Assembly: GCA_013289695.1 (NCBI GenBank)
Contig: JABCZK010000003.1
Location: 1-64,000 of the forward strand
Direction: 5' to 3'
Length of the DNA: 64,000 nucleotides
Source: Acidobacteriota bacterium
GTDB taxonomy: Bacteria; Acidobacteriota; Terriglobia; Acidiferrales; UBA7541
In this document: positions 1 through 64,000 of the stretch, piece by piece
Layout: the number at the start of each line of letters is the position of its first letter
How positions within the stretch are numbered: the stretch's first letter is position 1
Position numbers and translations under genes: made by a program
The notes under the pieces: model-generated
What the model was told of the DNA's origin: nothing
Seen by the model: only the letters and a program-made list of their open reading frames with translations
Database searches by the model: none

Positions 1-1
1 C

Positions 2-121
2 AATGCCTGGCTGGGAAACTTCCGACGCTTGGTCGTGCGCTACGACCGTTCGCTCACGATCTATGGTGCTTTTTTTCATATCGCCTGCTTCATGATCGTC
101 TTGCGGAGGGTTGTGCAATAG
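2..121 (+). pseudogene. C-terminal end of an IS5-family transposase (cut by window edge)
   Basis: The frame starting at base 2 is open to a TAG at 119-121 and encodes about 39 residues. They include RRLVVRYDR and a hydrophobic tail ending LRRVVQ, which is the usual extreme C-terminus of IS5/IS1182-like DDE transposases. Only the tail is visible, so it is not possible to say whether the element is intact upstream of the window. Its position beside another broken transposase fragment (574-953) suggests an IS landing zone. Confidence 0.65.
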
Positions 122-149
122 CTTCTAAGGGGAACTGAGGTAACTGGCC

Positions 150-557
150 ATGGGTAAAGCAATCGAGATGAGTGTTCGACTAGACCGTGTGCTGGTGGAC
201 CAGATCGCCGGGCGCTGGCATCTTCTAATCCTCTGCGCACTTTGCGATCACCAAGGGAAGGCGCGATTCAATGCTTTGAAGCGCTTCGTTCCCGGCATCT
301 CCCAGAAGACTCTTACCCAGTGTCTGCGCCAGCTTGAGCGCAGCGGCCTTGTCGCACGGCGGGTCCTTACCGATTCTCCTCTCGGCGTCGAATATTCCTT
401 TACACCACTAGGGGACACGCTTGAAACTCCGGTCACGGCCTTGTTCAACTGGACGCGCCAATACTCTGCTGCCGTGCGAAGAGCGCAAGAGGCCTACGAC
501 GTTGATCGACGTCGTAGACAAAGCAGAGGAGCTAAGAGACTGCTACAAGATCGCTGA
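150..557 (+). CDS. HxlR-family winged-helix transcriptional regulator
   Basis: This 135-residue protein is predicted to be a cytoplasmic DNA-binding regulator of the HxlR/MarR-like type. The core HxlR signature is present: IAGRWHLLIL near residues 19-28, then FNALKRFVPGISQKTLTQCLRQLERSGLVAR as helix-turn-helix, and a wing (VEYSFTPLGDTL). The ATG follows GAGG at a reasonable distance. The C-terminal 20 residues are Arg-rich and could be a read-on past the usual family end (about 110-120 residues), possibly caused by an adjoining IS insertion. Family members often sense aldehydes or redox stress, but no target can be deduced here. It lies between two transposase fragments. Confidence 0.85.
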   Translation: MGKAIEMSVRLDRVLVDQIAGRWHLLILCALCDHQGKARFNALKRFVPGISQKTLTQCLRQLERSGLVARRVLTDSPLGVEYSFTPLGDTLETPVTALFNWTRQYSAAVRRAQEAYDVDRRRRQSRGAKRLLQDR

Positions 558-573
558 CCCACGGTGGCTAGGA

Positions 574-953
574 ACGTATTCCGCCTGGTTGCGAGAAGCA
601 TTTCCATTTGGATCCGCTCCGAGGTTCGTCATCTTTGATGGTGATGCCAAGTATGGACTGGAAGTTCCCGCAGCGCTTCGATCCCTTAAGGTGAATCCCG
701 TCCGCACCTCGTTCGAAAGTCCTTGGCAGTATGGAGTTGCCGGCGAGATTTCCTAGATCACTTCATTGCAGTTGACGAACGCCACCTGAAACGTTTGCTC
801 TCTGAATACGCCCGCTACTACCATGAAGACCGCACGCATCTCGGACTCGGGAAGGGAACGCCAGACGGCAGAACTCGCGCCATAGCCTCAGGGCGCGTCC
901 TTCCTCATGTGCGACGGGGAGGGCTGCACCACCGGTACTACCGAGCTGCCTAA
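574..953 (+). pseudogene. Frameshifted integrase-core transposase remnant (rve/IS3-like)
   Basis: Frame 1 encodes part of a retroviral-type integrase core (LREAFPFGSAPRFVIFDGDAKYG, then VRTSFESPWQ) up to a stop at 756. The homologous continuation (CRRDFLDHFIAVDERHLKRLLSEYARYYHEDRTH) resumes in frame 3 and ends at 953. The residues usually found at the junction are missing, so a small deletion with frameshift lies near 730-745. The N-terminal half is absent. This is a dead transposase fragment. Confidence 0.8.
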
Positions 954-1181
954 TCCGAACCAGCCTAGCGTCGCGAAAACGTCGGGATTCCTCCATCCTT
1001 ATATACAGGTCCGCGCGGGGGTTCTGCCGGGAGGCTGTCTTGGCGCTCAGGGATGAAGGGATAACCTAGATGGGACAGCCGTTGCGGCAGGGAATACTAT
1101 TTTCGATGCGCAGAATTTTGGCGAAGGACAGGTCCTAATGCCTGATTTTAAGCGCTCCGGGGGCCCCTTGTCGCGCATCGG

Positions 1182-1583
1182 CTAACTCTCGCTCCCCAGA
1201 GCCGGTGAAATGAAGATTCGCCCCGCAACAGCCTCGCGGATGGCAGGCTCCAGATCGCTTCCAAGCCGAGCTTTTACGACATACCCCAGCGCCCCGGCGG
1301 CCAGGCAGGTGGAAATGAAGTCGCGATCCAAAATAACAGTCAAGAATACGATCTTCGAAGTGCTTCCTGCTTCCCGCAATCGCTTGGCAGCCTGGATGCC
1401 GTTGAGAATTGGCATGCTGATATCTGTCACGATTACGTCAGGCTTTAGTTTGAGAGCGGCCTCCACAAGAGCCTGGCCATTTTGAGCTTCGCCGACAATC
1501 TCAAACCCAGGCTCCAGCAGCTTAACCACGCTTTCCAGCAGGGGGCGATAATCGTCTGCCAGCAGTAATCGTATTTTGCTCAA
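1182..1583 (-). CDS. Receiver-domain-only response regulator
   Basis: This 133-residue protein consists of a single CheY-like receiver domain with no output domain. The acidic pair (D10, D11 in LLADDYRP), phospho-acceptor D54 (IVTDISMP), switch T82 and conserved K104 (GYVVKA) are all visible. The start is TTG and overlaps the upstream reading frame (1580-1945) by 4 nt, consistent with translational coupling if that frame is real. It closely resembles the receiver-only protein at 47049-47441. The receiver half resembles LuxR/NarL-type regulators, so it may act as a phosphate sink or as a partner of a separate effector. No kinase is adjacent. Confidence 0.85.
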   Translation of the reverse strand: MSKIRLLLADDYRPLLESVVKLLEPGFEIVGEAQNGQALVEAALKLKPDVIVTDISMPILNGIQAAKRLREAGSTSKIVFLTVILDRDFISTCLAAGALGYVVKARLGSDLEPAIREAVAGRIFISPALGSES

Positions 1584-1945
1584 TAGGCCCTCGCGTTGGA
1601 CGCGGGGCGGTCAAATGAGCGCTCGAATTGAACGTCGAGAACTTCGGATGAATTCTGACGAATGTGTGTCAGGTCTTTAGCTGCCGTAGGGTCTCCCACC
1701 ATGCCAAGGTATAGGGCGAAGACCTGTCGACTTGGCGATCGACCGGCCTGTTGCGTGAGTCGTATGACGCTCGCGTCAGTCAACTGTCGTGGTTCGGCTT
1801 GTCTCAGTGCGCTCACGGTTTTGCGTCCCAGATCTTTGCCCGTTCGGCCCGCAATGCTGCCGGTCAAAATGAATAATTCGGTACAAACGATCTCCGTGCT
1901 CTGAAGCCGCGGGAGCTTACTTGGCCGGCGGCGCTTGAATTCCAC
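1580..1945 (-). CDS. Hypothetical protein, uncertain
   Basis: A 121-codon open frame lies directly upstream of the receiver gene on the same strand, and its stop overlaps the receiver's TTG by 4 nt. The predicted protein is basic at its N-terminus (MEFKRRRPSK) and has no recognised motif or membrane segment. The coupling to the next gene is the main argument that it is translated. A broken gene or a non-coding leader is equally possible. Confidence 0.3.
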   Translation of the reverse strand: MEFKRRRPSKLPRLQSTEIVCTELFILTGSIAGRTGKDLGRKTVSALRQAEPRQLTDASVIRLTQQAGRSPSRQVFALYLGMVGDPTAAKDLTHIRQNSSEVLDVQFERSFDRPASNARAY

Positions 1946-1979
1946 CGCCGACCAGTTGATGTTTTACATAGCCTCAAGG

Positions 1980-2426
1980 TTAGTTTCCGGCCATGGTGGT
2001 GTCCTGCTTGTCATTCGCGAGTTCCTTCTGCAGCTGTTTCGGGTATAGAAATTCGTGGCCCGTCGTGTCACCCGGATAGAACCACGTCACGATCGCCTGA
2101 GGCTGCGCGGACGCGAGGTGCGCGAGGATGAACGTTGTGTGCCCAGTTGGCTGCAGACGCGCGGCATTAATCGTGAAGAGAGTCGCATACAGTGTTGTTC
2201 GATCAGAGTTGAAGATTCGGACCAAGTAATGTTGGGTCACGTCCTGAGGCAGGATGAACCAGTAGGTTCCCGCAGGCAGTACGCGTCCGGGAATCTGAAC
2301 CGGCTGGTCAAACGTGACTTTGGTGGCCTGATTTGCCTCATCTGCTCGTGCAGCAGGCAACGCGATCAAGAATGCAAGTAACAACGTAATGGTGGCAAAA
2401 CTCTTTACGACACCGACTTTATTCAT
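1980..2426 (-). CDS. Small secreted protein of an acidobacterial beta-rich family
   Basis: This 148-residue exported protein was started at 2426 because AAGGAG lies 6 nt before that ATG; an upstream in-frame ATG lacks such a site. Residues 1-27 form a signal peptide (hydrophobic FATITLLLAFLIALPA, then ARA). The mature part shows VTFDQPVQIPGRVLPAGTYWF and LYATLFTINA, a pattern I know from many short secreted proteins of Acidobacteriota of unknown function. A related protein is encoded at 26434-26844. It is a stand-alone gene with no operon partner. Confidence 0.8.
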   Translation of the reverse strand: MNKVGVVKSFATITLLLAFLIALPAARADEANQATKVTFDQPVQIPGRVLPAGTYWFILPQDVTQHYLVRIFNSDRTTLYATLFTINAARLQPTGHTTFILAHLASAQPQAIVTWFYPGDTTGHEFLYPKQLQKELANDKQDTTMAGN

Positions 2427-2695
2427 AACAGCTCCTTTTTCATGACGATGTTTTTGCTTCGTCGCTTCCATGAGATTGTCGAATGGGAGGAAGGTTACAC
2501 AGTTTGCGCGGCTGAGCAGTTCAACGTCGAAATGGTTTGTGGAATTGTAACTTTTTGAATGTTGGAGAATCTCATGGGTTGGGCGCTTCCCTGCCCGCCA
2601 TAAGTGAACACAGGTTCGAGGTCGGTCGTGCGGAGCGATCTTGAGAGAAAATAAACCGGTATTGTTGCAAATCTCACCGAGAAAAGGAGCACGGA

Positions 2696-3043
2696 ATGGC
2701 AGACGTAAAACTTATTGTGATGTATCCACGTCCCAAAGACATTGATGCCTTCGAGAAGATCTATCAAAACGAGCACGTACCTCTGGCTGTGGCAAAACTG
2801 GAGGGCAAGACCAAAATGGTCGCGACCAAGGTACTGGCTTCGCCGCAAGGTACTCCTTCTTTCTATCGCATCGCAGAGATTTATTTCCGGTCGATGGCGG
2901 ATCTGGAAGCATGCGCCGCGTCAGATGGTGGGAAGCAGGCGCTTGCCCATGCCGTGACGATTTCTTCTGGTGGGCCGCCGATTTTCTTAGTAGCTGAGGA
3001 AGAAACCTTTACGTTCGCTCACGTGGCAGGTGCTTCGGTCTGA
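2696..3043 (+). CDS. EthD-family protein
   Basis: This 115-residue ferredoxin-like-fold protein of the EthD family begins VKLIVMYPRPKDIDAFEKIYQNEHVPLA, the usual EthD opening, and is of normal length for the family. EthD proteins are small cytoplasmic dimers linked to degradative oxygenase systems, with no established catalytic role. The ATG follows GAAAAGGAGCACGGA (strong Shine-Dalgarno). A TGTAACTTT box at 2546-2554 lies about 140 bp upstream and may be an ECF-type promoter element (see findings). Confidence 0.85.
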   Translation: MADVKLIVMYPRPKDIDAFEKIYQNEHVPLAVAKLEGKTKMVATKVLASPQGTPSFYRIAEIYFRSMADLEACAASDGGKQALAHAVTISSGGPPIFLVAEEETFTFAHVAGASV

Positions 3044-3284
3044 GATCCACGCGGTCCGATACTCAGTAGTGCATCCCTTTTAATGACCGGCTGGGGGCCG
3101 AGCAGGTCAAGAGTCCAGCAGTCAGGTTTCGGAGTTACGGCGTTGGTCAAGATCTGCTGGCTTCGAGCTACCGAGTCGAGGTTGAAGACTTCTGATTTGG
3201 TCGATCCTAAGATCAACTGCCACGCTAGCAGCTGCACGGCCCCCGCAGTGATGTTGGACGAAGACGCAGGGATGCGCCACACAT

Positions 3285-3704
3285 ATGAAAATCTATTTTG
3301 GGTTCACCGTAGCGGGGGACCGCTCCTCCGTGGTGGCAGCCACAAAGATCGTTGAGCTGTTGGAGGAACTGGGCCACGACGTGCTCACCCGTCATTTGAT
3401 CCGCGAGGATGCCTGGCAGGCGGACCGGTCTATTTCGCCTCAGGAAGTTTACCGGCGGGACATGGCGTGGCTTCAGCAGTGTGATCTGTTTGTGGCTGAA
3501 GTTTCGGGCTCCTCATTCGGCTTGGGTCTTGAGACTGGCTACCTTCTGGGAGCCACAGACAAGAAAGTGGTTTTATTCTATCGGCGGGCCGTAGAGACGA
3601 AGATATCGCTGTTGATCACTGGCATCACGCACCCGAATTGCAAGTTGGTAGCCTATTCGCATCTTGAGGAACTAGAGGACTGGATCAGATACACGCTGTT
3701 CTGA
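3285..3704 (+). CDS. Nucleoside 2-deoxyribosyltransferase-like (DNPH1/Rcl-type) protein
   Basis: This 139-residue cytoplasmic protein has the deoxyribosyltransferase-like fold. It starts MKIYFGFTVAGDRSS, and the CDLFVAEVSGSSFGLGLETGYLLG segment around residues 66-89 carries the conserved Asp and Glu of the Rcl/DNPH1 family, which hydrolyse or transfer 2-deoxyribose of (deoxy)nucleotides. Length matches the family. No neighbouring nucleotide-salvage gene is present, so the substrate is not predictable. The start is the first ATG, and it is directly supported by the family N-terminus. Confidence 0.75.
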   Translation: MKIYFGFTVAGDRSSVVAATKIVELLEELGHDVLTRHLIREDAWQADRSISPQEVYRRDMAWLQQCDLFVAEVSGSSFGLGLETGYLLGATDKKVVLFYRRAVETKISLLITGITHPNCKLVAYSHLEELEDWIRYTLF

Positions 3705-4042
3705 AAAAGCCTGTACAACCTAGTGGGCCCAGTCTTGTTTGACCAGTCCGTGGGAGGTTCCGTCAAACAAGGTGCCAATAGCAATTGCGTTCAAAGGGCA
3801 TTTCATTCAGCGCCTTGTCCAATCGAACGCAGCTGAACGGGTCGTCCTCATCCGAATAGGGCATTTGAAGCGTACTACTGACGAGAGGTTTCGGGCTAAA
3901 TACGGGAACTCTGTAACTAGTCCCGGATCACGACTCTAAGGTTGTGAAGGACCGCAGCATGTTGCTGTATCTTTCCGACTTTGTGTGCAGCCGGCTGCGG
4001 TTGCGCTCGCGAGCGAATAAAGTCGAATCGCTGGAGGTCCAT
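3705..4042 (+). other. Intergenic stretch, no convincing gene
   Basis: This region separates the deoxyribosyltransferase-like gene from msrB. A 66-codon frame at 3739-3939 has no family resemblance or ribosome-binding site. A TGTAAC hexamer occurs at 3912-3917 but lacks the downstream element seen at the other TGTAACTTT sites. I see nothing else in it. Confidence 0.5.
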
Positions 4043-4651
4043 ATGTTTTCATTGAATCGAAAAGAGGATGAGCTTCCAAGGGCAATGGGTCGTCGCTCAT
4101 TCTTGATCGGTGCTGGTGCGGTGGCCGCCGCGCTTGCCTTCGGGTACGTTCGGAGCAGTGAGCCAGCACGTGCCTCGGCAGCGGCCGCAGATCTTCCGAG
4201 GAAGGTCTCGATCGTAGAGTTTTCAGATTCAGGCCAGCGCAAAACGGTGGAGTCCCTTGGCACTATCATAAAAACTGAAGCCGAGTGGAGGAAGCAGCTC
4301 TCCGAGGATTCGTTTGAAGTCACGCGACATGCAGCTACCGAGCGCCCCTACACGAATGAAAATCCGAACGAACACGCGAAAGGCGTTTTTCGCTGCATTT
4401 GCTGCGACACGGCCTTGTTCGATTCCAGCACCAAGTTCGAGTCTGGCACGGGCTGGCCAAGCTTTTGGGAGCCGATTGCGAAGGAGAATATTCTGGAAAC
4501 CACTGACAAGAGTTTCGGTATTGTGCGAACGGCAGTTTCCTGTCGGCGCTGTGACGCGCATCTAGGGCATGTATTCGACGATGGGCCTCCCCCGACGGGT
4601 TTGCGCTACTGCATGAATTCTGTGGCGATGAGATTCGCGGCAGCTTCGTAG
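4043..4651 (+). CDS. msrB: Exported peptide-methionine (R)-S-oxide reductase MsrB
   Basis: MsrB reduces the R-epimer of methionine sulfoxide in proteins. Start 4043 was chosen because GGAGG sits just upstream; the frame is open further 5'. Residues 15-40 form a twin-arginine signal (GRRSFLIGAG followed by an Ala-rich hydrophobic stretch), so the enzyme probably acts outside the cytoplasm. The MsrB domain follows: zinc-binding pairs CICC and CRRC, substrate-pocket GTGWPSFW, HLGHVFDDGP, and the catalytic Cys in RYCMNS with an Ala-rich tail. Nothing is truncated. The molybdenum-dependent MsrP at 25178 is also Tat-exported, so this genome region encodes two independent repair enzymes for extracytoplasmic Met-sulfoxide. 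Confidence 0.95.
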   Translation: MFSLNRKEDELPRAMGRRSFLIGAGAVAAALAFGYVRSSEPARASAAAADLPRKVSIVEFSDSGQRKTVESLGTIIKTEAEWRKQLSEDSFEVTRHAATERPYTNENPNEHAKGVFRCICCDTALFDSSTKFESGTGWPSFWEPIAKENILETTDKSFGIVRTAVSCRRCDAHLGHVFDDGPPPTGLRYCMNSVAMRFAAAS

Positions 4652-4661
4652 CAGATTCATA

Positions 4662-4979
4662 GTGTGTCCTGCTCCCGCGACCGAGCGAAAGAGAGACAGA
4701 ACTATGAGCGGCGAGGCCCTCAAGATTGGATCGATGCAGTCAGCCAGTCTCATGGATTCTCGACGCCAGGTCGCCGGACAGTTCGCCAACGAAAAGGCTT
4801 TCCCGGTGCTTGCGGCCGGATTTTCCACGGAAGAGGGTGAGGTTACCGCCATCAAGAAGAAGTTCCCTCAGCGAACCAGCCATTTTCCTCGAGTGAAGTC
4901 CATCCACGCGGTATGGAAGCTTCTCCGTTGTGTTGGCATCTACAGTGGTTTCTGCTACAAAATCTTCTCTGCGAATTAG
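4662..4979 (+). CDS. Hypothetical ORF between msrB and the GrdB-like operon, doubtful
   Basis: A 105-codon frame fills the 340-bp space between msrB and 4992. A second possible ATG at 4704 follows a purine-rich stretch. The product has no recognised motif, signal peptide or convincing composition, and both strands carry competing frames. It may be non-coding leader of the downstream genes. Confidence 0.2.
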   Translation: MCPAPATERKRDRTMSGEALKIGSMQSASLMDSRRQVAGQFANEKAFPVLAAGFSTEEGEVTAIKKKFPQRTSHFPRVKSIHAVWKLLRCVGIYSGFCYKIFSAN

Positions 4980-4991
4980 AGGGAGTGATCC

Positions 4992-5279
4992 ATGTCCGTT
5001 CCGTATCTGCGAGAGGCCGCCGCCGAGGACGATCTCGGAAAGCTGGTGCGATTCGTTCGTTTGCACCTCGGCGACGGCAACGAAGCCGTGGGCAAGGAAG
5101 AGATCGACCGGTCGTGGGCCGAAGCCGTAAAAATCCTGCTTCGCGACGCAGAGGTGGACCGCGAATTCATCGCCCGGGTTCTGGAGGCGAACGAATCAAC
5201 TCTGGCCCTCCTTTTCTTTCATCTGCATTTTTATTTCATCCGCAGGTCCGGGAGGTGGATTCATGACGGCAGCCGATAA
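4992..5279 (+). CDS. Small protein translationally coupled to the GrdB-like selenoprotein
   Basis: This 95-residue, mostly helical protein (LREAAAEDDLGKLVRFVRLHLGDG...) is preceded by GAGGGAG at normal spacing. Its last 17 nt overlap the start of the GrdB-like gene, so the two are almost certainly co-translated. I do not recognise the family. It has an aromatic stretch (LALLFFHLHFYF) near residues 73-84. The tight coupling suggests a partner subunit or accessory protein of the selenoprotein next door, which is inference only. Confidence 0.7.
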   Translation: MSVPYLREAAAEDDLGKLVRFVRLHLGDGNEAVGKEEIDRSWAEAVKILLRDAEVDREFIARVLEANESTLALLFFHLHFYFIRRSGRWIHDGSR

Positions 5280-6108
5280 GAACACTTTGTCCGCAGCCGA
5301 CCCGCGCGAGGCTGGGACACAGCTGCGGCCGGGCCTCTGGCAGACCATCAACGAGCGCTACCCCGGCTCCATGATTCGCAAAGAGAGCTTCGTGCCTCAG
5401 GCGCGATTGGGAAAGCCGCTGGCAGCATGCCGGCTGACGCTGGTGAGTTCCTGCGGCGTGCATCTGAAGACCGAACAGCCTCTGGATGTCTGCCATCCCT
5501 TCGGCGACTTCCGTTTCATGCGCGTGCCTTCCGGCGCGAAGCACGATGAGCTGATCATTCATCAGTTGAAATACCCTCACGACGATGCAGACCTCGACAT
5601 TAACGTGATCTTTCCGATCGAACGTCTTCAGGAACTCTGCGAGGAAGGGCGCCTGCGCAGGTTGGCTCCGAATTTCTTCAGTTTTATCGGCTACAACATG
5701 GACCCCGAGAAATTCGAGCGAACTGTTGCTGCGAGTATTGCGGAAGCGGTCGTGCAAGAGGAGCGCGCCGATTGCGCGTTACTGGCGCCCGCTTGACCGA
5801 TCTGTCATCAGTCCGTCGGACTGATCCAGAGAGCCATTGAAGCGCGCGGTGTGCCCACGGTATCCATCACGGTAGCGCGCGACGTTACAGAGGCAATCAA
5901 AGTTCCGCGTGCATTGTTTCTTCCCTGGCCGATGGGTCATCACTTTGGCGCGCCCTTTCATCGCGAGCTGCAGCGCCGCGTTGTGCTGGCCGCGTTGGGT
6001 ATGCTGGAGTCCAGCGAAGAACCCGGTACGATACGGGATCTCCCGATCAAGTGGGCAGACGTTCGCCGTGAGGCCAAAACACTCACCGAGCAAGGGCGGA
6101 AGCTCTAG
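5263..6108 (+). CDS. GrdB/PrdB-like reductase-family selenoprotein, in-frame UGA = Sec178
   Basis: A 281-residue protein is obtained if the TGA at 5794-5796 is read as selenocysteine; the frame then stays open to TAG at 6106-6108. Both halves belong to the glycine/sarcosine/betaine/D-proline reductase selenoprotein B family. Before the UGA: SSCGVHLKTEQP, HQLKYPHDDADLDINVIFPIERL, LLAPA. After it: U-PIC-HQSVGLIQRAIEARGVPTVSITVARDVTEAIKVPRALFLPWPMGH. The motif is U178-P-I-C181, at the Sec/Cys site of the family. A perfect hairpin follows (5807-5825). Classical PrdB/GrdB reductively cleave C-N bonds of amino acids using Sec and a partner subunit with a pyruvoyl group; no such partner is visible here, so the substrate is unknown. 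RBS GGGAGGTGG precedes the ATG, and the start overlaps the 95-residue gene. An automated caller would split it into 5263-5796 and 5851-6108. Confidence 0.92.
5801..5830 (+). promoter_or_regulatory. Predicted bacterial SECIS hairpin of the GrdB-like gene
   Basis: ATCAGTCC (5807-5814) pairs perfectly with GGACTGAT (5818-5825), leaving a 3-nt loop GTC. TCTG (5801-5804) pairs with CAGA (5827-5830) below a small internal loop. The loop begins after 18 nt from the end of the TGA at 5794-5796. A G/U-containing apical loop at roughly this distance is what SelB recognises in known bacterial SECIS elements. Confidence 0.8.
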
Positions 6109-6245
6109 CGTCGCGTGCCGCGCCATTCCGGATCGCTCACGAACGGCGAGGGATTCTATCGTCGGCGTGACTGATTTTTTTGCACGGTGCCTGAACAAGT
6201 ACTTCGCCGAAAAGCGCCGATGGGAGGAACGGCTCTCGAAATTCG

Positions 6246-7139
6246 TTAGCGCAATACTTCAAGCGCCCGCCTGGCTATCTGTTCTCCGCACTCCTGCACG
6301 AAGTGCCCTCCTTCGGCCAATTCCATCGGCGGTGGGCAATTGCGAATCTGCTCGCGCAAGTATTTCATTGCGGGAGCTCCCAATACGGGGTCTTTCATGC
6401 CCACGGCCATGAACGCCGGTCCATCCCACTGCGTGTTCCACCAACGCCGCGCGCGCCGCGACAGCTCGGCTCCCTCCGCAGAGGGGTTGTCCGGCACGAT
6501 CATGGGAAAGCGGCGCACTCCTGCTTTGTGCCGTGTATCCGGAAACGGCGCGGCATATGCGGCGCATTCCTCGGGCGACAATGTCTCGCACGCCCGCGCC
6601 AGCAACTTGGCGACATCGAGGTCCGGATTGTTCGCCACAAACTTCCGCCATGCAAGGAATCCCGCTCCCAGCGGAAGGTCCCCAGTAGCCAGCGCGGTGT
6701 TCATGACTAACAGCCGTGCGAATCGTCCGGGCATGTCCATCGGCAACGTCAAACCCAGCAACCCGCCCCAGTCCTGGCAAACCAGCGTAATATTCCGCAA
6801 GTCCAACTGCTCGACGAACCGCCGCAGCATCTCGCGGTGAAATGTAAACGTGTAAACTGCCTCGTCTATCGGCTTTTCCGACTTCCCAAAGCCGATGAAA
6901 TCCGGCGCCACGGAGCGGTGCCCCGCCGCCGTAAACACCGGAATCATTTTCCGATAGAGATAGCTCCACGTTGGTTCGCCGTGCAGGCAAAGAAATACCT
7001 GCTTGGATTGCGGCGGGCCTTCATCCAGATAATGAATACGGATACCTTCGTATCCGGGCAAATTCTCAAGATAGCGGGGGGCAAAGGCAAAACCCGGCAA
7101 ATTCGCAAAGCGTTCTTCCGGCGTCCTCAGAATTTCCAT
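6246..7139 (-). CDS. Haloalkane dehalogenase-like alpha/beta hydrolase
   Basis: This 297-residue cytoplasmic alpha/beta hydrolase closely resembles subfamily-I haloalkane dehalogenases. Visible features are the oxyanion segment LHGEPTWSYLYR, the FIGFGKSEKP loop, nucleophile motif CQDWGG (Asp followed by the halide-binding Trp), the acid in VGMKDPVLG and the catalytic His in EGGHFVQE. Length is normal for the family. Such enzymes hydrolyse C-halogen bonds to alcohol plus halide. Epoxide hydrolases are close relatives, so the activity is a strong suggestion, not proof. It lies downstream of the UGSC selenoprotein and the thioredoxin-domain fusion on the same strand and faces the GrdB-like gene convergently. 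Confidence 0.85.
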   Translation of the reverse strand: MEILRTPEERFANLPGFAFAPRYLENLPGYEGIRIHYLDEGPPQSKQVFLCLHGEPTWSYLYRKMIPVFTAAGHRSVAPDFIGFGKSEKPIDEAVYTFTFHREMLRRFVEQLDLRNITLVCQDWGGLLGLTLPMDMPGRFARLLVMNTALATGDLPLGAGFLAWRKFVANNPDLDVAKLLARACETLSPEECAAYAAPFPDTRHKAGVRRFPMIVPDNPSAEGAELSRRARRWWNTQWDGPAFMAVGMKDPVLGAPAMKYLREQIRNCPPPMELAEGGHFVQECGEQIARRALEVLR

Positions 7140-7266
7140 CTCGTCCCCTGCAATCGGATTTTTCCCTCCGGCGGCCAGCAGGTGATCGTCCGCAGGCGCT
7201 TCTTGCTTGCGGTTTGAGGCAGCGAGATCCTTGCGGCAGAAAGGTTAGCTGTGATTCGTTCTTGCC

Positions 7267-7791
7267 CTAAGATTGGGTTAGCCGACCGACAATCTCAAGC
7301 AGCGCAGCATCCGCCCGATCCTCAATTTCCTGCTTGGTTTGATCTTGTATGGGATGCGGCACGTACACCGCATCAAAATCCGGACGATTCAGCGCCGCCG
7401 CCTGGGCACGCGCGGCCGTCTGGAACTCGCCCGTGGCGACGGGTACCGCGGGAACTCCCCAATCCTCCAAATTGATCGTGTCGTGCAAACTGCACGTTGT
7501 GCACGACCCTCAATCGGCCAAGGCTTCGACAACCGCGTCAACGGTCCGAAGCTGTTCTATGATTCCGGGTGGGGCCGGCTTCGCAAACGTCGGCTTCGCC
7601 GTGCGCACGACGTTGGCTACGTGAAATCGCTCGCGGAGCAGCTGCTCCAGTCGATCGAGGAAGAGATTGCCGCCGGTCTTGCTGATATCCAGCAAACCGA
7701 CGGTCTTGCCCTGTAAACTTCGTAGCCGTGCGGGCGGCAACGAGACCCTTAGCGGCGCTTCGTTCATTGGATTGATCAGTTTGGTCGGCAT
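7267..7791 (-). CDS. UGSC-family selenoprotein, in-frame UGA = Sec94
   Basis: A 174-residue protein results if TGA at 7512-7510 is read as Sec. The N-terminal half (MPTKLINPMNEAP, then GKTVGLLDISKTGGNLFLDRLEQLL and an ALAD segment) leads directly into U94-G-S-C97-TTC, then SLHDTINLEDWGVPAVPVATGEF and YVPHPIQDQT. This is the UGSC-motif family that I know from metagenomic selenoprotein surveys; its function is not established, but U-x-x-C implies thiol/selenol redox chemistry. Start 7791 was chosen for AGGAG 5 nt upstream. A SECIS-like hairpin follows the UGA (7480-7507). It sits between the dehalogenase-like gene and the thioredoxin-fusion gene on the same strand. Standard calling would split it in two (7510-7797 and 7267-7488). 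Confidence 0.93.
7480..7507 (-). promoter_or_regulatory. Predicted bacterial SECIS hairpin of the UGSC gene
   Basis: Read on the minus strand, CGTGCA (7496-7491) pairs with TGCACG (7487-7482) around a 3-nt loop GTT, 19 nt after the UGA (7512-7510). An alternative 8-bp stem GTCGTGCA (7507-7500) with TGCACGAC (7487-7480) shares the same 3' arm and encloses a 12-nt loop. The first form has the same loop size and position as the other three hairpins in this window. Confidence 0.75.
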
Positions 7792-7889
7792 TTGCACTCC
7801 TGTCTCTAGAGTTGTCTTCGCCTTGGAGCAGGCCTTTTAGTTGAAACAGCTTTCACGTTGCGCATCCCAGATCTTCCGCCTGCAAGAGC

Positions 7890-9446
7890 TCAAATGGGAT
7901 AGGTAACCATTTCGCTGCCTCGCGGTCCGGCGGCCCAGCTCCCGATCACCGCAGAAAATTTTCCCGCAGTCCCGCCCGCCACCACGATGCGAATCGAGTC
8001 TGGGGTGCGGAACTTCTGGTAGCAACGTTCTCCGTCGATCAGGATCTCTTTATACTTCGAAACCAGCTGGCTGCCTTCCGCGTCGGGAGCGTTGTCATAG
8101 GCGCGAACCGGCACGCCCGTATTTTCGAACAGGAACTCTCTCGCCCGCAGCTTTGTCCAGCCAGCTCGATCGATGGTTCGCGCATGCTCCGGGCTAAGAA
8201 CGACAACCGCCTCCGAGCCAAGGCAGGCCCGATACGTCCAGACCGTTGCAAGCGCGTAGGAAATGGATTTCAAGACCTGTTCGGGCGCTCGCGCGGTGTG
8301 CTCGCTGACGCCATGCGGCGCTTCCGCGGCGAACAGCGTCAAGGCGCTCTGCTGGCGTTGAAACCCACGCTCGACGTGGAACGGCTCCCACGGATTCGCT
8401 TCCTCATGCTCGGCGATGCAGTAGCAAAACTTGCCCGGATTTCCCAAGGTGGACATATCAATTGCATCGGGCCGCGCGCCGCCGATGTTCAGCAATATCA
8501 GCTGCAGCGCGCGCCCGAGCGTGCTGTTAGCTCGAGCCACGTTGCTGAAGGCATTTTGACGGTAAGCGAACCCCAGCTCATTCCGAATGGGACCGTTGAT
8601 GATGACCAGCGGCGCCGCAAAGTGCGTCGTCGCTTGTACACCGTGGATGTTGAGCCGTTCATCGCAAACCGCCCGAACCAACGGCAGCAAGACTCGCATC
8701 ATGTTTGGAAGGCACCCCGCCATTACGGCGTTTGCAGCGATCTTCTCGACGGTGGCTTCACCATAGCAGGGCGGCACTCGTGCAATAACTTCGTTCGGGT
8801 TCACCGCGGCACCGCTCAACATGCGTGCGATACGCTCCGGCGTAGGGGGGATCACCGGCAGTGCGTCGCCAAAAGTCTGGAAGCAATACTCGAATAGATC
8901 TTCCCCGTCCGGAACTTCGATTACCGAAGCCGGAACGCCGCGGCTGAAGCTAACGGGAGGCGCTGGCCCGAATTCTTCTTCGACCTTCGGTTCGAGATGT
9001 CGTGACATGCAACCGGGCTTGCTCTGCGGAGCGCCGTCGAAATCCTCGGCGACCGGCGGGCATCGCATCTGGGTTGCAATCTCATTGAGCACGGCCTTGT
9101 CGAACCCGAAATGTGACCGCAGGACGCGACCGTTGTGATCGATCAGAAACAGCGAGGGCACGAACGTCAGATCGAAGCGACGGGACAGTGCCAAGCCGGA
9201 ATCTCGTTGCACCGGGAAGGCCGTCGCTAGTTGTTGCGTGAACTGGTTCGTCGCTGCCTGGTCATCCTGGGAAATGCCGATCACTCGCGCTCCACGAGCC
9301 AGTTTGTTCAGGTAGGGAACGGCCAGTCGGCACGTCGGGCAGTCCGTTTCGAAGAACACGATGAGCGCGGCGTCGCTCCCCAGATCGAGTCCAGGTATCG
9401 CGGGCGCGGTTTGGCCGATGTCGAGCACGGTACTAGGGTATCGCAA
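7890..9446 (-). CDS. Thioredoxin/TlpA-like domain fused to an unrecognised domain
   Basis: A 518-residue protein. Residues 8-130 form a redoxin/TlpA-like domain (IGQTAPAIPGLDLG, FFETDCPTC with C36/C39, ISQDDQ, FDLTFVPSLFLID). Residues from about 175 to the end are a second domain that I cannot place. It has several conserved-looking Cys (RVPPCYGEAT, MAGCLP, KFCYCIAEHEE) and a Gly-rich C-terminus (VVAGGTAGKFSAVIGSW). No signal peptide or membrane segment is seen. The start is a TTG at 9446 without a clear ribosome-binding site, and a GTG six codons in is an alternative. It is transcribed towards the UGSC selenoprotein with a 98-bp gap, so the CPTC domain could reduce that selenoprotein (inference). 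Confidence 0.8.
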   Translation of the reverse strand: MRYPSTVLDIGQTAPAIPGLDLGSDAALIVFFETDCPTCRLAVPYLNKLARGARVIGISQDDQAATNQFTQQLATAFPVQRDSGLALSRRFDLTFVPSLFLIDHNGRVLRSHFGFDKAVLNEIATQMRCPPVAEDFDGAPQSKPGCMSRHLEPKVEEEFGPAPPVSFSRGVPASVIEVPDGEDLFEYCFQTFGDALPVIPPTPERIARMLSGAAVNPNEVIARVPPCYGEATVEKIAANAVMAGCLPNMMRVLLPLVRAVCDERLNIHGVQATTHFAAPLVIINGPIRNELGFAYRQNAFSNVARANSTLGRALQLILLNIGGARPDAIDMSTLGNPGKFCYCIAEHEEANPWEPFHVERGFQRQQSALTLFAAEAPHGVSEHTARAPEQVLKSISYALATVWTYRACLGSEAVVVLSPEHARTIDRAGWTKLRAREFLFENTGVPVRAYDNAPDAEGSQLVSKYKEILIDGERCYQKFRTPDSIRIVVAGGTAGKFSAVIGSWAAGPRGSEMVTYPI

Positions 9447-9558
9447 ACTTGCCTACGCACGCTGCCTGCCAACCCAACGCGGGCGCCCGACAAGGCGGCG
9501 GCCGGAAGCATGCGAATACGCATGTCGCAAAACTTGCCGATGGAGATCCTTCGGGTTT

Positions 9559-10350
9559 TCAGTCCTTCTGCCTAAAATTGTCGAGAAATTCCTCCACAGC
9601 CAGCCAGTTTTCCGATTCGCCGGCGCGATTTTTGTCCTCGCGCAACGTCGAAGATCCGTGCACACCGGCAATGTGCGGAACAAACTGAGTCTTTTGTCGC
9701 GCGGGCGCAACGGCGAGGATGGACTTGGCGGCCGCGATCTCGGTCCGGTCTTTTGCCGAAGTCACAAAGATGGGAACAGAGACTTTGGCGGCGGCATCAT
9801 GCACGGCATCGGAAGCGTCGAGGTACTCGCCTGGAGAAAAAGCGAGCACGCCGGCGACCTCTTGCTGGTGTTCGGCGGCAAGAAGAAAAACCAGAGCTGC
9901 CGAATAGCTGCTGCCCCACACCAGGACTTTGCCGTTGTTTCCGGAGGACCTTGCCCACGCCAGACTGGCTTCCAGGTCCTTAAGGGCGTCCGAGTAGTTT
10001 CCGTTATGGCCGACGTGGCCCACGGTTTCGTTCTCTTGGCCCCACAGGCCACCGCCGGAGCGTTGATCGATGGCGAGGCAGTTGAAGCCCAGTTTGACCA
10101 ATCGCGGGGCGATGGGCGCGTACTCAGCGCGATTCGAGCCAGCTTGGTGGAACAACAGAATGTAAGGCTGCGAATTGCCGCCGGCAGGGTAGAAGTCGGC
10201 ATACACTTTGACACCATCGGAGGCCGTGATCGTCACCTGCTTCTGGGCATACACCGGCAGCGCCAAACCGATGATTACGAAGAGAAGCGGACACAAGACT
10301 GCAGGCAGCCATTTTCTCGAGAAGCAGCTCGTTTTTGGATGATTCCTCAA
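9559..10350 (-). CDS. Exported dienelactone-hydrolase-like alpha/beta hydrolase
   Basis: An alpha/beta hydrolase of about 263 residues with an N-terminal signal/anchor (WLPAVLCPLLFVIIGLALPVYAQ). The catalytic core shows the nucleophile elbow VWGSSYSAAL (GxSxxxA), FHQAGSNRAEYAPIAPRL and a His in AGVHGSSTL. I placed the start at a TTG (10350) preceded by AAGGAAG; the frame is open to 10401. It is the most upstream member of the same-strand series leading to the thioredoxin fusion, UGSC protein and dehalogenase-like enzyme. A peptidase-like or acyl-esterase role outside the cytoplasm is plausible; the substrate is unknown. Confidence 0.75.
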   Translation of the reverse strand: MRNHPKTSCFSRKWLPAVLCPLLFVIIGLALPVYAQKQVTITASDGVKVYADFYPAGGNSQPYILLFHQAGSNRAEYAPIAPRLVKLGFNCLAIDQRSGGGLWGQENETVGHVGHNGNYSDALKDLEASLAWARSSGNNGKVLVWGSSYSAALVFLLAAEHQQEVAGVLAFSPGEYLDASDAVHDAAAKVSVPIFVTSAKDRTEIAAAKSILAVAPARQKTQFVPHIAGVHGSSTLREDKNRAGESENWLAVEEFLDNFRQKD

Positions 10351-10510
10351 AGGCTGAATTCTTCCTTTCCGGTGTCGCACCCTGTTCCAAGCAGCTTGCA
10401 AAGCGCTGCCCGCAATCTTCGATGATCGGCCTGGAGAATTGTTTCAGCGAAACACATATGGGGCCGAAACGGGCGCAAACCCGCTAGCCGATTTGAAGTC
10501 AAAGAATCAC

Positions 10511-10537
10511 TGTAACTTTATTCCCCATTCCTAATCC
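10511..10537 (+). promoter_or_regulatory. Putative ECF-type promoter of the DUF1223 gene
   Basis: TGTAACTTT (10511-10519), followed 15 nt after the TGTAAC hexamer by TAATCC (10532-10537), lies about 55 bp before the DUF1223 start. The same spacing with GAATCT occurs upstream of the EthD gene (2546) and of the broken gene at 24852 (24797), and a weaker copy precedes the ECF sigma gene (27044). Confidence 0.35.
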
Positions 10538-10590
10538 AACGACTGGGGCGCAGAGCTTCATCCAGGGACATTATCAAAAAGGAGAGCCAC

Positions 10591-11403
10591 ATGCTACGTG
10601 TCAGATTTGTGTTTGCGGGAATAGCCGCGATGCTGCTTCTAGGCATATTCCTGCTGCCCCGAGTGCAAGCCACGGGTGGAACCGGACGCCCGGCGAATGA
10701 CAGTGCCCAACGCACTCCGGTACTTGTGGAACTGTTTACCTCGGAGGGATGTTCGGATTGCCCGCCCGCTGATGCGCTGCTGGAAAGATTAGACCGATCG
10801 CAACCTGTGAGCGGCGCCGAGCTGATCGTCCTTAGCGAACACGTGGACTACTGGAACGACATCGGATGGAAGGATCCCTTCTCTAGTCACGAATACAGCG
10901 AAAGGCAAGGCAGTTACGCGGGGCAGTTTGGCCTGGGGAGCGTCTATACGCCGCAGATGGTCGTGGACGGGCGCATCCAGCTCATAGGCAGCGACGAGAG
11001 AGGGGCGATCCAGGCGATCGAAAACGCAACCAAGGCCGAAAAGATACCAGTGAATCTTTCTTCGATCCATTTCGACGGCCAGAAGATTCTCTTGCACATT
11101 GAGACTGGCACGTTGCCTTCCTCAATCTCAGAGAGGTTCGCGAACGTCTTGCTCGCGATAGCCGACGAGAGCGATCAATCGAACGTGAGCCGCGGAGAGA
11201 ACGCCGGAAGGACCCTCAAGCACGTCGCGGTCCTGCGAGACCTTGTCCGAGTTGGAGCGCTGGATCGGTCCGGCAAATTTTCTCAGGATGTCGCCATCAA
11301 TTCCAATCACGGCAACAAGGGGAATTTGAGGATCGTCGCGATCGTTCAGGAACCGACAGCGGGAAGAGTATTAGGAGTGGGCTCGGCTCGGCTTTCGAAC
11401 TAG
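10591..11403 (+). CDS. DUF1223 thioredoxin-fold secreted protein
   Basis: A 270-residue DUF1223 protein. Residues 1-28 are a signal peptide or anchor (FVFAGIAAMLLLGIFLLPRVQA). The family signature is intact: VLVELFTSEGCSDCPPADALL with a C-x-x-C pair, VLSEHVDYWNDIGWKDPFSSHEYSERQ, and VYTPQMVVDG. The fold is thioredoxin-like, and a redox or disulfide role is generally assumed but unproven. RBS AAAGGAGAG precedes the ATG. It is the first gene of the redox series leading to the U-redoxin, DoxX and U-OsmC genes. Confidence 0.88.
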   Translation: MLRVRFVFAGIAAMLLLGIFLLPRVQATGGTGRPANDSAQRTPVLVELFTSEGCSDCPPADALLERLDRSQPVSGAELIVLSEHVDYWNDIGWKDPFSSHEYSERQGSYAGQFGLGSVYTPQMVVDGRIQLIGSDERGAIQAIENATKAEKIPVNLSSIHFDGQKILLHIETGTLPSSISERFANVLLAIADESDQSNVSRGENAGRTLKHVAVLRDLVRVGALDRSGKFSQDVAINSNHGNKGNLRIVAIVQEPTAGRVLGVGSARLSN

Positions 11404-11476
11404 CCTCGACGGTGCTCCGCATCGTTATTGGCTAAGTTGTTACGACGGTACTTCTCATTTCGAATTGCGAGGGAGA

Positions 11477-12547
11477 ATGCGATTAGGCGTGGCAGTTTTA
11501 TTGATTTTTGGTTTCCTCGGCTTCGGAAAGAAGCAAGACGATCCATCGAGCAAGCAGACCGTTTCGCCCGCTATCGGACTGCAGGTTGGGCAACACGCGC
11601 CGACCTTCACAGCGCACGATCAGTTTGGCCATGCCGCATCAAATGAAACGTTGCGCGGAACCAACGGAACGATACTTCTTTTCTTCCGATCCGCGGACTG
11701 GTGACCCTTCTGCAAAGCGCAGCTGGTCCAGCTGCAAAACGCGAAACAAAGATTTGAGCAGCATGGGATCCAGCTGGCTGCGATCAGCTACGACAGCCCG
11801 GCCATACTGCAGGACTTCGCCGAGCGCCACAAGATCGAGTTTCCACTGTTGGCCGACCCCGATTCCGAGATCATTCGGAGGTTCAACGTCTTAAATACAC
11901 AGGCGTCCGGAATGAATAAGGGAATGGCGCACCCTGGGTTCTTCTATATAGACTCGAGCGGCGTGGTTCGTGAGAAATACTTTGAAACGAAGTATACCGA
12001 TCGATTTACACCCAACAACGTAATCGACAAGCTGTTTCCCGAACTAAGCGAGGAAGTCAGCCGGGACGTCGACGCGCCACATCTTCGGCTCACGCTGGAG
12101 CAATCGGACAAGGACGTGATCTCGGGTAGCCGGGTGAGCTTCGTTGCACAAATCGAGCTTCCACCCAAAGTCCATGTCTATTCTCCGGGAGTGCAAGGCT
12201 ATAAGCCGATTCAGCTAACGTTGAATCCAGTCGCCGGAATTGAATTCGCACCCGTCGCTTATCCAAGCTCTAAGACTCTGTACCTGGAAGCCATTCAGGA
12301 ACATGTCCCAGTGTTCGAGGGAAAATTTCGGATCACGCAAGATGCGACGGTAACCGTTTCAAAGGTGCAAGATATCGCCCGCGCGCTGGTTTCTGCCGGG
12401 AAGACGATTTCGATCAGCGGGGAACTAAAGTATCAGGCATGTGACGACAGGGTTTGCTATCCACCGACATCTGTGCCGGTAATGTGGAGCTTGCAGGTTC
12501 TCCCGCTCGATCTCAAACGATCGCCTGAGGAGATTCGGCACAAGTAA
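11477..12547 (+). CDS. Exported redoxin-nDsbD-like fusion selenoprotein, UGA = Sec76
   Basis: A 356-residue protein is obtained if TGA at 11702-11704 is Sec. Residues 1-20 are a hydrophobic export signal. Residues 37-190 form an AhpC/TSA-type redoxin domain: GQHAPTFTAHDQFG, LLFFRSADW-U76-P-F-C79-KAQLVQLQ, then YDSPAILQDFAERHKIEFPLLADPDSEIIRRF and HPGFFYIDSSGVVREKYF. Homologues normally carry CPYC here, so the UGA lies exactly at the resolving/peroxidatic Cys. Residues about 205-345 resemble the DsbD N-terminal (alpha) domain, including YQACDDRVCYPP. Together this suggests an extracytoplasmic thiol peroxidase or disulfide reductase receiving electrons through its own nDsbD-like domain. The ATG at 11477 follows AGGGAG; a TTG at 11465 is also in frame. 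A hairpin with GTC loop follows the UGA. Confidence 0.93.
11719..11735 (+). promoter_or_regulatory. Predicted bacterial SECIS hairpin of the redoxin gene
   Basis: GCAGCTG (11719-11725) pairs perfectly with CAGCTGC (11729-11735) around a 3-nt GTC loop. The loop begins after 21 nt from the end of the UGA at 11702-11704. The loop sequence is identical to that of the GrdB-like gene's hairpin although the encoded residues differ. Confidence 0.78.
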
Positions 12548-12571
12548 AATTGGATCAGGTCTTGCACTCGA

Positions 12572-13120
12572 ATGGCAATCGATACCAGAAACCGAAACTC
12601 GATAGTCCTCGCGGCGCTTCGAATCTCCGTCGGAGCGCTCTTTCTGATTTTTGGCGAGTACAAGGTCCTTGGCACTCACTTCACCTTGGGTGGCGGCTTC
12701 CAATTCTGGATCAACCAGTTCCTGGTGGAAGGCGCTTACCCATTTATGGTTCCCGTGCTTCAGAAATTCGTATTGCCTCACGCCACCGCCATAGCATTTC
12801 TCGTCGCTTATGGAGAGTTGGCGATTGGTCTCGCGCTCATTTGCGGCATTCTCGTCCGTCCGGCCAGCATTTGCGGGCTCGTCTATATGGTGAGCTTGCT
12901 GTTTTCTTCAAACTACCCTGGACCAGGAGCTGCCTTCTGGCAATATTTCGGGGCCTCTCTTGACCATTCTGTGCTCGCTCTTTGCTTTGCTGTATTCATT
13001 TTCGGAGAAGCAGATCGAGTCCTATCGATTCGCTCTTACTTGCCAATGATCGTCAGAGAGCGAAAAACTTCAGCCACCGACTCTTGCCTGGAGAGTTCCC
13101 GGAAGGGAGAGACGAAGTAG
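12572..13120 (+). CDS. DoxX-family membrane protein
   Basis: A 182-residue integral membrane protein of the DoxX/DoxD type with four hydrophobic segments (LAALRISVGALFLIFGEYKVLG; ATAIAFLVAYGELAIGLALICGIL; SICGLVYMVSLLF; HSVLALCFAVFIFG). The GELAIGLALICGI segment is the DoxX hallmark. It lies 24 bp after the seleno-redoxin gene and 22 bp before the seleno-OsmC gene, so the three very likely form one operon. DoxX proteins accompany thiosulfate/quinone or detoxification redox systems; here it may link the selenoproteins to the quinone pool (inference). Confidence 0.88.
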   Translation: MAIDTRNRNSIVLAALRISVGALFLIFGEYKVLGTHFTLGGGFQFWINQFLVEGAYPFMVPVLQKFVLPHATAIAFLVAYGELAIGLALICGILVRPASICGLVYMVSLLFSSNYPGPGAAFWQYFGASLDHSVLALCFAVFIFGEADRVLSIRSYLPMIVRERKTSATDSCLESSRKGETK

Positions 13121-13142
13121 CTGACCCTTAAAGGAGGAGAGC

Positions 13143-13616
13143 ATGAGCGATGTCGTGTACATCTCAAAGTCGCGTATCGAACGGAAGCAGGGACCCGTCC
13201 GCATTGCATATTTGCCGGGTGAGTCTCAGCCAGTGATTTTCAGTGTCCACGGAGCCATCGCCGAACACTACAAAGTGAACCCTGCGACGCTGAAGGAGTC
13301 GCACTCGTCAACGATCGACTACGTCATCTCCGCAACCGCAGGTTGAATGATGGGTACCTTCGGAGGCGCGCTGGAAGCGCGCCAAATCGACGCCAGCAAT
13401 GGACGCTTGACCGCGGACGTCAAGGGGGAAGTGGAATCGGAGGATGGCGTACTGGTCATCCGGCGAATCCATGTGGCCATGCGCTTAGTCGCGGGGGAAG
13501 AGGCCAGAGCGACGGTAGAGCGCGTGCATGGGATTTATGCGATGCATTGCCCTCTCTACCGCACTCTGCACAATGCAATCCAACTTACATCTTCATTCGA
13601 CCTTGTGGGCGGCTAG
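13143..13616 (+). CDS. OsmC-family selenoprotein, UGA = Sec68
   Basis: A 157-residue OsmC/Ohr-like protein is obtained if TGA at 13344-13346 is read as Sec; the downstream frame continues without interruption to TAG. Residues 54-67 (TLKESHSSTIDYVISATAG) and 69-80 (MMGTFGGALEARQI) flank the UGA exactly as the first redox Cys is flanked in OsmC proteins (ATAGC-x-x-GTLGGALEAR). The second redox Cys (C136, IYAMHCPLYR) is retained. OsmC/Ohr proteins reduce hydroperoxides, and a Sec/Cys pair would form a selenylsulfide. RBS AAAGGAGGAGAG precedes the ATG, 22 bp after the DoxX gene. Gene callers would give two adjacent fragments (13143-13346 and 13347-13616). Confidence 0.93.
13365..13383 (+). promoter_or_regulatory. 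Predicted bacterial SECIS hairpin of the OsmC gene
   Basis: GGCGCGCT (13365-13372) pairs perfectly with AGCGCGCC (13376-13383) around a GGA loop, 26 nt after the UGA at 13344-13346. The loop starts with G, as in known bacterial SECIS loops, although U is replaced by G at the second position compared with the other three. Confidence 0.7.
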
Positions 13617-13629
13617 TCGCGCCGCGAGA

Positions 13630-13646
13630 GCCCTCACGCTGAGGGC
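13630..13646 (+). other. Perfect stem-loop after the OsmC gene
   Basis: GCCCTCA (13630-13636) pairs with TGAGGGC (13640-13646) around CGC, 13 bp after the OsmC stop. An 8-T run follows at 13668-13675, too far for a classical intrinsic terminator, but the pair may still end or process the selenoprotein operon transcript. Confidence 0.4.
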
Positions 13647-13894
13647 CAGCCGGGCAAGCCGAGTCGTTTTTTTTGGCCTTTGGTGAAACCTTTCAACGAC
13701 ACGGGAATCACACTGCTGGCGATTGAAGTCTAGATTCGTTCTCGCGACTGATCCCCAGGTGGTCCCGAGAGCGAATGACTTTCGATCTTGAAGTCGGTAA
13801 CTCGTTACGGACATTCGGGCGACCCTCCCGGTTGAACGTTAGCCTCGGGGACTTGTAACAGGTCACAAATTCGAACAGGAGCTGACTAAGGACA

Positions 13895-14203
13895 ATGACA
13901 AAGAATAAAAAGGCTTTAGTGGCAGGGGCTGCGCTCGCGGGTTTGCTCGCGGGCACTAGCGCAACGATCCAGGCATCCAACCTCCTCCCTGGGCTGCACT
14001 CTTCAATCGCAGCGCAGGACCAATCTCAGGACCAGGACAAGGTGAAGGAAAAGCACGCTTGCAAGGGTCAAAACTCTTGCAAGGGCAAAGGTGGATGTAA
14101 GGCGAGCGACAACGGCTGCAAAGGCAAGAACTCTTGCAAGGGCAAGGGCGGCTGCGCGACCGACGGGTCCAAACCTCCACAGAGCAATTCCTCTCAAGCG
14201 TAA
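13895..14203 (+). CDS. Bufferin-type Cys-rich RiPP precursor
   Basis: A 102-residue precursor peptide with a Sec-type signal (KALVAGAALAGLLAGTSATIQA) and a core with repeated Cys motifs: ACKGQNSCKGKGGC, then DNGCKGKNSCKGKGGC. This is the pattern of BufA-like precursors encoded next to DUF692 (MNIO) enzymes, whose cysteines are converted to heterocyclic copper-binding groups and which buffer periplasmic copper. The next genes, DUF692, DUF2063 and DoxX, are the expected partners. RBS is weak (GGACA). A TGTAAC box at 13854 lies about 40 bp upstream. The Cys spacing (C-x5-C-x5-C, repeated) gives two similar half-repeats. Confidence 0.88.
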   Translation: MTKNKKALVAGAALAGLLAGTSATIQASNLLPGLHSSIAAQDQSQDQDKVKEKHACKGQNSCKGKGGCKASDNGCKGKNSCKGKGGCATDGSKPPQSNSSQA

Positions 14204-14239
14204 TTTGTAACGGATGTTGTTCTCCCATGGGAGTTGGGT

Positions 14240-14270
14240 GGGCCGGTGAGTTTCGCCGGCCCTTCTTTAT
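14240..14270 (+). terminator. Attenuator-like terminator between precursor and DUF692 genes
   Basis: GGGCCGG (14240-14246) pairs with CCGGCCC (14256-14262) followed by TTCTTTATT. A CTCCCATGGGAG palindrome lies just upstream at 14223-14234. Partial termination here would let the precursor be made in excess over its modifying enzyme. Confidence 0.65.
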
Positions 14271-14289
14271 TCGAGTGGACGGAGATTTG

Positions 14290-15141
14290 ATGCCCGCCAA
14301 CGCTTTTAACAATTTTACCGAGTACGGCATCGGGATCGGATTGCGCTCCCCGCACTACCACCACATTCTTACGCGCAAGCCCGTGGTGGATTGGTTCGAA
14401 ATCATATCCGAGAATTTCATGATCGATGGCGGACGCCCTCTGCGAATCCTCGATCAGATCCTGGAACAGTACAAAGTCGTACAGCACGGCGTGTCGATGT
14501 ACTTCGGGTCAGCCGAATCCGCGAACCGCGAACACCTCCGTCGCTTGAAAGAACTGGTAAGACGAACCAAGACCCCGTGGCTCACGGATCATCTCTGTTG
14601 GGGCAGTGTAGACGGGCGGTACACGCATGACCTGCTTCCAATGCCCTACACGTTTGAAGCTGCGAAAATCACGGCGCAGAAGATCCGGGAAGTCCGCGAC
14701 TTCCTCGAAGTACCTATCGCCGTTGAAAACGTAAGCAGTTACGCCGAATTTCACGTCTCCGAGATGACCGAATGGGAATTCTTGACGGAAGTTGTCGAGC
14801 GCGCGAATTGCGGAATTCTACTAGACGTGAATAACATCTACGTTTCGTCCCAGAACCACAACTTCAATCCGAGCACTTATATTTCGGAGATCCCCGCGAG
14901 CCGCGTCGCTCAGATCCACATTGCAGGCCATTCGAAATATAGAAAATACATTCTCGACACGCACGACCATCCGGTCATCGATCCGGTTTGGGAGCTATAC
15001 GCCCAGGCGATCCAGCGTGCCGGTCACACTGCGACCCTCCTGGAATGGGACGACAGCATTCCTTCGTTTCAGGAAGTCCACGACGAAGCCTTAAAGGCAA
15101 ACAAGTTTCTCGCGACCGAGTCGCTGGCTGCTGCCGTATGA
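14290..15141 (+). CDS. DUF692-family MNIO enzyme (BufB-like)
   Basis: A 283-residue TIM-barrel multinuclear non-heme iron oxygenase family (DUF692). Start 14290 was chosen for GGAG upstream and the family N-terminus (GIGIGLRSPHYHHIL). Typical segments are VDWFEIISENFM, HGVSMYFGSAE, DHLCWGS, PIAVENVSSYAEF, GILLDVNNIYVSS, HIAGHS and LDTHDHPV, which carry the His/Asp/Glu/Asn metal ligands. Known members oxidise Cys residues of a precursor peptide; the precursor here would be 13895-14203. The stop overlaps the next start (ATGA), so it is coupled to the DUF2063 gene. Confidence 0.93.
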   Translation: MPANAFNNFTEYGIGIGLRSPHYHHILTRKPVVDWFEIISENFMIDGGRPLRILDQILEQYKVVQHGVSMYFGSAESANREHLRRLKELVRRTKTPWLTDHLCWGSVDGRYTHDLLPMPYTFEAAKITAQKIREVRDFLEVPIAVENVSSYAEFHVSEMTEWEFLTEVVERANCGILLDVNNIYVSSQNHNFNPSTYISEIPASRVAQIHIAGHSKYRKYILDTHDHPVIDPVWELYAQAIQRAGHTATLLEWDDSIPSFQEVHDEALKANKFLATESLAAAV

Positions 15142-16064
15142 ACCTTATGAGTTTGCAACGCCAAATGACTCGCGCCGTTATGATGCCTCTCACTCCGCGC
15201 GAGGGTATGCGCCGGGTCAGTTCGAATGGGCGATCCATGCGCGCCATAGCCGCTGCATTCATTAAGCCGAACGATCGGCTGACTTCCTTTGACCGCTTGG
15301 AGATTTACAATAGGCAATACTGGTTCCGGATTTTGTCTAGCTTAGCAGAGGATTTTCCCGGACTGCGGGCCGTGCTCGGCGACAGCCGCTTCGATTTATT
15401 GGCCCAAGCCTATTTGTCCGCGCGCCCATCCCGTTCCTTTACACTGCGCAATCTCGGTTCGCGATTGGAAGGATGGCTTCGAAAGTACCCCACTTGCGCG
15501 GGATCGCGCCTGAAGTTAGCACTGGACATGGTCCGGCTCGAGTGGGCCCATATCGAAGCATTCGACGGCAAAGCAGAATTGCCGCTCACCGCGGAAGATC
15601 TCGTAGGAGCCGACCCGTCGAAGCTGCGGTTGCGGCTTCAGCCATATATCCAATTGCTGGACTTGCGGCATCCCGTGGACGACTTGCTACTCGAGTTCAG
15701 AAATGACCGTAACACTACTTTCGCTAGTAACGCATTCGAAGAGCTCCGGAAGCGGAAACGCCTCCGCGCGATCGCGCGACTGAAACCCACTGCGATCTTC
15801 CTCGCAGTGCATCGCTTGGACTTTTCCCTATATTTCCGCCGCCTGCTTCGCGAGGAATTCATCATCCTAACCCAACTGCGCGCTGGCGAAACCCTCAGGC
15901 GAGCAGTCGAGTCTGCCTTTCGTGAGAGCTCAATCGCCGTAGCGGAGCGCCCTTCTTGTGTTCAGCATTGGTTTCAGACTTGGGCAACGCTCGGGTGGTT
16001 CTGTCAGGCCGACAAAAACGAAATTCCGTCCCAAATCCGAATCCGAGAGGACAACGAAATATGA
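15138..16064 (+). CDS. DUF2063-domain partner protein (BufC-like)
   Basis: A 308-residue protein with an N-terminal DUF2063 putative DNA-binding domain (LQRQMTRAVM, SFDRLEIYNRQYWFRILSSLAEDFPGLRAVLGDSRFDLLAQAYLSARPSRSFTLRNLG). In MNIO systems this protein forms a complex with the DUF692 enzyme and is thought to present the precursor (RRE-like C-terminal part). The ATG overlaps the DUF692 stop by 4 nt, and its own stop overlaps the DoxX start. The C-terminal half is rich in Arg/Leu and less conserved. Confidence 0.88.
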   Translation: MNLMSLQRQMTRAVMMPLTPREGMRRVSSNGRSMRAIAAAFIKPNDRLTSFDRLEIYNRQYWFRILSSLAEDFPGLRAVLGDSRFDLLAQAYLSARPSRSFTLRNLGSRLEGWLRKYPTCAGSRLKLALDMVRLEWAHIEAFDGKAELPLTAEDLVGADPSKLRLRLQPYIQLLDLRHPVDDLLLEFRNDRNTTFASNAFEELRKRKRLRAIARLKPTAIFLAVHRLDFSLYFRRLLREEFIILTQLRAGETLRRAVESAFRESSIAVAERPSCVQHWFQTWATLGWFCQADKNEIPSQIRIREDNEI

Positions 16065-16564
16065 ATCACATATTGGGTCTAATCCGGAAGCTCCATAGCT
16101 TGTTCGTTACAATTGCTTGCCGCTTGCAGTCACCGTTTCTTGCGATCGTCCGCCTCTACTGGGGCTGGCAAATCGCGCAGAACGGCTGGGGAAAACTTCA
16201 CAATCTAGCGCACGTGACCGAATTCTTCGCGAGTTTAAACTTGCCTGCACCCGGACCGACCGCTACGTTCGTCGCCACCTTTGAATTTCTAGGTGGAATC
16301 CTTCTTGCCATCGGATTGCTCTCGCGCATCGCCGCATTAGGCCTTGTGATTGACATGACGACCGCATACATCACAGCCGACCGTGAAGCGTTCTTATCGT
16401 TTTTCGCAGACCCGGGCAAATTCTATAACGCCGATCCCTTTATCTTTCTCTTCATCGGATTGTTGATACTGATTTTTGGGCCTGGCAAGCTTTCTGCGGA
16501 CGCTTTGGCACGACGTTTCGTAGCCGGGCCGACAGCTCGGGTAGCGAGCATGTCTGCAATCTGA
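16061..16564 (+). CDS. DoxX-family membrane protein of the bufferin operon
   Basis: A 167-residue DoxX protein with four membrane segments: FLAIVRLYWGWQIAQNGWGKL, ATFVATFEFLGGILLAIGLLSR, AALGLVIDMTTAYI and PFIFLFIGLLILIFG. ATG at 16061 overlaps the DUF2063 stop and has GAGAGGA upstream; the frame runs further 5' inside the previous gene. A DoxX protein is the usual last member of bufferin clusters. It is distinct in sequence from the DoxX at 12572. Confidence 0.9.
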   Translation: MNHILGLIRKLHSLFVTIACRLQSPFLAIVRLYWGWQIAQNGWGKLHNLAHVTEFFASLNLPAPGPTATFVATFEFLGGILLAIGLLSRIAALGLVIDMTTAYITADREAFLSFFADPGKFYNADPFIFLFIGLLILIFGPGKLSADALARRFVAGPTARVASMSAI

Positions 16565-16759
16565 AACGCTCGGAGATCTTCCACACGACTCATCGAGACA
16601 ACGCCGCAAACTGCGCCTGCCACGGTAGAGTTCTGGCTGCAGCCTCGCGACAAGTGGCGCTTGATAGCCGGCTCCTCTCTAGTCGCAGCGTCGCCTAATT
16701 GCGCCGGACGGACAGAGCGGCATCAGCGAACGCGGGCCGGCAAACGCGACCATGAATAC

Positions 16760-18460
16760 ATGAACGCCTATCTTCGAAGAAGCTCGCTTGGGTGCCTGGC
16801 AGGAGCAGTGTCGAGCGTGGCCTTAGGGACAACTCTGGGCCATCCGCTGTTAGGCGTTCTCTGGGGCGTAGTTGTAGGCGCGATTTATTCTGCGAGCTTG
16901 AAACCTACGCGTCACGCCTATGTGGATAATCTTATGACCGGTGCCGCACTTGGGATTCCACTATGGGGCCTGATCAGCGTAATCGCAATTCCGCTCCTTT
17001 CCGGACAGACGCCGGAGTGGAGCGCCGAACAGATGCGCGCGCATTTTCCCGCGCTCGTGAGCTGGGTGTTGTATGGCGCTTCGCTGGGTTTGATCATCCA
17101 GGGATTGACCGAAAGCGCTGAGAGAATCCTGGGTCCAGAGGTGGAGGTGGAATCGCCCGCGCAGCAAGAAAAGAAACGGATCGTGATACTCGGTGGCGGT
17201 TTCGCTGGAATGCGTACCGCGGAGTGCCTGGAGAAGCAATTCGAGGGTGACAGCGCCGTCTCGATCATTTTGGTGAGCGACACGAATGCGCTTCTTTTTA
17301 CTCCCATGCTCGCCGAAGTCGCCGGAAGCAGCCTCGAACCCAGCCATATCAGCACACCTTTGCGCAGCAGCCTACATAGGACGGAATTCATTCGCGGCCG
17401 CGTGAGCAAGATTGATCTGGAAACCCGCCGCGTAATCTTGGACCCTGATCACGCATCCAGAGAGAGCGCCGCGCCGCGCGAAGTCCCTTACGACCAATTG
17501 GTCCTGGCTCTGGGCTCCGTTTCAAATTACTTGGGCATGGTGAACATTGAGAGGCTCGCATTTAACTTCAAGAGTCTCCTGGATGCCATCCGGATCCGCA
17601 ATCACGTCATCGAGATGTTCGAACGCGCTGACCGCGAGCCTGATTCCGCGCTTCGACGCACACTTCTAACCTTCGTAATCGCGGGCGGAGGTTTCGCGGG
17701 CGTCGAGCTCGCGGGGGCCCTGAACGACTTTGCGCATGGGATTCTGGCCGATTATCCCAACTTGGCTCCAGGGGACTTGAGCGTCGTATTGGTTCATTCG
17801 CGCGACCGCATTCTGCCAGAACTGAGCGAGTCGTTGGCGCGTTATGCACAGGAGAGAATGGAAGCGCGCGGAGTCACTTTCCGCCTGAATACACGGCTGA
17901 CCGATGCGCATCCCGGCGTCGTGGTGTTAAGCGACGGTGAGATCTGTGCTCAGACTCTTGTCTGGACGGCCGGAACCGGTCCGAATCCACTGCTGAAGTC
18001 ACTTCCAGTTGAAAAAGATAAGCGCGGCGCTCTCGTAGTGGAAAACAGCCTGGGACTGCGCGGTAACCCGGGCGTGTGGGCCTTGGGTGACTGTGCCGCG
18101 TTGGTCGATGCGAAGTCGGGGAAGCCCTGCCCGCCCACTGCTCAATTTGCGCTGCGGGAGGCGGAAGTCCTCGCGAAGAATATTCGGGCCGAACTGCAGG
18201 GGCGACCGAAGCGAAGCTTTCATTTCAATTCGTTGGGAGCTCTTTGCGTCGTGGGGCACCAGACTGCTTGCGCTGAATTGGCGATTCCGTTTATGAGGAA
18301 CAAGTCTGTACGTTTTTCTGGGCTTTTCGCGTGGGTAATGTGGAGAGGAATCTACCTTGCGAAGTTGCCAGGCCTCGAAAGGAAGATTCGCGTACTTGTG
18401 GACTGGACGATCGAACTCTTCTTCCCGCGCGATATCGTTCAAACAATTGATCTGCAGTGA
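16760..18460 (+). CDS. NDH-2-like NAD(P)H dehydrogenase with N-terminal membrane domain
   Basis: About 566 residues. Residues 10-120 contain Gly-rich membrane segments (GCLAGAVSSVALGTTL, GVLWGVVVGAIYSA, GIPLWGLISVIAIPLL, VLYGASLGLIIQGL). From about residue 140 a type-II NADH dehydrogenase follows: FAD motif VILGGGFAGMRTAE, LLFTPMLAEVAGSS, LVLALGSVSNYLG, second dinucleotide fold FVIAGGGFAGVELAG, VWTAGTGPNP and WALGDCAA, with a C-terminal amphipathic tail. It should pass electrons from NADH to quinone without pumping protons. The N-terminal membrane module is unusual for NDH-2 and resembles repeats in the next gene (18470). ATG 16760 is the preferred start; TTG 16661 is in frame. Confidence 0.85.
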   Translation: MNAYLRRSSLGCLAGAVSSVALGTTLGHPLLGVLWGVVVGAIYSASLKPTRHAYVDNLMTGAALGIPLWGLISVIAIPLLSGQTPEWSAEQMRAHFPALVSWVLYGASLGLIIQGLTESAERILGPEVEVESPAQQEKKRIVILGGGFAGMRTAECLEKQFEGDSAVSIILVSDTNALLFTPMLAEVAGSSLEPSHISTPLRSSLHRTEFIRGRVSKIDLETRRVILDPDHASRESAAPREVPYDQLVLALGSVSNYLGMVNIERLAFNFKSLLDAIRIRNHVIEMFERADREPDSALRRTLLTFVIAGGGFAGVELAGALNDFAHGILADYPNLAPGDLSVVLVHSRDRILPELSESLARYAQERMEARGVTFRLNTRLTDAHPGVVVLSDGEICAQTLVWTAGTGPNPLLKSLPVEKDKRGALVVENSLGLRGNPGVWALGDCAALVDAKSGKPCPPTAQFALREAEVLAKNIRAELQGRPKRSFHFNSLGALCVVGHQTACAELAIPFMRNKSVRFSGLFAWVMWRGIYLAKLPGLERKIRVLVDWTIELFFPRDIVQTIDLQ

Positions 18461-18469
18461 GGAGAATTC

Positions 18470-19921
18470 GTGTCTTCAGGCTTAAAAGTGACAGCGCAAG
18501 TGAATGAGCCTGCCAGGTCCTTCAACTGGATCGACGCACTCCTCGGTCTTGCTGTCGGTGCTGCGGGCGGCGCACTCGGAAGCGTTCTTCTAACTTCATC
18601 GCTCGTTAGCGGCACTGTGCTGGGCTGCTTATTCGGGCTCGCCTTTGGCCTTTTCTTCGCGCACCGAGCTACGAGCTCGGGTGCGGGATTGATTTGGGGA
18701 CTGGGCGCTGCCTTTCTCCTGTGGTTGGTTCTTCCGGCGGGAATCTTGCCTTTGCTGATTGGCTCTGGCCACTCCATGGCCAAACTCGCGGATGCCCGCG
18801 ATCAATTTCCTGAACTGGTTGCCTATCTGATCTGTTTGGGAATGCCTGTGGGTGTGGCGCTCGGAGTGCGCGGTAGCTTCAGAGGCAAGCTCAAGAACCA
18901 GCCATTCCACTGGTGGCGCGCGATCATGGTTGGCGGATTTTCAGGTGTACTTGGTGGAATGATTTTTGCACGCTGGTCCGTTGCAGGCGACTTCTTCCCT
19001 TTGATCGGCGGGCTCGCCGAGCCTCACTCTCGCATCGCGACAGCGGCCGTTGAGTTCGGCGTAGCCATGTTCATCGGTTCCAGCTTTGGGCTGCTGTTTC
19101 AGCGTGACGTGCGCGGCTACGGTTCGTCCATGGGCTGGGGACTGGGGTTCGCAATTTTCTGGTGGTTCATGGGGCCGCTCACTCTTTTTCCACTCGCCTC
19201 CCGAGCGCCATTGGACTGGTCGGCGGATCAGGGAAGCGACCTTTTCGGCTCACTGGTGGGACACATCCTGTACGGATTGATACTGGGAATCGCGTACGCC
19301 ACGATTGATCGCTTCTGGGTAAAGTTGTTCATTGAGTCTGATCCCCTGAATCGCGAACCCGAAGGTCCTGGCCTTCTCGTACTGCGTTCACTGAGTTGGG
19401 GAGCACTCGCTGGTCTCGCGGGCGGAGCCGTGTCGAGTCCGGTAATGGTCGCCACGGGCGTATTGCCCAAGATCGCTGGTCTCGATTCTCCCTTCTCCGT
19501 TTTTCGCGCGCTGCTTCTCCATCTCTTGGTGAGCGCATTCATCGGCATGACCTTTGGCCTGCTGTTTCGGCACGAATCTTCGAGTATCGGACTCGGTGTC
19601 ATGTGGGGTTGGCTATTTGGCGTGATTTGGTGGTACCTGGGACCGATGACCTTCCTGCCGTTGCTGCTGACCGGCGAGATCGACTGGCGCGCGAGCGCAG
19701 CCTCTGCACTCCTTCCGTCCCTCATGGCCCACTTGATTTACGGCGCCACGACAGCACTTGCATTCCTTTTGCTAGAGAACCGTTATACCCGTCGGCTGCT
19801 CCTCGACCCGCGAACCGCAGCCCGCGAACTGCGCCGTGTCCGCCCAGTGGGAACGCCCGCTCCGGCCCTATGGCTCTTCGCGCTAGGTATGGGCGTGCTT
19901 CTGCCAATCCTCCTAGGTTAG
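18470..19921 (+). CDS. Multi-pass membrane protein built of repeats
   Basis: A 483-residue hydrophobic, Gly-rich protein with about ten membrane segments. At least three related units can be read: GLIWGLGAAFLLWLVLPAGILPLL, SMGWGLGFAIFWWFMGPLTLFPL and GVMWGWLFGVIWWYLGPMTFLPLLL, each followed by a hydrophilic stretch and an IYG/LYG-type turn (VGHILYGLILG, MAHLIYGATTA). The start is GTG with GAGGAGA upstream, 9 bp after the NDH-2 gene, so the two are one operon. I do not recognise the family. Resemblance of its repeats to the N-terminal part of the NDH-2 suggests the two interact in the membrane. Confidence 0.75.
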   Translation: MSSGLKVTAQVNEPARSFNWIDALLGLAVGAAGGALGSVLLTSSLVSGTVLGCLFGLAFGLFFAHRATSSGAGLIWGLGAAFLLWLVLPAGILPLLIGSGHSMAKLADARDQFPELVAYLICLGMPVGVALGVRGSFRGKLKNQPFHWWRAIMVGGFSGVLGGMIFARWSVAGDFFPLIGGLAEPHSRIATAAVEFGVAMFIGSSFGLLFQRDVRGYGSSMGWGLGFAIFWWFMGPLTLFPLASRAPLDWSADQGSDLFGSLVGHILYGLILGIAYATIDRFWVKLFIESDPLNREPEGPGLLVLRSLSWGALAGLAGGAVSSPVMVATGVLPKIAGLDSPFSVFRALLLHLLVSAFIGMTFGLLFRHESSSIGLGVMWGWLFGVIWWYLGPMTFLPLLLTGEIDWRASAASALLPSLMAHLIYGATTALAFLLLENRYTRRLLLDPRTAARELRRVRPVGTPAPALWLFALGMGVLLPILLG

Positions 19922-20188
19922 TCAACTAGCCCCCATCAGCGCCAACTACTGCGCCAAAGCAAGCCTCGTAGGTCTCAGAATTCGGCGCAACTCCAGCCAA
20001 GAAACCGCCGTCGGATTCAGCTTTTATGTGCAATCGCAGAACAGCAAAGATCACGGCGACCGTGGAACTTTAGACCTCTTCCGGAATCTCACTTGCATGT
20101 CCGCTCTTAGGTCTCGAGCAAGAGAGCCCAGGAGCCGAGGGATGGCTTGGAGATCACAACGAAGATCCACGCCGAAAGGTCGCGAGAG

Positions 20189-20662
20189 ATGGGTTTCAAG
20201 GACAACTTTGAGTCGCTGGCCGCTGCGCCCGTCTGTATTGGTCCGACACTTCACGTGAGTCTGGCGATGCGAAGCGAAATCGATGCGATCTCACCTCTAG
20301 TGGACGGGCTGATGCCGCTCATCAAGATCTCCCGTTGTGTCTCCGGCGACGAACGCAATGTCGAGATCGCGCTTCGCGAAGCGCTAACTAACGCGGTGCT
20401 GCACGGAAACAAGCATGATATTCAAAAGAAAGTCCATATTTCGTGTTGCATTCACCCCGGAAGAGAACTGTCCATTGTCGTCAAAGATGAGGGGAGCGGC
20501 TTTGACCCGAGTGAAGTTCCGAACCCAACGGCGATCGAGAACATACATTGCGAAACTGGACGAGGCATATTCCTGATGAACGCCTTTATGGACGATGTCC
20601 ATTTCGAACGCGGCGGCACAGAGGTCCATTTGCGCAAAGGTTTCAAACCAGGGCTTGGTTAG
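20189..20662 (+). CDS. RsbW-like anti-sigma factor/serine kinase (HATPase)
   Basis: About 157 residues containing a GHKL ATPase fold: N-box EIALREALTNAVLHGNKHD, G1-box VVKDEGSGFDPSEVP and G2-like GRGIFLMNAFMDDV. This is the size and layout of RsbW/SpoIIAB-type anti-sigma regulatory kinases. No sigma factor or STAS-domain antagonist is adjacent. ATG 20189 (MGFKDN) is preferred over an upstream TTG at 20147. Confidence 0.85.
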   Translation: MGFKDNFESLAAAPVCIGPTLHVSLAMRSEIDAISPLVDGLMPLIKISRCVSGDERNVEIALREALTNAVLHGNKHDIQKKVHISCCIHPGRELSIVVKDEGSGFDPSEVPNPTAIENIHCETGRGIFLMNAFMDDVHFERGGTEVHLRKGFKPGLG

Positions 20663-20816
20663 TGGCCCGTGATGCTCACGGATGTATCGATGATGACGAT
20701 AGCAGTCTTGGGCGTTGTTTGTGTTTCCTGCTCATGGATTCATATTTTCAACAATCGCCGCCGCTGAACTCATTTGAGTCTACGGGGGAATTGGCTTCGC
20801 ATCAAAAGCAGGCCAC

Positions 20817-21167
20817 ATGAAAGTAGTAACAAGGATCAGAGGTGGACAACTGCCTGCCTCGCACACAGAGGTAAATCAATCAGAATTTGCCAATCCATCT
20901 GCTAGCCACTCACCGACATTCGAGGAAATTCAATTTCGCCTTGACGATTGGCTGCGAGCACGGCGAGAGCTGCAAGAGGAGCACGGCTTGGGCACGAAGA
21001 CCATAGAAAAAGTTGATTTACCGCGAATCTTGCGTCTCCCGCATGGCCGCGGGGGTCGCCGTGCAAGGCAAATCAAAAGATTGATGTGCGAACATGAGGT
21101 CAAAAAACAAAGCGGCGTTCGAGGTTGGCAGTCGGAGAGCGAAGGCAGAGATCCATTCAAAGCTTGA
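20817..21167 (+). CDS. Hypothetical protein, low support
   Basis: A 116-codon frame whose middle part (TFEEIQFRLDDWLRARRELQEEHGL) reads like a helical protein segment. The first ATG lacks an obvious ribosome-binding site. No family is recognised. It overlaps the next frame (21094) in another phase, so at most one of the two is likely correct at its 3' end. Confidence 0.3.
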   Translation: MKVVTRIRGGQLPASHTEVNQSEFANPSASHSPTFEEIQFRLDDWLRARRELQEEHGLGTKTIEKVDLPRILRLPHGRGGRRARQIKRLMCEHEVKKQSGVRGWQSESEGRDPFKA

Positions 21168-21333
21168 GTCGATCGTGCGTCCGCCGGTAGGCGAAGAAAT
21201 TCGACAACGAGCACTCCATCAGGTGGGATTAATCGATCGAATTCATTCAATTCTTTCTGTGGAGACGATGCGGGCTGCAGCCATCATCCTCAACGAATTG
21301 CTCATTCTGGGCGGCTGGGCTTTAAGCCACTAA
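21094..21333 (+). CDS. Small hypothetical protein, low support
   Basis: A 79-codon frame with Lys/Arg-rich start and a hydrophobic end (AAAIILNELLILGGWAL). It overlaps 20817-21167 by 74 nt in a different phase and has no clear ribosome-binding site. No family recognised. Confidence 0.25.
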   Translation: MRSKNKAAFEVGSRRAKAEIHSKLESIVRPPVGEEIRQRALHQVGLIDRIHSILSVETMRAAAIILNELLILGGWALSH

Positions 21334-21365
21334 AGCATTGCCGCCGGTAGTCTACCCCTAGGTTC

Positions 21366-21800
21366 TTGTCAAATTGGAGACGTCGCGCAATGGAGGCTCG
21401 GATGACCTGCAAGGCCGTCGTTAGAGTGCTTCTGGTGGGTGAAGAGCCCCGTGAGTTTTTCCTCTCTCGCCAACTTTTCGAGCGAAGTGACTGCCAATGC
21501 CACTTTGCCAAATCCGAGCGGGAAATCGCAGAGATGTTAATCGCCACAGAATTCGATATTGTGCTCAGCACCCACAGAATCTCGGGTGGGAGCATCCATC
21601 AGCTCGTCGCCTTGTTGTCAGGTTCACGCGCCAGCATGTTTTACTCGTTGCGTGTTGAAGAGGGTTACTGGTGGTTGCCCGTTCTCAGGCTTGGAAAGGA
21701 GTGCCTGGGAACGCCTGCCTTGCGAGGCGGCGAATTCGTCCATGTCCTTGATCAACTATTGATGCGGATTAAAAGCACCATCGCCGCGCCACTGCCCTGA
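21366..21800 (+). CDS. Receiver-like hypothetical protein of acidobacterial type
   Basis: A 144-codon frame; internal ATGs at 21390 and 21402 are alternatives. The part VRVLLVGEEPREFFLSRQLFERSDCQCHFAKSEREIAEMLIATEFDIVLST resembles the first half of a CheY fold, but the phospho-acceptor Asp position (DIVLSTHRI) is followed by Leu-Ser and no invariant Lys is visible. The second half (SMFYSLRVEEGYWWLPVLRLGKECLG) is a pattern I associate with short acidobacterial proteins of unknown function. It is probably a degenerate receiver. Confidence 0.5.
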   Translation: MSNWRRRAMEARMTCKAVVRVLLVGEEPREFFLSRQLFERSDCQCHFAKSEREIAEMLIATEFDIVLSTHRISGGSIHQLVALLSGSRASMFYSLRVEEGYWWLPVLRLGKECLGTPALRGGEFVHVLDQLLMRIKSTIAAPLP

Positions 21801-22058
21801 GCCAGAGTTTGTAACAGTTCTCAATCGAACCTTACAACCGTGCTTCTGTCATGGTTCGCCGGGCGCTCTCACATCAAATCAAGCGCGCAACTTTACCGCT
21901 CTCCCGTCATCTCACTTTTAGGCGCTCTTACTTTCGAGTAATCGAGCCAAGGAGCAAAGGGATGGTTTGCAGCATGACAGGGAAAATCACTGCCGCGAGA
22001 ACGCCGGAAAACATTTCAAGAAGGACGGCCTTGAATTGAAGGATAAGGGAGCACCCAC

Positions 22059-22312
22059 ATGGACGCGCATGCATTACAACTCGACCCGACCAGCGCAGCA
22101 TGGAGTCGCGAGATTTCGAGGCGGGGCTGCGGCGGAAGATTATAGGTCAGGACGAAGCAGTACAGGCCGTCGTAGATCTGTACCAGGTGTTTCGTGCCAG
22201 CCCGAATTCGCCGGCACGGCCGGTGGGAAACTTGCTGTTCCTCGGGCCGGCCGGCGCTTCTCAGATCAGTCAATCTTGCGAAACTTTTGCTCTCCTACCA
22301 AATCTCACCTAA
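22059..22312 (+). pseudogene. Truncated Clp/AAA+ ATPase remnant
   Basis: ATG at 22059 begins a frame (MDAHALQLDPTSAAWSRE) that breaks after about 18 codons, and the homologous continuation lies in the frame of 22100: RRKIIGQDEAVQAVVDLYQVFR and RPVGNLLFLGPAGA. That is the beginning of a ClpA/ClpB-like AAA+ module up to its Walker A motif, where GPTGxGKT is replaced by GPAGAS and similarity stops. The rest of the gene is missing. It lies immediately upstream of the DUF417 gene. Confidence 0.7.
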
Positions 22313-22344
22313 CGAATGCACTTTCACCAATCCAAGGAGGGGTA

Positions 22345-22836
22345 ATGGGGACGACTATAAGTCAGATCATTTCTACCTCGTATCGATCCGCGCGCGCACG
22401 GTTGAAGCTGGAAGCATGGGGTGTCTCAATTTCGAGGTTCGGATTGGTTGTAGTCTTTCTGCTAATCGGGTTCTTGAAGTTCACTACATCGGAAGCGGCT
22501 GGCATACAGCCGCTCGTTGCCCACAGCCCGTTCCTGTCCTGGCTATATTCTGTCCTGAGCGTGCAAGGCGTGTCGAATCTGATCGGCGCGATTGAGATCG
22601 CGATTGCTGTCCTGCTGGCGCTCCGGCCGGTTTCTGCGAAAGCATCGTTGATCGGCAGCCTGGGGAGCATCGTGACGTTTCTGCTGACCACTAGCTTCTT
22701 GTTCTCGACGCCAGGCGCCGTGCAATTGAATCATGGTTTGCCGGTACTGGGCGACGCAGGGCAGTTCTTGATTAAGGATATCGTGCTGCTCGGGGCCTCG
22801 TTCTGGACCGCGTCAGAGGCATTAGGGGCTGCTTAG
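22345..22836 (+). CDS. DUF417 (YkgB/RclC-like) membrane protein
   Basis: A 163-residue membrane protein with four hydrophobic segments: ISRFGLVVVFLLIGFLKF, LIGAIEIAIAVLLAL, LIGSLGSIVTFLLTTSFLF and IKDIVLLGASFWTASEALG. The family marker SEAAGIQPLVAHSPFLSW is present. DUF417 proteins such as RclC belong to reactive-chlorine or oxidative stress responses and are related to DoxX. Start 22345 was chosen for AAGGAGGGG upstream; the open frame extends 5' into the Clp remnant. Confidence 0.88.
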   Translation: MGTTISQIISTSYRSARARLKLEAWGVSISRFGLVVVFLLIGFLKFTTSEAAGIQPLVAHSPFLSWLYSVLSVQGVSNLIGAIEIAIAVLLALRPVSAKASLIGSLGSIVTFLLTTSFLFSTPGAVQLNHGLPVLGDAGQFLIKDIVLLGASFWTASEALGAA

Positions 22837-22860
22837 AAATCTACAGGCACATGCATTGTG

Positions 22861-23550
22861 TCATTCCAGAAAAACAGCGGTCTCACTGAGAGGTTTTTTG
22901 GAGATGTCGGGAACCTCAGCATCGTCGGCGGGAAATCCGACGGGAAGCAGGAGGTACGGTTTCTCATTTGCGGGCCGCTGGAGCACTTGGCTCAGAAAAC
23001 CCATAGGGCTAGGTGTATGAGTTAATGCGGCCAATCCCATCCAATGTAAAGCGGCGATCATAAACCCACAAGCGATTCCGACGGATTCTTGGACATAGTA
23101 ATGCTTAATCTTTCTTTGCTTCTCCTCGCGCTCCGGGGCAATGCCGTAGTCGAGGCGGAAGACTGCGATGAGACAGGGCGCAATCTCGAGAAAGTCTTTG
23201 TGCCAATCGGTCCCTAGAGCGGCCAGTGCATCCAGCCACTCGTGCGGAAATCGCCTTTCGTAATTGTCCCTCTCCTCAGCTTCCGCGGCGATGCGGATCT
23301 TCCGCTTGATCTCAGGGTCCAAAACCACCACAAATCGCCAGGGCTGCTGGTTGGCTCCCGAAGGCGCGCGTGAAGCAATCCTTAGGGCCGTCTCGATGAG
23401 TTCGCGAGGGACCCGTCTAGGTGAAAAGTGTCGCACGGTGCGACGCGTGCGCATGCGCAATTCAAATTCGTGCGCCCGCGAGAGTTGTTCTTCGGTCGAA
23501 AGCCGTTCAAATTCAAGAGGAGTGAAAGGATGACCTCTTCGTTCTGACAT
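22861..23550 (-). CDS. Nitroreductase-family flavoprotein
   Basis: A 229-residue FMN-dependent nitroreductase-fold enzyme: RMRTRRTVRHFSPRRVPRELIETALRIASRAPSGANQQPWRFVVV is the classical FMN-binding N-terminus, and VQESVGIACGFMIAALHWMGLAAL the dimer-interface helix. The C-terminus (KPYLLLPVGFPADDAEVPDISKK) resembles the iodotyrosine-deiodinase/BluB-like branch, so a dehalogenase activity cannot be excluded. GGAGG lies 6 nt before the ATG at 23550. It follows the nitrilase gene on the same strand (52 bp gap). Confidence 0.88.
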   Translation of the reverse strand: MSERRGHPFTPLEFERLSTEEQLSRAHEFELRMRTRRTVRHFSPRRVPRELIETALRIASRAPSGANQQPWRFVVVLDPEIKRKIRIAAEAEERDNYERRFPHEWLDALAALGTDWHKDFLEIAPCLIAVFRLDYGIAPEREEKQRKIKHYYVQESVGIACGFMIAALHWMGLAALTHTPSPMGFLSQVLQRPANEKPYLLLPVGFPADDAEVPDISKKPLSETAVFLE

Positions 23551-23602
23551 TTTGACCTCCGACCCTTGCACTGTCCAAACCTCTGCAAGCGGAACAATCT
23601 CT

Positions 23603-24556
23603 CTAATGACCGTACTGCCCCTTCGGCTTGGCGGGGATGAGTCGCAGATCAAACAGATCAGGCCGAGCGTAATGTCCGGTGACATCCAGCGTCAGACTTT
23701 CTTTTGTGATTGTTGCGAAGTCGATTTCAGCGATCAGTATTGTCTCTTCGTCGAAAATTGGTCCGGCTAGCACCATCCCATCGGGCCCGATGATCGCGCT
23801 GCCACCTCTAAGTATCAAGGCATCCGGCTGCGATCGTAGAACCTCCAAAGGCTCCAACTCCAGGGGTAGATCTCTTGCCCGTAGAATTCCACCACAGGCC
23901 ATCACGAAGCAGCGACCTTCAAAAGCATAGTGGCGGCTCGCGAGGAGGTTCATCTCTTTCACCCAAGGCCACAGAGCGACGTGCACGTCTTCCCGCGAGG
24001 CGTGAAGAACTTGCCGGGTCAACGGCATCCAATGCTCCCAACAGATGAGTGCACCTACACGACCCGCTGAGGTGTTTGCCGTGCGCAGGCTTATGCCATC
24101 GCCCATTCCCCAGATCATGCGCTCGGAGAACGTTGGCATGATCTTTCGGTGGCAATTAACCAGCACTCCATCGCTGTTGAAGAGCAGATTTGAATTGTAA
24201 AGAGTTCCATGCCCCGGCCCCTCCTTGACGCGCTCGTTGACCCCGATGCTGAGCACGATTTCGAATTCCCGGGCCAAGGAAGCAAGCGCTTCGGTGTGTG
24301 AACTGGGAACCACGACGCTGTTTTCTACCAGCCGCGCAAATAGGTTCTTCGTTGGTTCGTGATCCCAGAGCGCGGCGTCGCGGCAGGAATCCAACCAAGC
24401 GGGATAGCCCGGAAGCCAAGCTTCAGGAAAAGCAGCGACCTCCGCGCCCCGCGAAGCAGCATCCCGTATCAAACCGCGAGCTTTTGCCATGCTTCCATCA
24501 AGGTTCATGAATACAGGTGCGGCTTGGATTACCGCAACACGCGTCTTCGTTTTCAT
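23603..24556 (-). CDS. Nitrilase (carbon-nitrogen hydrolase)
   Basis: A 317-residue nitrilase. The catalytic triad segments are visible: Glu in VAAFPEAWLPGYP, Lys in NCHRKIMPTFSERMIWG and Cys in GALICWEHWMPL. It continues QVHVALWPW-like (EDVHVALWPWVKE) and GSAIIGPDGMVLAGP. The length and the CWEHWMP motif match true nitrilases that convert nitriles to carboxylates. ATG at 24556 was chosen as the family start (MKTKTRVAVIQAAPVFMN); the frame runs further 5'. It is cotranscribed with the nitroreductase. Confidence 0.92.
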   Translation of the reverse strand: MKTKTRVAVIQAAPVFMNLDGSMAKARGLIRDAASRGAEVAAFPEAWLPGYPAWLDSCRDAALWDHEPTKNLFARLVENSVVVPSSHTEALASLAREFEIVLSIGVNERVKEGPGHGTLYNSNLLFNSDGVLVNCHRKIMPTFSERMIWGMGDGISLRTANTSAGRVGALICWEHWMPLTRQVLHASREDVHVALWPWVKEMNLLASRHYAFEGRCFVMACGGILRARDLPLELEPLEVLRSQPDALILRGGSAIIGPDGMVLAGPIFDEETILIAEIDFATITKESLTLDVTGHYARPDLFDLRLIPAKPKGQYGH

Positions 24557-25165
24557 TCGCGTAGCCCCGCGAATAGCCTGCGGTTTCTCGCACTCCACTC
24601 CAGCTACCAACCATCAGTGCTTCGAGCCGTGGTACGACCGCCGCACCGACGGGCGCCAACCGTACCCTAAGCGTTAGCTCTTCGATTCATATTGGATTCC
24701 TTCCGGGGTCCCAGGTTTCTTTTGAATCCGAAATTGATTTCGTTCGTAAGGCTTCGGTTGGCTGGCGTCTTGAAATTCAGCATGTCCAGCAAGCCCTGTA
24801 ACTTTTTCCAAACTGGCGAATCTAGCTAAAGACGTCCCAAAAGGAAGGCGCATGAAGCCGTCTCTGGCTCTGATTGTGGCGGTAGTCCTTGGCCCTTACC
24901 GGCAGTGCAGCAAGGGCAAGTGAAGTCGGGCTCGTTCTCCTGCAGCCGTGGCTCTATATCAGGCTTTGCTGTGCGCCCACTGCAGGAGACGGAAATGTTC
25001 CCTCGCATCGCGGTCTGAACCTCACTGCAAGACGCGCGTTGGCGGCACCAGTGCCATCATCGCCTCACCTTGTGAGAATCGAGCGTCAATCCACGCGGGA
25101 ATCAAAGTCCGGACACACCTCAAGGATGCTCAGGTTGTTGTGGTGGGAAGAGAGAGATAACAAGC
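24557..25165 (+). other. Long intergenic region with a decayed small gene
   Basis: About 610 bp between divergent nitrilase and msrP. It contains a TGTAACTTT-N12-GAATCT element (24797-24823), an AAGGAAGG site and the broken reading frame described at 24852. I see no other gene; frames running to 25251 are low-complexity Arg/Cys-rich. Confidence 0.6.
24852..25018 (+). pseudogene. Frameshifted small secreted-protein gene
   Basis: ATG 24852 follows AAGGAAGG and starts a signal-peptide-like sequence (MKPSLALIVAVVLGP). The frame hits TGA at 24921-24923, but shifting frame near 24890 continues the signal peptide naturally (LPAVQQGQVKSGSFSC) up to TGA at 25016-25018. The promoter-like element just upstream supports a once-functional gene. 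It was considered and rejected as a fifth selenoprotein because the in-frame continuation after TGA is not protein-like. Confidence 0.4.
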
Positions 25166-25177
25166 ATGGAGAGCAGG

Positions 25178-26140
25178 ATGTTGACCCCCAAAAGCCGAAA
25201 ACTAAATTATTCAGATGTCACGCCCAGGCGACTCTACCTGGGGCGGCGTAATTTTCTTCTTGGATTGTTCGCAGCAACCGCCTCCGCGGGTTGCGGGGGA
25301 AAATCCCAAGACCTGCCTTCCGAACCCGGCGGGAGTCCCGTTGCATCGAAATTGAGTGGCGTCATCAAAGGGCCCTATGGCACCAGTGAAGCGCAGACCC
25401 CCTATAACTACGTCACGCACTACAACAACTTCTACGAATTCGGAACCGACAAGAGCGATCCTGCAAATAGCGCCAAGAACTTCGTAACCTCGCCGTGGTC
25501 CGTCTCGGTTGAAGGGGAAGTGAAAAATCCACGCAAATTCACGATGGACGAAATCCTGATGCTCGCTCCACTCGAAGAGCGCATTTACCGGCACCGCTGC
25601 GTGGAAGCGTGGTCCATTGTGGTCCCGTGGATCGGCTATTCATTCAGCGTGTTGGCCAAGCTGGTTGAGCCGACTTCCAACGCAAGGTACGTCGCGTTCC
25701 AAAGCTATTACGACTTGAAGCAAATGCCGGAGGGACCGTCCGCTGGCATTGAGTTGCCCTATGTGGAGGGATTGCGGATAGACGAAGCGATGCACCCGCT
25801 GACGCTGCTGACGGTCGGAATGTACGGCGACACTCTTCCGAACCAGGATGGCGCGCCCGTGCGCATGGTGGTCCCGTGGAAATACGGCTTCAAGAGCATC
25901 AAGTCGCTGGTCAAGATTCGCTTCGTCCAGGAGCAGCCGCCGACTACATGGAATCTCGCGAATGCGAGCGAGTATGGCTTCTATTCCAATGTGAATCCCA
26001 GCGTTGACCACCCTCGCTGGAGTCAGGCGACTGAGCGCCGCCTTGGCGAACTCCACCGAAAGCCCACACTCGCGTTCAACGGCTATGCGGACCAGGTAGC
26101 GAGCCTGTATACGGGTATGGACCTTCGAAAGTATTATTAA
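25178..26140 (+). CDS. msrP: Molybdopterin protein-methionine-sulfoxide reductase catalytic subunit MsrP
   Basis: About 320 residues of the MsrP (YedY) family, which repairs both epimers of Met-sulfoxide in the periplasm. A Tat signal is visible ([17 protein letters not shown]). The Mo-cofactor domain shows [25 protein letters not shown], Cys ligand in [17 protein letters not shown], and [14 protein letters not shown]. The C-terminus ([27 protein letters not shown]) is complete. The heme-binding membrane partner MsrQ is not encoded next to it in this window. ATG 25166 is an alternative start, and the second ATG has GGAGAGCAGG before it. It shares the extracytoplasmic Met-sulfoxide repair theme with MsrB at 4043. 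Confidence 0.93.
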
Positions 26141-26282
26141 TGTGGAATGGTATTCTGGCTGCGCATATAGACCGGGTCCCCGAAGCGCACAATTTCGAAT
26201 CATTAAATTCGGCTCAGGGAAGGTAACGAGCGTTCCATTGCGCCCGGCCACCCGAAAACAGGGTCTGGCTTCAGGCGGAAAT

Positions 26283-26325
26283 CAGAAGGGGCGCCTATGC
26301 CTAAGCGCCCCTTCTGGGTTGATTT
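26283..26325 (+). terminator. Strong hairpin terminator after msrP
   Basis: CAGAAGGGGCGC (26283-26294) pairs perfectly with GCGCCCCTTCTG (26305-26316) over 12 bp, followed by GGTTGATTTT. It lies between convergent msrP and the secreted-protein gene at 26434-26844 and could serve both strands. Confidence 0.8.
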
Positions 26326-26433
26326 TCCTAGCCTCGTGAGAGTTCCGGACCGCAACCCCCGAAGTGGGGCATGAAAGCAAGGGACGGAAGCCAGGCGGAC
26401 TTCTCCTGTCACAATTGCTGAACGCTTTTGGAC

Positions 26434-26844
26434 CTACTTTTGACTTCCAATGGTGTTTTCATCGGTCGCCGCCGAGTCCTGCCCGATCGCTAGCTGGTAT
26501 TTCTTGCCGGAGAAATCGATGCTGGTCAGTAATGTGCTTCCGTCTTCTTCTTTTCGTGTCTCATAGCCGTCAGCCCTTCCCGGACGCGCCAAATCAACCA
26601 ACCGCGCCGGCACTGTCGCCACGATTTTGTGAGATTGGATGATATTCAAAGCGACGTCGGGGCCTGTTCCCTCCCACTTGAGCTGATAGTTGCCCATCGC
26701 CAGTCGTGTGCCATTAACCGTCACGGGTTCTTGGATGTTCAGTGAGCCTTTATTTTGCGAACTATTGGTTGCCGCCGATCCACTTGTTGCCACCAGCAGC
26801 GTTAGTCCCAGCACCAGACCGCTGGAAATCCTTGAAACGTTCAT
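26434..26844 (-). CDS. Small secreted protein of acidobacterial type
   Basis: A 136-residue exported protein. Start 26844 has AAAGGACGG upstream at 8 nt; an upstream ATG at 26877 is less likely. Residues 1-25 are a signal peptide (SSGLVLGLTLLVATSGSAA). The mature part has NIQEPVTVNGTRLAMGNYQLKWEGTGPDVALNI and DFSGKKYQLAIG, recalling the beta-rich protein at 1980-2426. Function unknown; divergent from the ECF sigma gene. Confidence 0.75.
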   Translation of the reverse strand: MNVSRISSGLVLGLTLLVATSGSAATNSSQNKGSLNIQEPVTVNGTRLAMGNYQLKWEGTGPDVALNIIQSHKIVATVPARLVDLARPGRADGYETRKEEDGSTLLTSIDFSGKKYQLAIGQDSAATDENTIGSQK

Positions 26845-27329
26845 GCGAATTACCGTCCTTTTTTTCATTTTCGTCATTGCGGTTTCGCAACAAGTTGCGC
26901 TCCCGCGTTGATAGACGATTGAGAATTGGTTCCTTCAGTCCGATGCGCACCAATCGGGAATGTTACATCGTTCCGAACGTCTTGCCCGCAGTCGAGCTGC
27001 TGAAGTCTCGTGCCAGAAATCCTTGAACGATCGCATCGCGGTTTGTAACTTTCTCTGGAATGCGGCATCACACGATAGACACGCGATTCGGCAGCATCCT
27101 TGGAGGAACGTTGTGAACCAGCCGGGTCTAGCGCGTTAGAGACCCCCGGGAAAGGACGCAGCATCCCGAAGCCGCGCGAACCTTATTCATGTATGAATGG
27201 ATCTGATAGATTACCGATCGGGTGGCCGAACCCTCTGCTTTCCGGGAAGGGCGAAGTCCGGCGCGATTCCTGTTGGAGACTGCTCCCGGTGCGGACCCTC
27301 GCTCGCTTCTGCTGTTGCCGAGGATAAGC
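26845..27329 (+). other. Divergent regulatory region upstream of the ECF sigma gene
   Basis: About 485 bp without a supported gene. It contains a TGTAACTTT box at 27044-27052, 280 bp before the sigma start, with a weaker -10-like GCATCA at the shared spacing. No other structure stands out. Confidence 0.45.
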
Positions 27330-27974
27330 ATGCCAGGCGAACCACAGCCGCAAATGGATTCCAACGAGGCAGATCTCATCCGGCGCGTTTGCAAGGGAGC
27401 GCCTGAGGCGTTCGAAGAATTGGTTCGTCCTTATGAACGGGTCGTCTACATGACGGCGATCTCCGTTTTGAAGAACCCAGCCGACGCCGAGGAGGTCGCA
27501 CAAGAAGCCGTTTTGAAAGCGTTTTCAAACCTTCCAAACTTCCGGGGAGAGTGTAAATTCAGCACTTGGCTCGTGCAAATTACCTATAACGAGGCCAGGA
27601 TGAAGTTGCGAAAAGACCGTCGGCACCTTTACGATTCCGTCGACGATCCGCAACAAGGCGAGGAAGGCGACTATTCGCCCAGGGATTTCGCAGATTGGCG
27701 ACTCATCCCCTCCGAATTGCTCGAAAGCGACGAAATACGCCAAGCGTTACAGAATGCCATCAATTCACTCAGTTCGATGTATCGCGAGATCGTGAACCTG
27801 AGAGACATTCAGGATCTAAGTATAAAGGAGACAGCGACCGTGCTCGGCATTCCGGAGGCAAGCGTAAAAACCCGGCTTCATCGCGCACGGCTGCTATTGA
27901 GAGACGCCCTAGCTCCTGGACTCGACGGTTGTTGGAGGGCGAAACAGGAATATCGGAAAGTCAGACCATGGTGA
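27330..27974 (+). CDS. ECF RNA polymerase sigma factor
   Basis: A 214-residue sigma-70 family factor of ECF type. Region 2: RPYERVVYMTAISVLKNPADAEEVAQEAVLKAFSNLPNFRGECKFSTWLVQITYNEARMKLRK. Region 4: SLSSMYREIVNLRDIQDLSIKETATVLGIPEASVKTRLHRARLLLRDAL. It is longer than minimal ECFs because of a linker between regions 2 and 4 (about 45 residues). The ATG at 27330 follows GAGGATAAG. The stop is 15 nt before the anti-sigma start in the same frame, which is ordinary operon spacing and not readthrough. Confidence 0.93.
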   Translation: MPGEPQPQMDSNEADLIRRVCKGAPEAFEELVRPYERVVYMTAISVLKNPADAEEVAQEAVLKAFSNLPNFRGECKFSTWLVQITYNEARMKLRKDRRHLYDSVDDPQQGEEGDYSPRDFADWRLIPSELLESDEIRQALQNAINSLSSMYREIVNLRDIQDLSIKETATVLGIPEASVKTRLHRARLLLRDALAPGLDGCWRAKQEYRKVRPW

Positions 27975-27989
27975 ACAAAGAAGGGTACG

Positions 27990-28226
27990 ATGGCCGTAAT
28001 TGAGATCAGCTGTGCCGAAATCTGGCGGGAAATCTCCAACTATCTTCAAGGAGAGATCTCTGTTGAACTTCGCGACAGGATGCAAGCACACTTTGAAGTC
28101 TGCAAACACTGCTCCGCCGTGCTCGACGGCACACGGAATGTCGTCGAGCTGGTGGGTGACGGAAGAGTGTTTCCCATGCCCGAAGGGTTCAGCAGACGCC
28201 TGTATAGGAAGATTAGGCGGCGGTAG
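27990..28226 (+). CDS. Zinc-binding anti-sigma factor domain protein
   Basis: A 78-residue protein with the zf-HC2/ZAS signature ISCAEIWREISNYLQGEISVELRDRMQAHFEVCKHCSAVL, that is C...H-x3-C-x2-C. It has no membrane segment, so it is a cytosolic ZAS anti-sigma that could sense redox state through its Zn-cysteine site. It is co-transcribed with the ECF sigma, and its 3' end overlaps the convergent NTF2-like gene by 14 bp. Confidence 0.88.
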   Translation: MAVIEISCAEIWREISNYLQGEISVELRDRMQAHFEVCKHCSAVLDGTRNVVELVGDGRVFPMPEGFSRRLYRKIRRR

Positions 28227-28662
28227 CGTCGCGCTGCATCGGTAGAGTTGCTTCCGGCTGGAAGGGATCTGCAACATCCAGGTTGTCGATGTACATCCAC
28301 AGCTTCCATTCACCTTCCTTATTTCTCCGCCAGATATCCACGTAGCGATTCCTACGACGCACCGGCTCACCGCCCTGTTTGGGCGTCAGCGTTAACTCGT
28401 GGCAACCGTAGTCATAAGCCACATCCCCTTGGAGGCGGATCTCGTTAACAATCACCGCCAGCCTTGCTGTAAAATGCTGGAACAGATTTTCGAGGCGGGT
28501 TTTCAAGCTCTCCAGTCCGCTCTCGCCAAATTCACTGGGTTGGCCGTCGGAGAAACTAACGAGCTCGGGATCTGCAATCGCCAGAAACCGCGACGGGTCG
28601 GAAAAGTTAAAGCTATCCCGGAATTCGGACTTGGCCGCATTGATTGCGTACAGTTCGTCCAT
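28213..28662 (-). CDS. SnoaL/NTF2-like protein (DUF4440-type)
   Basis: A 149-residue alpha+beta barrel protein: helix INAAKSEFRDSFNFSDPSRFLAIADPELVSFSDGQP, then strands QGDVAYDYGCHELTLTP and RRRNRYVDIWRRNKEGEWKLWMYIDN. This pattern is typical of nuclear-transport-factor-2-like proteins of diverse function. Start 28662 was chosen because of GGAGATAAG upstream; the open frame continues 5'. The last 14 bp overlap the anti-sigma gene end. Confidence 0.8.
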   Translation of the reverse strand: MDELYAINAAKSEFRDSFNFSDPSRFLAIADPELVSFSDGQPSEFGESGLESLKTRLENLFQHFTARLAVIVNEIRLQGDVAYDYGCHELTLTPKQGGEPVRRRNRYVDIWRRNKEGEWKLWMYIDNLDVADPFQPEATLPMQRDATAA

Positions 28663-29216
28663 CTTCTTATCTCCGTCGTTCAATCGAGAAGAATGCATTA
28701 TCCGTCCGCGAATCAATATTTTCAAAGTAGTTCTTGGAGAAAAGCCATGAGTCGGGGAAGAGAGGCCCACCCATTGCTTCAGACCCTCCGCTGGTGAGCT
28801 GTCGCCGCTAACCACGCACGCGCAATTCGGCGCGGGGATAGATATTCGACCACGATCGGTGCTCCACGCGACTTCGAGAAAGTCCATACCTTGTCTACGC
28901 CTGGTGCACAGGTGCCAGATGTCAGCAAACGAAGAAAGATTCTTCGTCGATGCGGGCAAGGTCTAAGCGCAGAAGGCCCAATAGGAACCTGCCCGACCTA
29001 GGCTTGGGTGAAACTAATTGGGAGTTCGCGAATCGCACACATGGGCTCTTTTTGCCGGAGACGGCTATTTGACAGTCGGAGCCGCTCGATAGGCGATGCT
29101 CGCAAGGGCCACTGGAGTCAGGCTCAAACGGCGGTCGGGCAGGAGAACTTCGTCACGGTGGGAGTTCCCGAAGCCGGTTTACTCAGAATTTCACCACGAT
29201 TCCACGAGTTGGGGAC
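28663..29216 (+). other. Intergenic region between NTF2-like gene and CadC-like regulator
   Basis: About 550 bp with no supported gene, repeat or hairpin. It presumably holds the divergent promoters of the flanking genes. Confidence 0.4.
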
Positions 29217-29702
29217 ATGGAACAAGCACCTAAACCGATTCGACGCGTCCGCTTTGGAGAATTCGAAGTCGATTTTCATGAGCGGTCTCTTTATCGGCAG
29301 GGCCTGAAAATAAAGATCAACGAAAGACCGCTGCAGGTTCTATCGGTCTTAGTGGCCCGCCGCGGAGAAATCGTGCGCCGAGAAGAGTTTCAGCAAGCGA
29401 TTTGGCCCTCGAATGCGAATGTAAACTTCGATCCCAATCTCAATACTGCATTAACGACTCTGCGCCACGCGCTCGACGATTCGCCCCGGAACCCCGTTTT
29501 CATCAAGACGGTCCCGAGGCGGGGATATCGATTCATCGCCCCTGTCATACCGATCGACGTTGACTGTGCGTCCATTCGATTTGTCCCACCATTGCCTATG
29601 ACGAGCCCAAAGGAAGCGAAAGAGGATGCTGCTGCAAGCCCTAAACATCCAACATTGATGCAGAGATTTATTCTGATCTTTCGACTGTTGCTCCTGATTT
29701 GA
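29217..29702 (+). CDS. Short CadC/ToxR-type winged-helix regulator with C-terminal anchor
   Basis: A 161-residue protein with an OmpR/PhoB-type winged-helix domain at residues 9-105 (VRFGEFEVDFHERSLYRQGLKIKINERPLQVLSVLVARRGEIVRREEFQQAIWP; LNTALTTLRHALDDSPRNPVFIKTVPRRGYRFIAPV). A linker and a hydrophobic end (FILIFRLLLLI) follow. Acidobacterial relatives usually continue past the membrane with TPR or WD repeats; here the frame ends right at the putative anchor, so it is either naturally short or truncated. It lies 770 bp upstream of the Oar-like receptor, in the same direction. Confidence 0.8.
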   Translation: MEQAPKPIRRVRFGEFEVDFHERSLYRQGLKIKINERPLQVLSVLVARRGEIVRREEFQQAIWPSNANVNFDPNLNTALTTLRHALDDSPRNPVFIKTVPRRGYRFIAPVIPIDVDCASIRFVPPLPMTSPKEAKEDAAASPKHPTLMQRFILIFRLLLLI

Positions 29703-30474
29703 AGGATAGCGGGTTAGCAAAGATGTGTTGGCCGCCCCGGGCCATCGACCAAGACAACGACTCCTGCTCACAAAATCGCGATTCTTATCAGGCTCTTTGA
29801 TCCTTCAACTGCGGATTCGGACCAGGACGAAACCGATCAGTGCCGGGGAGATGACATTCACATCAGGGGCCAACCGCACGAAGCCAGCGAGTCATCCACT
29901 CTCCGGGCGCACGCCTAATATCTTGACGCCCAGGACCCTGGTTACGGCACCGATTGGCATCACCAGCCGGATAACGTACCTCCGGCCACGCTCCCGACGT
30001 GAATCCGCGTTCGTTGGCTCCGTGTGGTCCAGTAAAATCGTGCAATACTTCGATTTTTGCACGTGAAGCAAGTCACTCTCCCATGTTTCTGTGTCACGCG
30101 ATTCCGCCGCTCACACCATTCCGAAATTCTTCGATCCGGACGTCAGCGTTCATCTCTCTTCCTTCTTCACGGTTTGGTAGAAAAGTTCCAGATTCCATAG
30201 CCATCGTCAAACTTCATCCCCGACGGTTTCTAAATTCAGTTCAGTTCAGTTTTTGATTTTGCATTATCGCCAGGAATCCGCCTGCAGCCCGGCCATAAAC
30301 TCCAGCCTGTCAAAGAAAGGGTGGACCACTTCCGTTTCATAAGTATTTAGAACGGATTGAGTGATTTTTCGGTTTCCTTTCCCGGTCTCGGCACTCCAAC
30401 CGCTATCAACGCAGAGGAAATCGTCAAGCGGTTTCCTAATCCAAAGTTTTAGTCAAAGACGGGAGGTTGTGAAA
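29703..30474 (+). other. Intergenic region upstream of the Oar-like receptor
   Basis: About 770 bp. Open frames here (29725-30066, 29999-30256) have no protein-like composition. It could contain degraded C-terminal sequence of the CadC-like regulator, but I could not align any. Nothing else seen. Confidence 0.4.
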
Positions 30475-33400
30475 ATGCGGTTTATCCGAGCTATCCGACT
30501 GGCAGCATTGCTGGCAGGTATCACACTGTTGTTGCCAGGCTTATTGAAAGCACAGAGCGTTGTTACCGGTGGTACTACCGGCACCGTCACTGATCCTTCG
30601 GGCGCAGTCATTGTGGGAGCTCAAGTGACATTGAAGAGCGTTGCGACTGGCGAGGCCCAGACAATGACCACGAATTCGACGGGCAACTTTCAGTTCTCCC
30701 TGCTGAAACCTGGTGATTACGCCTTGACGGTAGCGCGCGAGGGTTTCATGACCGGAACAGTGGAAGTCCACGTTCTCCTCGGCCAGATCAGTCCATCGAA
30801 CGTAACGCTGCAAGTGGGCAGTGGCACCACGACCGTGGAAGTAAAGGGACAGGGTACCCTGTTACAGACCGAGGACGCGAACATTACCTCAAACTTTGAC
30901 ACGCAACAGATTCAGAACGTCCCGAACCCTGGCGGCGACCTGAGTTACATCGCGCAGACTGCCCCGGGCGTGACGATCAATTCGACGGGCGCAGGCTTCG
31001 GCAACTTCAGCGCTTTTGGACTTCCGGGTACAGCCAATCTATTCACCATTAACGGCAACGATGACAACGATGCTTTTCTGAACCTGAATAATTCGGGCGC
31101 AAGCAACCTCCTGCTTGGTTCCAACGAATTGCAGGAAGTCGCGGTTGTCAGCAACGCCTACACTGGCCAGTACGGCCGACAGGCAGGCGCACAAGTTGAC
31201 TACAGCACGCTTTCGGGCGGGAACGCCTTCCATGGCGACGCGGTATACAATTGGAATGGCCGCGCGCTGAACGCAGAGGACTATTTCCTGAAAGCCGGCG
31301 GGGCACCCCGGCCGTTCGTGAATAACAATCAGTGGGCGGCGGCCATCGGTGGCCCGATCAAGAAGGGCAAAGCTTTTTTCTTTGTCAACACGGAAGGCAT
31401 TCGCTACATCCTGGCGACGTCCAACGATGTGTTCGTGCCCACACCGGATTTTCAGGCGTTCGTCCTGTCACAGCCTCAGATTTCGGGGTCTCCCGCGGCA
31501 ACCACTTTCTACAACAATACTTTCAATTTATATAATGGGGCAAATGGCCTCAGTCGCGCCGTTCCCGTCCCGAATAGCTGCGGAGAAATCACGGTGCAAG
31601 TGAACACGAATCAGTCCTGCCTGGAGAATTTCCGTAATTCCGAGTCGAATCAAAATACCGAGTGGCTCGTTAGCGGCCGGATCGATTATTCTTTCAGCGA
31701 CTCGGACAAGTTGTTCGGACGAGTGAGATTTGACCGGGGCCGACAGCCTACCTACACGGACCCGATCAACCCGATTTTCAATATCGCAAGTATTCAACCG
31801 GAGGAGGACGGCCAGCTGAACTACACACACGTGTTCAGCTCGAACGTAGTCAACAACTTCATTTTCTCGAATCTTTATTATTCGGCGATCTTCGCCAGCC
31901 AGAACCTTACGGGCGCTTTGGGAACGTTCCCGGCGATCCTAACTTCCACGGATACGTCCCTGACGCCCTTGGGGTCGGGTTCGGGGAGTGACCCCTTCTT
32001 CGCGATCTTCCCGCAAGGACGAAACGTGGAGCAATGGCAGATCATTGACGATCTCTCAATTTCGCGACGCAATCACAACTTTAAATTGGGCGTGAACTTC
32101 CGGCGCGACGATGTCAGCGATCACACGGCAAGCGAGGGAAGCTACCCAACCATCACCACGAGCTTGCTCGATTTTTCCCAGAATATCGCGGACAACACAG
32201 CTCAGCAATTTGCACTGCAAGGCGAGCAGCCCATCGCGTTTTACAGCCTCGGCCTTTACTTCCAAGATGAATACCACGTCAGTTCGAAGCTCAAGCTGAC
32301 CTTGGCGCTGCGGGCCGATCGAAATTCCGGAGGCGTCTGTCAGTCAGGCTGCGCCTCGTTGCCGGTTGACCCATTCAACTTGGTAAGCCACGATTCCACG
32401 ATTCCTTACGACCAATTCGTGAACGCGGGCCGGTCGCAGATCCTGCCTAATGTTGAAAAAGTTGTGTTTCAACCGCGTTTCGGTTTGGCCTGGAGTCCCG
32501 TGGGGCAGAACACCGTGATTCGCGCCGGCGTAGGCTTGTTCTCCGATTTGTATCCCGGCACAATTCTCGACCGTTTCACGACAAACTTTCCCCAAGTCAC
32601 GGATTTCACGCTCACGACCGGCAACGTCGCCTTCGGGCAACCGAATAGCGCAGCAACGATCATCGGGCAGTGTAATGCTGCCTTCCAATCGAACTTTAAC
32701 TCCGGTGGCAATTTGCAGGGATTCGTTAACTCTGCTCCGCCCTCGTGCAGCGCCAACGGACCGCAGGTACCGAACCTGAATGACGTCGTCGGCACTCTGC
32801 AAAATCCGAAGTATCTCGAGTGGAATGCCGAAATTCAGCACACCTTCGGCACAAAAACGGTCGTTTCAGCCAACTATGTGGGAAATCGGGGCTACGACGA
32901 GCTTCTCATCAACCCGTATCTGAACGCATTCGGCGGTTTTGGCGGTCTGCCCGCTACGGCGCCGGACGCACGCGTCGCTTTTGTTAATCAATTGACGAAC
33001 GCGGGAACTTCAAACTACAACGGCATCACTTTCTCTGTTCAGCAGAATGTTTGGAAAGGGTTGTCTGGCAGGGTCAACTACAGCTACAGCCACTCATTGG
33101 ACGACGTATCCAATGGAGGGATCCTTGCTTATAATCTGTTCAATGGAAGTCTTGGAGACCAGATAAGTCCGTTCAACACCAAGCTCAACTACGGGCCAGC
33201 GGACTATGATCTGCGGCATAACGTGACGGCTACCTATGTATGGGAACTACCATTTAAGAATAGGAGGCAACTCGTAGAGCGCGCCATCGCGGGCTGGACG
33301 GTTTCCGGCACGTTCTTTTATCACTCGGGCTTTCCATTCAGTATCGTCGACGGTACAGCGACCAATGGACTTTTTGCCGACAACGTGCCTCCGTCGGCCG

Positions 33401-33789
33401 GCGCTGCGGTTCTTGCGCAACCGATCAGCTCGATTCCGACCACCTGTACGGCCAAGCTGTCACCATGCTTTTCGGCCTCGCAGTTTGCAACCGCCACCAG
33501 CTTTGGGACGATCGCCCGTAACGCTTTCCGCGGGCCGGGATACTTCAACAGCGACTTCAGCTTGCGCAAAAGCTTCCATTTGACAGAACGCCTCGGATTC
33601 CAGATTGGCGCGAACGCGTACAATATCTTCAACCACGCGAACTTTGCTAATCCTGGCTTCAATACGCTCAGCAGCACATTCGGCTTGGTGACGAGCACGG
33701 TCAGCCCGCCCACCACGCCGTACGGTGCATTCGCGGGTTCGGTTGCAAATGCCAGAATTGTTCAGATCATCGCCAAAGTCACGTTCTGA
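30475..33789 (+). CDS. Oar-like TonB-dependent outer-membrane receptor
   Basis: An 1104-residue outer-membrane protein. Residues 1-27 are a signal peptide (LAALLAGITLLLPGLLKAQ). Residues 30-115 form a carboxypeptidase-regulatory-like Ig domain (GTTGTVTDPSGAVIVGAQVTL, NSTGNFQFSLLKPGDYALTVAREGF). A plug domain and a large beta-barrel follow, with the Acidobacteriota-typical VSNAYTGQYGRQAGAQVDYSTLSGGNAFHGDAVYNWNGRALNA and C-terminal NFANPGFNTLSS. The last residue is Phe (KVTF), as for barrel insertion. Such proteins take up large organic polymers or export material; the substrate is unknown. Start 30475 has GGGAGG upstream. It is one of the phylum-defining gene types in the window. Confidence 0.92.
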   Translation: MRFIRAIRLAALLAGITLLLPGLLKAQSVVTGGTTGTVTDPSGAVIVGAQVTLKSVATGEAQTMTTNSTGNFQFSLLKPGDYALTVAREGFMTGTVEVHVLLGQISPSNVTLQVGSGTTTVEVKGQGTLLQTEDANITSNFDTQQIQNVPNPGGDLSYIAQTAPGVTINSTGAGFGNFSAFGLPGTANLFTINGNDDNDAFLNLNNSGASNLLLGSNELQEVAVVSNAYTGQYGRQAGAQVDYSTLSGGNAFHGDAVYNWNGRALNAEDYFLKAGGAPRPFVNNNQWAAAIGGPIKKGKAFFFVNTEGIRYILATSNDVFVPTPDFQAFVLSQPQISGSPAATTFYNNTFNLYNGANGLSRAVPVPNSCGEITVQVNTNQSCLENFRNSESNQNTEWLVSGRIDYSFSDSDKLFGRVRFDRGRQPTYTDPINPIFNIASIQPEEDGQLNYTHVFSSNVVNNFIFSNLYYSAIFASQNLTGALGTFPAILTSTDTSLTPLGSGSGSDPFFAIFPQGRNVEQWQIIDDLSISRRNHNFKLGVNFRRDDVSDHTASEGSYPTITTSLLDFSQNIADNTAQQFALQGEQPIAFYSLGLYFQDEYHVSSKLKLTLALRADRNSGGVCQSGCASLPVDPFNLVSHDSTIPYDQFVNAGRSQILPNVEKVVFQPRFGLAWSPVGQNTVIRAGVGLFSDLYPGTILDRFTTNFPQVTDFTLTTGNVAFGQPNSAATIIGQCNAAFQSNFNSGGNLQGFVNSAPPSCSANGPQVPNLNDVVGTLQNPKYLEWNAEIQHTFGTKTVVSANYVGNRGYDELLINPYLNAFGGFGGLPATAPDARVAFVNQLTNAGTSNYNGITFSVQQNVWKGLSGRVNYSYSHSLDDVSNGGILAYNLFNGSLGDQISPFNTKLNYGPADYDLRHNVTATYVWELPFKNRRQLVERAIAGWTVSGTFFYHSGFPFSIVDGTATNGLFADNVPPSAGAAVLAQPISSIPTTCTAKLSPCFSASQFATATSFGTIARNAFRGPGYFNSDFSLRKSFHLTERLGFQIGANAYNIFNHANFANPGFNTLSSTFGLVTSTVSPPTTPYGAFAGSVANARIVQIIAKVTF

Positions 33790-33823
33790 GGCCAACCGCG
33801 ACGCTCCGTACAACAAAACGAAA

Positions 33824-33848
33824 GGGCGGCCTTCAAAGGCCGCCCTCA
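33824..33848 (+). terminator. Intrinsic terminator of the Oar-like gene
   Basis: GGGCGGCCT (33824-33832) pairs with AGGCCGCCC (33837-33845) around a 4-nt loop, 35 bp after the receptor stop, followed by TCATCTT. Confidence 0.8.
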
Positions 33849-34312
33849 TCTTCGCGACTACACTATAGGTAAGTGAAGTCGCCCCAGAGCTTCTGTCCCG
33901 CGTGCAGGATATAGCGCCTTCCCGTAGTCAGGAATCAAAGACCCATCCCCGAAATCGATTCGACGCGGCGACACTAGGCCGTAAGTCAATGAAAGTATAT
34001 CATCGGCAACGCTATTGTGTATCGCGAGGGCTTCTGTTAGCCGTAGAGCTCTTGCGCAGGTCCCCAACTCGTTGGAAATGGCTCGAGTGTAGTGAAGACT
34101 AGGACATGTCCGCATTGAAAACACAGGTATTTATTCTTCAAACTGCGGAACTTGGGTTAGCTGAGCACACGGCCGCGGGTGGTTCCTGCACAACGAGCTG
34201 TTACTCGCAGGATGGATTAGGCTCGGTCACCTCGCTCACCACTTCGGGGGGAGCGCTGGACAGATGAAGCGAAAACTCGTCACCAATTCGTCACCAAAAC
34301 TCGGTCATTTAA

Positions 34313-34505
34313 GAAACAAGGGGATGACCCCAAGGGAATTGGTTCAGTCCTCATTGATTTTGACCATCAGTTCATATTCCTGCTTATGCCACAGGCCAAC
34401 GTGAGCGCCTTCGCGCCGCACCGGATATTCCTAGGGAAATCCCTAGTTGTGCTCACATCGAGTCAAACCTATTCTTGCGTGGCGAGAGACTCAGCAGGAA
34501 CGTGA
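34313..34505 (+). pseudogene. Remnant of a paralogue of the following secreted-protein gene
   Basis: Bases 34313-34400 align with 34793-34880 over about 88 nt without gaps. Many differences fall at third codon positions, and the translations KQGDDPKGIGSVLIDFDHQFIFLL and KQGNDTSGIGSILIDFDHQFIFLL are nearly the same. Beyond 34400 similarity fades, though DSAGT near 34490 may match GSAGT. No start or complete frame remains. The palindrome at 34431-34446 lies inside this remnant. Confidence 0.75.
34431..34446 (+). promoter_or_regulatory. CTAGGGA-AA-TCCCTAG palindrome (site A)
   Basis: Perfect 7-bp inverted repeat with a 2-nt AA spacer followed by TTG, about 120 bp upstream of the secreted-protein gene. 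One of five such sites in the window. Confidence 0.6.
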
Positions 34506-34565
34506 ACAGCAGCAGCTTTAGCTCGTCCCCAGGAAAGGGTTGACAGCAAGGAAGTTCCTACAAGC

Positions 34566-35291
34566 GTGCTGGAGCGCTGCGAGCCAAAGGCTCTACTTCG
34601 GAGCGAACACGGAGTGGATACGCAGGCATTTTCTCAATTACTGGCAACAACGTCCTTGTGCTTGATGTTAGCGGTATCGACGTCAGCGCAAAAGGTCGAA
34701 TTTTCAGCCGACATGCGGGTGTCGGATGGCGCAGGGAGAACGCAAACTCTGAAAGTCTTTGTCGGGAATATGCGGGCGCGATTCGATCTTCCGAAACAAG
34801 GGAATGATACCAGCGGAATTGGGTCAATCCTCATCGACTTCGATCATCAGTTCATATTCCTGCTTATTCGACAAGCAAACCTGTATTTGCAAATTGAGGG
34901 TTCGGCAGGAACGCCTTTCTATACTGGAGCATGGATGTTCAGACCTTACTCTCCGGAATATCCCTGCAATGACTGGGTGTCAGAGGCGGACCGACGCGGA
35001 ATAACACTAAGATGTAAAAGTGGGGGACAAGTCATCCTCGATGGTCGACCGACGCAGCGGTGGGACGCTTCGACACTCGAGGGAGGGCACGGTTCTCTCT
35101 GGTATGACCCAAAGCTGAATTTCATCGTAAAGGTTTTGCGGGTCTCGAAGTCGGGTGTCCAGTCTGGGTATGAATTGCAAAACGCGAAGCAAGAGTCCCA
35201 ACCACCGGCCCTTTTTGAAGTTCCCAATGGCGTTCGCAAATTCACTCTCACCAGGTTTGCCGATCTACTTGCCGGGCTTGGGCAATGGTGA
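34566..35291 (+). CDS. Secreted protein of unknown function (DUF4412-like layout)
   Basis: Up to 241 residues from a GTG at 34566; an internal start nearer the signal peptide (QLLATTSLCLMLAVSTSAQ, about residues 23-41) is possible. The mature protein reads VEFSADMRVSDGAGRTQTLKVFVGNMRARFD, then IDFDHQFIFLLIRQANLYLQIEG, LEGGHGSLWYDPKLNFIVKV and ALFEVPNGVRKF. This recalls proteins that report modified lipid or metal state in the envelope, but I cannot assign a function. A broken paralogue lies immediately upstream. Confidence 0.7.
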   Translation: MLERCEPKALLRSEHGVDTQAFSQLLATTSLCLMLAVSTSAQKVEFSADMRVSDGAGRTQTLKVFVGNMRARFDLPKQGNDTSGIGSILIDFDHQFIFLLIRQANLYLQIEGSAGTPFYTGAWMFRPYSPEYPCNDWVSEADRRGITLRCKSGGQVILDGRPTQRWDASTLEGGHGSLWYDPKLNFIVKVLRVSKSGVQSGYELQNAKQESQPPALFEVPNGVRKFTLTRFADLLAGLGQW

Positions 35292-35344
35292 CATGTCCGC
35301 TGACGGCGTTCATCGGGAGTAGGCCCGATTCCGATCAATTGACA

Positions 35345-35956
35345 ATGGGAAATCGAAGATCCAGACGACCCGCCATGCGATTAGCTCTTCTCTGCGTCAT
35401 AACGGCCGCCGTTTTTCCGTCAGTCAACCAAGCGCAGGGAGTTCCTGTTTTCGAGATTACGCCGAAGGAGAGTTGGATTAAGTTCGACGTGGAGGCGTCG
35501 GTTGATATCGCCGGCAATTTCGACAAGTGGGAGGCCAGCTTGACATTTACGTCTCCTGACGAAACGACGGGCGTTTTAGAGATAAAAATTCAGGCCGACA
35601 GCGTGGACACCGGAAGCGGCATGAAGAACGGCAAACTGAAAGGCAAAGACTTCTTTGACGTTGAGCACAATCCGGTGATCACCTTTAGGTCCACAAAGAT
35701 TGTACAGACCGGCCACGACACCTATGAGGTGGATGGCGACTTCACGATACGTGGCGTGTCAAATCCCGAAAAGCTGACGCTAGTGGTAGACGGCAAGGGG
35801 ACAGGCGCCGGCGAAATAAAAGGGAAAATGGTCTTCAATCGTAAAGACTACGGTATGAAAAAAGGGATTCCGTTCATCAAGATCGCCGACCACGTTGAGG
35901 TAGATTTCCACCTCATGGGAAAGCGAGTCAGCGGGCCTCCACTGCTCGATAAATAA
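35345..35956 (+). CDS. YceI-family periplasmic lipocalin-like protein
   Basis: About 203 residues with a signal peptide (MRLALLCVITAAVFPSVNQAQ) and the YceI barrel: FEITPKESWIKFDVEASVDIAGNFDKWEASLTF, VLEIKIQADSVDTGSGMKNGKLKGKDFFDVEHNPVITFRST and GDFTIRGVSNPEKLTLVV. YceI proteins bind polyisoprenoid-type lipids in the periplasm. The start is uncertain among GTG 35285, ATG 35345 and ATG 35375. It may be coupled to the preceding secreted protein. Confidence 0.9.
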   Translation: MGNRRSRRPAMRLALLCVITAAVFPSVNQAQGVPVFEITPKESWIKFDVEASVDIAGNFDKWEASLTFTSPDETTGVLEIKIQADSVDTGSGMKNGKLKGKDFFDVEHNPVITFRSTKIVQTGHDTYEVDGDFTIRGVSNPEKLTLVVDGKGTGAGEIKGKMVFNRKDYGMKKGIPFIKIADHVEVDFHLMGKRVSGPPLLDK

Positions 35957-36222
35957 CCCCCAGCGCAGTCGAAATGCGAATCGGTAAATATTGTCGCTCG
36001 CCTAGGCTATTGATGCACCACTCGCTTACTCCCCTTCTAGTTCGCCAGCCGCTCCCGCGCGATACTCGAATCGATATGAGAACCTGCCATAAGGCCCCAT
36101 GGCGGCCGCTTCCCTGGTAGTAATGACGATAGGCTGCAGTCAAGGCCGGCGCCCTTGTGACCTCAATCAGGAGTTGGGTGCGTCAGTTTGTGGCAAGTTT
36201 CCCCAGCACAAATCACGAAGCC

Positions 36223-36423
36223 TTAGGACTGCTTCCTTTTCAAGGCGCGCAAGGTGGACAACGCGTCGTTCATTGCTCTTTGCTCGTCGCGGGAAACTCG
36301 GGCGTCAGACGAGGCACGCGCATTAATAGCATCCTCAGCCGCTTGCACGCGAAGCTGAAGTTGCTCCGGGTCAAGCTCAATAATCGCAGCTTTGAATAAC
36401 TCCCGCCACTGACTTTCGACCAT
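36223..36423 (-). CDS. Small helical protein
   Basis: A 66-residue, probably all-helical cytoplasmic protein (WRELFKAAIIELDPEQLQLRVQAAEDAINARA...). CAGGAG lies 7 nt before the ATG. I have seen similar short proteins in Acidobacteriota but know no function. It stands alone in a 680-bp space between YceI and the Crp/Fnr gene. Confidence 0.6.
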   Translation of the reverse strand: MVESQWRELFKAAIIELDPEQLQLRVQAAEDAINARASSDARVSRDEQRAMNDALSTLRALKRKQS

Positions 36424-36637
36424 CCTGGACTCCTGGAGGAAAGAGGTTGCCCTCCATTTGTTTGGGGTTCTAGACCAATTCGACAGACGGGTGGTACTGA
36501 ACTCACTGCGGCAGTTGGATCATCACATGCGGAAATGACTAGGTCGTTGCCTCAGAGCAATCTTGAATTTGCCCAAGCGCAATTACGGCATGCGACGCCT
36601 GAAGGAAAAGAACGAGGTAAATTGAACTGCGGTCATA

Positions 36638-37324
36638 TCATTCGCAAGTAAGCCGTTCTGGTGAGACAAGCAGGACGTTACCGCGACGCTTTACCAAGGC
36701 GCGGTTGCGGTGCCACTTGCTAATCATGCGGCTTGCGGTGAAAGGCGTGACATTCGCCGCGTTCGCCAACTCCTCGTTGGTGATATGCAGCGCGATACCG
36801 CCCGGAACTTTTTTCCCAATCGTGCGGGCAAGAGTAACGAGTACTTGAGCAACCCGCCGTCGAGCCGTATGGCAAACCAGACCAATATGAGACGTAAGAT
36901 GCCAAGCCACATAGTCTGACGCAGTTAACAACCCGTTTTCCAGCAACCTGGGATATCGTCCGATCAGATCTCGGATTGTGGGGCGGTCCCACACAAATAC
37001 GGAGGTGTCCGTTACCGTTTCTGTGCTGAGGAGATAAGCACAATGGATCGACAAAACGGTCCGAGTGCCGAACAGATCTCCTGGTCCAAGCCACTGAAAG
37101 AGAAGCTTCCTGCCCTCTTCGGTGATGATGAAACACCTGGCGAGGCCCGTCGTTAGCAGGAAAAGATGGTCGGCAGGGTGGCCCTCATTTGTGGCCACAG
37201 AGTTAGCGCAGAAGCGGCGCTTGGTTGCAGCTCCAAGGACGGTCTTGCGTTGGAGCGGTGCCAATCCATCGAGAAATTGGGGCTGCAGGTCCGAGCCTTC
37301 GATAACAACCCTGGAACGAGACAT
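36638..37324 (-). CDS. Crp/Fnr-family transcriptional regulator
   Basis: A 228-residue regulator with an N-terminal cNMP-binding-like domain (DHLFLLTTGLARCFIITEEGRKLLFQWLGPGDLFGTR) and a C-terminal Crp-type HTH (ITNEELANAANVTPFTASRMISKWHRNRALVKRRGNVLLVSPERL). No Cys cluster of the Fnr type is seen, so it is unlikely to bind an FeS cluster. The start at 37324 is preceded by GGAG; the frame is open to 37363. Targets unknown; it lies next to the secreted amidohydrolase, porin and glutaminase genes on the same strand. Confidence 0.88.
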   Translation of the reverse strand: MSRSRVVIEGSDLQPQFLDGLAPLQRKTVLGAATKRRFCANSVATNEGHPADHLFLLTTGLARCFIITEEGRKLLFQWLGPGDLFGTRTVLSIHCAYLLSTETVTDTSVFVWDRPTIRDLIGRYPRLLENGLLTASDYVAWHLTSHIGLVCHTARRRVAQVLVTLARTIGKKVPGGIALHITNEELANAANVTPFTASRMISKWHRNRALVKRRGNVLLVSPERLTCE

Positions 37325-37329
37325 AGGTG

Positions 37330-37439
37330 CTTCTCCGGGAAGCGGAAATCTGCCGAGTTCCAACCGGGAGCTCCGATTTGCGCTTCCAGCTGGTCCGGAT
37401 CCGGGTGAAGTCGTCCGCTATGAGAATTCTCTTGAGCAT
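37330..37439 (-). pseudogene. N-terminal remnant of a receiver domain
   Basis: ATG at 37439 starts MLKRILIADDFTRIRTSWKRKSELPVG, which looks like the first strand and acidic pocket of a response regulator, but similarity stops after about 25 codons and no phospho-acceptor segment follows. Probably decayed DNA upstream of the Crp/Fnr gene. Confidence 0.4.
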
Positions 37440-37537
37440 CAGCAAGGGTTCGCGCCGGCGCGTCCATTCATTGCCTATATCCGCCACCTCGGGCCGACCG
37501 GTGACACCTGTGAAATATTCTCTCCAGCTACTGATCC

Positions 37538-38713
37538 TTAGGGTAATTCCGAAGCAGGCCCACCAGCGACCGGAGTTGGACTATGTCCTCTCGGGTTAGC
37601 CGCTTCCCATGCCCGAACTTTTCTCCGCGCTTCATCAAAAAGCCGTTGGTAATTTCCTTTCCTAACATCCTCGCTTGCCTGGGGAGAGAGTGCATTCCAC
37701 AGTGGCTCGTATTGGTAGTAGACCCGAAGATACTTTTCCTGATTTGGCGGAGCAACTTCGTCTGTTCCAAAGAGAAAGCGTTCCGGATAGCGATTGATGA
37801 GATCTGCCGTGATTCGGACAGACTCGGGACTGGCAACGATGTATTTCGCGACTTCATCCCAGGAGATATCAAAGTACACATTACGCATCCCCGGATCGCC
37901 GAGAATGGATGCCAGCATCGCCGTGTGTTGGTTGACCGGACGAACGACACGACCTACCCCGCAGTGCGCCCAGATAATCGGGACGTTCGGATGTCGTTTA
38001 AGGAGTGATTTCATTTGGGCGAGATAGAGTGGCTCGGCGCCTTCCTTGGGGAACGGCGCGTCGACGTCATTGTGAATCAGGACAATGAGGCCAACTTCAC
38101 CAGCGAAATCAAGAATTCGATCGAGGGCCGGGTTGGTTAGGCTGGCAGTTTCGCCAGAGACTTTGGAAGAGACGAACTCTTTATGAATCGTAAATTCGCC
38201 GATGCCGGTGAAAACGCCGGGGAATGTCTGCAACACACGGCGGATATGATCGGCGGCATACATATCGGCGGGATTGAATCCTGTAATCATCGGATCAATA
38301 CGAGCCTGCTGTTCGGGCGAGAGAGAACGATAAGCCATCGCGATATAAGCATCGGTGAAGGAGTAGTAGTAAAGAGGGGCGTCTGTTTGTAAGTAATAGG
38401 TCGGAGCGAAGTCACCGGAATTCTGGTAGGACCATTGCTGTTGGAGTGGAATGCCGAACAGAGCTACTCGGCCGACCTTCGTGCCCATAATGGCCAGGAA
38501 GTCGCGAATATCTGTCCCCTGTTGAATGTAATTGGTCAGATGGAAGTGAGCGTCGTTCAGTTCGGCCCGATCTGATGTAGATTGTGCCGCCGTTGAATAA
38601 CAGCACGCGAGTAAGAGAGATGCCAAAAAGATGGAAAACTTGCCTGTGCCGTACCGCCAGGTATGTGGGGTGCCGAGCACGAAAGCCTCACTTTGTAAGG
38701 GAGTTGTCATCAT
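37538..38713 (-). CDS. Secreted amidohydrolase-family protein
   Basis: A 391-residue protein with an N-terminal export segment (GKFSIFLASLLLACCYSTAAQ) and a TIM-barrel amidohydrolase-2-like domain. Metal ligands are suggested by NDAHFHLTNY (HxH), GIGEFTIHKE, LIVLIHNDVDAP, IIWAHCGVGR and the Asp in FLFGTDEVAPP. The substrate is unknown; decarboxylases and lactonases share this fold. The gene lies 8 bp downstream of the porin gene (38722), so the two are one unit. Confidence 0.82.
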   Translation of the reverse strand: MMTTPLQSEAFVLGTPHTWRYGTGKFSIFLASLLLACCYSTAAQSTSDRAELNDAHFHLTNYIQQGTDIRDFLAIMGTKVGRVALFGIPLQQQWSYQNSGDFAPTYYLQTDAPLYYYSFTDAYIAMAYRSLSPEQQARIDPMITGFNPADMYAADHIRRVLQTFPGVFTGIGEFTIHKEFVSSKVSGETASLTNPALDRILDFAGEVGLIVLIHNDVDAPFPKEGAEPLYLAQMKSLLKRHPNVPIIWAHCGVGRVVRPVNQHTAMLASILGDPGMRNVYFDISWDEVAKYIVASPESVRITADLINRYPERFLFGTDEVAPPNQEKYLRVYYQYEPLWNALSPQASEDVRKGNYQRLFDEARRKVRAWEAANPRGHSPTPVAGGPASELP

Positions 38714-38721
38714 TCATGGGT

Positions 38722-40356
38722 TCAAAAGGCGAGCTCGACATTGGTACTGAAAACCGGTCCCGTACCTCCGAGTGCGAACGGAACGGCGGTGTAGCCGACC
38801 GGAGATTTGTAAAGGTAAAGGAATTCCGTGTTCCAGCGCAGGACTCTGTTGTGCCAGGGGAACCAGTTTATGCCGGCGCGAAAGTCAAACGGATTGCCAT
38901 ACTTGCCATACAACGTTGATCCGCCGAGATAAACCTGAAAAGTCTTAGGCAGGACCATCGCGGAAGCTTGCAGCTGGAAACCGTTGGAGAAAATCGGAGT
39001 TAGGCCCGACGTACCTGGCCCGTGGAAATTGTCGAGCCATCGCAAGAAATATTCCGCGTCCAGGGAGTAACCGTGGTACTTGATGCCGGCGTCAAAGTCG
39101 GCCATCTTGTAGATCAAATCGGTGATCGTGATGCCAGGGCCGAGTAGATTAGGCGTAAAGATGACGCTCCCGTCTTCCAGCCGAATCTGAGTGTTCTCGA
39201 ACTGGTTGCTATTGGGTTGCTCTTGGGTGTCCTCATTACTGCGGGTAAAATGTCCCGCAAAGCGGGTGGCCAAGTTCTGATGATCTTCAAAGTCGCCAAA
39301 GCCCGTGCCGAATTCGCCGGTGGCAGGCATCCAGATCACAGCCGTGGAAAGAGTATCGAATTTGTTGTTCAGTTGTGCCGCACTAACTCCGAGAGTGCTG
39401 AGGTTGTTGCCTAGCATGACCTGATAAAGGAGGCGATCGGTAATCTGGCCCGTGGCCCAGATACCCGAGGTGTAGGAAGGACGGAAGAACTCGTCGGCAA
39501 TCAGACGGGTATCCACGCCCAGCCAAAACGGGAAGTTGCCTTCGACACTCCGCGTCCCCGGCAGAGACCTAATCCCACCAGACAGGGTGAAGTGTTTGTT
39601 GAACGTGTAGTTCAAATTCCCAGCGACTACGACCTGAGCGCCCAGTCCTTGTGAAGCATTGGAAGTCCACGTGTAGAGGAAATAGCGAAAATTCTGATTG
39701 AAAAGCCAGCCTAGAAATTTTATCTGTACCTTATTAAGCTGGACGTCCTGCCGCCTCTGAACCGGCATGATGTTCCCAAAATAGTTCGTGTAGGAGGAAT
39801 TGAGGCCCAACTGGTTCAAATAGCGAACGTAAGTATAAATGCTGATATTCATGTCGCCGTATTCGGTATTGGCGACTTTGAATCCCAAGTTCGGAGTGTA
39901 CTTCCCCCACTGCGATGGTTGTTCCTGTCGGCTGGAGGAATCCGTATTGGCAACGGAGCCAGTAGAGGATTCGCCGGCGTTCGCGTCTCCCGCTAGCTGA
40001 TTGGCTCCGCGAATTGGCTCTTCTGTTGGACGGTTTACCTCATTGGCGGGAGGCGAACTTTCTGAAGACATCGAGACCATCTTAAGCTTGTCTGTGGGCA
40101 GCCCGCCTGATTTGGCAAGAAATTGGCGCAACGAATTGATTTGATCCATCAGCTCATGATTCTGCTTTTCGAGCTGCTCGTTTTGTTGCACTAGCTGATC
40201 TATTTTCTTGAGGACATCGGTGGATACCTGCGACTGGGGACTGCCCGCGGTCCCTTCTGTTGTCGGGGTTTGCGCGAAGAGAGGGCAGCGACTGCCGGTC
40301 GATACCAATAACACCAAAAGCAAGCCAGATCTTATTCGGGCGAATCGTCGTTGCAT
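38722..40356 (-). CDS. Outer-membrane porin (OprO/P-like) with coiled coil
   Basis: A 544-residue exported protein. After the signal peptide (LLLVLLVSTGSRCPLFAQ), residues 45-75 form a coiled coil (VLKKIDQLVQQNEQLEKQNHELMDQINSLRQFL), then a beta-barrel of the phosphate-selective porin/DcaP type (KVQIKFLGWLFNQNFRYFLYTWTSN, FWLGVDTRLIADEFFRP, FQLQASAMVLPKTFQVYLGGSTLYG). The C-terminus ends in Phe (NVELAF). Coupled to the amidohydrolase gene. The trimeric coiled coil suggests periplasmic or peptidoglycan anchoring. Confidence 0.82.
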   Translation of the reverse strand: MQRRFARIRSGLLLVLLVSTGSRCPLFAQTPTTEGTAGSPQSQVSTDVLKKIDQLVQQNEQLEKQNHELMDQINSLRQFLAKSGGLPTDKLKMVSMSSESSPPANEVNRPTEEPIRGANQLAGDANAGESSTGSVANTDSSSRQEQPSQWGKYTPNLGFKVANTEYGDMNISIYTYVRYLNQLGLNSSYTNYFGNIMPVQRRQDVQLNKVQIKFLGWLFNQNFRYFLYTWTSNASQGLGAQVVVAGNLNYTFNKHFTLSGGIRSLPGTRSVEGNFPFWLGVDTRLIADEFFRPSYTSGIWATGQITDRLLYQVMLGNNLSTLGVSAAQLNNKFDTLSTAVIWMPATGEFGTGFGDFEDHQNLATRFAGHFTRSNEDTQEQPNSNQFENTQIRLEDGSVIFTPNLLGPGITITDLIYKMADFDAGIKYHGYSLDAEYFLRWLDNFHGPGTSGLTPIFSNGFQLQASAMVLPKTFQVYLGGSTLYGKYGNPFDFRAGINWFPWHNRVLRWNTEFLYLYKSPVGYTAVPFALGGTGPVFSTNVELAF

Positions 40357-40495
40357 TCCGACCTCATCGAAAAGCGCTTGTGCGTCGAGTAGAGCGAACC
40401 GGTCGCGCTCTTGCCCGCGCCTGCTACGCCTCCGGAAGACTCCCGTGGGGCAACCTATCGCCCGTAAATCAGGTCTGTGACGTCAACCGACCGGA

Positions 40496-41557
40496 CTACT
40501 TCTTCAAGCCGACGGATTGTGGCGAAAACAGGTTGTAGTCAAGCTTGTCGCCAACGAACTCGATCACCTTTTGTGCCTTCACACTGTTTCCTGCATCATC
40601 GAGGCGTGGAGCGAACACGGCGATGGCACCTTTGCCCGGAACAATGGCGACGATTCCGCCACCGACGCCGCTCTTGGCGGGAAGTCCTACATGCCAAGCC
40701 CAAGAACCAGAGCTGTCGTAAAGACCGGCCATAGCCATAGTGGAGAGGATGTAAGGCACGTCTTCAGCCCTGATGACTTGCTCGCCTGTCGCCGGATTCT
40801 TGCCATTATTGGCGAGCACCGCGCCCATGCGGGCGAGTTGCGTCGCATTTACACCGACGGAACACTGTTTTGTATAGATATCCACGGATTCGAATGGGTC
40901 GGCGTAGATGCGGTCGTATTTGGCGAGCAACATCGCCAGGGCCTTGTTGCCTGCATTGGTGGCGGCTTCCGATTTGTACACCTCATCAATCAGGACCAAT
41001 TTCTCGCCGGCCACCTTGCTGTAGAAATCGAGAATCTTGCTCCACTTCTCGTCTTCGTTTTTTCCGGCGATCAAGCTCGTCGTGGCAATGGCGCCAGCGT
41101 TCACAAGTGGGTTGCCGGTATGCGTCGGGATATCCACCACAGCAAGCACGGAGTTGAAGGCCCGACCGGTCGGCTCGGAACCAATCCGTTGAAACACTTT
41201 GTCAAAGCCGAGTTCTTCCATCGCCAACGCCAGCGTATAGACTTTCGAAATCGATTGGATGGAGAACGAGTACTTGACGTCGCCAAGCTCATAGACCTGA
41301 TTGTCCGTGGTTACCACGGCGACGCCGAACAGCTTCGAATCCACCTGCGCGAGGTAGGGAATGTAATCTGCATTCTTGCCGTTCGTGTCGCTGCGATACT
41401 TGTCATATGCTTCTCGCACGGCGGCTTCAACTCGCTCGCGGTTAGGAGCGACCGGGCTTTTGTTGGTTTGGCCGTGAACTGGAACGGTGCAAGTACCAGC
41501 AACGACCAAAAATGCACCCAAGAAAAACGTCCCAAACCGAGAACTAATTCTGAACAT
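40496..41557 (-). CDS. glsA: Exported glutaminase A
   Basis: A 353-residue beta-lactamase-fold glutaminase that hydrolyses L-glutamine to glutamate and ammonia. The catalytic segment FSIQSISKVYTLALAMEELG (S-x-x-K) and NPLVNAGAIATTSLI, KSEAATNAGNKALAMLLAKY, KQCSVGVNATQLARMGAVLANNG and GLPAKSGVGGGI match bacterial glsA. Unlike the usual cytosolic enzyme it carries a signal peptide (FGTFFLGAFLVVAGTCTVPVHGQ), so it probably acts in the periplasm. It is flanked by two porin genes on the same strand, consistent with a nutrient-scavenging group. Confidence 0.93.
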   Translation of the reverse strand: MFRISSRFGTFFLGAFLVVAGTCTVPVHGQTNKSPVAPNRERVEAAVREAYDKYRSDTNGKNADYIPYLAQVDSKLFGVAVVTTDNQVYELGDVKYSFSIQSISKVYTLALAMEELGFDKVFQRIGSEPTGRAFNSVLAVVDIPTHTGNPLVNAGAIATTSLIAGKNEDEKWSKILDFYSKVAGEKLVLIDEVYKSEAATNAGNKALAMLLAKYDRIYADPFESVDIYTKQCSVGVNATQLARMGAVLANNGKNPATGEQVIRAEDVPYILSTMAMAGLYDSSGSWAWHVGLPAKSGVGGGIVAIVPGKGAIAVFAPRLDDAGNSVKAQKVIEFVGDKLDYNLFSPQSVGLKK

Positions 41558-41642
41558 TTGCTACCTCCAGAACTGGGACGAGTTGACTGCGTCCATCCAT
41601 GAACTCAGCAATGCGAATTTCATATCTAAACCAGCACAGCGG

Positions 41643-43055
41643 TTAGAACTCAAAACCCTTACTCCAGTCGTAGCGGAAGGAGAATTGCAGCTTGTAGTCG
41701 TTAACGCTGAAGCCATCGGTGAAATTCACGCGCCTCCCAAACTGAAATTCGCCGCCCGTCGTTACTTGTTTTAAAGGATGGTAGAGAAGATTGACCAAGG
41801 CATAGTCGCCCTGATGGAACGAGGCGGCCGTCATTGCATTCGAATTTGAGATGTTCAAGAAGGAATAGCCGATCGAGCTGCTGAACCGGTCGCTCCAGGT
41901 GTGATCGACAAAGGCAACAACTCCAAGAACGGGCAACGCCACGCCTTTAATTGGAGTCACGGGGTTCGAGAAATTGTTTTGGACACCGATGTCAACAGGG
42001 GCGTCATTCATGTAATTTTCGATGCCTTTTCCGTAGACGACCGCAAAGCGGCCGACGTCTTTCTTGGAGAAATTGATATTCGAGGTTATGTTGACACCCC
42101 AGCCGACGGCACTTCCGCTGAGATTGGGAAGAGCGCCATTTGTGTCGACCCAAGCGATTTTTCTCACAATGCCGGCCGCCTGGACGTAACCCCAGCTTCT
42201 AGCAAGACGTGCATGGCCGGTCAGATCAGGCCACTTGAACTGGGGAGAAACGTTCTGGAGGTCGATGCGATCGGCGTAAATCCCGCCGTCCGCACTGGCG
42301 CCGGGACGTTCAAGGGCGATTACGACATTGCTAGCACCCTGAATTGGCGTCCAGCGCACTTGCACGTTTCTGAAGAACACCATGCCGTTCGGTCCCCAGT
42401 ACTCGAGCGAGTTTGGAAAGACATCGATGTCCATGAACGCGCTCCAGGTCTGTCCGGCGCCGAAGTGGCCGAGTTCGCCATAAGCATGACGCAACCGGAA
42501 GGTGGTCTGTCCGGCGTCGGCACCCGTGCCGAACAGTTCGAACTCGAAGATGGTCTTGAGATCTCCCAGAGGTGTCGGAGTAGAGGTCTTCACGCCAAAG
42601 CGGGTCTGTCGAACTCCGAAAAATGCGTTGCCGTTTGGACCGAACTCCCCCTGCAAGGCCGGTAGTTGTGTGGGGCGCTCGACGTCAAACCAATTTGGGT
42701 TGATGGAACCGAAGTTATAACCAGTGTCCGTCATCGCATAGCCGTAAAAATTGATCGAACTTGACGGTTTCGGTTCCTCCGAGTGTTCTTCGCCTTGGCG
42801 AGTGTCGGTAGTGTCCGGAACGCTTGGTCCGGGCACGGCTTGCTGCGCTATCCCCGAGCCGGCATTCAACTGCTGCTTTAGTTCCAGAAGTTCTTTTTCA
42901 AGCTGCTGCAACTTCTTCTGCATCTCTTGCATATCGGGTGTCTGCGAAGATTGCTGTTGCGCCCGGGCGGGTCGTTCTCCAAGCGCTGCGAGAAACAAGG
43001 CCGTGATCAACGGGATCACGATTCGTTGAGAGACTCGGGAGTCGTTAAAGATCAT
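41643..43055 (-). CDS. Outer-membrane porin with coiled-coil N-terminus
   Basis: A 470-residue exported protein: signal peptide (PLITALFLAALGERPARA), coiled coil (MQEMQKKLQQLEKELLELKQQL) and a porin barrel (FFGVRQTRFGVKTSTPTPLGDLKTIFEFELFG, LRHAYGELGHFGAGQTWSAFMD), a DcaP/OprB-like arrangement. It ends in Phe. Start 43055 follows GGAGGAG. Palindrome site B lies 150 bp upstream. Distant paralogue of the porin at 38722. Confidence 0.85.
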   Translation of the reverse strand: MIFNDSRVSQRIVIPLITALFLAALGERPARAQQQSSQTPDMQEMQKKLQQLEKELLELKQQLNAGSGIAQQAVPGPSVPDTTDTRQGEEHSEEPKPSSSINFYGYAMTDTGYNFGSINPNWFDVERPTQLPALQGEFGPNGNAFFGVRQTRFGVKTSTPTPLGDLKTIFEFELFGTGADAGQTTFRLRHAYGELGHFGAGQTWSAFMDIDVFPNSLEYWGPNGMVFFRNVQVRWTPIQGASNVVIALERPGASADGGIYADRIDLQNVSPQFKWPDLTGHARLARSWGYVQAAGIVRKIAWVDTNGALPNLSGSAVGWGVNITSNINFSKKDVGRFAVVYGKGIENYMNDAPVDIGVQNNFSNPVTPIKGVALPVLGVVAFVDHTWSDRFSSSIGYSFLNISNSNAMTAASFHQGDYALVNLLYHPLKQVTTGGEFQFGRRVNFTDGFSVNDYKLQFSFRYDWSKGFEF

Positions 43056-43204
43056 GGGCGGCTCCTCCACGGTTAGTCAGCGTCAAGCACATAACCGCCA
43101 CGTGCGATTGCCAACAGCTTCCCGCAACGCCAACGAATCTCGCGTACAGCACTTACGGTATTGATATCTGCATCGCTTTTAGAGGAAGCTGCGGGGACCC
43201 ACAA

Positions 43205-43220
43205 CTAGGGAAATCCCTAA
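43205..43220 (+). promoter_or_regulatory. CTAGGGA-AA-TCCCTAA palindrome (site B)
   Basis: One mismatch from the perfect inverted repeat, in the region between the porin gene (minus strand, start 43055) and the sensor-kinase region on the plus strand. Confidence 0.6.
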
Positions 43221-43385
43221 GATGTGGGCGCGGTAAAGGATTTGTCGATGAAACAATTGTCAGGTTCAGCTGTCGGAACGATGCGGCAAGGGGAATGATT
43301 CTTTGAACGTATGAAGTAACCAACTTATTATCTATTGCTTTTGCGGCCGCGAAGGAGTATAAAGCCTCTAATCGGTTATCGAATA

Positions 43386-43694
43386 ATGCCCAGTCGACCG
43401 ATATTCGTCAGGACGTTCGGTATTGCCTTAGCCAGCCTGCTGTTGTGTGCGGTTTTTGCCTCAGAGTTGCCTGAGCTTCTTTCTCTGACCGATAACACTG
43501 CAAACGACTTTACGATGTGCAGCGTAAACTGGTTGGTCCCGCCCGTCCTCTTCAGCGCCATGAATGTCCGGAAATCCGCTGTAAAGTTCAACATTTCCAC
43601 GCCGGACTCGCATTTCGGCCGCCTCGGCTTACCGGAAAGGACAGAAATGGCTGACTCACAGCTTTCTGTCCTTTACTCCGTCCTACGCACATAG
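43386..43694 (+). CDS. Possible small secreted protein, low support
   Basis: A 102-codon frame from ATG 43386 with a hydrophobic N-terminus (FGIALASLLLCAVFA) and a Ser/Thr-rich remainder (SELPELLSLTDNTANDFTMCSVNW). No clear ribosome-binding site and no known family. It sits in a 1.1-kb space upstream of the kinase gene; the rest of that space (43695-44159) shows no convincing coding sequence. Confidence 0.35.
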   Translation: MPSRPIFVRTFGIALASLLLCAVFASELPELLSLTDNTANDFTMCSVNWLVPPVLFSAMNVRKSAVKFNISTPDSHFGRLGLPERTEMADSQLSVLYSVLRT

Positions 43695-44159
43695 CGCTCC
43701 TGTTACTACTTCCGACGATTCCAGCGAAGCGAGCTTTTCGAGTATGGCTGGAAAATAGCCCATTCAAGGAGTTGGATTTGGACATTGGCATCCGCAAGGG
43801 AGATTCGTTGAGGCGGAGGACGCTGGGGGCCTCCAGCCATGAAGGCGTTACAAGGCAGCATTTTCGGATTGCAATCGCAAGGACAAGCGACCGATTTTGT
43901 TCTGCTGCTGATGAATGCGCGCGCAACTTCGAGCATTCTATCAAGCAGGTTCAAGTTAGGAAGCGATGCCTCCGACGTAGCCGAACCCGTGGCACGGACT
44001 GGCTCCGGCCGAAACCGACGCCGGGATGCGAGTCGAGTGCTGTCTTGTTCGCGTGCCAGAGGAAGGTTTGCCGGTGGTTACGGCGAGACGAATCTCGAAA
44101 ACGGTTGGCAGTTAGGTCTGGCAAGACATCTTTCGGGGAAATGCCTGCGCCTGATTTCG

Positions 44160-45971
44160 ATGCTGTCGGCCCTCCTCGCTGTCGCTATCGCATTAGCGAG
44201 CGGGTCTAGCACCTCAGCACAAGTGCCGCTGAAGAAAGACGTCCTGATTCTCAATGAGGTGGGCCTCTCGCATGCCCTGACCGACCTAATGACCCACCAG
44301 ATTGTCGACGGGGTACGAAGCCCGGCGGGCCATGACGTTGAATTCTTCACAGAAAGCTTGGACTTACTCTATGTGGCTGACAGAGGGTCGTTTTCCGAAA
44401 GGGAGAACTGGCTTGTCGAGCAGTATGGCGGTCACAAGTTCGAAGCAGTCGTAGCCGTAGGGCCGGACTCAATTAGATTTTTAGCAAGCTATGCCCATAC
44501 CTTGTTCTCTGGCGTTCCCATCGTTATTTGTGGGAGTTCCTTAGAACAAGCGGGAACTTTGAATTTGGATTCCCGATTCACAGGAACATGGCAGAAACTC
44601 GATCCCGTGGGAACACTTGAAGCAGCCCTGCGCCTCTTTCCGAATACCCGCCACGTGTTCTTAGTTGGAGGGACTTCGGCTTATGATCGGGTGAAGATTG
44701 CAGCCACAAAAGAACTGCTCAGCTCTTTCCAGCCAAAAACGGAATTCTCCTATCTAGTTGACATGGAGATGGGAAAATTGCTCGAACAGCTCAGGAATCT
44801 ACCCGAGAACTCCATCGTGTTCTATATCTCTTTCTTCCAGGATGCCAGTGGAAACAGATTCCTCAATGCGACTAAGGCACTTCCTATGATCTCATCAGCT
44901 GCCAACGCCCCGGTATTTGGGATGTCGGACACGTATTTGGGACATGGCATCGTCGGCGGGGACCTGATGAATTTTCGAGAACAGGGAAGAGTCACAGCCC
45001 AGATCGTTTCGGAACTCCTCGATGGGGAAAAACCCGAAGATATTCCCATCAAGACTCTTGCGAGTACGTTCATGTTCGACTCGGGTGAACTGAAGCGTTG
45101 GCACGTTCCAGAAAGCCGGCTTCCTTACGGAAGTGTTGTACTCTTTCGCGAACCAAGTCTGTGGGAACGCACCAAGTGGCTTTGGGTCACTGCTCTCCTG
45201 ATCGCCTTGGTTCTTTCCGCCTTGGCCGCCTACCTGCAATATGGCCGAAGACAGTTGGCGTTAGCAAAACAGAGGGAAAGACATTTAAGCAGTGAGCTGA
45301 TCAATGCCGAGGAACAGGAGCGGCGCCGAATAGCTTCGGAACTTCACGATGACTTTAGCCAGAGACTGGCCGTCCTGTCGCTGGGTCTGGAGAACGTGGA
45401 CGAAGCAACGCCCGCATCACTCGCCGATGTGCATGAGCGACTGCGCGAACTTGTGAGATCCACGAGTGAACTCAGCACTGATCTCCACACCCTATCTCAC
45501 CAGCTCCATTCATCCACGCTCGAGAGCCTCGGACTTGTCCCTGCCGTCGCCGCCTTATGCAAGGAATTCACTGCCAATCAAGGCATCAGAGTCGACTTTA
45601 CGTCGACCGAAATTCCCCGGTCAGTACATCCCGACACAGCGCTTTGTGTTTTTCGCATCATTCAAGAAGGGCTGCGAAACTTCAAAAAGCATAGCGGCGC
45701 GGAGGAGGCGAAGGTGAACCTCAAAATGACCGCCGAGCGACTGGAAATCACTGTGCGAGATGAAGGTCACGGATTCGACTTGCAAGGCCTGGACAAGAAT
45801 GAGGGACTGGGCATTCGAAGCATGGAAGAACGCGCACGGTCGCTGGGTGGAAAATTCGAAATTCATTCGGAATCTGGAAAAGGGACAACCCTGAAGGCGA
45901 GCGTAGCGGTCACACCTGACCCAGGAGTTGTCAAAAAAACACTCAAGGGTCGTAGTGCGGGAGCGGTATGA
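44160..45971 (+). CDS. Sensor histidine kinase with ABC-type periplasmic-binding sensor domain
   Basis: About 603 residues from ATG 44160 (frame open to 43839). A signal segment (MLSALLAVAIALASG) is followed by residues 25-335 resembling a periplasmic substrate-binding protein (VLILNEVGLSHALTDLM, FEAVVAVGPDSIRFL, GVPIVICGSS, FPNTRHVFLVGGTSAYDR, FGMSDTYLGHGIVGG). One membrane helix follows (WLWVTALLIALVLSALAAYL), then a HisKA_3 dimerisation domain with the phospho-His at about 396 (ASELHDDFSQRLA) and a HATPase (VFRIIQEGLRNFKKHSG, VRDEGHGFDLQGL, GLGIRSMEERARSLGG). It should phosphorylate NarL/LuxR-type regulators such as 46196-46873. The putative ligand is unknown. Confidence 0.88.
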   Translation: MLSALLAVAIALASGSSTSAQVPLKKDVLILNEVGLSHALTDLMTHQIVDGVRSPAGHDVEFFTESLDLLYVADRGSFSERENWLVEQYGGHKFEAVVAVGPDSIRFLASYAHTLFSGVPIVICGSSLEQAGTLNLDSRFTGTWQKLDPVGTLEAALRLFPNTRHVFLVGGTSAYDRVKIAATKELLSSFQPKTEFSYLVDMEMGKLLEQLRNLPENSIVFYISFFQDASGNRFLNATKALPMISSAANAPVFGMSDTYLGHGIVGGDLMNFREQGRVTAQIVSELLDGEKPEDIPIKTLASTFMFDSGELKRWHVPESRLPYGSVVLFREPSLWERTKWLWVTALLIALVLSALAAYLQYGRRQLALAKQRERHLSSELINAEEQERRRIASELHDDFSQRLAVLSLGLENVDEATPASLADVHERLRELVRSTSELSTDLHTLSHQLHSSTLESLGLVPAVAALCKEFTANQGIRVDFTSTEIPRSVHPDTALCVFRIIQEGLRNFKKHSGAEEAKVNLKMTAERLEITVRDEGHGFDLQGLDKNEGLGIRSMEERARSLGGKFEIHSESGKGTTLKASVAVTPDPGVVKKTLKGRSAGAV

Positions 45972-46195
45972 GCTAGAATCGCCGAGCACCACGTCGTCCC
46001 TGCCCAAGGTTTGAGGGCGTTTCGGGGTTGGGAACACCGGGCGCCCCATTGTTAGTTTTGACAATTGTCGGCTGTTTTGCCTTTGGCTACTTTGCGCTGC
46101 ACTCAGGCCAGGCATCAACGCTGAGTGGCAGCTAGCCGAGCACAAGCTATAGAGTCCCAGGGCAGCTGCGATGCCCCACAAGGGGTTTTAGGACC

Positions 46196-46873
46196 ATGGA
46201 AACTGTGTCAAAGGACAGGGCCCGCCCGCGCTTCTTAATCGCGGATGACCACGCAATCTTTGCTGAGGCTTTAAGAGCCTTCTTGGAACGGACTTACCCA
46301 GTTGTTGGCGTGGTAGCCGACGGTCGCGCGCTGATTGAGGCAGCCCTCCGGCTTAAGCCCGAAGTCATTGTTGTTGATGTGGGGATGCCCGTCCTGAATG
46401 GGCTGGACGCCGCCCGCAGGATTAAGGAAGATGCTCCCAACGTTAAGTTCATCTTCCTGACGATGCAAGCGGATCCTAATCTGGCTGCCGCGGCCCTGGA
46501 ACTTGGGTTGATCGGGTTCGTCCTCAAACACGCGGCCGGGGCCGAATTGCTGAAGTCGATTGATCACGTGCTGCATGGCAAGGCCTATTTGAGTCCCCAA
46601 GTGAGGGCAAATGATTGGGTTGCCACAAAAACACGGGCACGCCAGTTTACGAAGGAATTGACCCAACGACAGCGGGAGATTGTTCAGCTGTATGCCGAAG
46701 GACGGCCGCTGAAGGAAATAGCGTCGCTGCTCAATTTAAGTGAAAAGACTGTTGAATTCCACAAGCATCACATAATGGAAGCTTTTCACCTGAAAAGTAA
46801 TGCAGGACTGATACTTTATGCTTTGAAACGCGGGCTAGTATTTGCAGATCCCGAACCGTCCCACGGGTGTTAG
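46196..46873 (+). CDS. NarL/LuxR-type response regulator
   Basis: A 225-residue regulator: receiver with DD pair (FLIADDHAIF), phospho-acceptor D61 (VIVVDVGMP), Thr and Lys (FIFLTMQ, GFVLKH), then a LuxR-type HTH (LTQRQREIVQLYAEGRPLKEIASLLNLSEKTVEFHKHHIMEAFHLKSNAGLILYALKRG). It lies 224 bp after the HisKA_3 kinase and is its natural partner. A palindromic operator-like site (C) lies 50 bp after its end, before the next receiver gene. It could bind the CTAGGGA palindromes, since NarL-type proteins bind such inverted repeats (inference). Confidence 0.92.
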   Translation: METVSKDRARPRFLIADDHAIFAEALRAFLERTYPVVGVVADGRALIEAALRLKPEVIVVDVGMPVLNGLDAARRIKEDAPNVKFIFLTMQADPNLAAAALELGLIGFVLKHAAGAELLKSIDHVLHGKAYLSPQVRANDWVATKTRARQFTKELTQRQREIVQLYAEGRPLKEIASLLNLSEKTVEFHKHHIMEAFHLKSNAGLILYALKRGLVFADPEPSHGC

Positions 46874-46923
46874 AGCCGCACACCACAAATCCCAGACCCT
46901 CCGCAAACCAGCAGATTAGTGCG

Positions 46924-46939
46924 CTAGGGATTTCCCCAG
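46924..46939 (+). promoter_or_regulatory. CTAGGGA-TT-TCCCCAG palindrome (site C)
   Basis: One mismatch from the perfect inverted repeat, between the NarL-type regulator and the receiver-only gene, 110 bp before the latter's start. Confidence 0.6.
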
Positions 46940-47048
46940 TAGCGAATTGCGTTCACGCCATCTAGCATCCCCTTGAATTTTAGTTTTGCACCATGGCTGC
47001 CCGCGTAACCGTGGCGAGTTCACGTGTGCGTTTCGGACGGAGGCGAAC

Positions 47049-47441
47049 TTGATTCGCCCGCGCATATTTTTGGCCGATGACCACAACGAATTCTTGGAAG
47101 CCGAAATCGCCCTGCTGCTGCCTCACTTTGAAATCGTGGGCATAGCAACCGACGGTGTATTCCTTGTATCTGAGGTTCAGCGCCTCAACCCGGACGTTGT
47201 TGTAGTTGACATCACGATGCCACGAATGAACGGCATTGATGCAGTCCACATGCTGATGAAGGCCGGTTCCACTGCCAAGTTTGTATTCCTGACGATTAGT
47301 ACTGGCGAAGAATTTGTCAGCGCTTGCCAGGAGGTGGGCGCTAGGGGCTACGTGTGGAAATCTCGAATGAAATCTCACCTGATCGCGGCAATTTATTCTG
47401 TTCTAGAGAACAAAATTTATGTTTCTCCATTAACTTCGACG
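47049..47441 (+). CDS. Receiver-domain-only response regulator
   Basis: A 131-residue single receiver domain starting at TTG 47049, supported by GGAGG 6 nt upstream; an in-frame ATG at 46986 lacks one. D10/D11 (FLADDHNEF), D54 (VVVDITMP), Thr in FLTIST and Lys in GYVWKS are intact. There is no output domain. It closely resembles the protein at 1182-1583. It may modulate phosphate flow from the neighbouring kinase. Confidence 0.88.
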
Positions 47442-47477
47442 TGATTGGAGTAAATACCAAAAATGGGGACCTTCTAG

Positions 47478-47493
47478 CTAGGGATTTCCCTAG
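47478..47493 (+). promoter_or_regulatory. CTAGGGA-TT-TCCCTAG palindrome (site D)
   Basis: Perfect 7-bp inverted repeat followed by TTG, 240 bp upstream of the DUF3300 gene that heads the RND-pump series. Confidence 0.65.
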
Positions 47494-47620
47494 TTGCCGC
47501 CGCGCTCGAAACGATCTAAATCGGTAGGGAGACTGACGGGGCCCCCCGAGCCCTTGTGAGTCCCAGCGTTGTTCGGAGCTAAACATGTCAGCCCAGATGT
47601 CGGACCTCAACCACTCACAA

Positions 47621-47653
47621 GAGGAGGAGCCCAAGCGTTTCGGGCTCCTCCTC
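47621..47653 (+). other. Perfect 12-bp inverted repeat
   Basis: GAGGAGGAGCCC (47621-47632) pairs with GGGCTCCTCCTC (47642-47653) around a 9-nt loop, without a T-run. It lies between site D and the DUF3300 start and could be a leader hairpin of that transcript or a terminator for the preceding receiver gene. Confidence 0.6.
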
Positions 47654-47734
47654 ACCTCGGTGCCGACGAGCAGAGGGAAATCTTAGAAGGGTGAGCGGAA
47701 GTTCAATCATGACAAAAAAACTGGTGGGTCAGAA

Positions 47735-48985
47735 ATGTTCCTGAAACTACCGCAGAAGTGTATGGCTATTCTCTGTTCTGCGCTGCTCGCGCCGGGATTT
47801 GTAGTGCAAGCGAATCAGTCTCAGGCACCGGCAGCCGGAACGGCCCAGCAAGAAGCTGCCACCTTATCGCCAGATGAACTGGACTCTCTGGTGGCCCCGA
47901 TCGCCTTGTACCCCGACCCCTTGCTCGCGCAAGTGCTCGCCGCATCGACCTACCCTTTGGAACTTGTGCAACTCCAGCAATGGTTGGAGAAAAACAAGAC
48001 CTTAAAGGACAAGGCGCTCGCTGATGCGGTGCAGAAGCAGCTTTGGGACCCCAGCGTTCAGGCCATGGCCGCGCTGCCGGATGTGGTCAAGCGCTTGGTG
48101 GATGACATTCAGTGGACCGCTGATCTCGGCAACGCATTCCTGGCGCAACAAGACGACGTCATGAGCGCCGTGCAGCGGATGCGAGCGAAGGCACAGGAGA
48201 AGGGGAACCTCAAATCCAATGAGCAAATAAAGGTTGAAACCAGGGTCGTGGAAAGCAAACAAGTGATCGTCGTCGAGCAGTCCAATCCGCAGGTTGTCTA
48301 CGTTCCAAGCTACGACCCAGTGGTGGTATACGGCCCTCCCGTCTACCCCTACCCGCCTATCTATTACCCTCCGCCCGGTTATTACGCCGCGGGAATGGCG
48401 ATCTCTTTCGGTGTTGGCTTGGCTATAGGAGCAGCTTGGGGTGGAGGTTGGGGTTATAACTGCGGGTGGGGCGGAGGAAACAACAACATCAACATTAATA
48501 ATAATAACAACTTCATTAACAACTCCAATCGGCAAAACGTCGGAAATCGTCCCTCGCAACAGCCTAGTGGCGGACGAGGCAACAGCTGGCAGCACAATCC
48601 ACAGCACCGTGGCGGAACTCCCTATGGAAATAGGGCGACGGCAAATAAGTACGGCGGCACAGCCCGTGGAGCTTCCGCTTCTGACCGTCAAGCCAATGCA
48701 CGGCGACAACAGTCTCGTCAGCAGGGCGGCGGTCGACAGCAGGCAGGCACAATGGATCGCGGCGGTGCCGGTGGCGGGAGACAGCCGGGCGCCAGCAACC
48801 GAGCGGCAGGGGGAGGCGACCGAGTAGGAAACCGACAAGTCTCGAGCGGTTCGGGCGGAAGAAGTTCCGGCGCCTTCGGTGGTTCTTCCCGAAGCGGGAG
48901 CGCAGCACGAGCCGGCAGTTCGCGTGGCAGCTCCAGCATGGGAGGCGGTGGCGGTCGCGGCGGCGGTGGCGGGCGGCGGAGGTAA
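47735..48985 (+). CDS. DUF3300-domain secreted protein with low-complexity C-terminus
   Basis: A 416-residue protein. Residues 1-26 are a signal peptide. The DUF3300 domain (LSPDELDSLVAPIALYPDPLLAQVLAASTYPLELVQLQQWLEKNKTLKDKALADAVQKQLWDPSVQAMAALPDVVKRL) is followed by a Pro/Tyr-rich segment (YVPSYDPVVVYG, then PP/Y repeats), a Gly-rich segment, an Asn run (about residues 248-262) and a Gly/Ser/Arg-rich tail ending GGGRGGGGGRRR. It is usually encoded next to DUF2950, as here. Function unknown; the surface-like tail suggests an envelope role. Confidence 0.9.
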   Translation: MFLKLPQKCMAILCSALLAPGFVVQANQSQAPAAGTAQQEAATLSPDELDSLVAPIALYPDPLLAQVLAASTYPLELVQLQQWLEKNKTLKDKALADAVQKQLWDPSVQAMAALPDVVKRLVDDIQWTADLGNAFLAQQDDVMSAVQRMRAKAQEKGNLKSNEQIKVETRVVESKQVIVVEQSNPQVVYVPSYDPVVVYGPPVYPYPPIYYPPPGYYAAGMAISFGVGLAIGAAWGGGWGYNCGWGGGNNNININNNNNFINNSNRQNVGNRPSQQPSGGRGNSWQHNPQHRGGTPYGNRATANKYGGTARGASASDRQANARRQQSRQQGGGRQQAGTMDRGGAGGGRQPGASNRAAGGGDRVGNRQVSSGSGGRSSGAFGGSSRSGSAARAGSSRGSSSMGGGGGRGGGGGRRR

Positions 48986-48992
48986 GCAGATC

Positions 48993-50015
48993 ATGGAGAA
49001 GAAAATTCAAATGACATCGAGAAAGCTGAACTCGTTAGCCCGGAATGCATTCGCGAAAGTTTCTCTAACCACCGTTTCTTGCACCTTTGCGCTACTCTGC
49101 TCATTGAGTTTGTTATCGCAACAGAAACCATCCGAAACTTCGTCGCAAAACCAGAAGACTTTCACGACTCCGAAAGAGGCTGCCGACGCGTTCGTGCGGG
49201 CTGCGGGGAACTTTGATGTGCCCGGGCTGGAGCAGATTCTCGGCCCGGGTAGCGAAGACTTGATCGCTTCGGAGGACTCGGTTCGGGACAAGAACATCGC
49301 TGTTGCGTTCGCTGCAAAGGCTCACGAGAAAAACTCCGTTGTGGTAGATCCCAAGAATCCTAACCGCGCCACCCTTGTGGTTGGAAACGACGATTGGCCA
49401 CTGCCGATCCCCATCGTCCAAAGAGATGGAAGATGGTTCTTCGACACCAAGGCAGGCCGTCAGGAAATTCTGTACCGTCGCATCGGAAGCAATGAATTAG
49501 ATGCCATCGAAATCTGCCGCGGCTATGTGGATGCCCAGCAGGAATATGCTTTGGAAAGGCATGACAACTCCCAAGTAAATCAGTACGCACAGAGAATTAT
49601 CAGCACCCCTGGAAAGCACGACGGTCTGGTCTGGTGGAACCCGGATAAGACCCTGGGCGGACCAATTGCCGAGGGTATCGCCGACGCCCTGCAAGAGGGC
49701 TACACGGATAAGGCCAAGCCATATCACGGATATTTCTACAAGATCTTGAAAGGACAGGGCCCCGCGGCCCCAATCGGCAGGATGGATTTTGTTGTAGAGG
49801 GGGCGATGATCGGAGGCTTCGCTCTTGCCGCGGCTCCTGCAGATTATCGCGTCACGGGCGTCAAGACATTCATCGTCAGTTACGAAGGAATTGTCTATCA
49901 GAGGGATTTGGGCCCGGATACGCTCAAGATTTTCAAGGAAATGGAGCTTTATGACCCTGACAAATCGTGGAGGCCCACGAATGACAATTGGCCGCCGAAT
50001 GCATTTAGTGACTAG
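48993..50015 (+). CDS. DUF2950-domain secreted protein
   Basis: A 340-residue exported protein of DUF2950. Start 48993 follows GGAGG; the frame also runs 5' within the previous gene. Signal: VSLTTVSCTFALLCSLSLLS. Family pattern: FTTPKEAADAFVRAAGNFDVPGLEQILG, DGRWFFDTKAGRQEILYRRIGSNELDAIEICRGYVDAQQEYA, and YHGYFYKILKGQGPAAPIGRMDFVVEGAMIGGFALAAAPADYRVTGVKTFIVSYEGIVYQRDLG. The function is not known. It follows DUF3300 with an 8-bp gap and precedes the pump operon. Confidence 0.92.
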   Translation: MEKKIQMTSRKLNSLARNAFAKVSLTTVSCTFALLCSLSLLSQQKPSETSSQNQKTFTTPKEAADAFVRAAGNFDVPGLEQILGPGSEDLIASEDSVRDKNIAVAFAAKAHEKNSVVVDPKNPNRATLVVGNDDWPLPIPIVQRDGRWFFDTKAGRQEILYRRIGSNELDAIEICRGYVDAQQEYALERHDNSQVNQYAQRIISTPGKHDGLVWWNPDKTLGGPIAEGIADALQEGYTDKAKPYHGYFYKILKGQGPAAPIGRMDFVVEGAMIGGFALAAAPADYRVTGVKTFIVSYEGIVYQRDLGPDTLKIFKEMELYDPDKSWRPTNDNWPPNAFSD

Positions 50016-50073
50016 GCTTCGGTGAGGGCCGACTGAGTCCCTTTATTGCCGCCGCAGTCCGGAGAGGAAACAG

Positions 50074-51285
50074 ATGACGACAGAGTCGCAATGCGCCATC
50101 ACGCTGCGCCGGCATCCTGAAATTATATCAAACAAGCAACTCTGCAGACGCTCTCGTGGTTCCCCTCTACTTCTGTGCGCATCACTACTGCTTGCCTGCG
50201 GTTTTGCAGGATGTTCTTCGCAGGAAGAAAAACCAGCTCCACCGCCCCCCGCAGTTACCGTCACGCCGGTTGTTCGAAAAGATGTGGACATCCAGCAGGA
50301 GTGGGTCGGAAGCATGCTTGGCAACATCGACGCCGATATTCGTCCCAAAGTCGACGGATTCTTGCTGACCCAGCTCTACTCGGAGGGGTCCTATGTCAAA
50401 AAAGGACAGCCGATGTTTCAGCTAGATCAGCGCCAGACACAGGCTGCCGTGCAGCAAGCCCAAGGGAAGCTTGAGCGCGCCCGGGCGGTTCTGGCGCAGG
50501 CGCAGATCGACGTGAAAAGGTACACACCGTTGGTGGCGCAAAGAGCTGTCAGTCAAGCCGAACTCGACAAGGCGACGAGTATGGAACGAGCGGCAACGGC
50601 AGAAGTGGACGCGGATCAGGCAGCCCTCGACAACGCGAAGTTGAATCTGGGCTGGACAACCGTGACATCGCCAATCTCCGGGATTGCCGGTATTTCCAAA
50701 GTTGGCGTCGGCGATCTCATGACCCCCACAACAGTCATGACGACGATATCAAATGTGAATCCCATCAACGTTGACTTCAGTATCGCCGAGCAGGACTACA
50801 TGCGATTTACCCGCGAAAAATCTGGACAGGCCGCAGGGCGATCCCTGCAGTTGATTTTAGGAGACGGCACATTATTCCCACACCGTGGGCGCGCACTTCT
50901 GGTGAACCGTGAGGTAGACACTCGGACCGGAACGATCCAGGTGAGGGCCGAGTTTCCGAATCCGGGCAACGTGCTGCGGCCGGGACAATATGCCCGCATT
51001 CGTGCCGTTACGGAGGTTCGCAAAGGTGCACTCCTGATTCCCCAGCAAGCAGTTTCCGAATTGCAGGGCATCTATCAGGTAGGAGTCGTGGGCTCAGACA
51101 ACAAAGCGACGATTAAAACAATGACACTGGGTCCACAATTCGGCGACATGTGGGTGGTCGATTCTGGACTTCAGGCGGGAGAGAACGTGATCGTCGACGG
51201 ATTGCAACGGATAAAGACGGGCATGACAGTAGCGCCTGTACCGTTCAAGGATACTCAGGCCAACGCACAGAGTGGTGAGAAGTAG
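50074..51285 (+). CDS. RND-pump periplasmic adaptor (membrane fusion) lipoprotein
   Basis: A 403-residue HlyD/AcrA-type protein. The lipobox is at about residue 47 (LACGFAGCSS). The domain order is: barrel-sandwich VTVTPVVRKDVDIQQEW, VDGFLLTQLYSEGSYVKKGQPMFQLDQRQTQAA, coiled coil from about 115 to 185 (AQGKLERARAVLAQAQIDVKRYTPLVAQRAVSQAELDKATS) and beta-barrel TPTTVMTTISNVNPINVDFSIAEQDYMRF. It links the inner-membrane permease to the outer-membrane channel. The stop lies 2 bp before the permease start. Confidence 0.93.
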   Translation: MTTESQCAITLRRHPEIISNKQLCRRSRGSPLLLCASLLLACGFAGCSSQEEKPAPPPPAVTVTPVVRKDVDIQQEWVGSMLGNIDADIRPKVDGFLLTQLYSEGSYVKKGQPMFQLDQRQTQAAVQQAQGKLERARAVLAQAQIDVKRYTPLVAQRAVSQAELDKATSMERAATAEVDADQAALDNAKLNLGWTTVTSPISGIAGISKVGVGDLMTPTTVMTTISNVNPINVDFSIAEQDYMRFTREKSGQAAGRSLQLILGDGTLFPHRGRALLVNREVDTRTGTIQVRAEFPNPGNVLRPGQYARIRAVTEVRKGALLIPQQAVSELQGIYQVGVVGSDNKATIKTMTLGPQFGDMWVVDSGLQAGENVIVDGLQRIKTGMTVAPVPFKDTQANAQSGEK

Positions 51286-51287
51286 CA

Positions 51288-54200
51288 ATGTCAAAATTCT
51301 TCATCAACCGACCCATCGTTGCGATCGTCATTTCGATCATCACGGTGATCGCCGGTGTCGTGGCGATGGCGAAGCTGCCGGTTGCCCAACTGCCAGATAT
51401 CGTTCCTCCTCAGATCAACGTGTCTGCCACCTATACCGGAGCGGATGCACTGACGATTGAGCAATCGGTTGCCACACCTTTGGAACAGCAGATGAATGGC
51501 GTGGACAACATGCTCTACATGATGTCTACGAATGCCAACGACGGCACCATGACCCTGAAGGTGACTTATGACGTTGGGACGAACGTGGATATCGACCAGG
51601 TCAACACCCAGAATCGGGTCTCCCAGGCCAGTCCCAATCTACCCACCTCGGTCAATCAATACGGCGTGACGGTTAAGAAGTTGATGGGACTTCCCCTTCT
51701 GGTTATTTCTCTTTATTCGCCGAAAGGCAACTACAGTGGGCAATTCCTCGGGAACTACGCCACCATCAATGTCAATGACGCCCTGCTGCGCGTTCCAGGA
51801 GTGGGCCAAGTCACCAATTTTGGGGCTGCGGATTATGCCATGCGCATTTGGGTGAAGCCGGATCAGCTGACAAAACTCGGCATGACCGTCACTGATCTGA
51901 CGAATGCGATTCAACAACAGAGCTCCGTCAATCCGGCGGGCCAGATCGGCGCAGAGCCAGCTCCCAAGGGGCAGCAATTTACTTATGCGGTCCGCGCTCC
52001 GGGCCGGCTCGTCAATCCCGAAGAATTTGGCAACGTGATCGTGCGTCAAAATTCGGACGGTTCTACGGTGCGCCTGAAAGATGTTTCACGCATCGAGTTG
52101 GGCTCACTGATCTACCAGCAAATCGGCCGATTCAACGGAAACGCCGCCGTGATTATTTGCGTTTACCAGGCTCCTGGGTCCAATGCCTTGGCTGTGGCAA
52201 AACAGGTTAAGGCGCAGCTGGAAGACCTAAAGACCCGGTTCCCGGAAGGCCTGGAATACGCGATCGCTATGGACACGACGCTGCCTATCACCGAAGGGAT
52301 GAAAGAGATTGTCACGACCCTACTGGAAGCGATCTTTCTGGTCATCATCGTGGTGTTCCTATTCCTGCAAAATTGGCGCGCGACCCTCATCCCGCTGCTT
52401 GCCGTGCCCGTCTCGCTGATCGGGACGTTCGCAATCTTTCCAATGTTGGGTTTTTCCATCAACACGCTCTCGCTTTTTGGCCTGATTCTTGCGATCGGCC
52501 TTGTCGTGGACGACGCCATCGTGGTCGTCGAAGCTGTGGAACATCATATTGAACATGGCCTGACACCGAAGGAAGCCACGTTGAAAGCGATGGACGAAGT
52601 GTCCGGCCCCGTAATCGGGATCGCCTTGGTGCTTTCTTCCGTATTCATCCCGATGGCAGCACTCGGGGGCATCAAGGGTTTGCTGAACCAGCAATTCGCC
52701 ATCACCATTGCGATCTCCGTACTGATCTCGGCATTCAACGCGCTGACGCTTTCGCCTGCACTCGCAGCGCTTATGCTGAGGCCGCGAAAAAAGTCGAAGG
52801 GTCCACTCGGGAAATTTTTCGACTTGTTCAACAAGGGTTTCGGGAAAATGACCGGTGGCTACGTGAACTGGAGCCACGTGCTCATCCGACGGTGGGTCCT
52901 GTCACTTCTTCTGCTTGTAGGAATTTCCGTTGTCGCTGTGGGAATGGGGAAAAGCCTTCCGACAAGTTTTATCCCTGAAGAAGACCAGGGTTATGCGTTC
53001 CTGCAGATTCAACTGCCTGATGCCGCCTCCCTGCAACGGACAGATGCGGTGATGCGCAAGATTGATGACATGCTATCGCACACGCACGGCGTCAAGAGCT
53101 TTAGCGGGATTTCCGGATTCAGCCTGCTCTCGAACACTTCCGCCTCGTATACCGGTTTCTACTTCCTTCAACTGGAGCCATGGGAAGAGCGCGTGACGCC
53201 GGAACTTTCCGCCAACGGGCTGATGCAGAGTCTCAACCGGAAAATGGGCAAGGAAATCCCCGAGGCCATTGCGTTCGCGTTCGGTCCGCCCGCTATTCCC
53301 GGCCTGGGTACGGCTGGTGGATTTACATTCATGCTGCAGGACCGCAGCGGCGGAACCGTTGAACAACTTTGGGATACTCTCGACAAGCTGACGCAAGCTG
53401 CGCGGAAGCGCCCTGAGCTTGCCCGACTGGTCAGCACGTTCCGTCCATCGGTGCCACAACTCTACGTAGAAGTTGATCAGGATCGCGTCCTGAAGCAGGG
53501 TTTGCAGTTTGGCGAGGTCTACCAGACGCTACAGGCTTTCCTGGGCGGCGCCTACGTCAACCAGTTCAATCGCTTTGGCCGTCAGTGGAAGGTTTACCTC
53601 CAAGCAGAACCGGAATATCGAACGAGCGCCGACAAAATCAACAATTTCTACGTCCGGAGTTCGAAGGGCGAGATGACGCCACTCGCCTCACTTGTTTCGA
53701 TCAAGCGCGTTTCCGGGCCGGAGTACACCAACCGCTTCAATCTGTACAGGAGCATCCAGATCAACGGTTCACCTGCTTCGGGCTACAGTTCCGGGCAAGC
53801 CATGGCGGCGATGGAGCAGGTATCGGCCGAAGTCTTGCCTGCAGGATTCGGCTACGCCTGGAGCGACATGTCGTATCAGGAAAAGACAGCTGAAGGTGGT
53901 CAGGCCATGGTTTTCGCCATGTCTTTTCTGTTCGTGTTCCTGATTTTGGCCGCGCTATATGAAAGCTGGTCGCTGCCATTCAGTGTGCTGCTATCGGTCC
54001 CGGTTGCCGTTCTCGGCGCCTATGGCGGACTGCTGTTGCGCAAATTCGATAACAACGTGTTTGCGCAAATCGGACTGGTAATGTTGATCGGGCTCACTGC
54101 CAAGAACGCCATTTTGATCGTCGAGTTCGCAATATTGGAGCACGCAAAAGGAAAGGAACTGGTGGAAGCGGCACTGGAAGGCGCACGCTTGCGGTTAAGA

Positions 54201-54440
54201 CCTATCCTGATGACTTCCTTTGCGTTCATCCTCGGATGCGTTCCTCTATGGACGGCAAAAGGTGCCGGCGCGATCGGTCGCAAGGTGTTGGGAAGCTCCG
54301 TCATTACGGGAATGACGGCGGCCACCGTGCTGGGAGTCTTCCTGGTCCCCGTTTTGTTTGTCGTCGTTGAGCGCGTTGCCAAGAAAAAGCCTCACGCGGT
54401 CGTAAGTCAACCCGCGGCGCTCGAAGAAGGACACGGTTGA
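51288..54440 (+). CDS. RND multidrug efflux permease (HAE1/AcrB family)
   Basis: A 1050-residue inner-membrane proton antiporter. Hallmarks: MSKFFINRPIVAIVISIITVIAGVVA, DIVPPQINVSATYTGADALTIEQSVATPLEQQMNGVDNMLYM, LNAIQQQSSVNPAGQIG, and the TM4 proton-relay GLILAIGLVVDDAIVVVEAVEHHIEHGL with two Asp. FIPEEDQGYAFLQIQLP starts the second half, with GLTAKNAILIVEFA and the TM10-11 region following. Twelve membrane helices and two large periplasmic loops are expected. It extrudes amphipathic toxins or drugs; the substrate is not predictable. Confidence 0.96.
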   Translation: MSKFFINRPIVAIVISIITVIAGVVAMAKLPVAQLPDIVPPQINVSATYTGADALTIEQSVATPLEQQMNGVDNMLYMMSTNANDGTMTLKVTYDVGTNVDIDQVNTQNRVSQASPNLPTSVNQYGVTVKKLMGLPLLVISLYSPKGNYSGQFLGNYATINVNDALLRVPGVGQVTNFGAADYAMRIWVKPDQLTKLGMTVTDLTNAIQQQSSVNPAGQIGAEPAPKGQQFTYAVRAPGRLVNPEEFGNVIVRQNSDGSTVRLKDVSRIELGSLIYQQIGRFNGNAAVIICVYQAPGSNALAVAKQVKAQLEDLKTRFPEGLEYAIAMDTTLPITEGMKEIVTTLLEAIFLVIIVVFLFLQNWRATLIPLLAVPVSLIGTFAIFPMLGFSINTLSLFGLILAIGLVVDDAIVVVEAVEHHIEHGLTPKEATLKAMDEVSGPVIGIALVLSSVFIPMAALGGIKGLLNQQFAITIAISVLISAFNALTLSPALAALMLRPRKKSKGPLGKFFDLFNKGFGKMTGGYVNWSHVLIRRWVLSLLLLVGISVVAVGMGKSLPTSFIPEEDQGYAFLQIQLPDAASLQRTDAVMRKIDDMLSHTHGVKSFSGISGFSLLSNTSASYTGFYFLQLEPWEERVTPELSANGLMQSLNRKMGKEIPEAIAFAFGPPAIPGLGTAGGFTFMLQDRSGGTVEQLWDTLDKLTQAARKRPELARLVSTFRPSVPQLYVEVDQDRVLKQGLQFGEVYQTLQAFLGGAYVNQFNRFGRQWKVYLQAEPEYRTSADKINNFYVRSSKGEMTPLASLVSIKRVSGPEYTNRFNLYRSIQINGSPASGYSSGQAMAAMEQVSAEVLPAGFGYAWSDMSYQEKTAEGGQAMVFAMSFLFVFLILAALYESWSLPFSVLLSVPVAVLGAYGGLLLRKFDNNVFAQIGLVMLIGLTAKNAILIVEFAILEHAKGKELVEAALEGARLRLRPILMTSFAFILGCVPLWTAKGAGAIGRKVLGSSVITGMTAATVLGVFLVPVLFVVVERVAKKKPHAVVSQPAALEEGHG

Positions 54441-55861
54441 TGCGAAGAACTTGTGCAGCCGCAGTTCTGGCGCTGTTCTTGTCTGGTTGTACCGTGGGCC
54501 CCAAATACAGCCGCCCATCACTCAAGCCCCCGACAGACTTTTACGCAGAGCGACAAATTTCCACGAGTTCGGAGGCGGATCTGGATTGGTGGGACCTCTT
54601 CAAGGATCCTGTCCTGCAAGGTCTGATTCGCGAAGCGCTGAAGAACAACTATGACTTGCAAACAGCTTTGGCCCGCGTGGAACAGGAGCGCGCACTTGCG
54701 GGTGTGACTCGGTCCGAATATTTCCCTCAAGTCGGATACGGCGCAAGCATCAACGGACAGAAAGATCCGGCTCCCCTCATTACCAGCCATACATATTATT
54801 CCTACAACTTGAACACGATCTGGGAAGTGGATCTGTTTGGGCGCATCCGCAGACTGAATGAAGCACAACGCGCTGTGTATTTTGCAAGCGAGGAAGCCAA
54901 ACGCGACGTTCGTCTTCTGGTGCTGGCAGAAGTTGCGCAGGGATACTTTCAATTGCGCGCGCTCGATACCGAACTTGAAGTTTCGCACCGCACCGTCAAG
55001 ACATTTCAGGACACTCTGGACATCTTTCAGCACAAGTTTGAAGGTGGCGCTGCTTCTGGCCTGGAGGTGGCTCGGGCACGAGCCGCTCTGGCGAACGTCG
55101 CGGCCGTAATTCCGGACCTGCAGCGACAGATTGTTGCCCAGGAAGCGGCGTTGAATCTGCTCTTGGGGCGCAACCCCGGCCCGATTGACCGAGGCAGTAC
55201 TCTGGCGGAGCAGTTCGATCCACCCGACGTACCTACCGGATTGCCTTCACAGTTGTTGGAGCGCCGGCCTGATGTTCGCGAGGCCGAGGAATCCTTGATC
55301 GCTGCTAACGCTAACGTCGGCGTCGCAAAAGCTGATTTTTTCCCGACGATTTCCTTGACGGGCCTGTTTGGCGGAATAAGTCCTCAACTTTCCGAACTCA
55401 CCGCCAGCGGCAAAGCGTGGAGCCTTGCCGGAAATTTGGCCGGCCCTATTTTTACGGCAGGCCGCTTGAAAAATGAATATCGAGCAACGCTGGCGCAACG
55501 CGACCAGGCGACTCTGGCCTTTGAGAAAACAGTTACGCAGGCGTTTGGTGAGGTCTCGTCGTCGCTCTCGGCCCATCAGGAGTTGGCCAAGGCCTACGAA
55601 AATCAGCTGACCTCCGTGGCCGCTTATCGGGAGTCAGTCCAGCTGTCCACCGTTCGGTATGACAGCGGACTCGCCAACTATCTTGAAATCATCGACGCTG
55701 AGCTCGAAATGTATCCCGCGGAACTTTCTGCAGTTAACTATGACCTCGGCCGCAAGGTGGCGCTCGTCAATCTGTATCGAGCGCTGGGAGGTAGCTGGAA
55801 CCTGAACGATTCGCAGTGGATGAGCGGGGCGTCCGCGACTGCGCCATCACTGACCCCATAA
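54440..55861 (+). CDS. Outer-membrane efflux lipoprotein (NodT/OprM family)
   Basis: A 473-residue TolC-like outer-membrane factor with lipobox at C17 (LALFLSGCTVGPKY). The NodT family begins YSRPSLKPPTDFY and has DLDWWDLFKDPVLQGLIREALKNNYDLQTALARVEQERA. Mid-protein: LLERRPDVREAEESLIAANANVGVAKADFFPTISLTGLFG; C-terminal: QVVYDSGLANYLEIIDAE-like (VRYDSGLANYLEIIDAELEM). The ATG at 54440 overlaps the permease stop by 1 nt. With the two preceding genes it completes a tripartite pump. Confidence 0.95.
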   Translation: MRRTCAAAVLALFLSGCTVGPKYSRPSLKPPTDFYAERQISTSSEADLDWWDLFKDPVLQGLIREALKNNYDLQTALARVEQERALAGVTRSEYFPQVGYGASINGQKDPAPLITSHTYYSYNLNTIWEVDLFGRIRRLNEAQRAVYFASEEAKRDVRLLVLAEVAQGYFQLRALDTELEVSHRTVKTFQDTLDIFQHKFEGGAASGLEVARARAALANVAAVIPDLQRQIVAQEAALNLLLGRNPGPIDRGSTLAEQFDPPDVPTGLPSQLLERRPDVREAEESLIAANANVGVAKADFFPTISLTGLFGGISPQLSELTASGKAWSLAGNLAGPIFTAGRLKNEYRATLAQRDQATLAFEKTVTQAFGEVSSSLSAHQELAKAYENQLTSVAAYRESVQLSTVRYDSGLANYLEIIDAELEMYPAELSAVNYDLGRKVALVNLYRALGGSWNLNDSQWMSGASATAPSLTP

Positions 55862-55891
55862 GAAACTTGACCCCCAAGTTGTGAAAGGCCT

Positions 55892-58633
55892 ATGAAATCG
55901 AGTCAGAAGCTTCCCATAGAGCATACGCAAACCAATGAGCAGAAGCGTCTAAATGCTGCGCGTGAGACCGGTGTCCCGTGGAAGAAATGGGGCCCGTACC
56001 TCAGTGAAAGGCAGTGGGGCACGGTTCGCGAAGACTACAGTCAGGACGGGAATGCGTGGAGCTACTTTAGCCACGACCAGGCCCGCGCCCGCGCTTACCG
56101 ATGGGGTGAAGATGGCCTGGCCGGCATTTCCGATGACAAACAGAGACTCTGTTTCGCGATTGCCCTGTGGAATGGGCTGGACCCAATCCTGAAGGAACGC
56201 TTGTTCGGGTTAACCAACAGCGAAGGGAATCACGGTGAGGACGTCAAAGAAAATTACTTCTACCTCGATAGCACTCCGACTCACTCCTACATGAAATATC
56301 TATACAAATATCCGCAGCAGGAGTTCCCATATCGCGATCTTGTGGAAACAAATAGGCGTCGGTCTCGGGAGGAGTTTGAGTATGAGTTAATTGATACTGG
56401 GGTGTTTGATGCCGACCGATATTTCGATGTTTTTGTCGAATATGCAAAGGCAGATGCAGAGGACATCCTGATTCGAATCACAGTTTTTAACCGCGGTCCC
56501 CAGAAAGCAGGGCTTCATCTGCTTCCGACTCTCTGGTTTCGCAACACCTGGTCGTGGGACGAGGACACCGACAAGCCCAGGCTCGGAAGCAGCCAGGACG
56601 GAATCATTTTGGCCACTCACGCGCAGCTTGGCGATCGCCTGCTGTATTGCGAAGGCAGCCCAGAACTGTTGTTCACGGAAAATGAGTCCAACGCCAGCCG
56701 TTTGTGGGGACAGCCAAATCCGTCGCCGTATGTGAAAGACGCATTTCACGATTTCATAGTCTCCGGCAAGGTCGAAGCTGTGAATCCATCCAGGAGAGGG
56801 ACGAAAGGCGCTGCGGTTTATCGTTTGGACGTGCCCACTGCGGGCAGTATGGTCATTCGGCTGCGACTGACCGCGAAACCAGTGGTCCAACCATTTGATA
56901 CATTTGACGAGATATTCGCTGCCCGTCTTGCTGATGCGAACGAGTTCTATGACAGGATCACCCCGCGCTCGTTAGGCGAAGACGAACGCCGCGTGCAACG
57001 CCAGGCGCTGGCCGGAATGCTATGGAGCAAGCAGTATTACTATTTCGATCTCGACCGCTGGTTGGAGGAACACAACGCTCATCCTCTTTTGGGAGCGGGT
57101 CAGGCGAGCGCTCGCAATGCCGAGTGGTTCCATATGTTGAACAACGACATTATTTCGATGCCCGACAAATGGGAATATCCCTGGTACGCGGCATGGGATC
57201 TCGCTTTTCATACACTCTCACTGTCACTGGTGGACTTCGACTTTGCCAAGGAACAACTCATGCTCATGTTGCGGAGCATGTACGCACATCCGAACGGACA
57301 GATTCCCGCTTACGAGTGGAACTTCAGTGATGTGAATCCGCCCGTCCATGCCTGGGCGACTCTATTCCTATACGACATCGAACGAGAACTGGGCCGAGCC
57401 GACCTGCGCTTCTTGGAGTGGTCTTTCCAGGGCCTGATGATGAATTTCAATTGGTGGGTCAACCGAAAGGATCCGCAAGGAAGGAATGTCTTCGCTGGGG
57501 GCTTCCTCGGCCTGGACAACATTGGCATCTTCGATCGCAGTGCCCAACTTCCGACAGGCGGCCACCTCGACCAGGCGGATGGCACGGCGTGGATGGCTTT
57601 CTACTGCCAAAACATGCTGGAGATCGCGCTCATTTTGGCGGAGTACAACTCCATGTATGAAGAGATTGCTTACCGGTTCCTGGAACATTTCGCCTGGATC
57701 ACGTATGCCATGGACCGGATCGGGGAGCACCACGACGAGATGTGGGACACGAATGACGGGTTCTTCTACGATCTGCTTCACCTGCCCAATGGGGATGCGA
57801 TGCGGCTGAAAGTCCGGTCCATGGTGGGATTGCTGCCTTTGTGCGCCTCGACTGTGTTCGAGGCGGACGCCGTGCAGCGTTTTCCAAAAATGCGGGAGTT
57901 GATTTCATTGTTCAAAAAGCGCCACGCGCAATTGCTAAAGCATATAGCGCCCGAGGATGAGAGTTTTGTCGGGTACGCCAGCCGCCGGCTGATGTCGGTT
58001 TGCAACAAAGAAAAGATCCAACGGATCCTGGGTTATCTGCTCGACGAAAAAGAGTTCTTCAGTCCCTATGGTATTCGTTCTTTGTCCCGCTACCATCTCG
58101 AGCATCCGTTCGTGTTCAATCTCAGGGAGCAGGAGTTCAAAGTCCAATATCTGCCTGGGGAGTCGGACAGCGGAATGTTCGGCGGGAATTCCAACTGGCG
58201 AGGGCCGGTCTGGATGCCGGTGAATGGTCTATTGATCCGGGGATTGCTCAATCTCTATCAGTTCTACGGTGATGACTTCAAGGTCGAATGTCCCACGGGT
58301 TCAGGAAGGTACATGACGCTATTCGAGGTGGCCAAAGAGATTGGGCGCAGACTTTCGAGTATCTTTCTCCGTGACGCAAGTGGTAAGCGCCCCGTCTACG
58401 GTGGAACCAAGAAGTTTCAGGAAGACCCGCATTGGAAGGATTACATTTTGTTTTACGAGTATTTTCATGGGGACAACGGGGCGGGCCTTGGGGCCAGCCA
58501 CCAGACTGGATGGACGGGAATCATCGCACGGACGCTCGATTTGTTTGCGCGTGGCAGCGCGCAAGATTGGCTTCACATCGCCAAGGACGAACTTGGGGCT
58601 AAGATGACTCGCGAGCAGGTTGCTGGCAGCTAA
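55892..58633 (+). CDS. GH63/MGH1-like glycoside hydrolase (glucosidase)
   Basis: A 913-residue (alpha/alpha)6-barrel protein of the mannosyl-oligosaccharide-glucosidase-like type. Recognisable stretches: WGPYLSERQWGTVREDYSQDGNAWSYFSHDQARARAYRWGEDGLAGISDD near the N-terminus, the catalytic-region motifs DKWEYPWYAAWDLAFHTLSLSLVDFDFAKEQLMLMLRSMYAHPNGQIPAYEWNFSDVNPPVHAWA, LDNIGIFDRSAQLPTGGHLDQADGTAWMAFYCQNML, and GMFGGNSNWRGPVWMPVNGLLIRGLLNLYQFYG. No signal peptide, so it is probably cytosolic and acts on glucosides of storage or glycolipid sugars. It follows the pump genes with a 30-bp gap, an odd combination. Confidence 0.9.
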   Translation: MKSSQKLPIEHTQTNEQKRLNAARETGVPWKKWGPYLSERQWGTVREDYSQDGNAWSYFSHDQARARAYRWGEDGLAGISDDKQRLCFAIALWNGLDPILKERLFGLTNSEGNHGEDVKENYFYLDSTPTHSYMKYLYKYPQQEFPYRDLVETNRRRSREEFEYELIDTGVFDADRYFDVFVEYAKADAEDILIRITVFNRGPQKAGLHLLPTLWFRNTWSWDEDTDKPRLGSSQDGIILATHAQLGDRLLYCEGSPELLFTENESNASRLWGQPNPSPYVKDAFHDFIVSGKVEAVNPSRRGTKGAAVYRLDVPTAGSMVIRLRLTAKPVVQPFDTFDEIFAARLADANEFYDRITPRSLGEDERRVQRQALAGMLWSKQYYYFDLDRWLEEHNAHPLLGAGQASARNAEWFHMLNNDIISMPDKWEYPWYAAWDLAFHTLSLSLVDFDFAKEQLMLMLRSMYAHPNGQIPAYEWNFSDVNPPVHAWATLFLYDIERELGRADLRFLEWSFQGLMMNFNWWVNRKDPQGRNVFAGGFLGLDNIGIFDRSAQLPTGGHLDQADGTAWMAFYCQNMLEIALILAEYNSMYEEIAYRFLEHFAWITYAMDRIGEHHDEMWDTNDGFFYDLLHLPNGDAMRLKVRSMVGLLPLCASTVFEADAVQRFPKMRELISLFKKRHAQLLKHIAPEDESFVGYASRRLMSVCNKEKIQRILGYLLDEKEFFSPYGIRSLSRYHLEHPFVFNLREQEFKVQYLPGESDSGMFGGNSNWRGPVWMPVNGLLIRGLLNLYQFYGDDFKVECPTGSGRYMTLFEVAKEIGRRLSSIFLRDASGKRPVYGGTKKFQEDPHWKDYILFYEYFHGDNGAGLGASHQTGWTGIIARTLDLFARGSAQDWLHIAKDELGAKMTREQVAGS

Positions 58634-58638
58634 AACAG

Positions 58639-58842
58639 TCAATCACCGGCAACGGGAGTCGAGACCTGTGTATAGAGATAAACCACGAGACCGATCAAGA
58701 TCAGAAGGCCCCCCATCGTCACAAAAACAATGAAGGCAATTGGAGTGGCCCACATCAAGCAAAGCGCTTCAATCAGGAGACCGATCGCCAGGCAAATGCC
58801 GGCGAACCGCATACGTTTTTCTGACTGGTTTATGCTCAACAT
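58639..58842 (-). CDS. Small two-helix membrane protein of the cytochrome operon
   Basis: A 67-residue protein with two membrane helices (FAGICLAIGLLIEALCLMW; PIAFIVFVTMGGLLILIGLVVYLY). Its ATG overlaps the NapC-like gene stop (TGATG), so it is translationally coupled. Unknown family; may assist the membrane cytochrome. Confidence 0.75.
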   Translation of the reverse strand: MLSINQSEKRMRFAGICLAIGLLIEALCLMWATPIAFIVFVTMGGLLILIGLVVYLYTQVSTPVAGD

Positions 58843-59474
58843 CAGTTACCTTTCTCCCAGAGTTTTGCGCCTTTCAAATGCGCCAGATCGTGGGCCGTGT
58901 TGTGGCAACCACTGGAGAGGCATGAAAGCTGGTTCGATTTGATCGCCGGGAGTGTGGCCGGGTCGGCGTTGTGTACCACTCCCTCTTCAAACGACCGAGC
59001 CCCTTGGTGGCAATGCAGACACTCTCGATTGTTGTAGGGCTCGTAAAGCTTGATGTCCTCTGGAGCGGGCGGCGTTCCCAGGTAGTAGATGAACACGTGC
59101 TTCAGTCCGTACATCTTTACTTTGAGGCCGCCGAACATCGCGTACTGCGTGTGGCAGGAATAGCAGGCTTCGTCGGGAGGTACGCGGTGATTTTGATAAT
59201 GTGACGCGGGAAGATGGGTGGAGTCGTCAACGAGCAAGCTCTTGCCATAATCTTCCATCGTGTGACATGACAAACAGAACGCGGTGGTCTTGGATCGTTG
59301 CATTTCGCTCGAAAAACCCAGCAGGCCGCAAAAGATCGGTAGGCAAAACATGGCGATGAAAGCGAGGATCTTCCCACCGCGACCTGCCGTGGAGCCGGGG
59401 CGAAATACCAGTACCCCGATCACTGCAGCACTGAACAAGACCAGACAGACAATCAGGATAGTCGCCTGAGGCAT
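58842..59474 (-). CDS. NapC/NirT-like tetraheme membrane cytochrome c
   Basis: About 210 residues from ATG 59474 (frame open to 59549). Two N-terminal hydrophobic segments (TILIVCLVLFSAAVIGVLVF; ILAFIAMFCLPIFCGLLG) anchor a periplasmic part with four heme sites: CLSCH, CYSCH, CLHCH and an unusual CLSSGCH (C-x4-C-H). This layout is like quinol-oxidising NapC/NirT proteins that pass electrons from menaquinol to periplasmic multiheme partners. It lies downstream of the monoheme cytochrome c and the decaheme/barrel genes. Confidence 0.82.
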   Translation of the reverse strand: MPQATILIVCLVLFSAAVIGVLVFRPGSTAGRGGKILAFIAMFCLPIFCGLLGFSSEMQRSKTTAFCLSCHTMEDYGKSLLVDDSTHLPASHYQNHRVPPDEACYSCHTQYAMFGGLKVKMYGLKHVFIYYLGTPPAPEDIKLYEPYNNRECLHCHQGARSFEEGVVHNADPATLPAIKSNQLSCLSSGCHNTAHDLAHLKGAKLWEKGN

Positions 59475-59535
59475 TGATCGGTATCCATCCTTAGCAAAGG
59501 CTGTTGGTTGCGCAACCTTTTGCAGCTCGTTGAAG

Positions 59536-59871
59536 CTATTTCGTTGCAAGCGTTCGAATGTAAGCCACCAAATCCTTGATCTGATCCGGCTTCAAGCTCT
59601 TCCCATATGCCGGCATCTTGCCCTTGCCGTCAGTGGTTATAGCAGTGAGCTCGGCGTCGCTCATCTGCTGGACCGCTGCGGAGGTCATATCCTGGGTCTT
59701 GAGCGCGGCCTTTCCCTTCCCATCGGCGCCGTGGCAGCCTGCGCACTTGGTTTTGAACGTTGCAGCCCCTGCCTGCGCATCGGCCTTCGCGTTCGTGCTG
59801 AACAAAATCAGACCTGCGAGGCAGAGCGACGCCAGTATCACCGCACGCTGATTGTTCGACGGTTTCTTCAT
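59536..59871 (-). CDS. Periplasmic monoheme cytochrome c
   Basis: A 111-residue class-I cytochrome c. Signal peptide (AVILASLCLAGLILFSTNAKA), heme site CAGCHGADGKGKAALKTQDM, axial Met in GKMPAYGKSLKPDQIKDLVAYIRTL. The start follows AGGAGG. A small soluble shuttle is the expected role in this cluster. Confidence 0.93.
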   Translation of the reverse strand: MKKPSNNQRAVILASLCLAGLILFSTNAKADAQAGAATFKTKCAGCHGADGKGKAALKTQDMTSAAVQQMSDAELTAITTDGKGKMPAYGKSLKPDQIKDLVAYIRTLATK

Positions 59872-59932
59872 GTCTCGTTCCTCCTGACTGAATTTAAGAT
59901 TCAAACCCCAACCGCTGGCAAATCTCGCTACG

Positions 59933-62449
59933 CTAGAAAGCGTATCGCAGCGACAGTAGAACCAGATTCCCCTGGAAATTTCTTCGTGCGAGCGCATCTT
60001 GAAAAGCGGTGCTGGCGTTCTCGTGGTACCCGTAGTATTCCCAGGTCGCCCGCCCGGTCCAGCGCCTTGCAAACCGATAGTCGAAACCTGCGAACGGTTG
60101 ATACCAGGCCGAATTGAGCGGACCCGGAACGGACGTCGCGATGGGGTTCTGGGGCGTCAGGTTCAGTTCGGAACCGCTTACCCAGGAAAGATTCGCGCCT
60201 CCGCGCAGTGTTAGCGGCTTGAAAGGAGTCCAGGAAAAATCGACAAACGCGGTGTTCACCTTGTTGCTGTAGGGCGAGGCTTCTTCCACCAGTCCGGAAA
60301 CGTCCGGGCAGGCCGGCAGTCCAGCCTCCGAACCGGTAGCGGTGAAGCAGACCAGCAGCTGCGATGAGATATCGTTGTAGTTGTAGCCGAGGTCGAGTGT
60401 GATTTTCTCGGACGGTTGGAGTTGACCGGCGAGACCAACACTGTTGTTATGTTCGTGTCCGTTTACGTTCACAGTGTCGTTCTGACCGTACCAAAGGTTT
60501 ACGCTGCCGTTGAGGTTGATCCAACTTGCCGCTTTATACTTTGCGCGAATCCGCAATTCCTGCGCGTTCAGCGGGCTGATTCGTGTGAACGCATTGTCGG
60601 CGGACATGATGTCGCCATCAACATTGATGCGAAGATTCTGGGACGGGCGCGCCCATATGCCAAAGATGGCATGATTTTCGTTGATATGCGTCACACCGGG
60701 TGGAGTCGGCGGAGTAGCAACGGAGAACGCAATCGAACCATCAACTGCATTCAGGGTGCAGCCGGCCGGGAGATTCGATTGCGTTAGCGGAAGTGCTGGA
60801 TCCACAAGTGCGCAGTTCTGGCGCGCGGCATTGCCAAGGGCAAGGCCGGGGTAGAAGACGGCGCTGATCGTGTTGCTGAAATTGTCTGCGATGATGCGGT
60901 TGCGATATTCGTATCCGAGGTATGCGCCGACTTTCGGCGAAAAATTGATCCGCGCCTCGATTGTATTCCTCACGTCCTGCTGTTTGAGGAAGTTGCTGTT
61001 GATATTCAGAGCAGCGTCCGGACCGGAGCTCGTGGAGTGGTTCGGAAGGGGGGGACTTGGTATTCCGTTTGCCGGCGGAACACACGTCACAGGGGGCGCA
61101 GACGCGGGGCTGAAAACGTTTGGGGGAACGAGCAGGGTGCCGCTGAAAAAGGAACATTGAGAGGACGCGTATTGCGCGGGTTCCTTCCAGCTGCTGTAGT
61201 GGAACGAATCGACGATGCTGATAGCGTTGTTGACTTGCCAGGTAATTCCGACGTCCCCGAATGTGGCGACGTGCCGACCGCTGATGGGTCCGGATTCCGC
61301 GTAATTGGAAAGAAACGACTTTGACGAGAGCCCCACGAAATTCTGTTCGTAGTGATTGACGTTTAGGTCGCCAGCCGTATAGCTGAAGCTGCCGGCGATG
61401 TCTATATTCTTGAAATAAGTAGATTGCAGGCTGACTCTCTCTGTAGGGCTGGCCATGCGTATTTGTCCGTGAGAAAAATAACTGTAAGCGGCATTGCAGG
61501 TGGGATTAACGATACTGCCGGGGTTGAATGTGTCTGCGCAAGGATTTTTGGCTCCAAGATTAAAGGTCACCCCCAAATCAACCGGAGGAAATCCAACGCC
61601 AGGAGAAAATTGCTGGTTCTCATCGGTGCTGGACGAATCGTTCCGGTAGTTGGTCCAAATCTCGTCATAACTGAGGGTCGTCCGCAACAGAAACCGAAAG
61701 TCAACGCCCAGCCGGTATAGTTGCAGGCGGTAGGAATTGTTCAGCCGGAGATATTGCTCGGCGCCCTCATGGAACGTGCTGTCCCCGGGACCATACACGG
61801 TGTTTTGATCGTACCCAAGACGAAAACGAATTTTCGAGTCGGGCAATATCGTCAGGTCGTAGTTCTCCATGTTTCTTCGAGTGTAGAAGTCATGCGGACT
61901 GGTTCCAATCAGGGACGTGCCCAGCACATTGGCAGGCGCATTGATAATCGGATTGAAGTTAACCGGAGCGTTGGGTACGGGTGTGTTTGGGTTCAGCGGA
62001 TTCGCCAGCAAGGAATAGTTCCAATGATTCTGGTCCTGGCGAAACATGCCGTTGAAGGAGTACCACTTGTTCTTGCTGATGCGAATTTGCGATACGTCGT
62101 TGGGATCGCCGCCGTAGCCAAAATTGCTAAAGTAAAAGTCGTCGAAAAACGTGCCACGATGATCGAGCGAGCGAAATTCGGTTGTGAATCCCAGCAGCCT
62201 TGGCCCCTGTTGTAAATTCACCAATGTGTCGTAGGTTTCCTGACTCCCGTTTATGTCAGCGAATCGGTAGCCGAATTCGATGGATTGCTTGATATTGTAG
62301 TTGCCCTCGTTGATTCCGGTTTGTTCCTCCGCCTGCTGTGCACGGATCACCGGAGTCGCCAAGCACCCAACGCAGAGGATGAAAAGAAGTAAGCCGGCGA
62401 CGTGACGGTAGGATTTCAATTGCAACTTCTGCTCTTGCCGACTCGTCAC
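59933..62449 (-). CDS. PioB/MtrB-like outer-membrane beta-barrel
   Basis: An 838-residue protein starting at GTG 62449, supported by AGGAGG upstream; a longer frame reaches 62581. Signal: HVAGLLLFILCVGCLATPVIRAQ. The rest is strand-rich with repeated aromatic/Asn patterns (LRLNNSYRLQLYRLGVDFRFLLRTTLSYDEIW, KITLDLGYNYNDIS, WTGRATWEYYGYHENASTAFQDALARRNFQGNLVLLSLRYAF) ending in Phe. Size and pairing with a decaheme cytochrome match MtrB/PioB/DmsF barrels that sheathe a multiheme wire through the outer membrane. Confidence 0.85.
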   Translation of the reverse strand: MTSRQEQKLQLKSYRHVAGLLLFILCVGCLATPVIRAQQAEEQTGINEGNYNIKQSIEFGYRFADINGSQETYDTLVNLQQGPRLLGFTTEFRSLDHRGTFFDDFYFSNFGYGGDPNDVSQIRISKNKWYSFNGMFRQDQNHWNYSLLANPLNPNTPVPNAPVNFNPIINAPANVLGTSLIGTSPHDFYTRRNMENYDLTILPDSKIRFRLGYDQNTVYGPGDSTFHEGAEQYLRLNNSYRLQLYRLGVDFRFLLRTTLSYDEIWTNYRNDSSSTDENQQFSPGVGFPPVDLGVTFNLGAKNPCADTFNPGSIVNPTCNAAYSYFSHGQIRMASPTERVSLQSTYFKNIDIAGSFSYTAGDLNVNHYEQNFVGLSSKSFLSNYAESGPISGRHVATFGDVGITWQVNNAISIVDSFHYSSWKEPAQYASSQCSFFSGTLLVPPNVFSPASAPPVTCVPPANGIPSPPLPNHSTSSGPDAALNINSNFLKQQDVRNTIEARINFSPKVGAYLGYEYRNRIIADNFSNTISAVFYPGLALGNAARQNCALVDPALPLTQSNLPAGCTLNAVDGSIAFSVATPPTPPGVTHINENHAIFGIWARPSQNLRINVDGDIMSADNAFTRISPLNAQELRIRAKYKAASWINLNGSVNLWYGQNDTVNVNGHEHNNSVGLAGQLQPSEKITLDLGYNYNDISSQLLVCFTATGSEAGLPACPDVSGLVEEASPYSNKVNTAFVDFSWTPFKPLTLRGGANLSWVSGSELNLTPQNPIATSVPGPLNSAWYQPFAGFDYRFARRWTGRATWEYYGYHENASTAFQDALARRNFQGNLVLLSLRYAF

Positions 62450-62468
62450 GTTAGGCTGCCTCCTTTCG

Positions 62469-63434
62469 CTAGGGTGTAAAGAACACGTTGCTGCTGTTTG
62501 ATCCGTGTACAGCCGTGTGGCAGAGGGTGCAGGCCTGATACTCGTTGGCTTGGTTATGAAATGACGGGGTCGCCAGTGCACCGGTGCTCAGCGAATGGCA
62601 ACTGATGCACAGCAGATTCACCTGGTTCTGAACGAGCATCCGCTGGTTGGTTGACCCATGTGGCGTGTGGCAAACTTCGCAGCCCTCGATTTTGGCTTCG
62701 TGCTGGTACACGAAGGGGCCCTGCTTATCGGCGTGGCACTTGTAGCAGACTTGGTCTTGACCGGCCACGGTGCGCAGCTGGTGCCGCTCGAATCCCCCGT
62801 GCGGGTTGTGGCAGTCATTGCATTGCATCAATCCTTCGTTTACGCGGTGATGAAACGGACGCACGAACTGTGCCCGCACATCCAGGTGGCAGGTGTAGCA
62901 GAGTTTCGGTGACGATTCCCGCAGTAATGATTGCGTGTCCTTTGCATGATGCGGCGAATGACAGTCGATGCATGCCACGCCACTCTGCAAGTGGGCGGAG
63001 CGGCCATAATTGCTCTGTTCATGACTGCTCTGGTGGCAATCCAGGCAGCGCGCGCTGCTTTCCGCGGGCGAGACGTCCTTAAACGTGAAAATTTTCGTTC
63101 TGTCGCCGCCGCCCTCGACGTGTTCCTTGCCGGGGCCGTGGCATGCTTCGCACCCGTGCCACTCCGGGCCCTTCTGCGCGTCCAGTTTCGAATCGATAGT
63201 CGTAACAAAATGGGGATTCGTCGCGAAAGTGTTGTAAATATCTTCGTGACATGTCTTGCAAACTTCTGTTCCAACGTAGAGTGACGGATCGGTCGGGCGC
63301 ACATATTTGTGCGACTGCGCCGACGGCTTGGGATTGTCTTTGGGTGTTTGCGAACCAAGCGGCTCGACGCGACCAAGCATGACGACGCTACAGACAAGCA
63401 AAGCCAATGGAAATCTGTGTGGCCAAAAGCGCAT
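62469..63434 (-). CDS. DmsE/MtrA-like decaheme cytochrome c
   Basis: A 321-residue exported protein (signal: LALLVCSVVMLGRVEPLG) with ten CxxCH heme sites in order: CKTCH, CEACH, CLDCH, CIDCH, CYTCH, CNDCH, CYKCH, CEVCH, CISCH, CTLCH. Ten hemes and this length are the signature of DmsE/MtrA/PioA periplasmic cytochromes, which thread through an MtrB-type barrel. The barrel gene follows on the same strand after 19 bp. It is the first gene of the five-gene set read towards 58639. Confidence 0.93.
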   Translation of the reverse strand: MRFWPHRFPLALLVCSVVMLGRVEPLGSQTPKDNPKPSAQSHKYVRPTDPSLYVGTEVCKTCHEDIYNTFATNPHFVTTIDSKLDAQKGPEWHGCEACHGPGKEHVEGGGDRTKIFTFKDVSPAESSARCLDCHQSSHEQSNYGRSAHLQSGVACIDCHSPHHAKDTQSLLRESSPKLCYTCHLDVRAQFVRPFHHRVNEGLMQCNDCHNPHGGFERHQLRTVAGQDQVCYKCHADKQGPFVYQHEAKIEGCEVCHTPHGSTNQRMLVQNQVNLLCISCHSLSTGALATPSFHNQANEYQACTLCHTAVHGSNSSNVFFTP

Positions 63435-63910
63435 TTACGGTCATCCCTCAGTTTTCACAGTTGGCCCGTCATCCGAGGACTGCCATCACCACCAGGTTAA
63501 GGAGATTGTTGTGAGCAGCCGACGCTTGACGATCTGGCGACAAAATCTTCCAGATCTGCTGTACGGAATGGATTCAATTTTCCTTTGTTGCCAAGGCAGA
63601 CCTTGCGATTCAAGCTCGGGAATCCGCCTTCTCGGCTGGTCAAGCCAACACTTTTAGCGGACGCCAAGATTTCCCGGACGGAAGAATATTTTGAGGAACT
63701 ACCTAAGTCACCTAGGGGTTTCCCTAGTTGCCCGCAGTGAACCGAAGACTTAGCCTCCGACTGGCACTTGGATAATGGAGCACAGACCGCTGGGTATCCG
63801 ATGGCGTGGCGATGGTCGTTTCTGACGCTGTGATTGAGTTGGGAAGATTTGGCTGTAAATGAATTAATCGTTGAGATGTAACCTCTGCTTCGAGAGGTAC
63901 GGAGCAATCC
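63435..63910 (+). other. Intergenic region before the window's right edge
   Basis: About 475 bp containing palindrome site E. A minus-strand frame (63497-63907) has no protein-like features. It should hold divergent promoters for the decaheme operon and the partial gene at 63911. Confidence 0.45.
63713..63728 (+). promoter_or_regulatory. CTAGGGG-TT-TCCCTAG palindrome (site E)
   Basis: One mismatch from the perfect inverted repeat, followed by TTG, 183 bp before the partial plus-strand gene and 280 bp before the decaheme cytochrome start on the other strand. Confidence 0.6.
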
Positions 63911-64000
63911 TTGGATCCCGACAAGAGCGGCGAAAGTGTAATTGATGAACCGATCGCAAACAGCGCTAGTGAACCACAGAAGACTCTGACACAGGTTACC
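63911..64000 (+). CDS. Partial CDS running off the window, N-terminus only
   Basis: TTG at 63911 with GGAG 6 nt upstream opens 30 codons to the window edge (MDPDKSGESVIDEPIANSAS...). An Asp/Ser/Glu-rich, low-hydrophobicity N-terminus. Too short to assign. Confidence 0.4.
   Translation, partial: MDPDKSGESVIDEPIANSASEPQKTLTQVT

What the first reader, a model, noticed from the sequence alone, without database searches (positions are those of the whole stretch)
4992..13616. A selenoprotein island: four genes with in-frame UGA at active-site cysteines
Four separate genes in 8.6 kb, on both strands and from four unrelated redox families, each have a UGA exactly where homologues carry the catalytic Cys, with uninterrupted homologous sequence on both sides. 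All four UGAs are followed by a perfect stem (6-8 bp) with a 3-nt loop: GTC, GTT, GTC and GGA, starting 18, 19, 21 and 26 nt after the UGA. The stem sequences are unrelated, but loop size and position agree, as expected for SelB-read SECIS elements. Four independent sequencing errors or mutations at precisely the redox residue are very unlikely. Few selenoproteins of this kind have been described from Acidobacteriota, to my knowledge, and I do not know of this set as a described cluster.
Basis: partly seen in the sequence, partly recalled or inferred. Interest (0 to 1): 0.93.

Follow-up and report, generated by a model that had tools for sequence, protein, structure and literature searches.

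The report
Four-gene selenoprotein island in an acidobacterium
A bacterium of the Acidobacteriota carries, within 8.6 kb, four genes whose internal UGA codon likely inserts selenocysteine at the redox site of each protein, and one of them belongs to a poorly understood family that one groundwater bacterium carries in at least 85 copies, nearly all of them predicted to contain selenium.

Summary
Four genes in 8.6 kb have one in-frame UGA at the redox site: a PrdB-like reductase, a UGSC-family protein, a peroxiredoxin-like protein and an OsmC-like protein. The genome encodes selA, selB, selD and tRNA-Sec. Among 50 genomes at least 90% complete with a UGA form, none lacks selA; of 9 genomes with only sense forms 7 lack it, and the sense codon is Cys at the exact site. 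The PrdB-like hairpin covaries. All four families were known selenoproteins. The island is three operon modules brought together. New, as far as my searches reach: UGSC has an unannotated partner domain, fused or adjacent in 60 of 80 loci, and aligns weakly, Sec on Sec, with PrdB-like proteins. The family is strongly expanded: 5-16 copies in 12 of 20 genomes of this genus, and 85 in one groundwater Chloroflexi genome, 84 with in-frame TGA, above the largest selenoproteome in a 2026 review (63). In that last genome no tRNA-Sec was found and selA was not searched.

The parts
4992..5279 (+). orf95: small conserved protein overlapping the start of the PrdB-like gene; no family match
   Evidence: orf95-PrdB order kept in G002 at 83% identity each; no Pfam/NCBIfam hit at E 0.01
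5263..6108 (+). PrdB-like reductase subunit, 281 aa, motif U-P-I-C, in-frame UGA at 5794-5796 (residue 178)
   Evidence: TIGR04483 134.5 bits, below its cut-off of 300
5807..5825 (+). SECIS-like hairpin, 8 bp, loop GTC
   Evidence: covariation in 25 sequences
6246..7139 (-). haloalkane dehalogenase-type alpha/beta hydrolase inside the island, no UGA
   Evidence: NF002043 360.9 bits, cut-off 265
7267..7797 (-). UGSC-family protein, 176 aa, UGA at 7512-7510 (residue 96)
   Evidence: PF24696 150.8 bits (cut-off 25), NF041046 151.2 (cut-off 125)
7482..7496 (-). SECIS-like hairpin, 6 bp, loop GTT
   Evidence: family-wide signal
7890..9446 (-). TlpA/redoxin domain (DCPTC motif) fused to the unannotated partner domain; directly upstream of the UGSC gene and ends in an ordinary TGA stop
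   Evidence: same gene pair in G139, G111, G179
9559..10401 (-). alpha/beta hydrolase, no UGA
10591..11403 (+). DUF1223 protein upstream of Prx
   Evidence: order DUF1223-Prx-OsmC kept in G015 and G062
11465..12547 (+). peroxiredoxin/TlpA-like domain with U-P-F-C fused to a DsbD_N domain, hydrophobic leader seen by eye; UGA at 11702-11704 (residue 80)
   Evidence: AhpC-TSA 102.8 bits (cut-off 26), DsbD_N 35.8 (cut-off 25)
11719..11735 (+). SECIS-like hairpin, 7 bp, loop GTC (weakest of the four on its own)
12572..13120 (+). DoxX membrane protein between Prx and OsmC
13143..13616 (+). OsmC-like protein, 157 aa, U-M-M-G-T, UGA at 13344-13346 (residue 68), second likely redox Cys in AMHCPLY
   Evidence: PF02566 41.9 bits (cut-off 27.5)
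13365..13383 (+). SECIS-like hairpin, 8 bp, loop GGA

Best explanation
Four neighbouring genes each carry one in-frame UGA at the redox site that the genome's own SelA, SelB, SelD and tRNA-Sec are predicted to read as selenocysteine, guided by a hairpin just behind the UGA, giving likely selenoproteins in three operon modules. Shown: the UGAs, the hairpins, the machinery genes, retention of UGA in relatives, and Cys at the site where selA is missing and the codon is sense. Inferred: that SelB binds these hairpins and that the proteins contain selenium. Module 1, DUF1223-Prx(Sec)-DoxX-OsmC(Sec), likely works in or near the cell envelope: a selenolate thiol/peroxide enzyme fused to a DsbD_N domain that would feed it electrons, with an OsmC-type peroxidase. 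Module 2, orf95-PrdB-like(Sec), and module 3, TlpA/partner-UGSC(Sec), are likely selenium-dependent reductases. In module 3 the TlpA-type domain would reduce the UGSC selenolate, and the partner domain would bind the substrate. The substrate is not known.
For: Machinery: selB 361.9 bits, selA 557, selD 368.6, all over cut-off, and tRNA-Sec 63.1 bits with anticodon tca. UGA kept: OsmC has matches in 56, the PrdB-like protein in 34 and Prx in 59 of 201 genomes, most rows that cover the site with one TGA. selA test: 0 of 50 genomes at least 90% complete with a TGA form lack selA; 7 of 9 genomes with only sense forms lack it. The sense codon is TGC at the exact site in 6 of 6 Prx and 5 of 5 OsmC sense forms read from selA-less genomes, and Cys in the 3 PrdB-like sense forms. 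Covariation of the PrdB-like hairpin: 85.5% of cells paired against 75.5 in shuffles, 15 cells changed on both sides against 3.6. UGSC-type sites: z -1.33 against -0.17, n = 129, P = 2e-13. UGSC proteins of Natrialba and an Archaeoglobi genome have CGSC. Three of 3 truncated UGSC database entries read stop exactly before the UGA, at ALAD. Module synteny; UGSC and partner fused or side by side in 60 of 80 loci.
Against: Nothing shows translation or selenium. Five genomes have a TGA form without a detected selA (G012, G051, G054, G088, G152; 71-85% complete). Two genomes with selA have only a sense form (G126, G199). The Prx hairpin alone is not significant (P = 0.17), and in the genus g1 set of UGSC genes the hairpin signal is weak (n = 22, P = 0.088). 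Of 7 full-length UGSC database entries read, 3 have Cys at the site but 2 have Gly, 1 Trp and 1 Arg, each reachable from TGA by one base change. The Cys OsmC proteins are only 31-35% identical to the query, another subfamily rather than Sec/Cys swaps of one orthologue. The enzyme roles rest on domain content: 19 of 80 partner loci have no UGSC, sequence searches found no credible solved structure for UGSC, partner or PrdB-like protein (redoxin-domain hits only for the 518-aa gene), and the partner fold was not identified.
Confidence: 0.92

Rival explanations
1. The UGAs are true stops: the four genes are truncated or decaying, and the downstream frames are remnants.
For: UGA is an ordinary stop elsewhere in the window, for instance at the end of the 518-aa gene at 7890. 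Single hairpins are only modestly unusual.
Against: Conserved sequence on both sides in relatives down to about 30% identity with one TGA in the match. In the held stretches of one distant genome 61 of 63 distinct UGSC domains have the UGA at the same site and none has one elsewhere in the domain. The codon is TGC in the sense forms of genomes without selA.
Confidence: 0.03
2. UGA is read as a sense codon in general in this genome (alternative code), not as selenocysteine.
For: Frames are open across UGA.
Against: One TGA per gene, at the redox residue. The neighbouring 518-aa gene ends in TGA. A tRNA-Sec with the tca anticodon and selA, selB, selD are present.
Confidence: 0.01
3. The proteins are selenoproteins, but the neighbourhood is a chance assembly of three redox modules with no joint pathway (compatible with the best explanation).
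For: Modules occur separately: UGSC pair without the others in G139, G111, G179; Prx-OsmC without the others in the stretches of G012, G015, G062; orf95-PrdB without them in G002. The window genes lie on both strands.
Against: OsmC and PrdB-like genes lie about 3 to 16 kb apart in three places in G131 and once in G175.
Confidence: 0.6

Closest known systems
UGSC-containing selenoprotein and its UGSC/Unknown_1 fusion (GOS survey 2008, PMC2398784; PF24696, NF041046)
   Same: The window protein passes both curated cut-offs. The fusion with a second domain was reported in 2008 (passages read; its Figure S1 not seen).
   Different: In the window the two parts are separate genes and the partner carries a TlpA domain. 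No function or expansion is described in the passages I read.
PrdB, D-proline reductase selenoprotein subunit (TIGR04483)
   Same: UPxC motif and overall alignment (residues 48-264, 134.5 bits).
   Different: Well below the equivalog cut-off (300); no PrdA-type hit among the 10 island genes scanned.
OsmC-like selenoprotein (PMC2398784, PMC13188914; passages)
   Same: OsmC family with Sec at the first redox position.
   Different: The published motif is UxxT; here it is U-M-M-G-T (UxxG).
Prx-like UxxC selenoproteins (PMC2398784; passages)
   Same: AhpC/TSA domain with UPFC.
   Different: Fused to a DsbD_N domain, in an operon with OsmC.
Known multi-selenoprotein operons: glpC-hdrA-frhD-frhA, SAO, Tso (PMC13188914; passages read)
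   Same: Several selenoprotein genes side by side.
   Different: None of those families is among the hits of the 10 island genes scanned. The Tso paper itself was not held.

Membership tests
UGSC family (PF24696 / NF041046) | score over the curated cut-offs | tested here: met
   150.8 vs 25 and 151.2 vs 125
UGSC family (PF24696 / NF041046) | U-G-S-C motif with UGA as first codon | tested here: met
D-proline reductase PrdB (TIGR04483) | equivalog score over 300 | tested here: not met
   134.5 bits; called 'PrdB-like' only
D-proline reductase PrdB (TIGR04483) | UxxC with UGA | tested here: met
   UPIC
D-proline reductase PrdB (TIGR04483) | PrdA (pyruvoyl) partner in the genome | not tested
   no such hit among the 10 island genes; the genome was not searched for it
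Glycine/sarcosine/betaine reductase GrdB (PF07355) | score over 22 bits | tested here: not met
   PrdB-like protein 16.8 bits
OsmC-like selenoprotein | PF02566 over cut-off | tested here: met
   41.9 vs 27.5
OsmC-like selenoprotein | published motif UxxT | tested here: not met
   U-M-M-G; motif from PMC13188914
Prx-like selenoprotein | AhpC-TSA over cut-off and UxxC | tested here: met
   102.8 vs 26, UPFC; no NCBIfam Prx subfamily over its cut-off
Bacterial SECIS | hairpin with a small G-containing loop about 16-37 nt after the UGA (model recalled) | tested here: met
   loops start at 18, 19, 21, 26 nt; GTC, GTT, GTC, GGA
Bacterial SECIS | compensatory base changes | tested here: met
   PrdB-like only: 4 of 8 pairs with changes on both sides; not counted for the other three
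Bacterial SECIS | binds SelB and drives recoding | not testable with these tools
   needs experiment
SAO / Tso / hdrA-frh-glpC selenoprotein operons | their named families present | tested here: not met
   none among hits of the 10 island genes at E 0.01

The most novel reading that the evidence does not exclude
UGSC proteins and their unannotated partner domain are one superfamily with the GrdB/PrdB selenoreductases: thioredoxin-driven, substrate-diversified reductases. They have radiated so far that one groundwater Chloroflexi genome encodes at least 84 Sec-containing copies, the largest selenoproteome reported, and sister species of the window organism carry 5-16 copies each. The two-gene TlpA/partner-UGSC operon in this window is the compact form from which the function could be worked out.
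Probability: 0.4. Interest if true: 0.85.

Novelty: new variant of a known kind. Interest (0 to 1): 0.6.

Why it matters
The island itself adds a cluster of known selenoprotein families in a lineage that three surveys of the field do not name ('Acidobacteri' occurs 0 times in PMC13188914, PMC2398784 and PMC5029168). The larger point is UGSC: a selenoprotein family known since at least 2008, for which I found no function, now has a frequent partner, a likely electron donor (a TlpA domain), a possible kinship with glycine/proline reductases and a scale of expansion above the largest selenoproteome cited in 2026. That makes its function directly testable with a two-gene operon. It also suggests that standard gene calling cuts many such enzymes at the UGA, as in the database entries.
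Full report
What is there. Reading the window with UGA as Sec gives four gene frames that are each broken by one TGA only and end at TAA/TAG: 5263-6108 (+), 7267-7797 (-), 11465-12547 (+) and 13143-13616 (+). Pfam and NCBIfam place them as follows: a PrdB-like reductase subunit (TIGR04483 at 134.5 bits, below its cut-off of 300), the UGSC family (PF24696 150.8 bits and NF041046 151.2 bits, both over cut-off), an AhpC/TSA domain fused to DsbD_N (102.8 and 35.8 bits, over cut-off), and OsmC (41.9 bits, over cut-off). The UGA stands at UPIC, UGSC, UPFC and AGUMMGT. Each UGA is followed by a hairpin of 6-8 bp with a three-base loop GTC, GTT, GTC or GGA whose loop starts 18, 19, 21 and 26 nt after the UGA. 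Against synonymous-codon shuffles the four give P = 0.011, 0.011, 0.17 and 0.028.

The machinery. The same genome (4.5 Mb, 87% complete) has selB (361.9 bits), selD (368.6), selA (557) and a tRNA-Sec with anticodon tca, on four different contigs. A second match to the tRNA-Sec model is a tRNA-Ser by ARAGORN. The organism is in the same genus as G008, whose partner domain is identical over 377 aa to one in a record titled Candidatus Acidiferrales bacterium (L031 and L103), so it is an acidobacterium.

The comparative test. In 201 genomes (own plus 200 relatives), OsmC has a match in 56, the PrdB-like protein in 34 and Prx in 59 (E up to 1e-20), most of the rows that cover the site with one TGA. 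selA is over its cut-off in 157 of 201. Of 83 genomes with any TGA form 5 lack selA, all 71-85% complete; among the 50 that are at least 90% complete none does. Of 9 genomes with only sense forms 7 lack selA. Reading those sites gave TGC: 6 Prx and 5 OsmC from genomes without selA, plus one of each from genomes with it; G054, without a detected selA, has TGC in OsmC but TGA in Prx. The three PrdB-like sense forms read CPxC. These genomes are related, so the counts are not independent, but four genera without selA show Cys. Two genomes with selA (G126, G199) have a sense form, as would be expected for Cys paralogues.

The hairpin. In 25 PrdB-like genes the stem pairs in 85.5% of cells. Fifteen cells changed on both sides against 3.6 in shuffles, and the covariation score is 0.311 against 0.141; the slid controls are lower on every measure. 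One measure is not exceptional: further pair types, 10 observed, reached by 52 of 500 shuffles. Five of the 25, the UPLCHRTV forms, do not keep the inner pairs. For UGSC-type genes, the 42 nt after the UGA fold better than synonymous shuffles (mean z -1.33) and better than a control stretch further on (-0.17), n = 129, P = 2e-13. By group this holds in the Chloroflexi genome G201 (n = 60, P = 2e-8, loop start median 18) and in other loci (n = 55, P = 5e-5); it is weak in the window's genus (n = 22, P = 0.088).

An island of modules. Prx and OsmC are neighbours in G012, G015, G062, G067 and G088 (Prx only in part in the last two), with DUF1223 upstream in G015 and G062. In G062 the cys-rich/MbnB-type module that follows the island in the window lies within the same 20 kb, without the PrdB-like and UGSC genes. 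orf95-PrdB stands with the cys-rich gene in G002. TlpA/partner-UGSC stands without the others in G139, G111 and G179. So the window brings together three modules. In G131 OsmC and PrdB-like genes lie about 3 to 16 kb apart in three places, and in G175 about 15 kb apart.

UGSC and its partner. The 518-aa gene upstream of UGSC has a TlpA/redoxin domain and a second domain of about 350 aa that no Pfam or NCBIfam model covered. A database search with the whole protein gave 6848 matches among 7998 scored candidates, some perhaps by the redoxin domain alone; the 120 listed cover 88-100% of it. In the window's genus the UGSC domain and this domain are fused into proteins of about 600 aa with one TGA. 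Natrialba asiatica and an Archaeoglobi genome have CGSC at the site; in the Natrialba genome no tRNA-Sec and no selB over cut-off was found. A fusion of UGSC with a domain 'Unknown_1' was reported in 2008 (PMC2398784, passages read); whether it is the same domain I could not see.

Kinship. A profile comparison of 14 UGSC with 16 PrdB-like sequences aligns Sec on Sec (P = 2e-4, probability 45%), and UGSC proteins touch the GrdB-type models around the Sec at E 0.004 to 0.04. This is suggestive only. The fused protein folds with high confidence, but the partner has no confident structural relative.

Scale. A search of 28 genomes with PF24696 found 1 copy in the window's genome, 5-16 in 12 of the 19 sister genomes searched and none in 7. 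G201, the groundwater Chloroflexi genome of the JACPQD records, has 85, of which 84 have in-frame TGA (81 with one, 3 with two) and 1 none; 85 of 208 first-look candidates were scored there. In the stretches of G201 that I held there are 63 distinct UGSC domains with mean pairwise identity 0.30; 61 have U at the site, and none of the domains held has U elsewhere. Its selB is full length; a tRNA-Sec was not found, and selA and selD were not searched. A 2026 review gives 63 genes in one genome bin and 57 in a symbiont as the largest bacterial selenoproteomes (PMC13188914, passages read).

Literature. All four families are listed as selenoproteins (passages). A 2006 survey counts 3 families and 4 selenoproteins in Acidobacteria (passages), a 2025 one 3 genes in Occallatibacter (passages). 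I found no paper describing this cluster or this expansion in ten searches of the held library (listings). The groundwater survey cited by the review (Deng et al. 2026) was not looked up and the Tso operon paper was not held, so prior mention there cannot be excluded.

Noticed in passing
G201 (L130, L135, L223-L237 and others): Groundwater Chloroflexi genome with 85 UGSC-domain genes scored, 84 with in-frame TGA, 11 and 8 of them on two contigs of about 350 kb; motif variants UGGC, UGAC, UGTC besides UGSC.
   Followed up: partly
L030-L041, L046-L054 (genus of the window): Twelve sister genomes carry 5-16 UGSC genes each, mostly in frames of about 600 aa; three G010 rows and one G007 row have no TGA, and the one read at codon level is TGC.
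   Followed up: partly
L042, L043 (G130, G104): Long UGSC relatives with motif U-S-T-C instead of UGSC.
   Followed up: no
window 13895-16564: Cys-rich 102-aa peptide, MbnB/TglH/ChrH-type enzyme (PF05114), DUF2063 and DoxX: a RiPP-type operon directly after the island.
   Followed up: no
window 3944-4651: MsrB (SelR domain) with a twin-arginine-like leader by eye and Cys, not Sec, near the island.
   Followed up: no
G202, G203: Two tRNA-Sec matches of 65-72 bits each; G203 also has two full-length selB genes.
   Followed up: no
L139, L143 and other Poribacteria loci: Partner domain as a stand-alone protein of about 300 aa with no UGSC gene in the locus.
   Followed up: no
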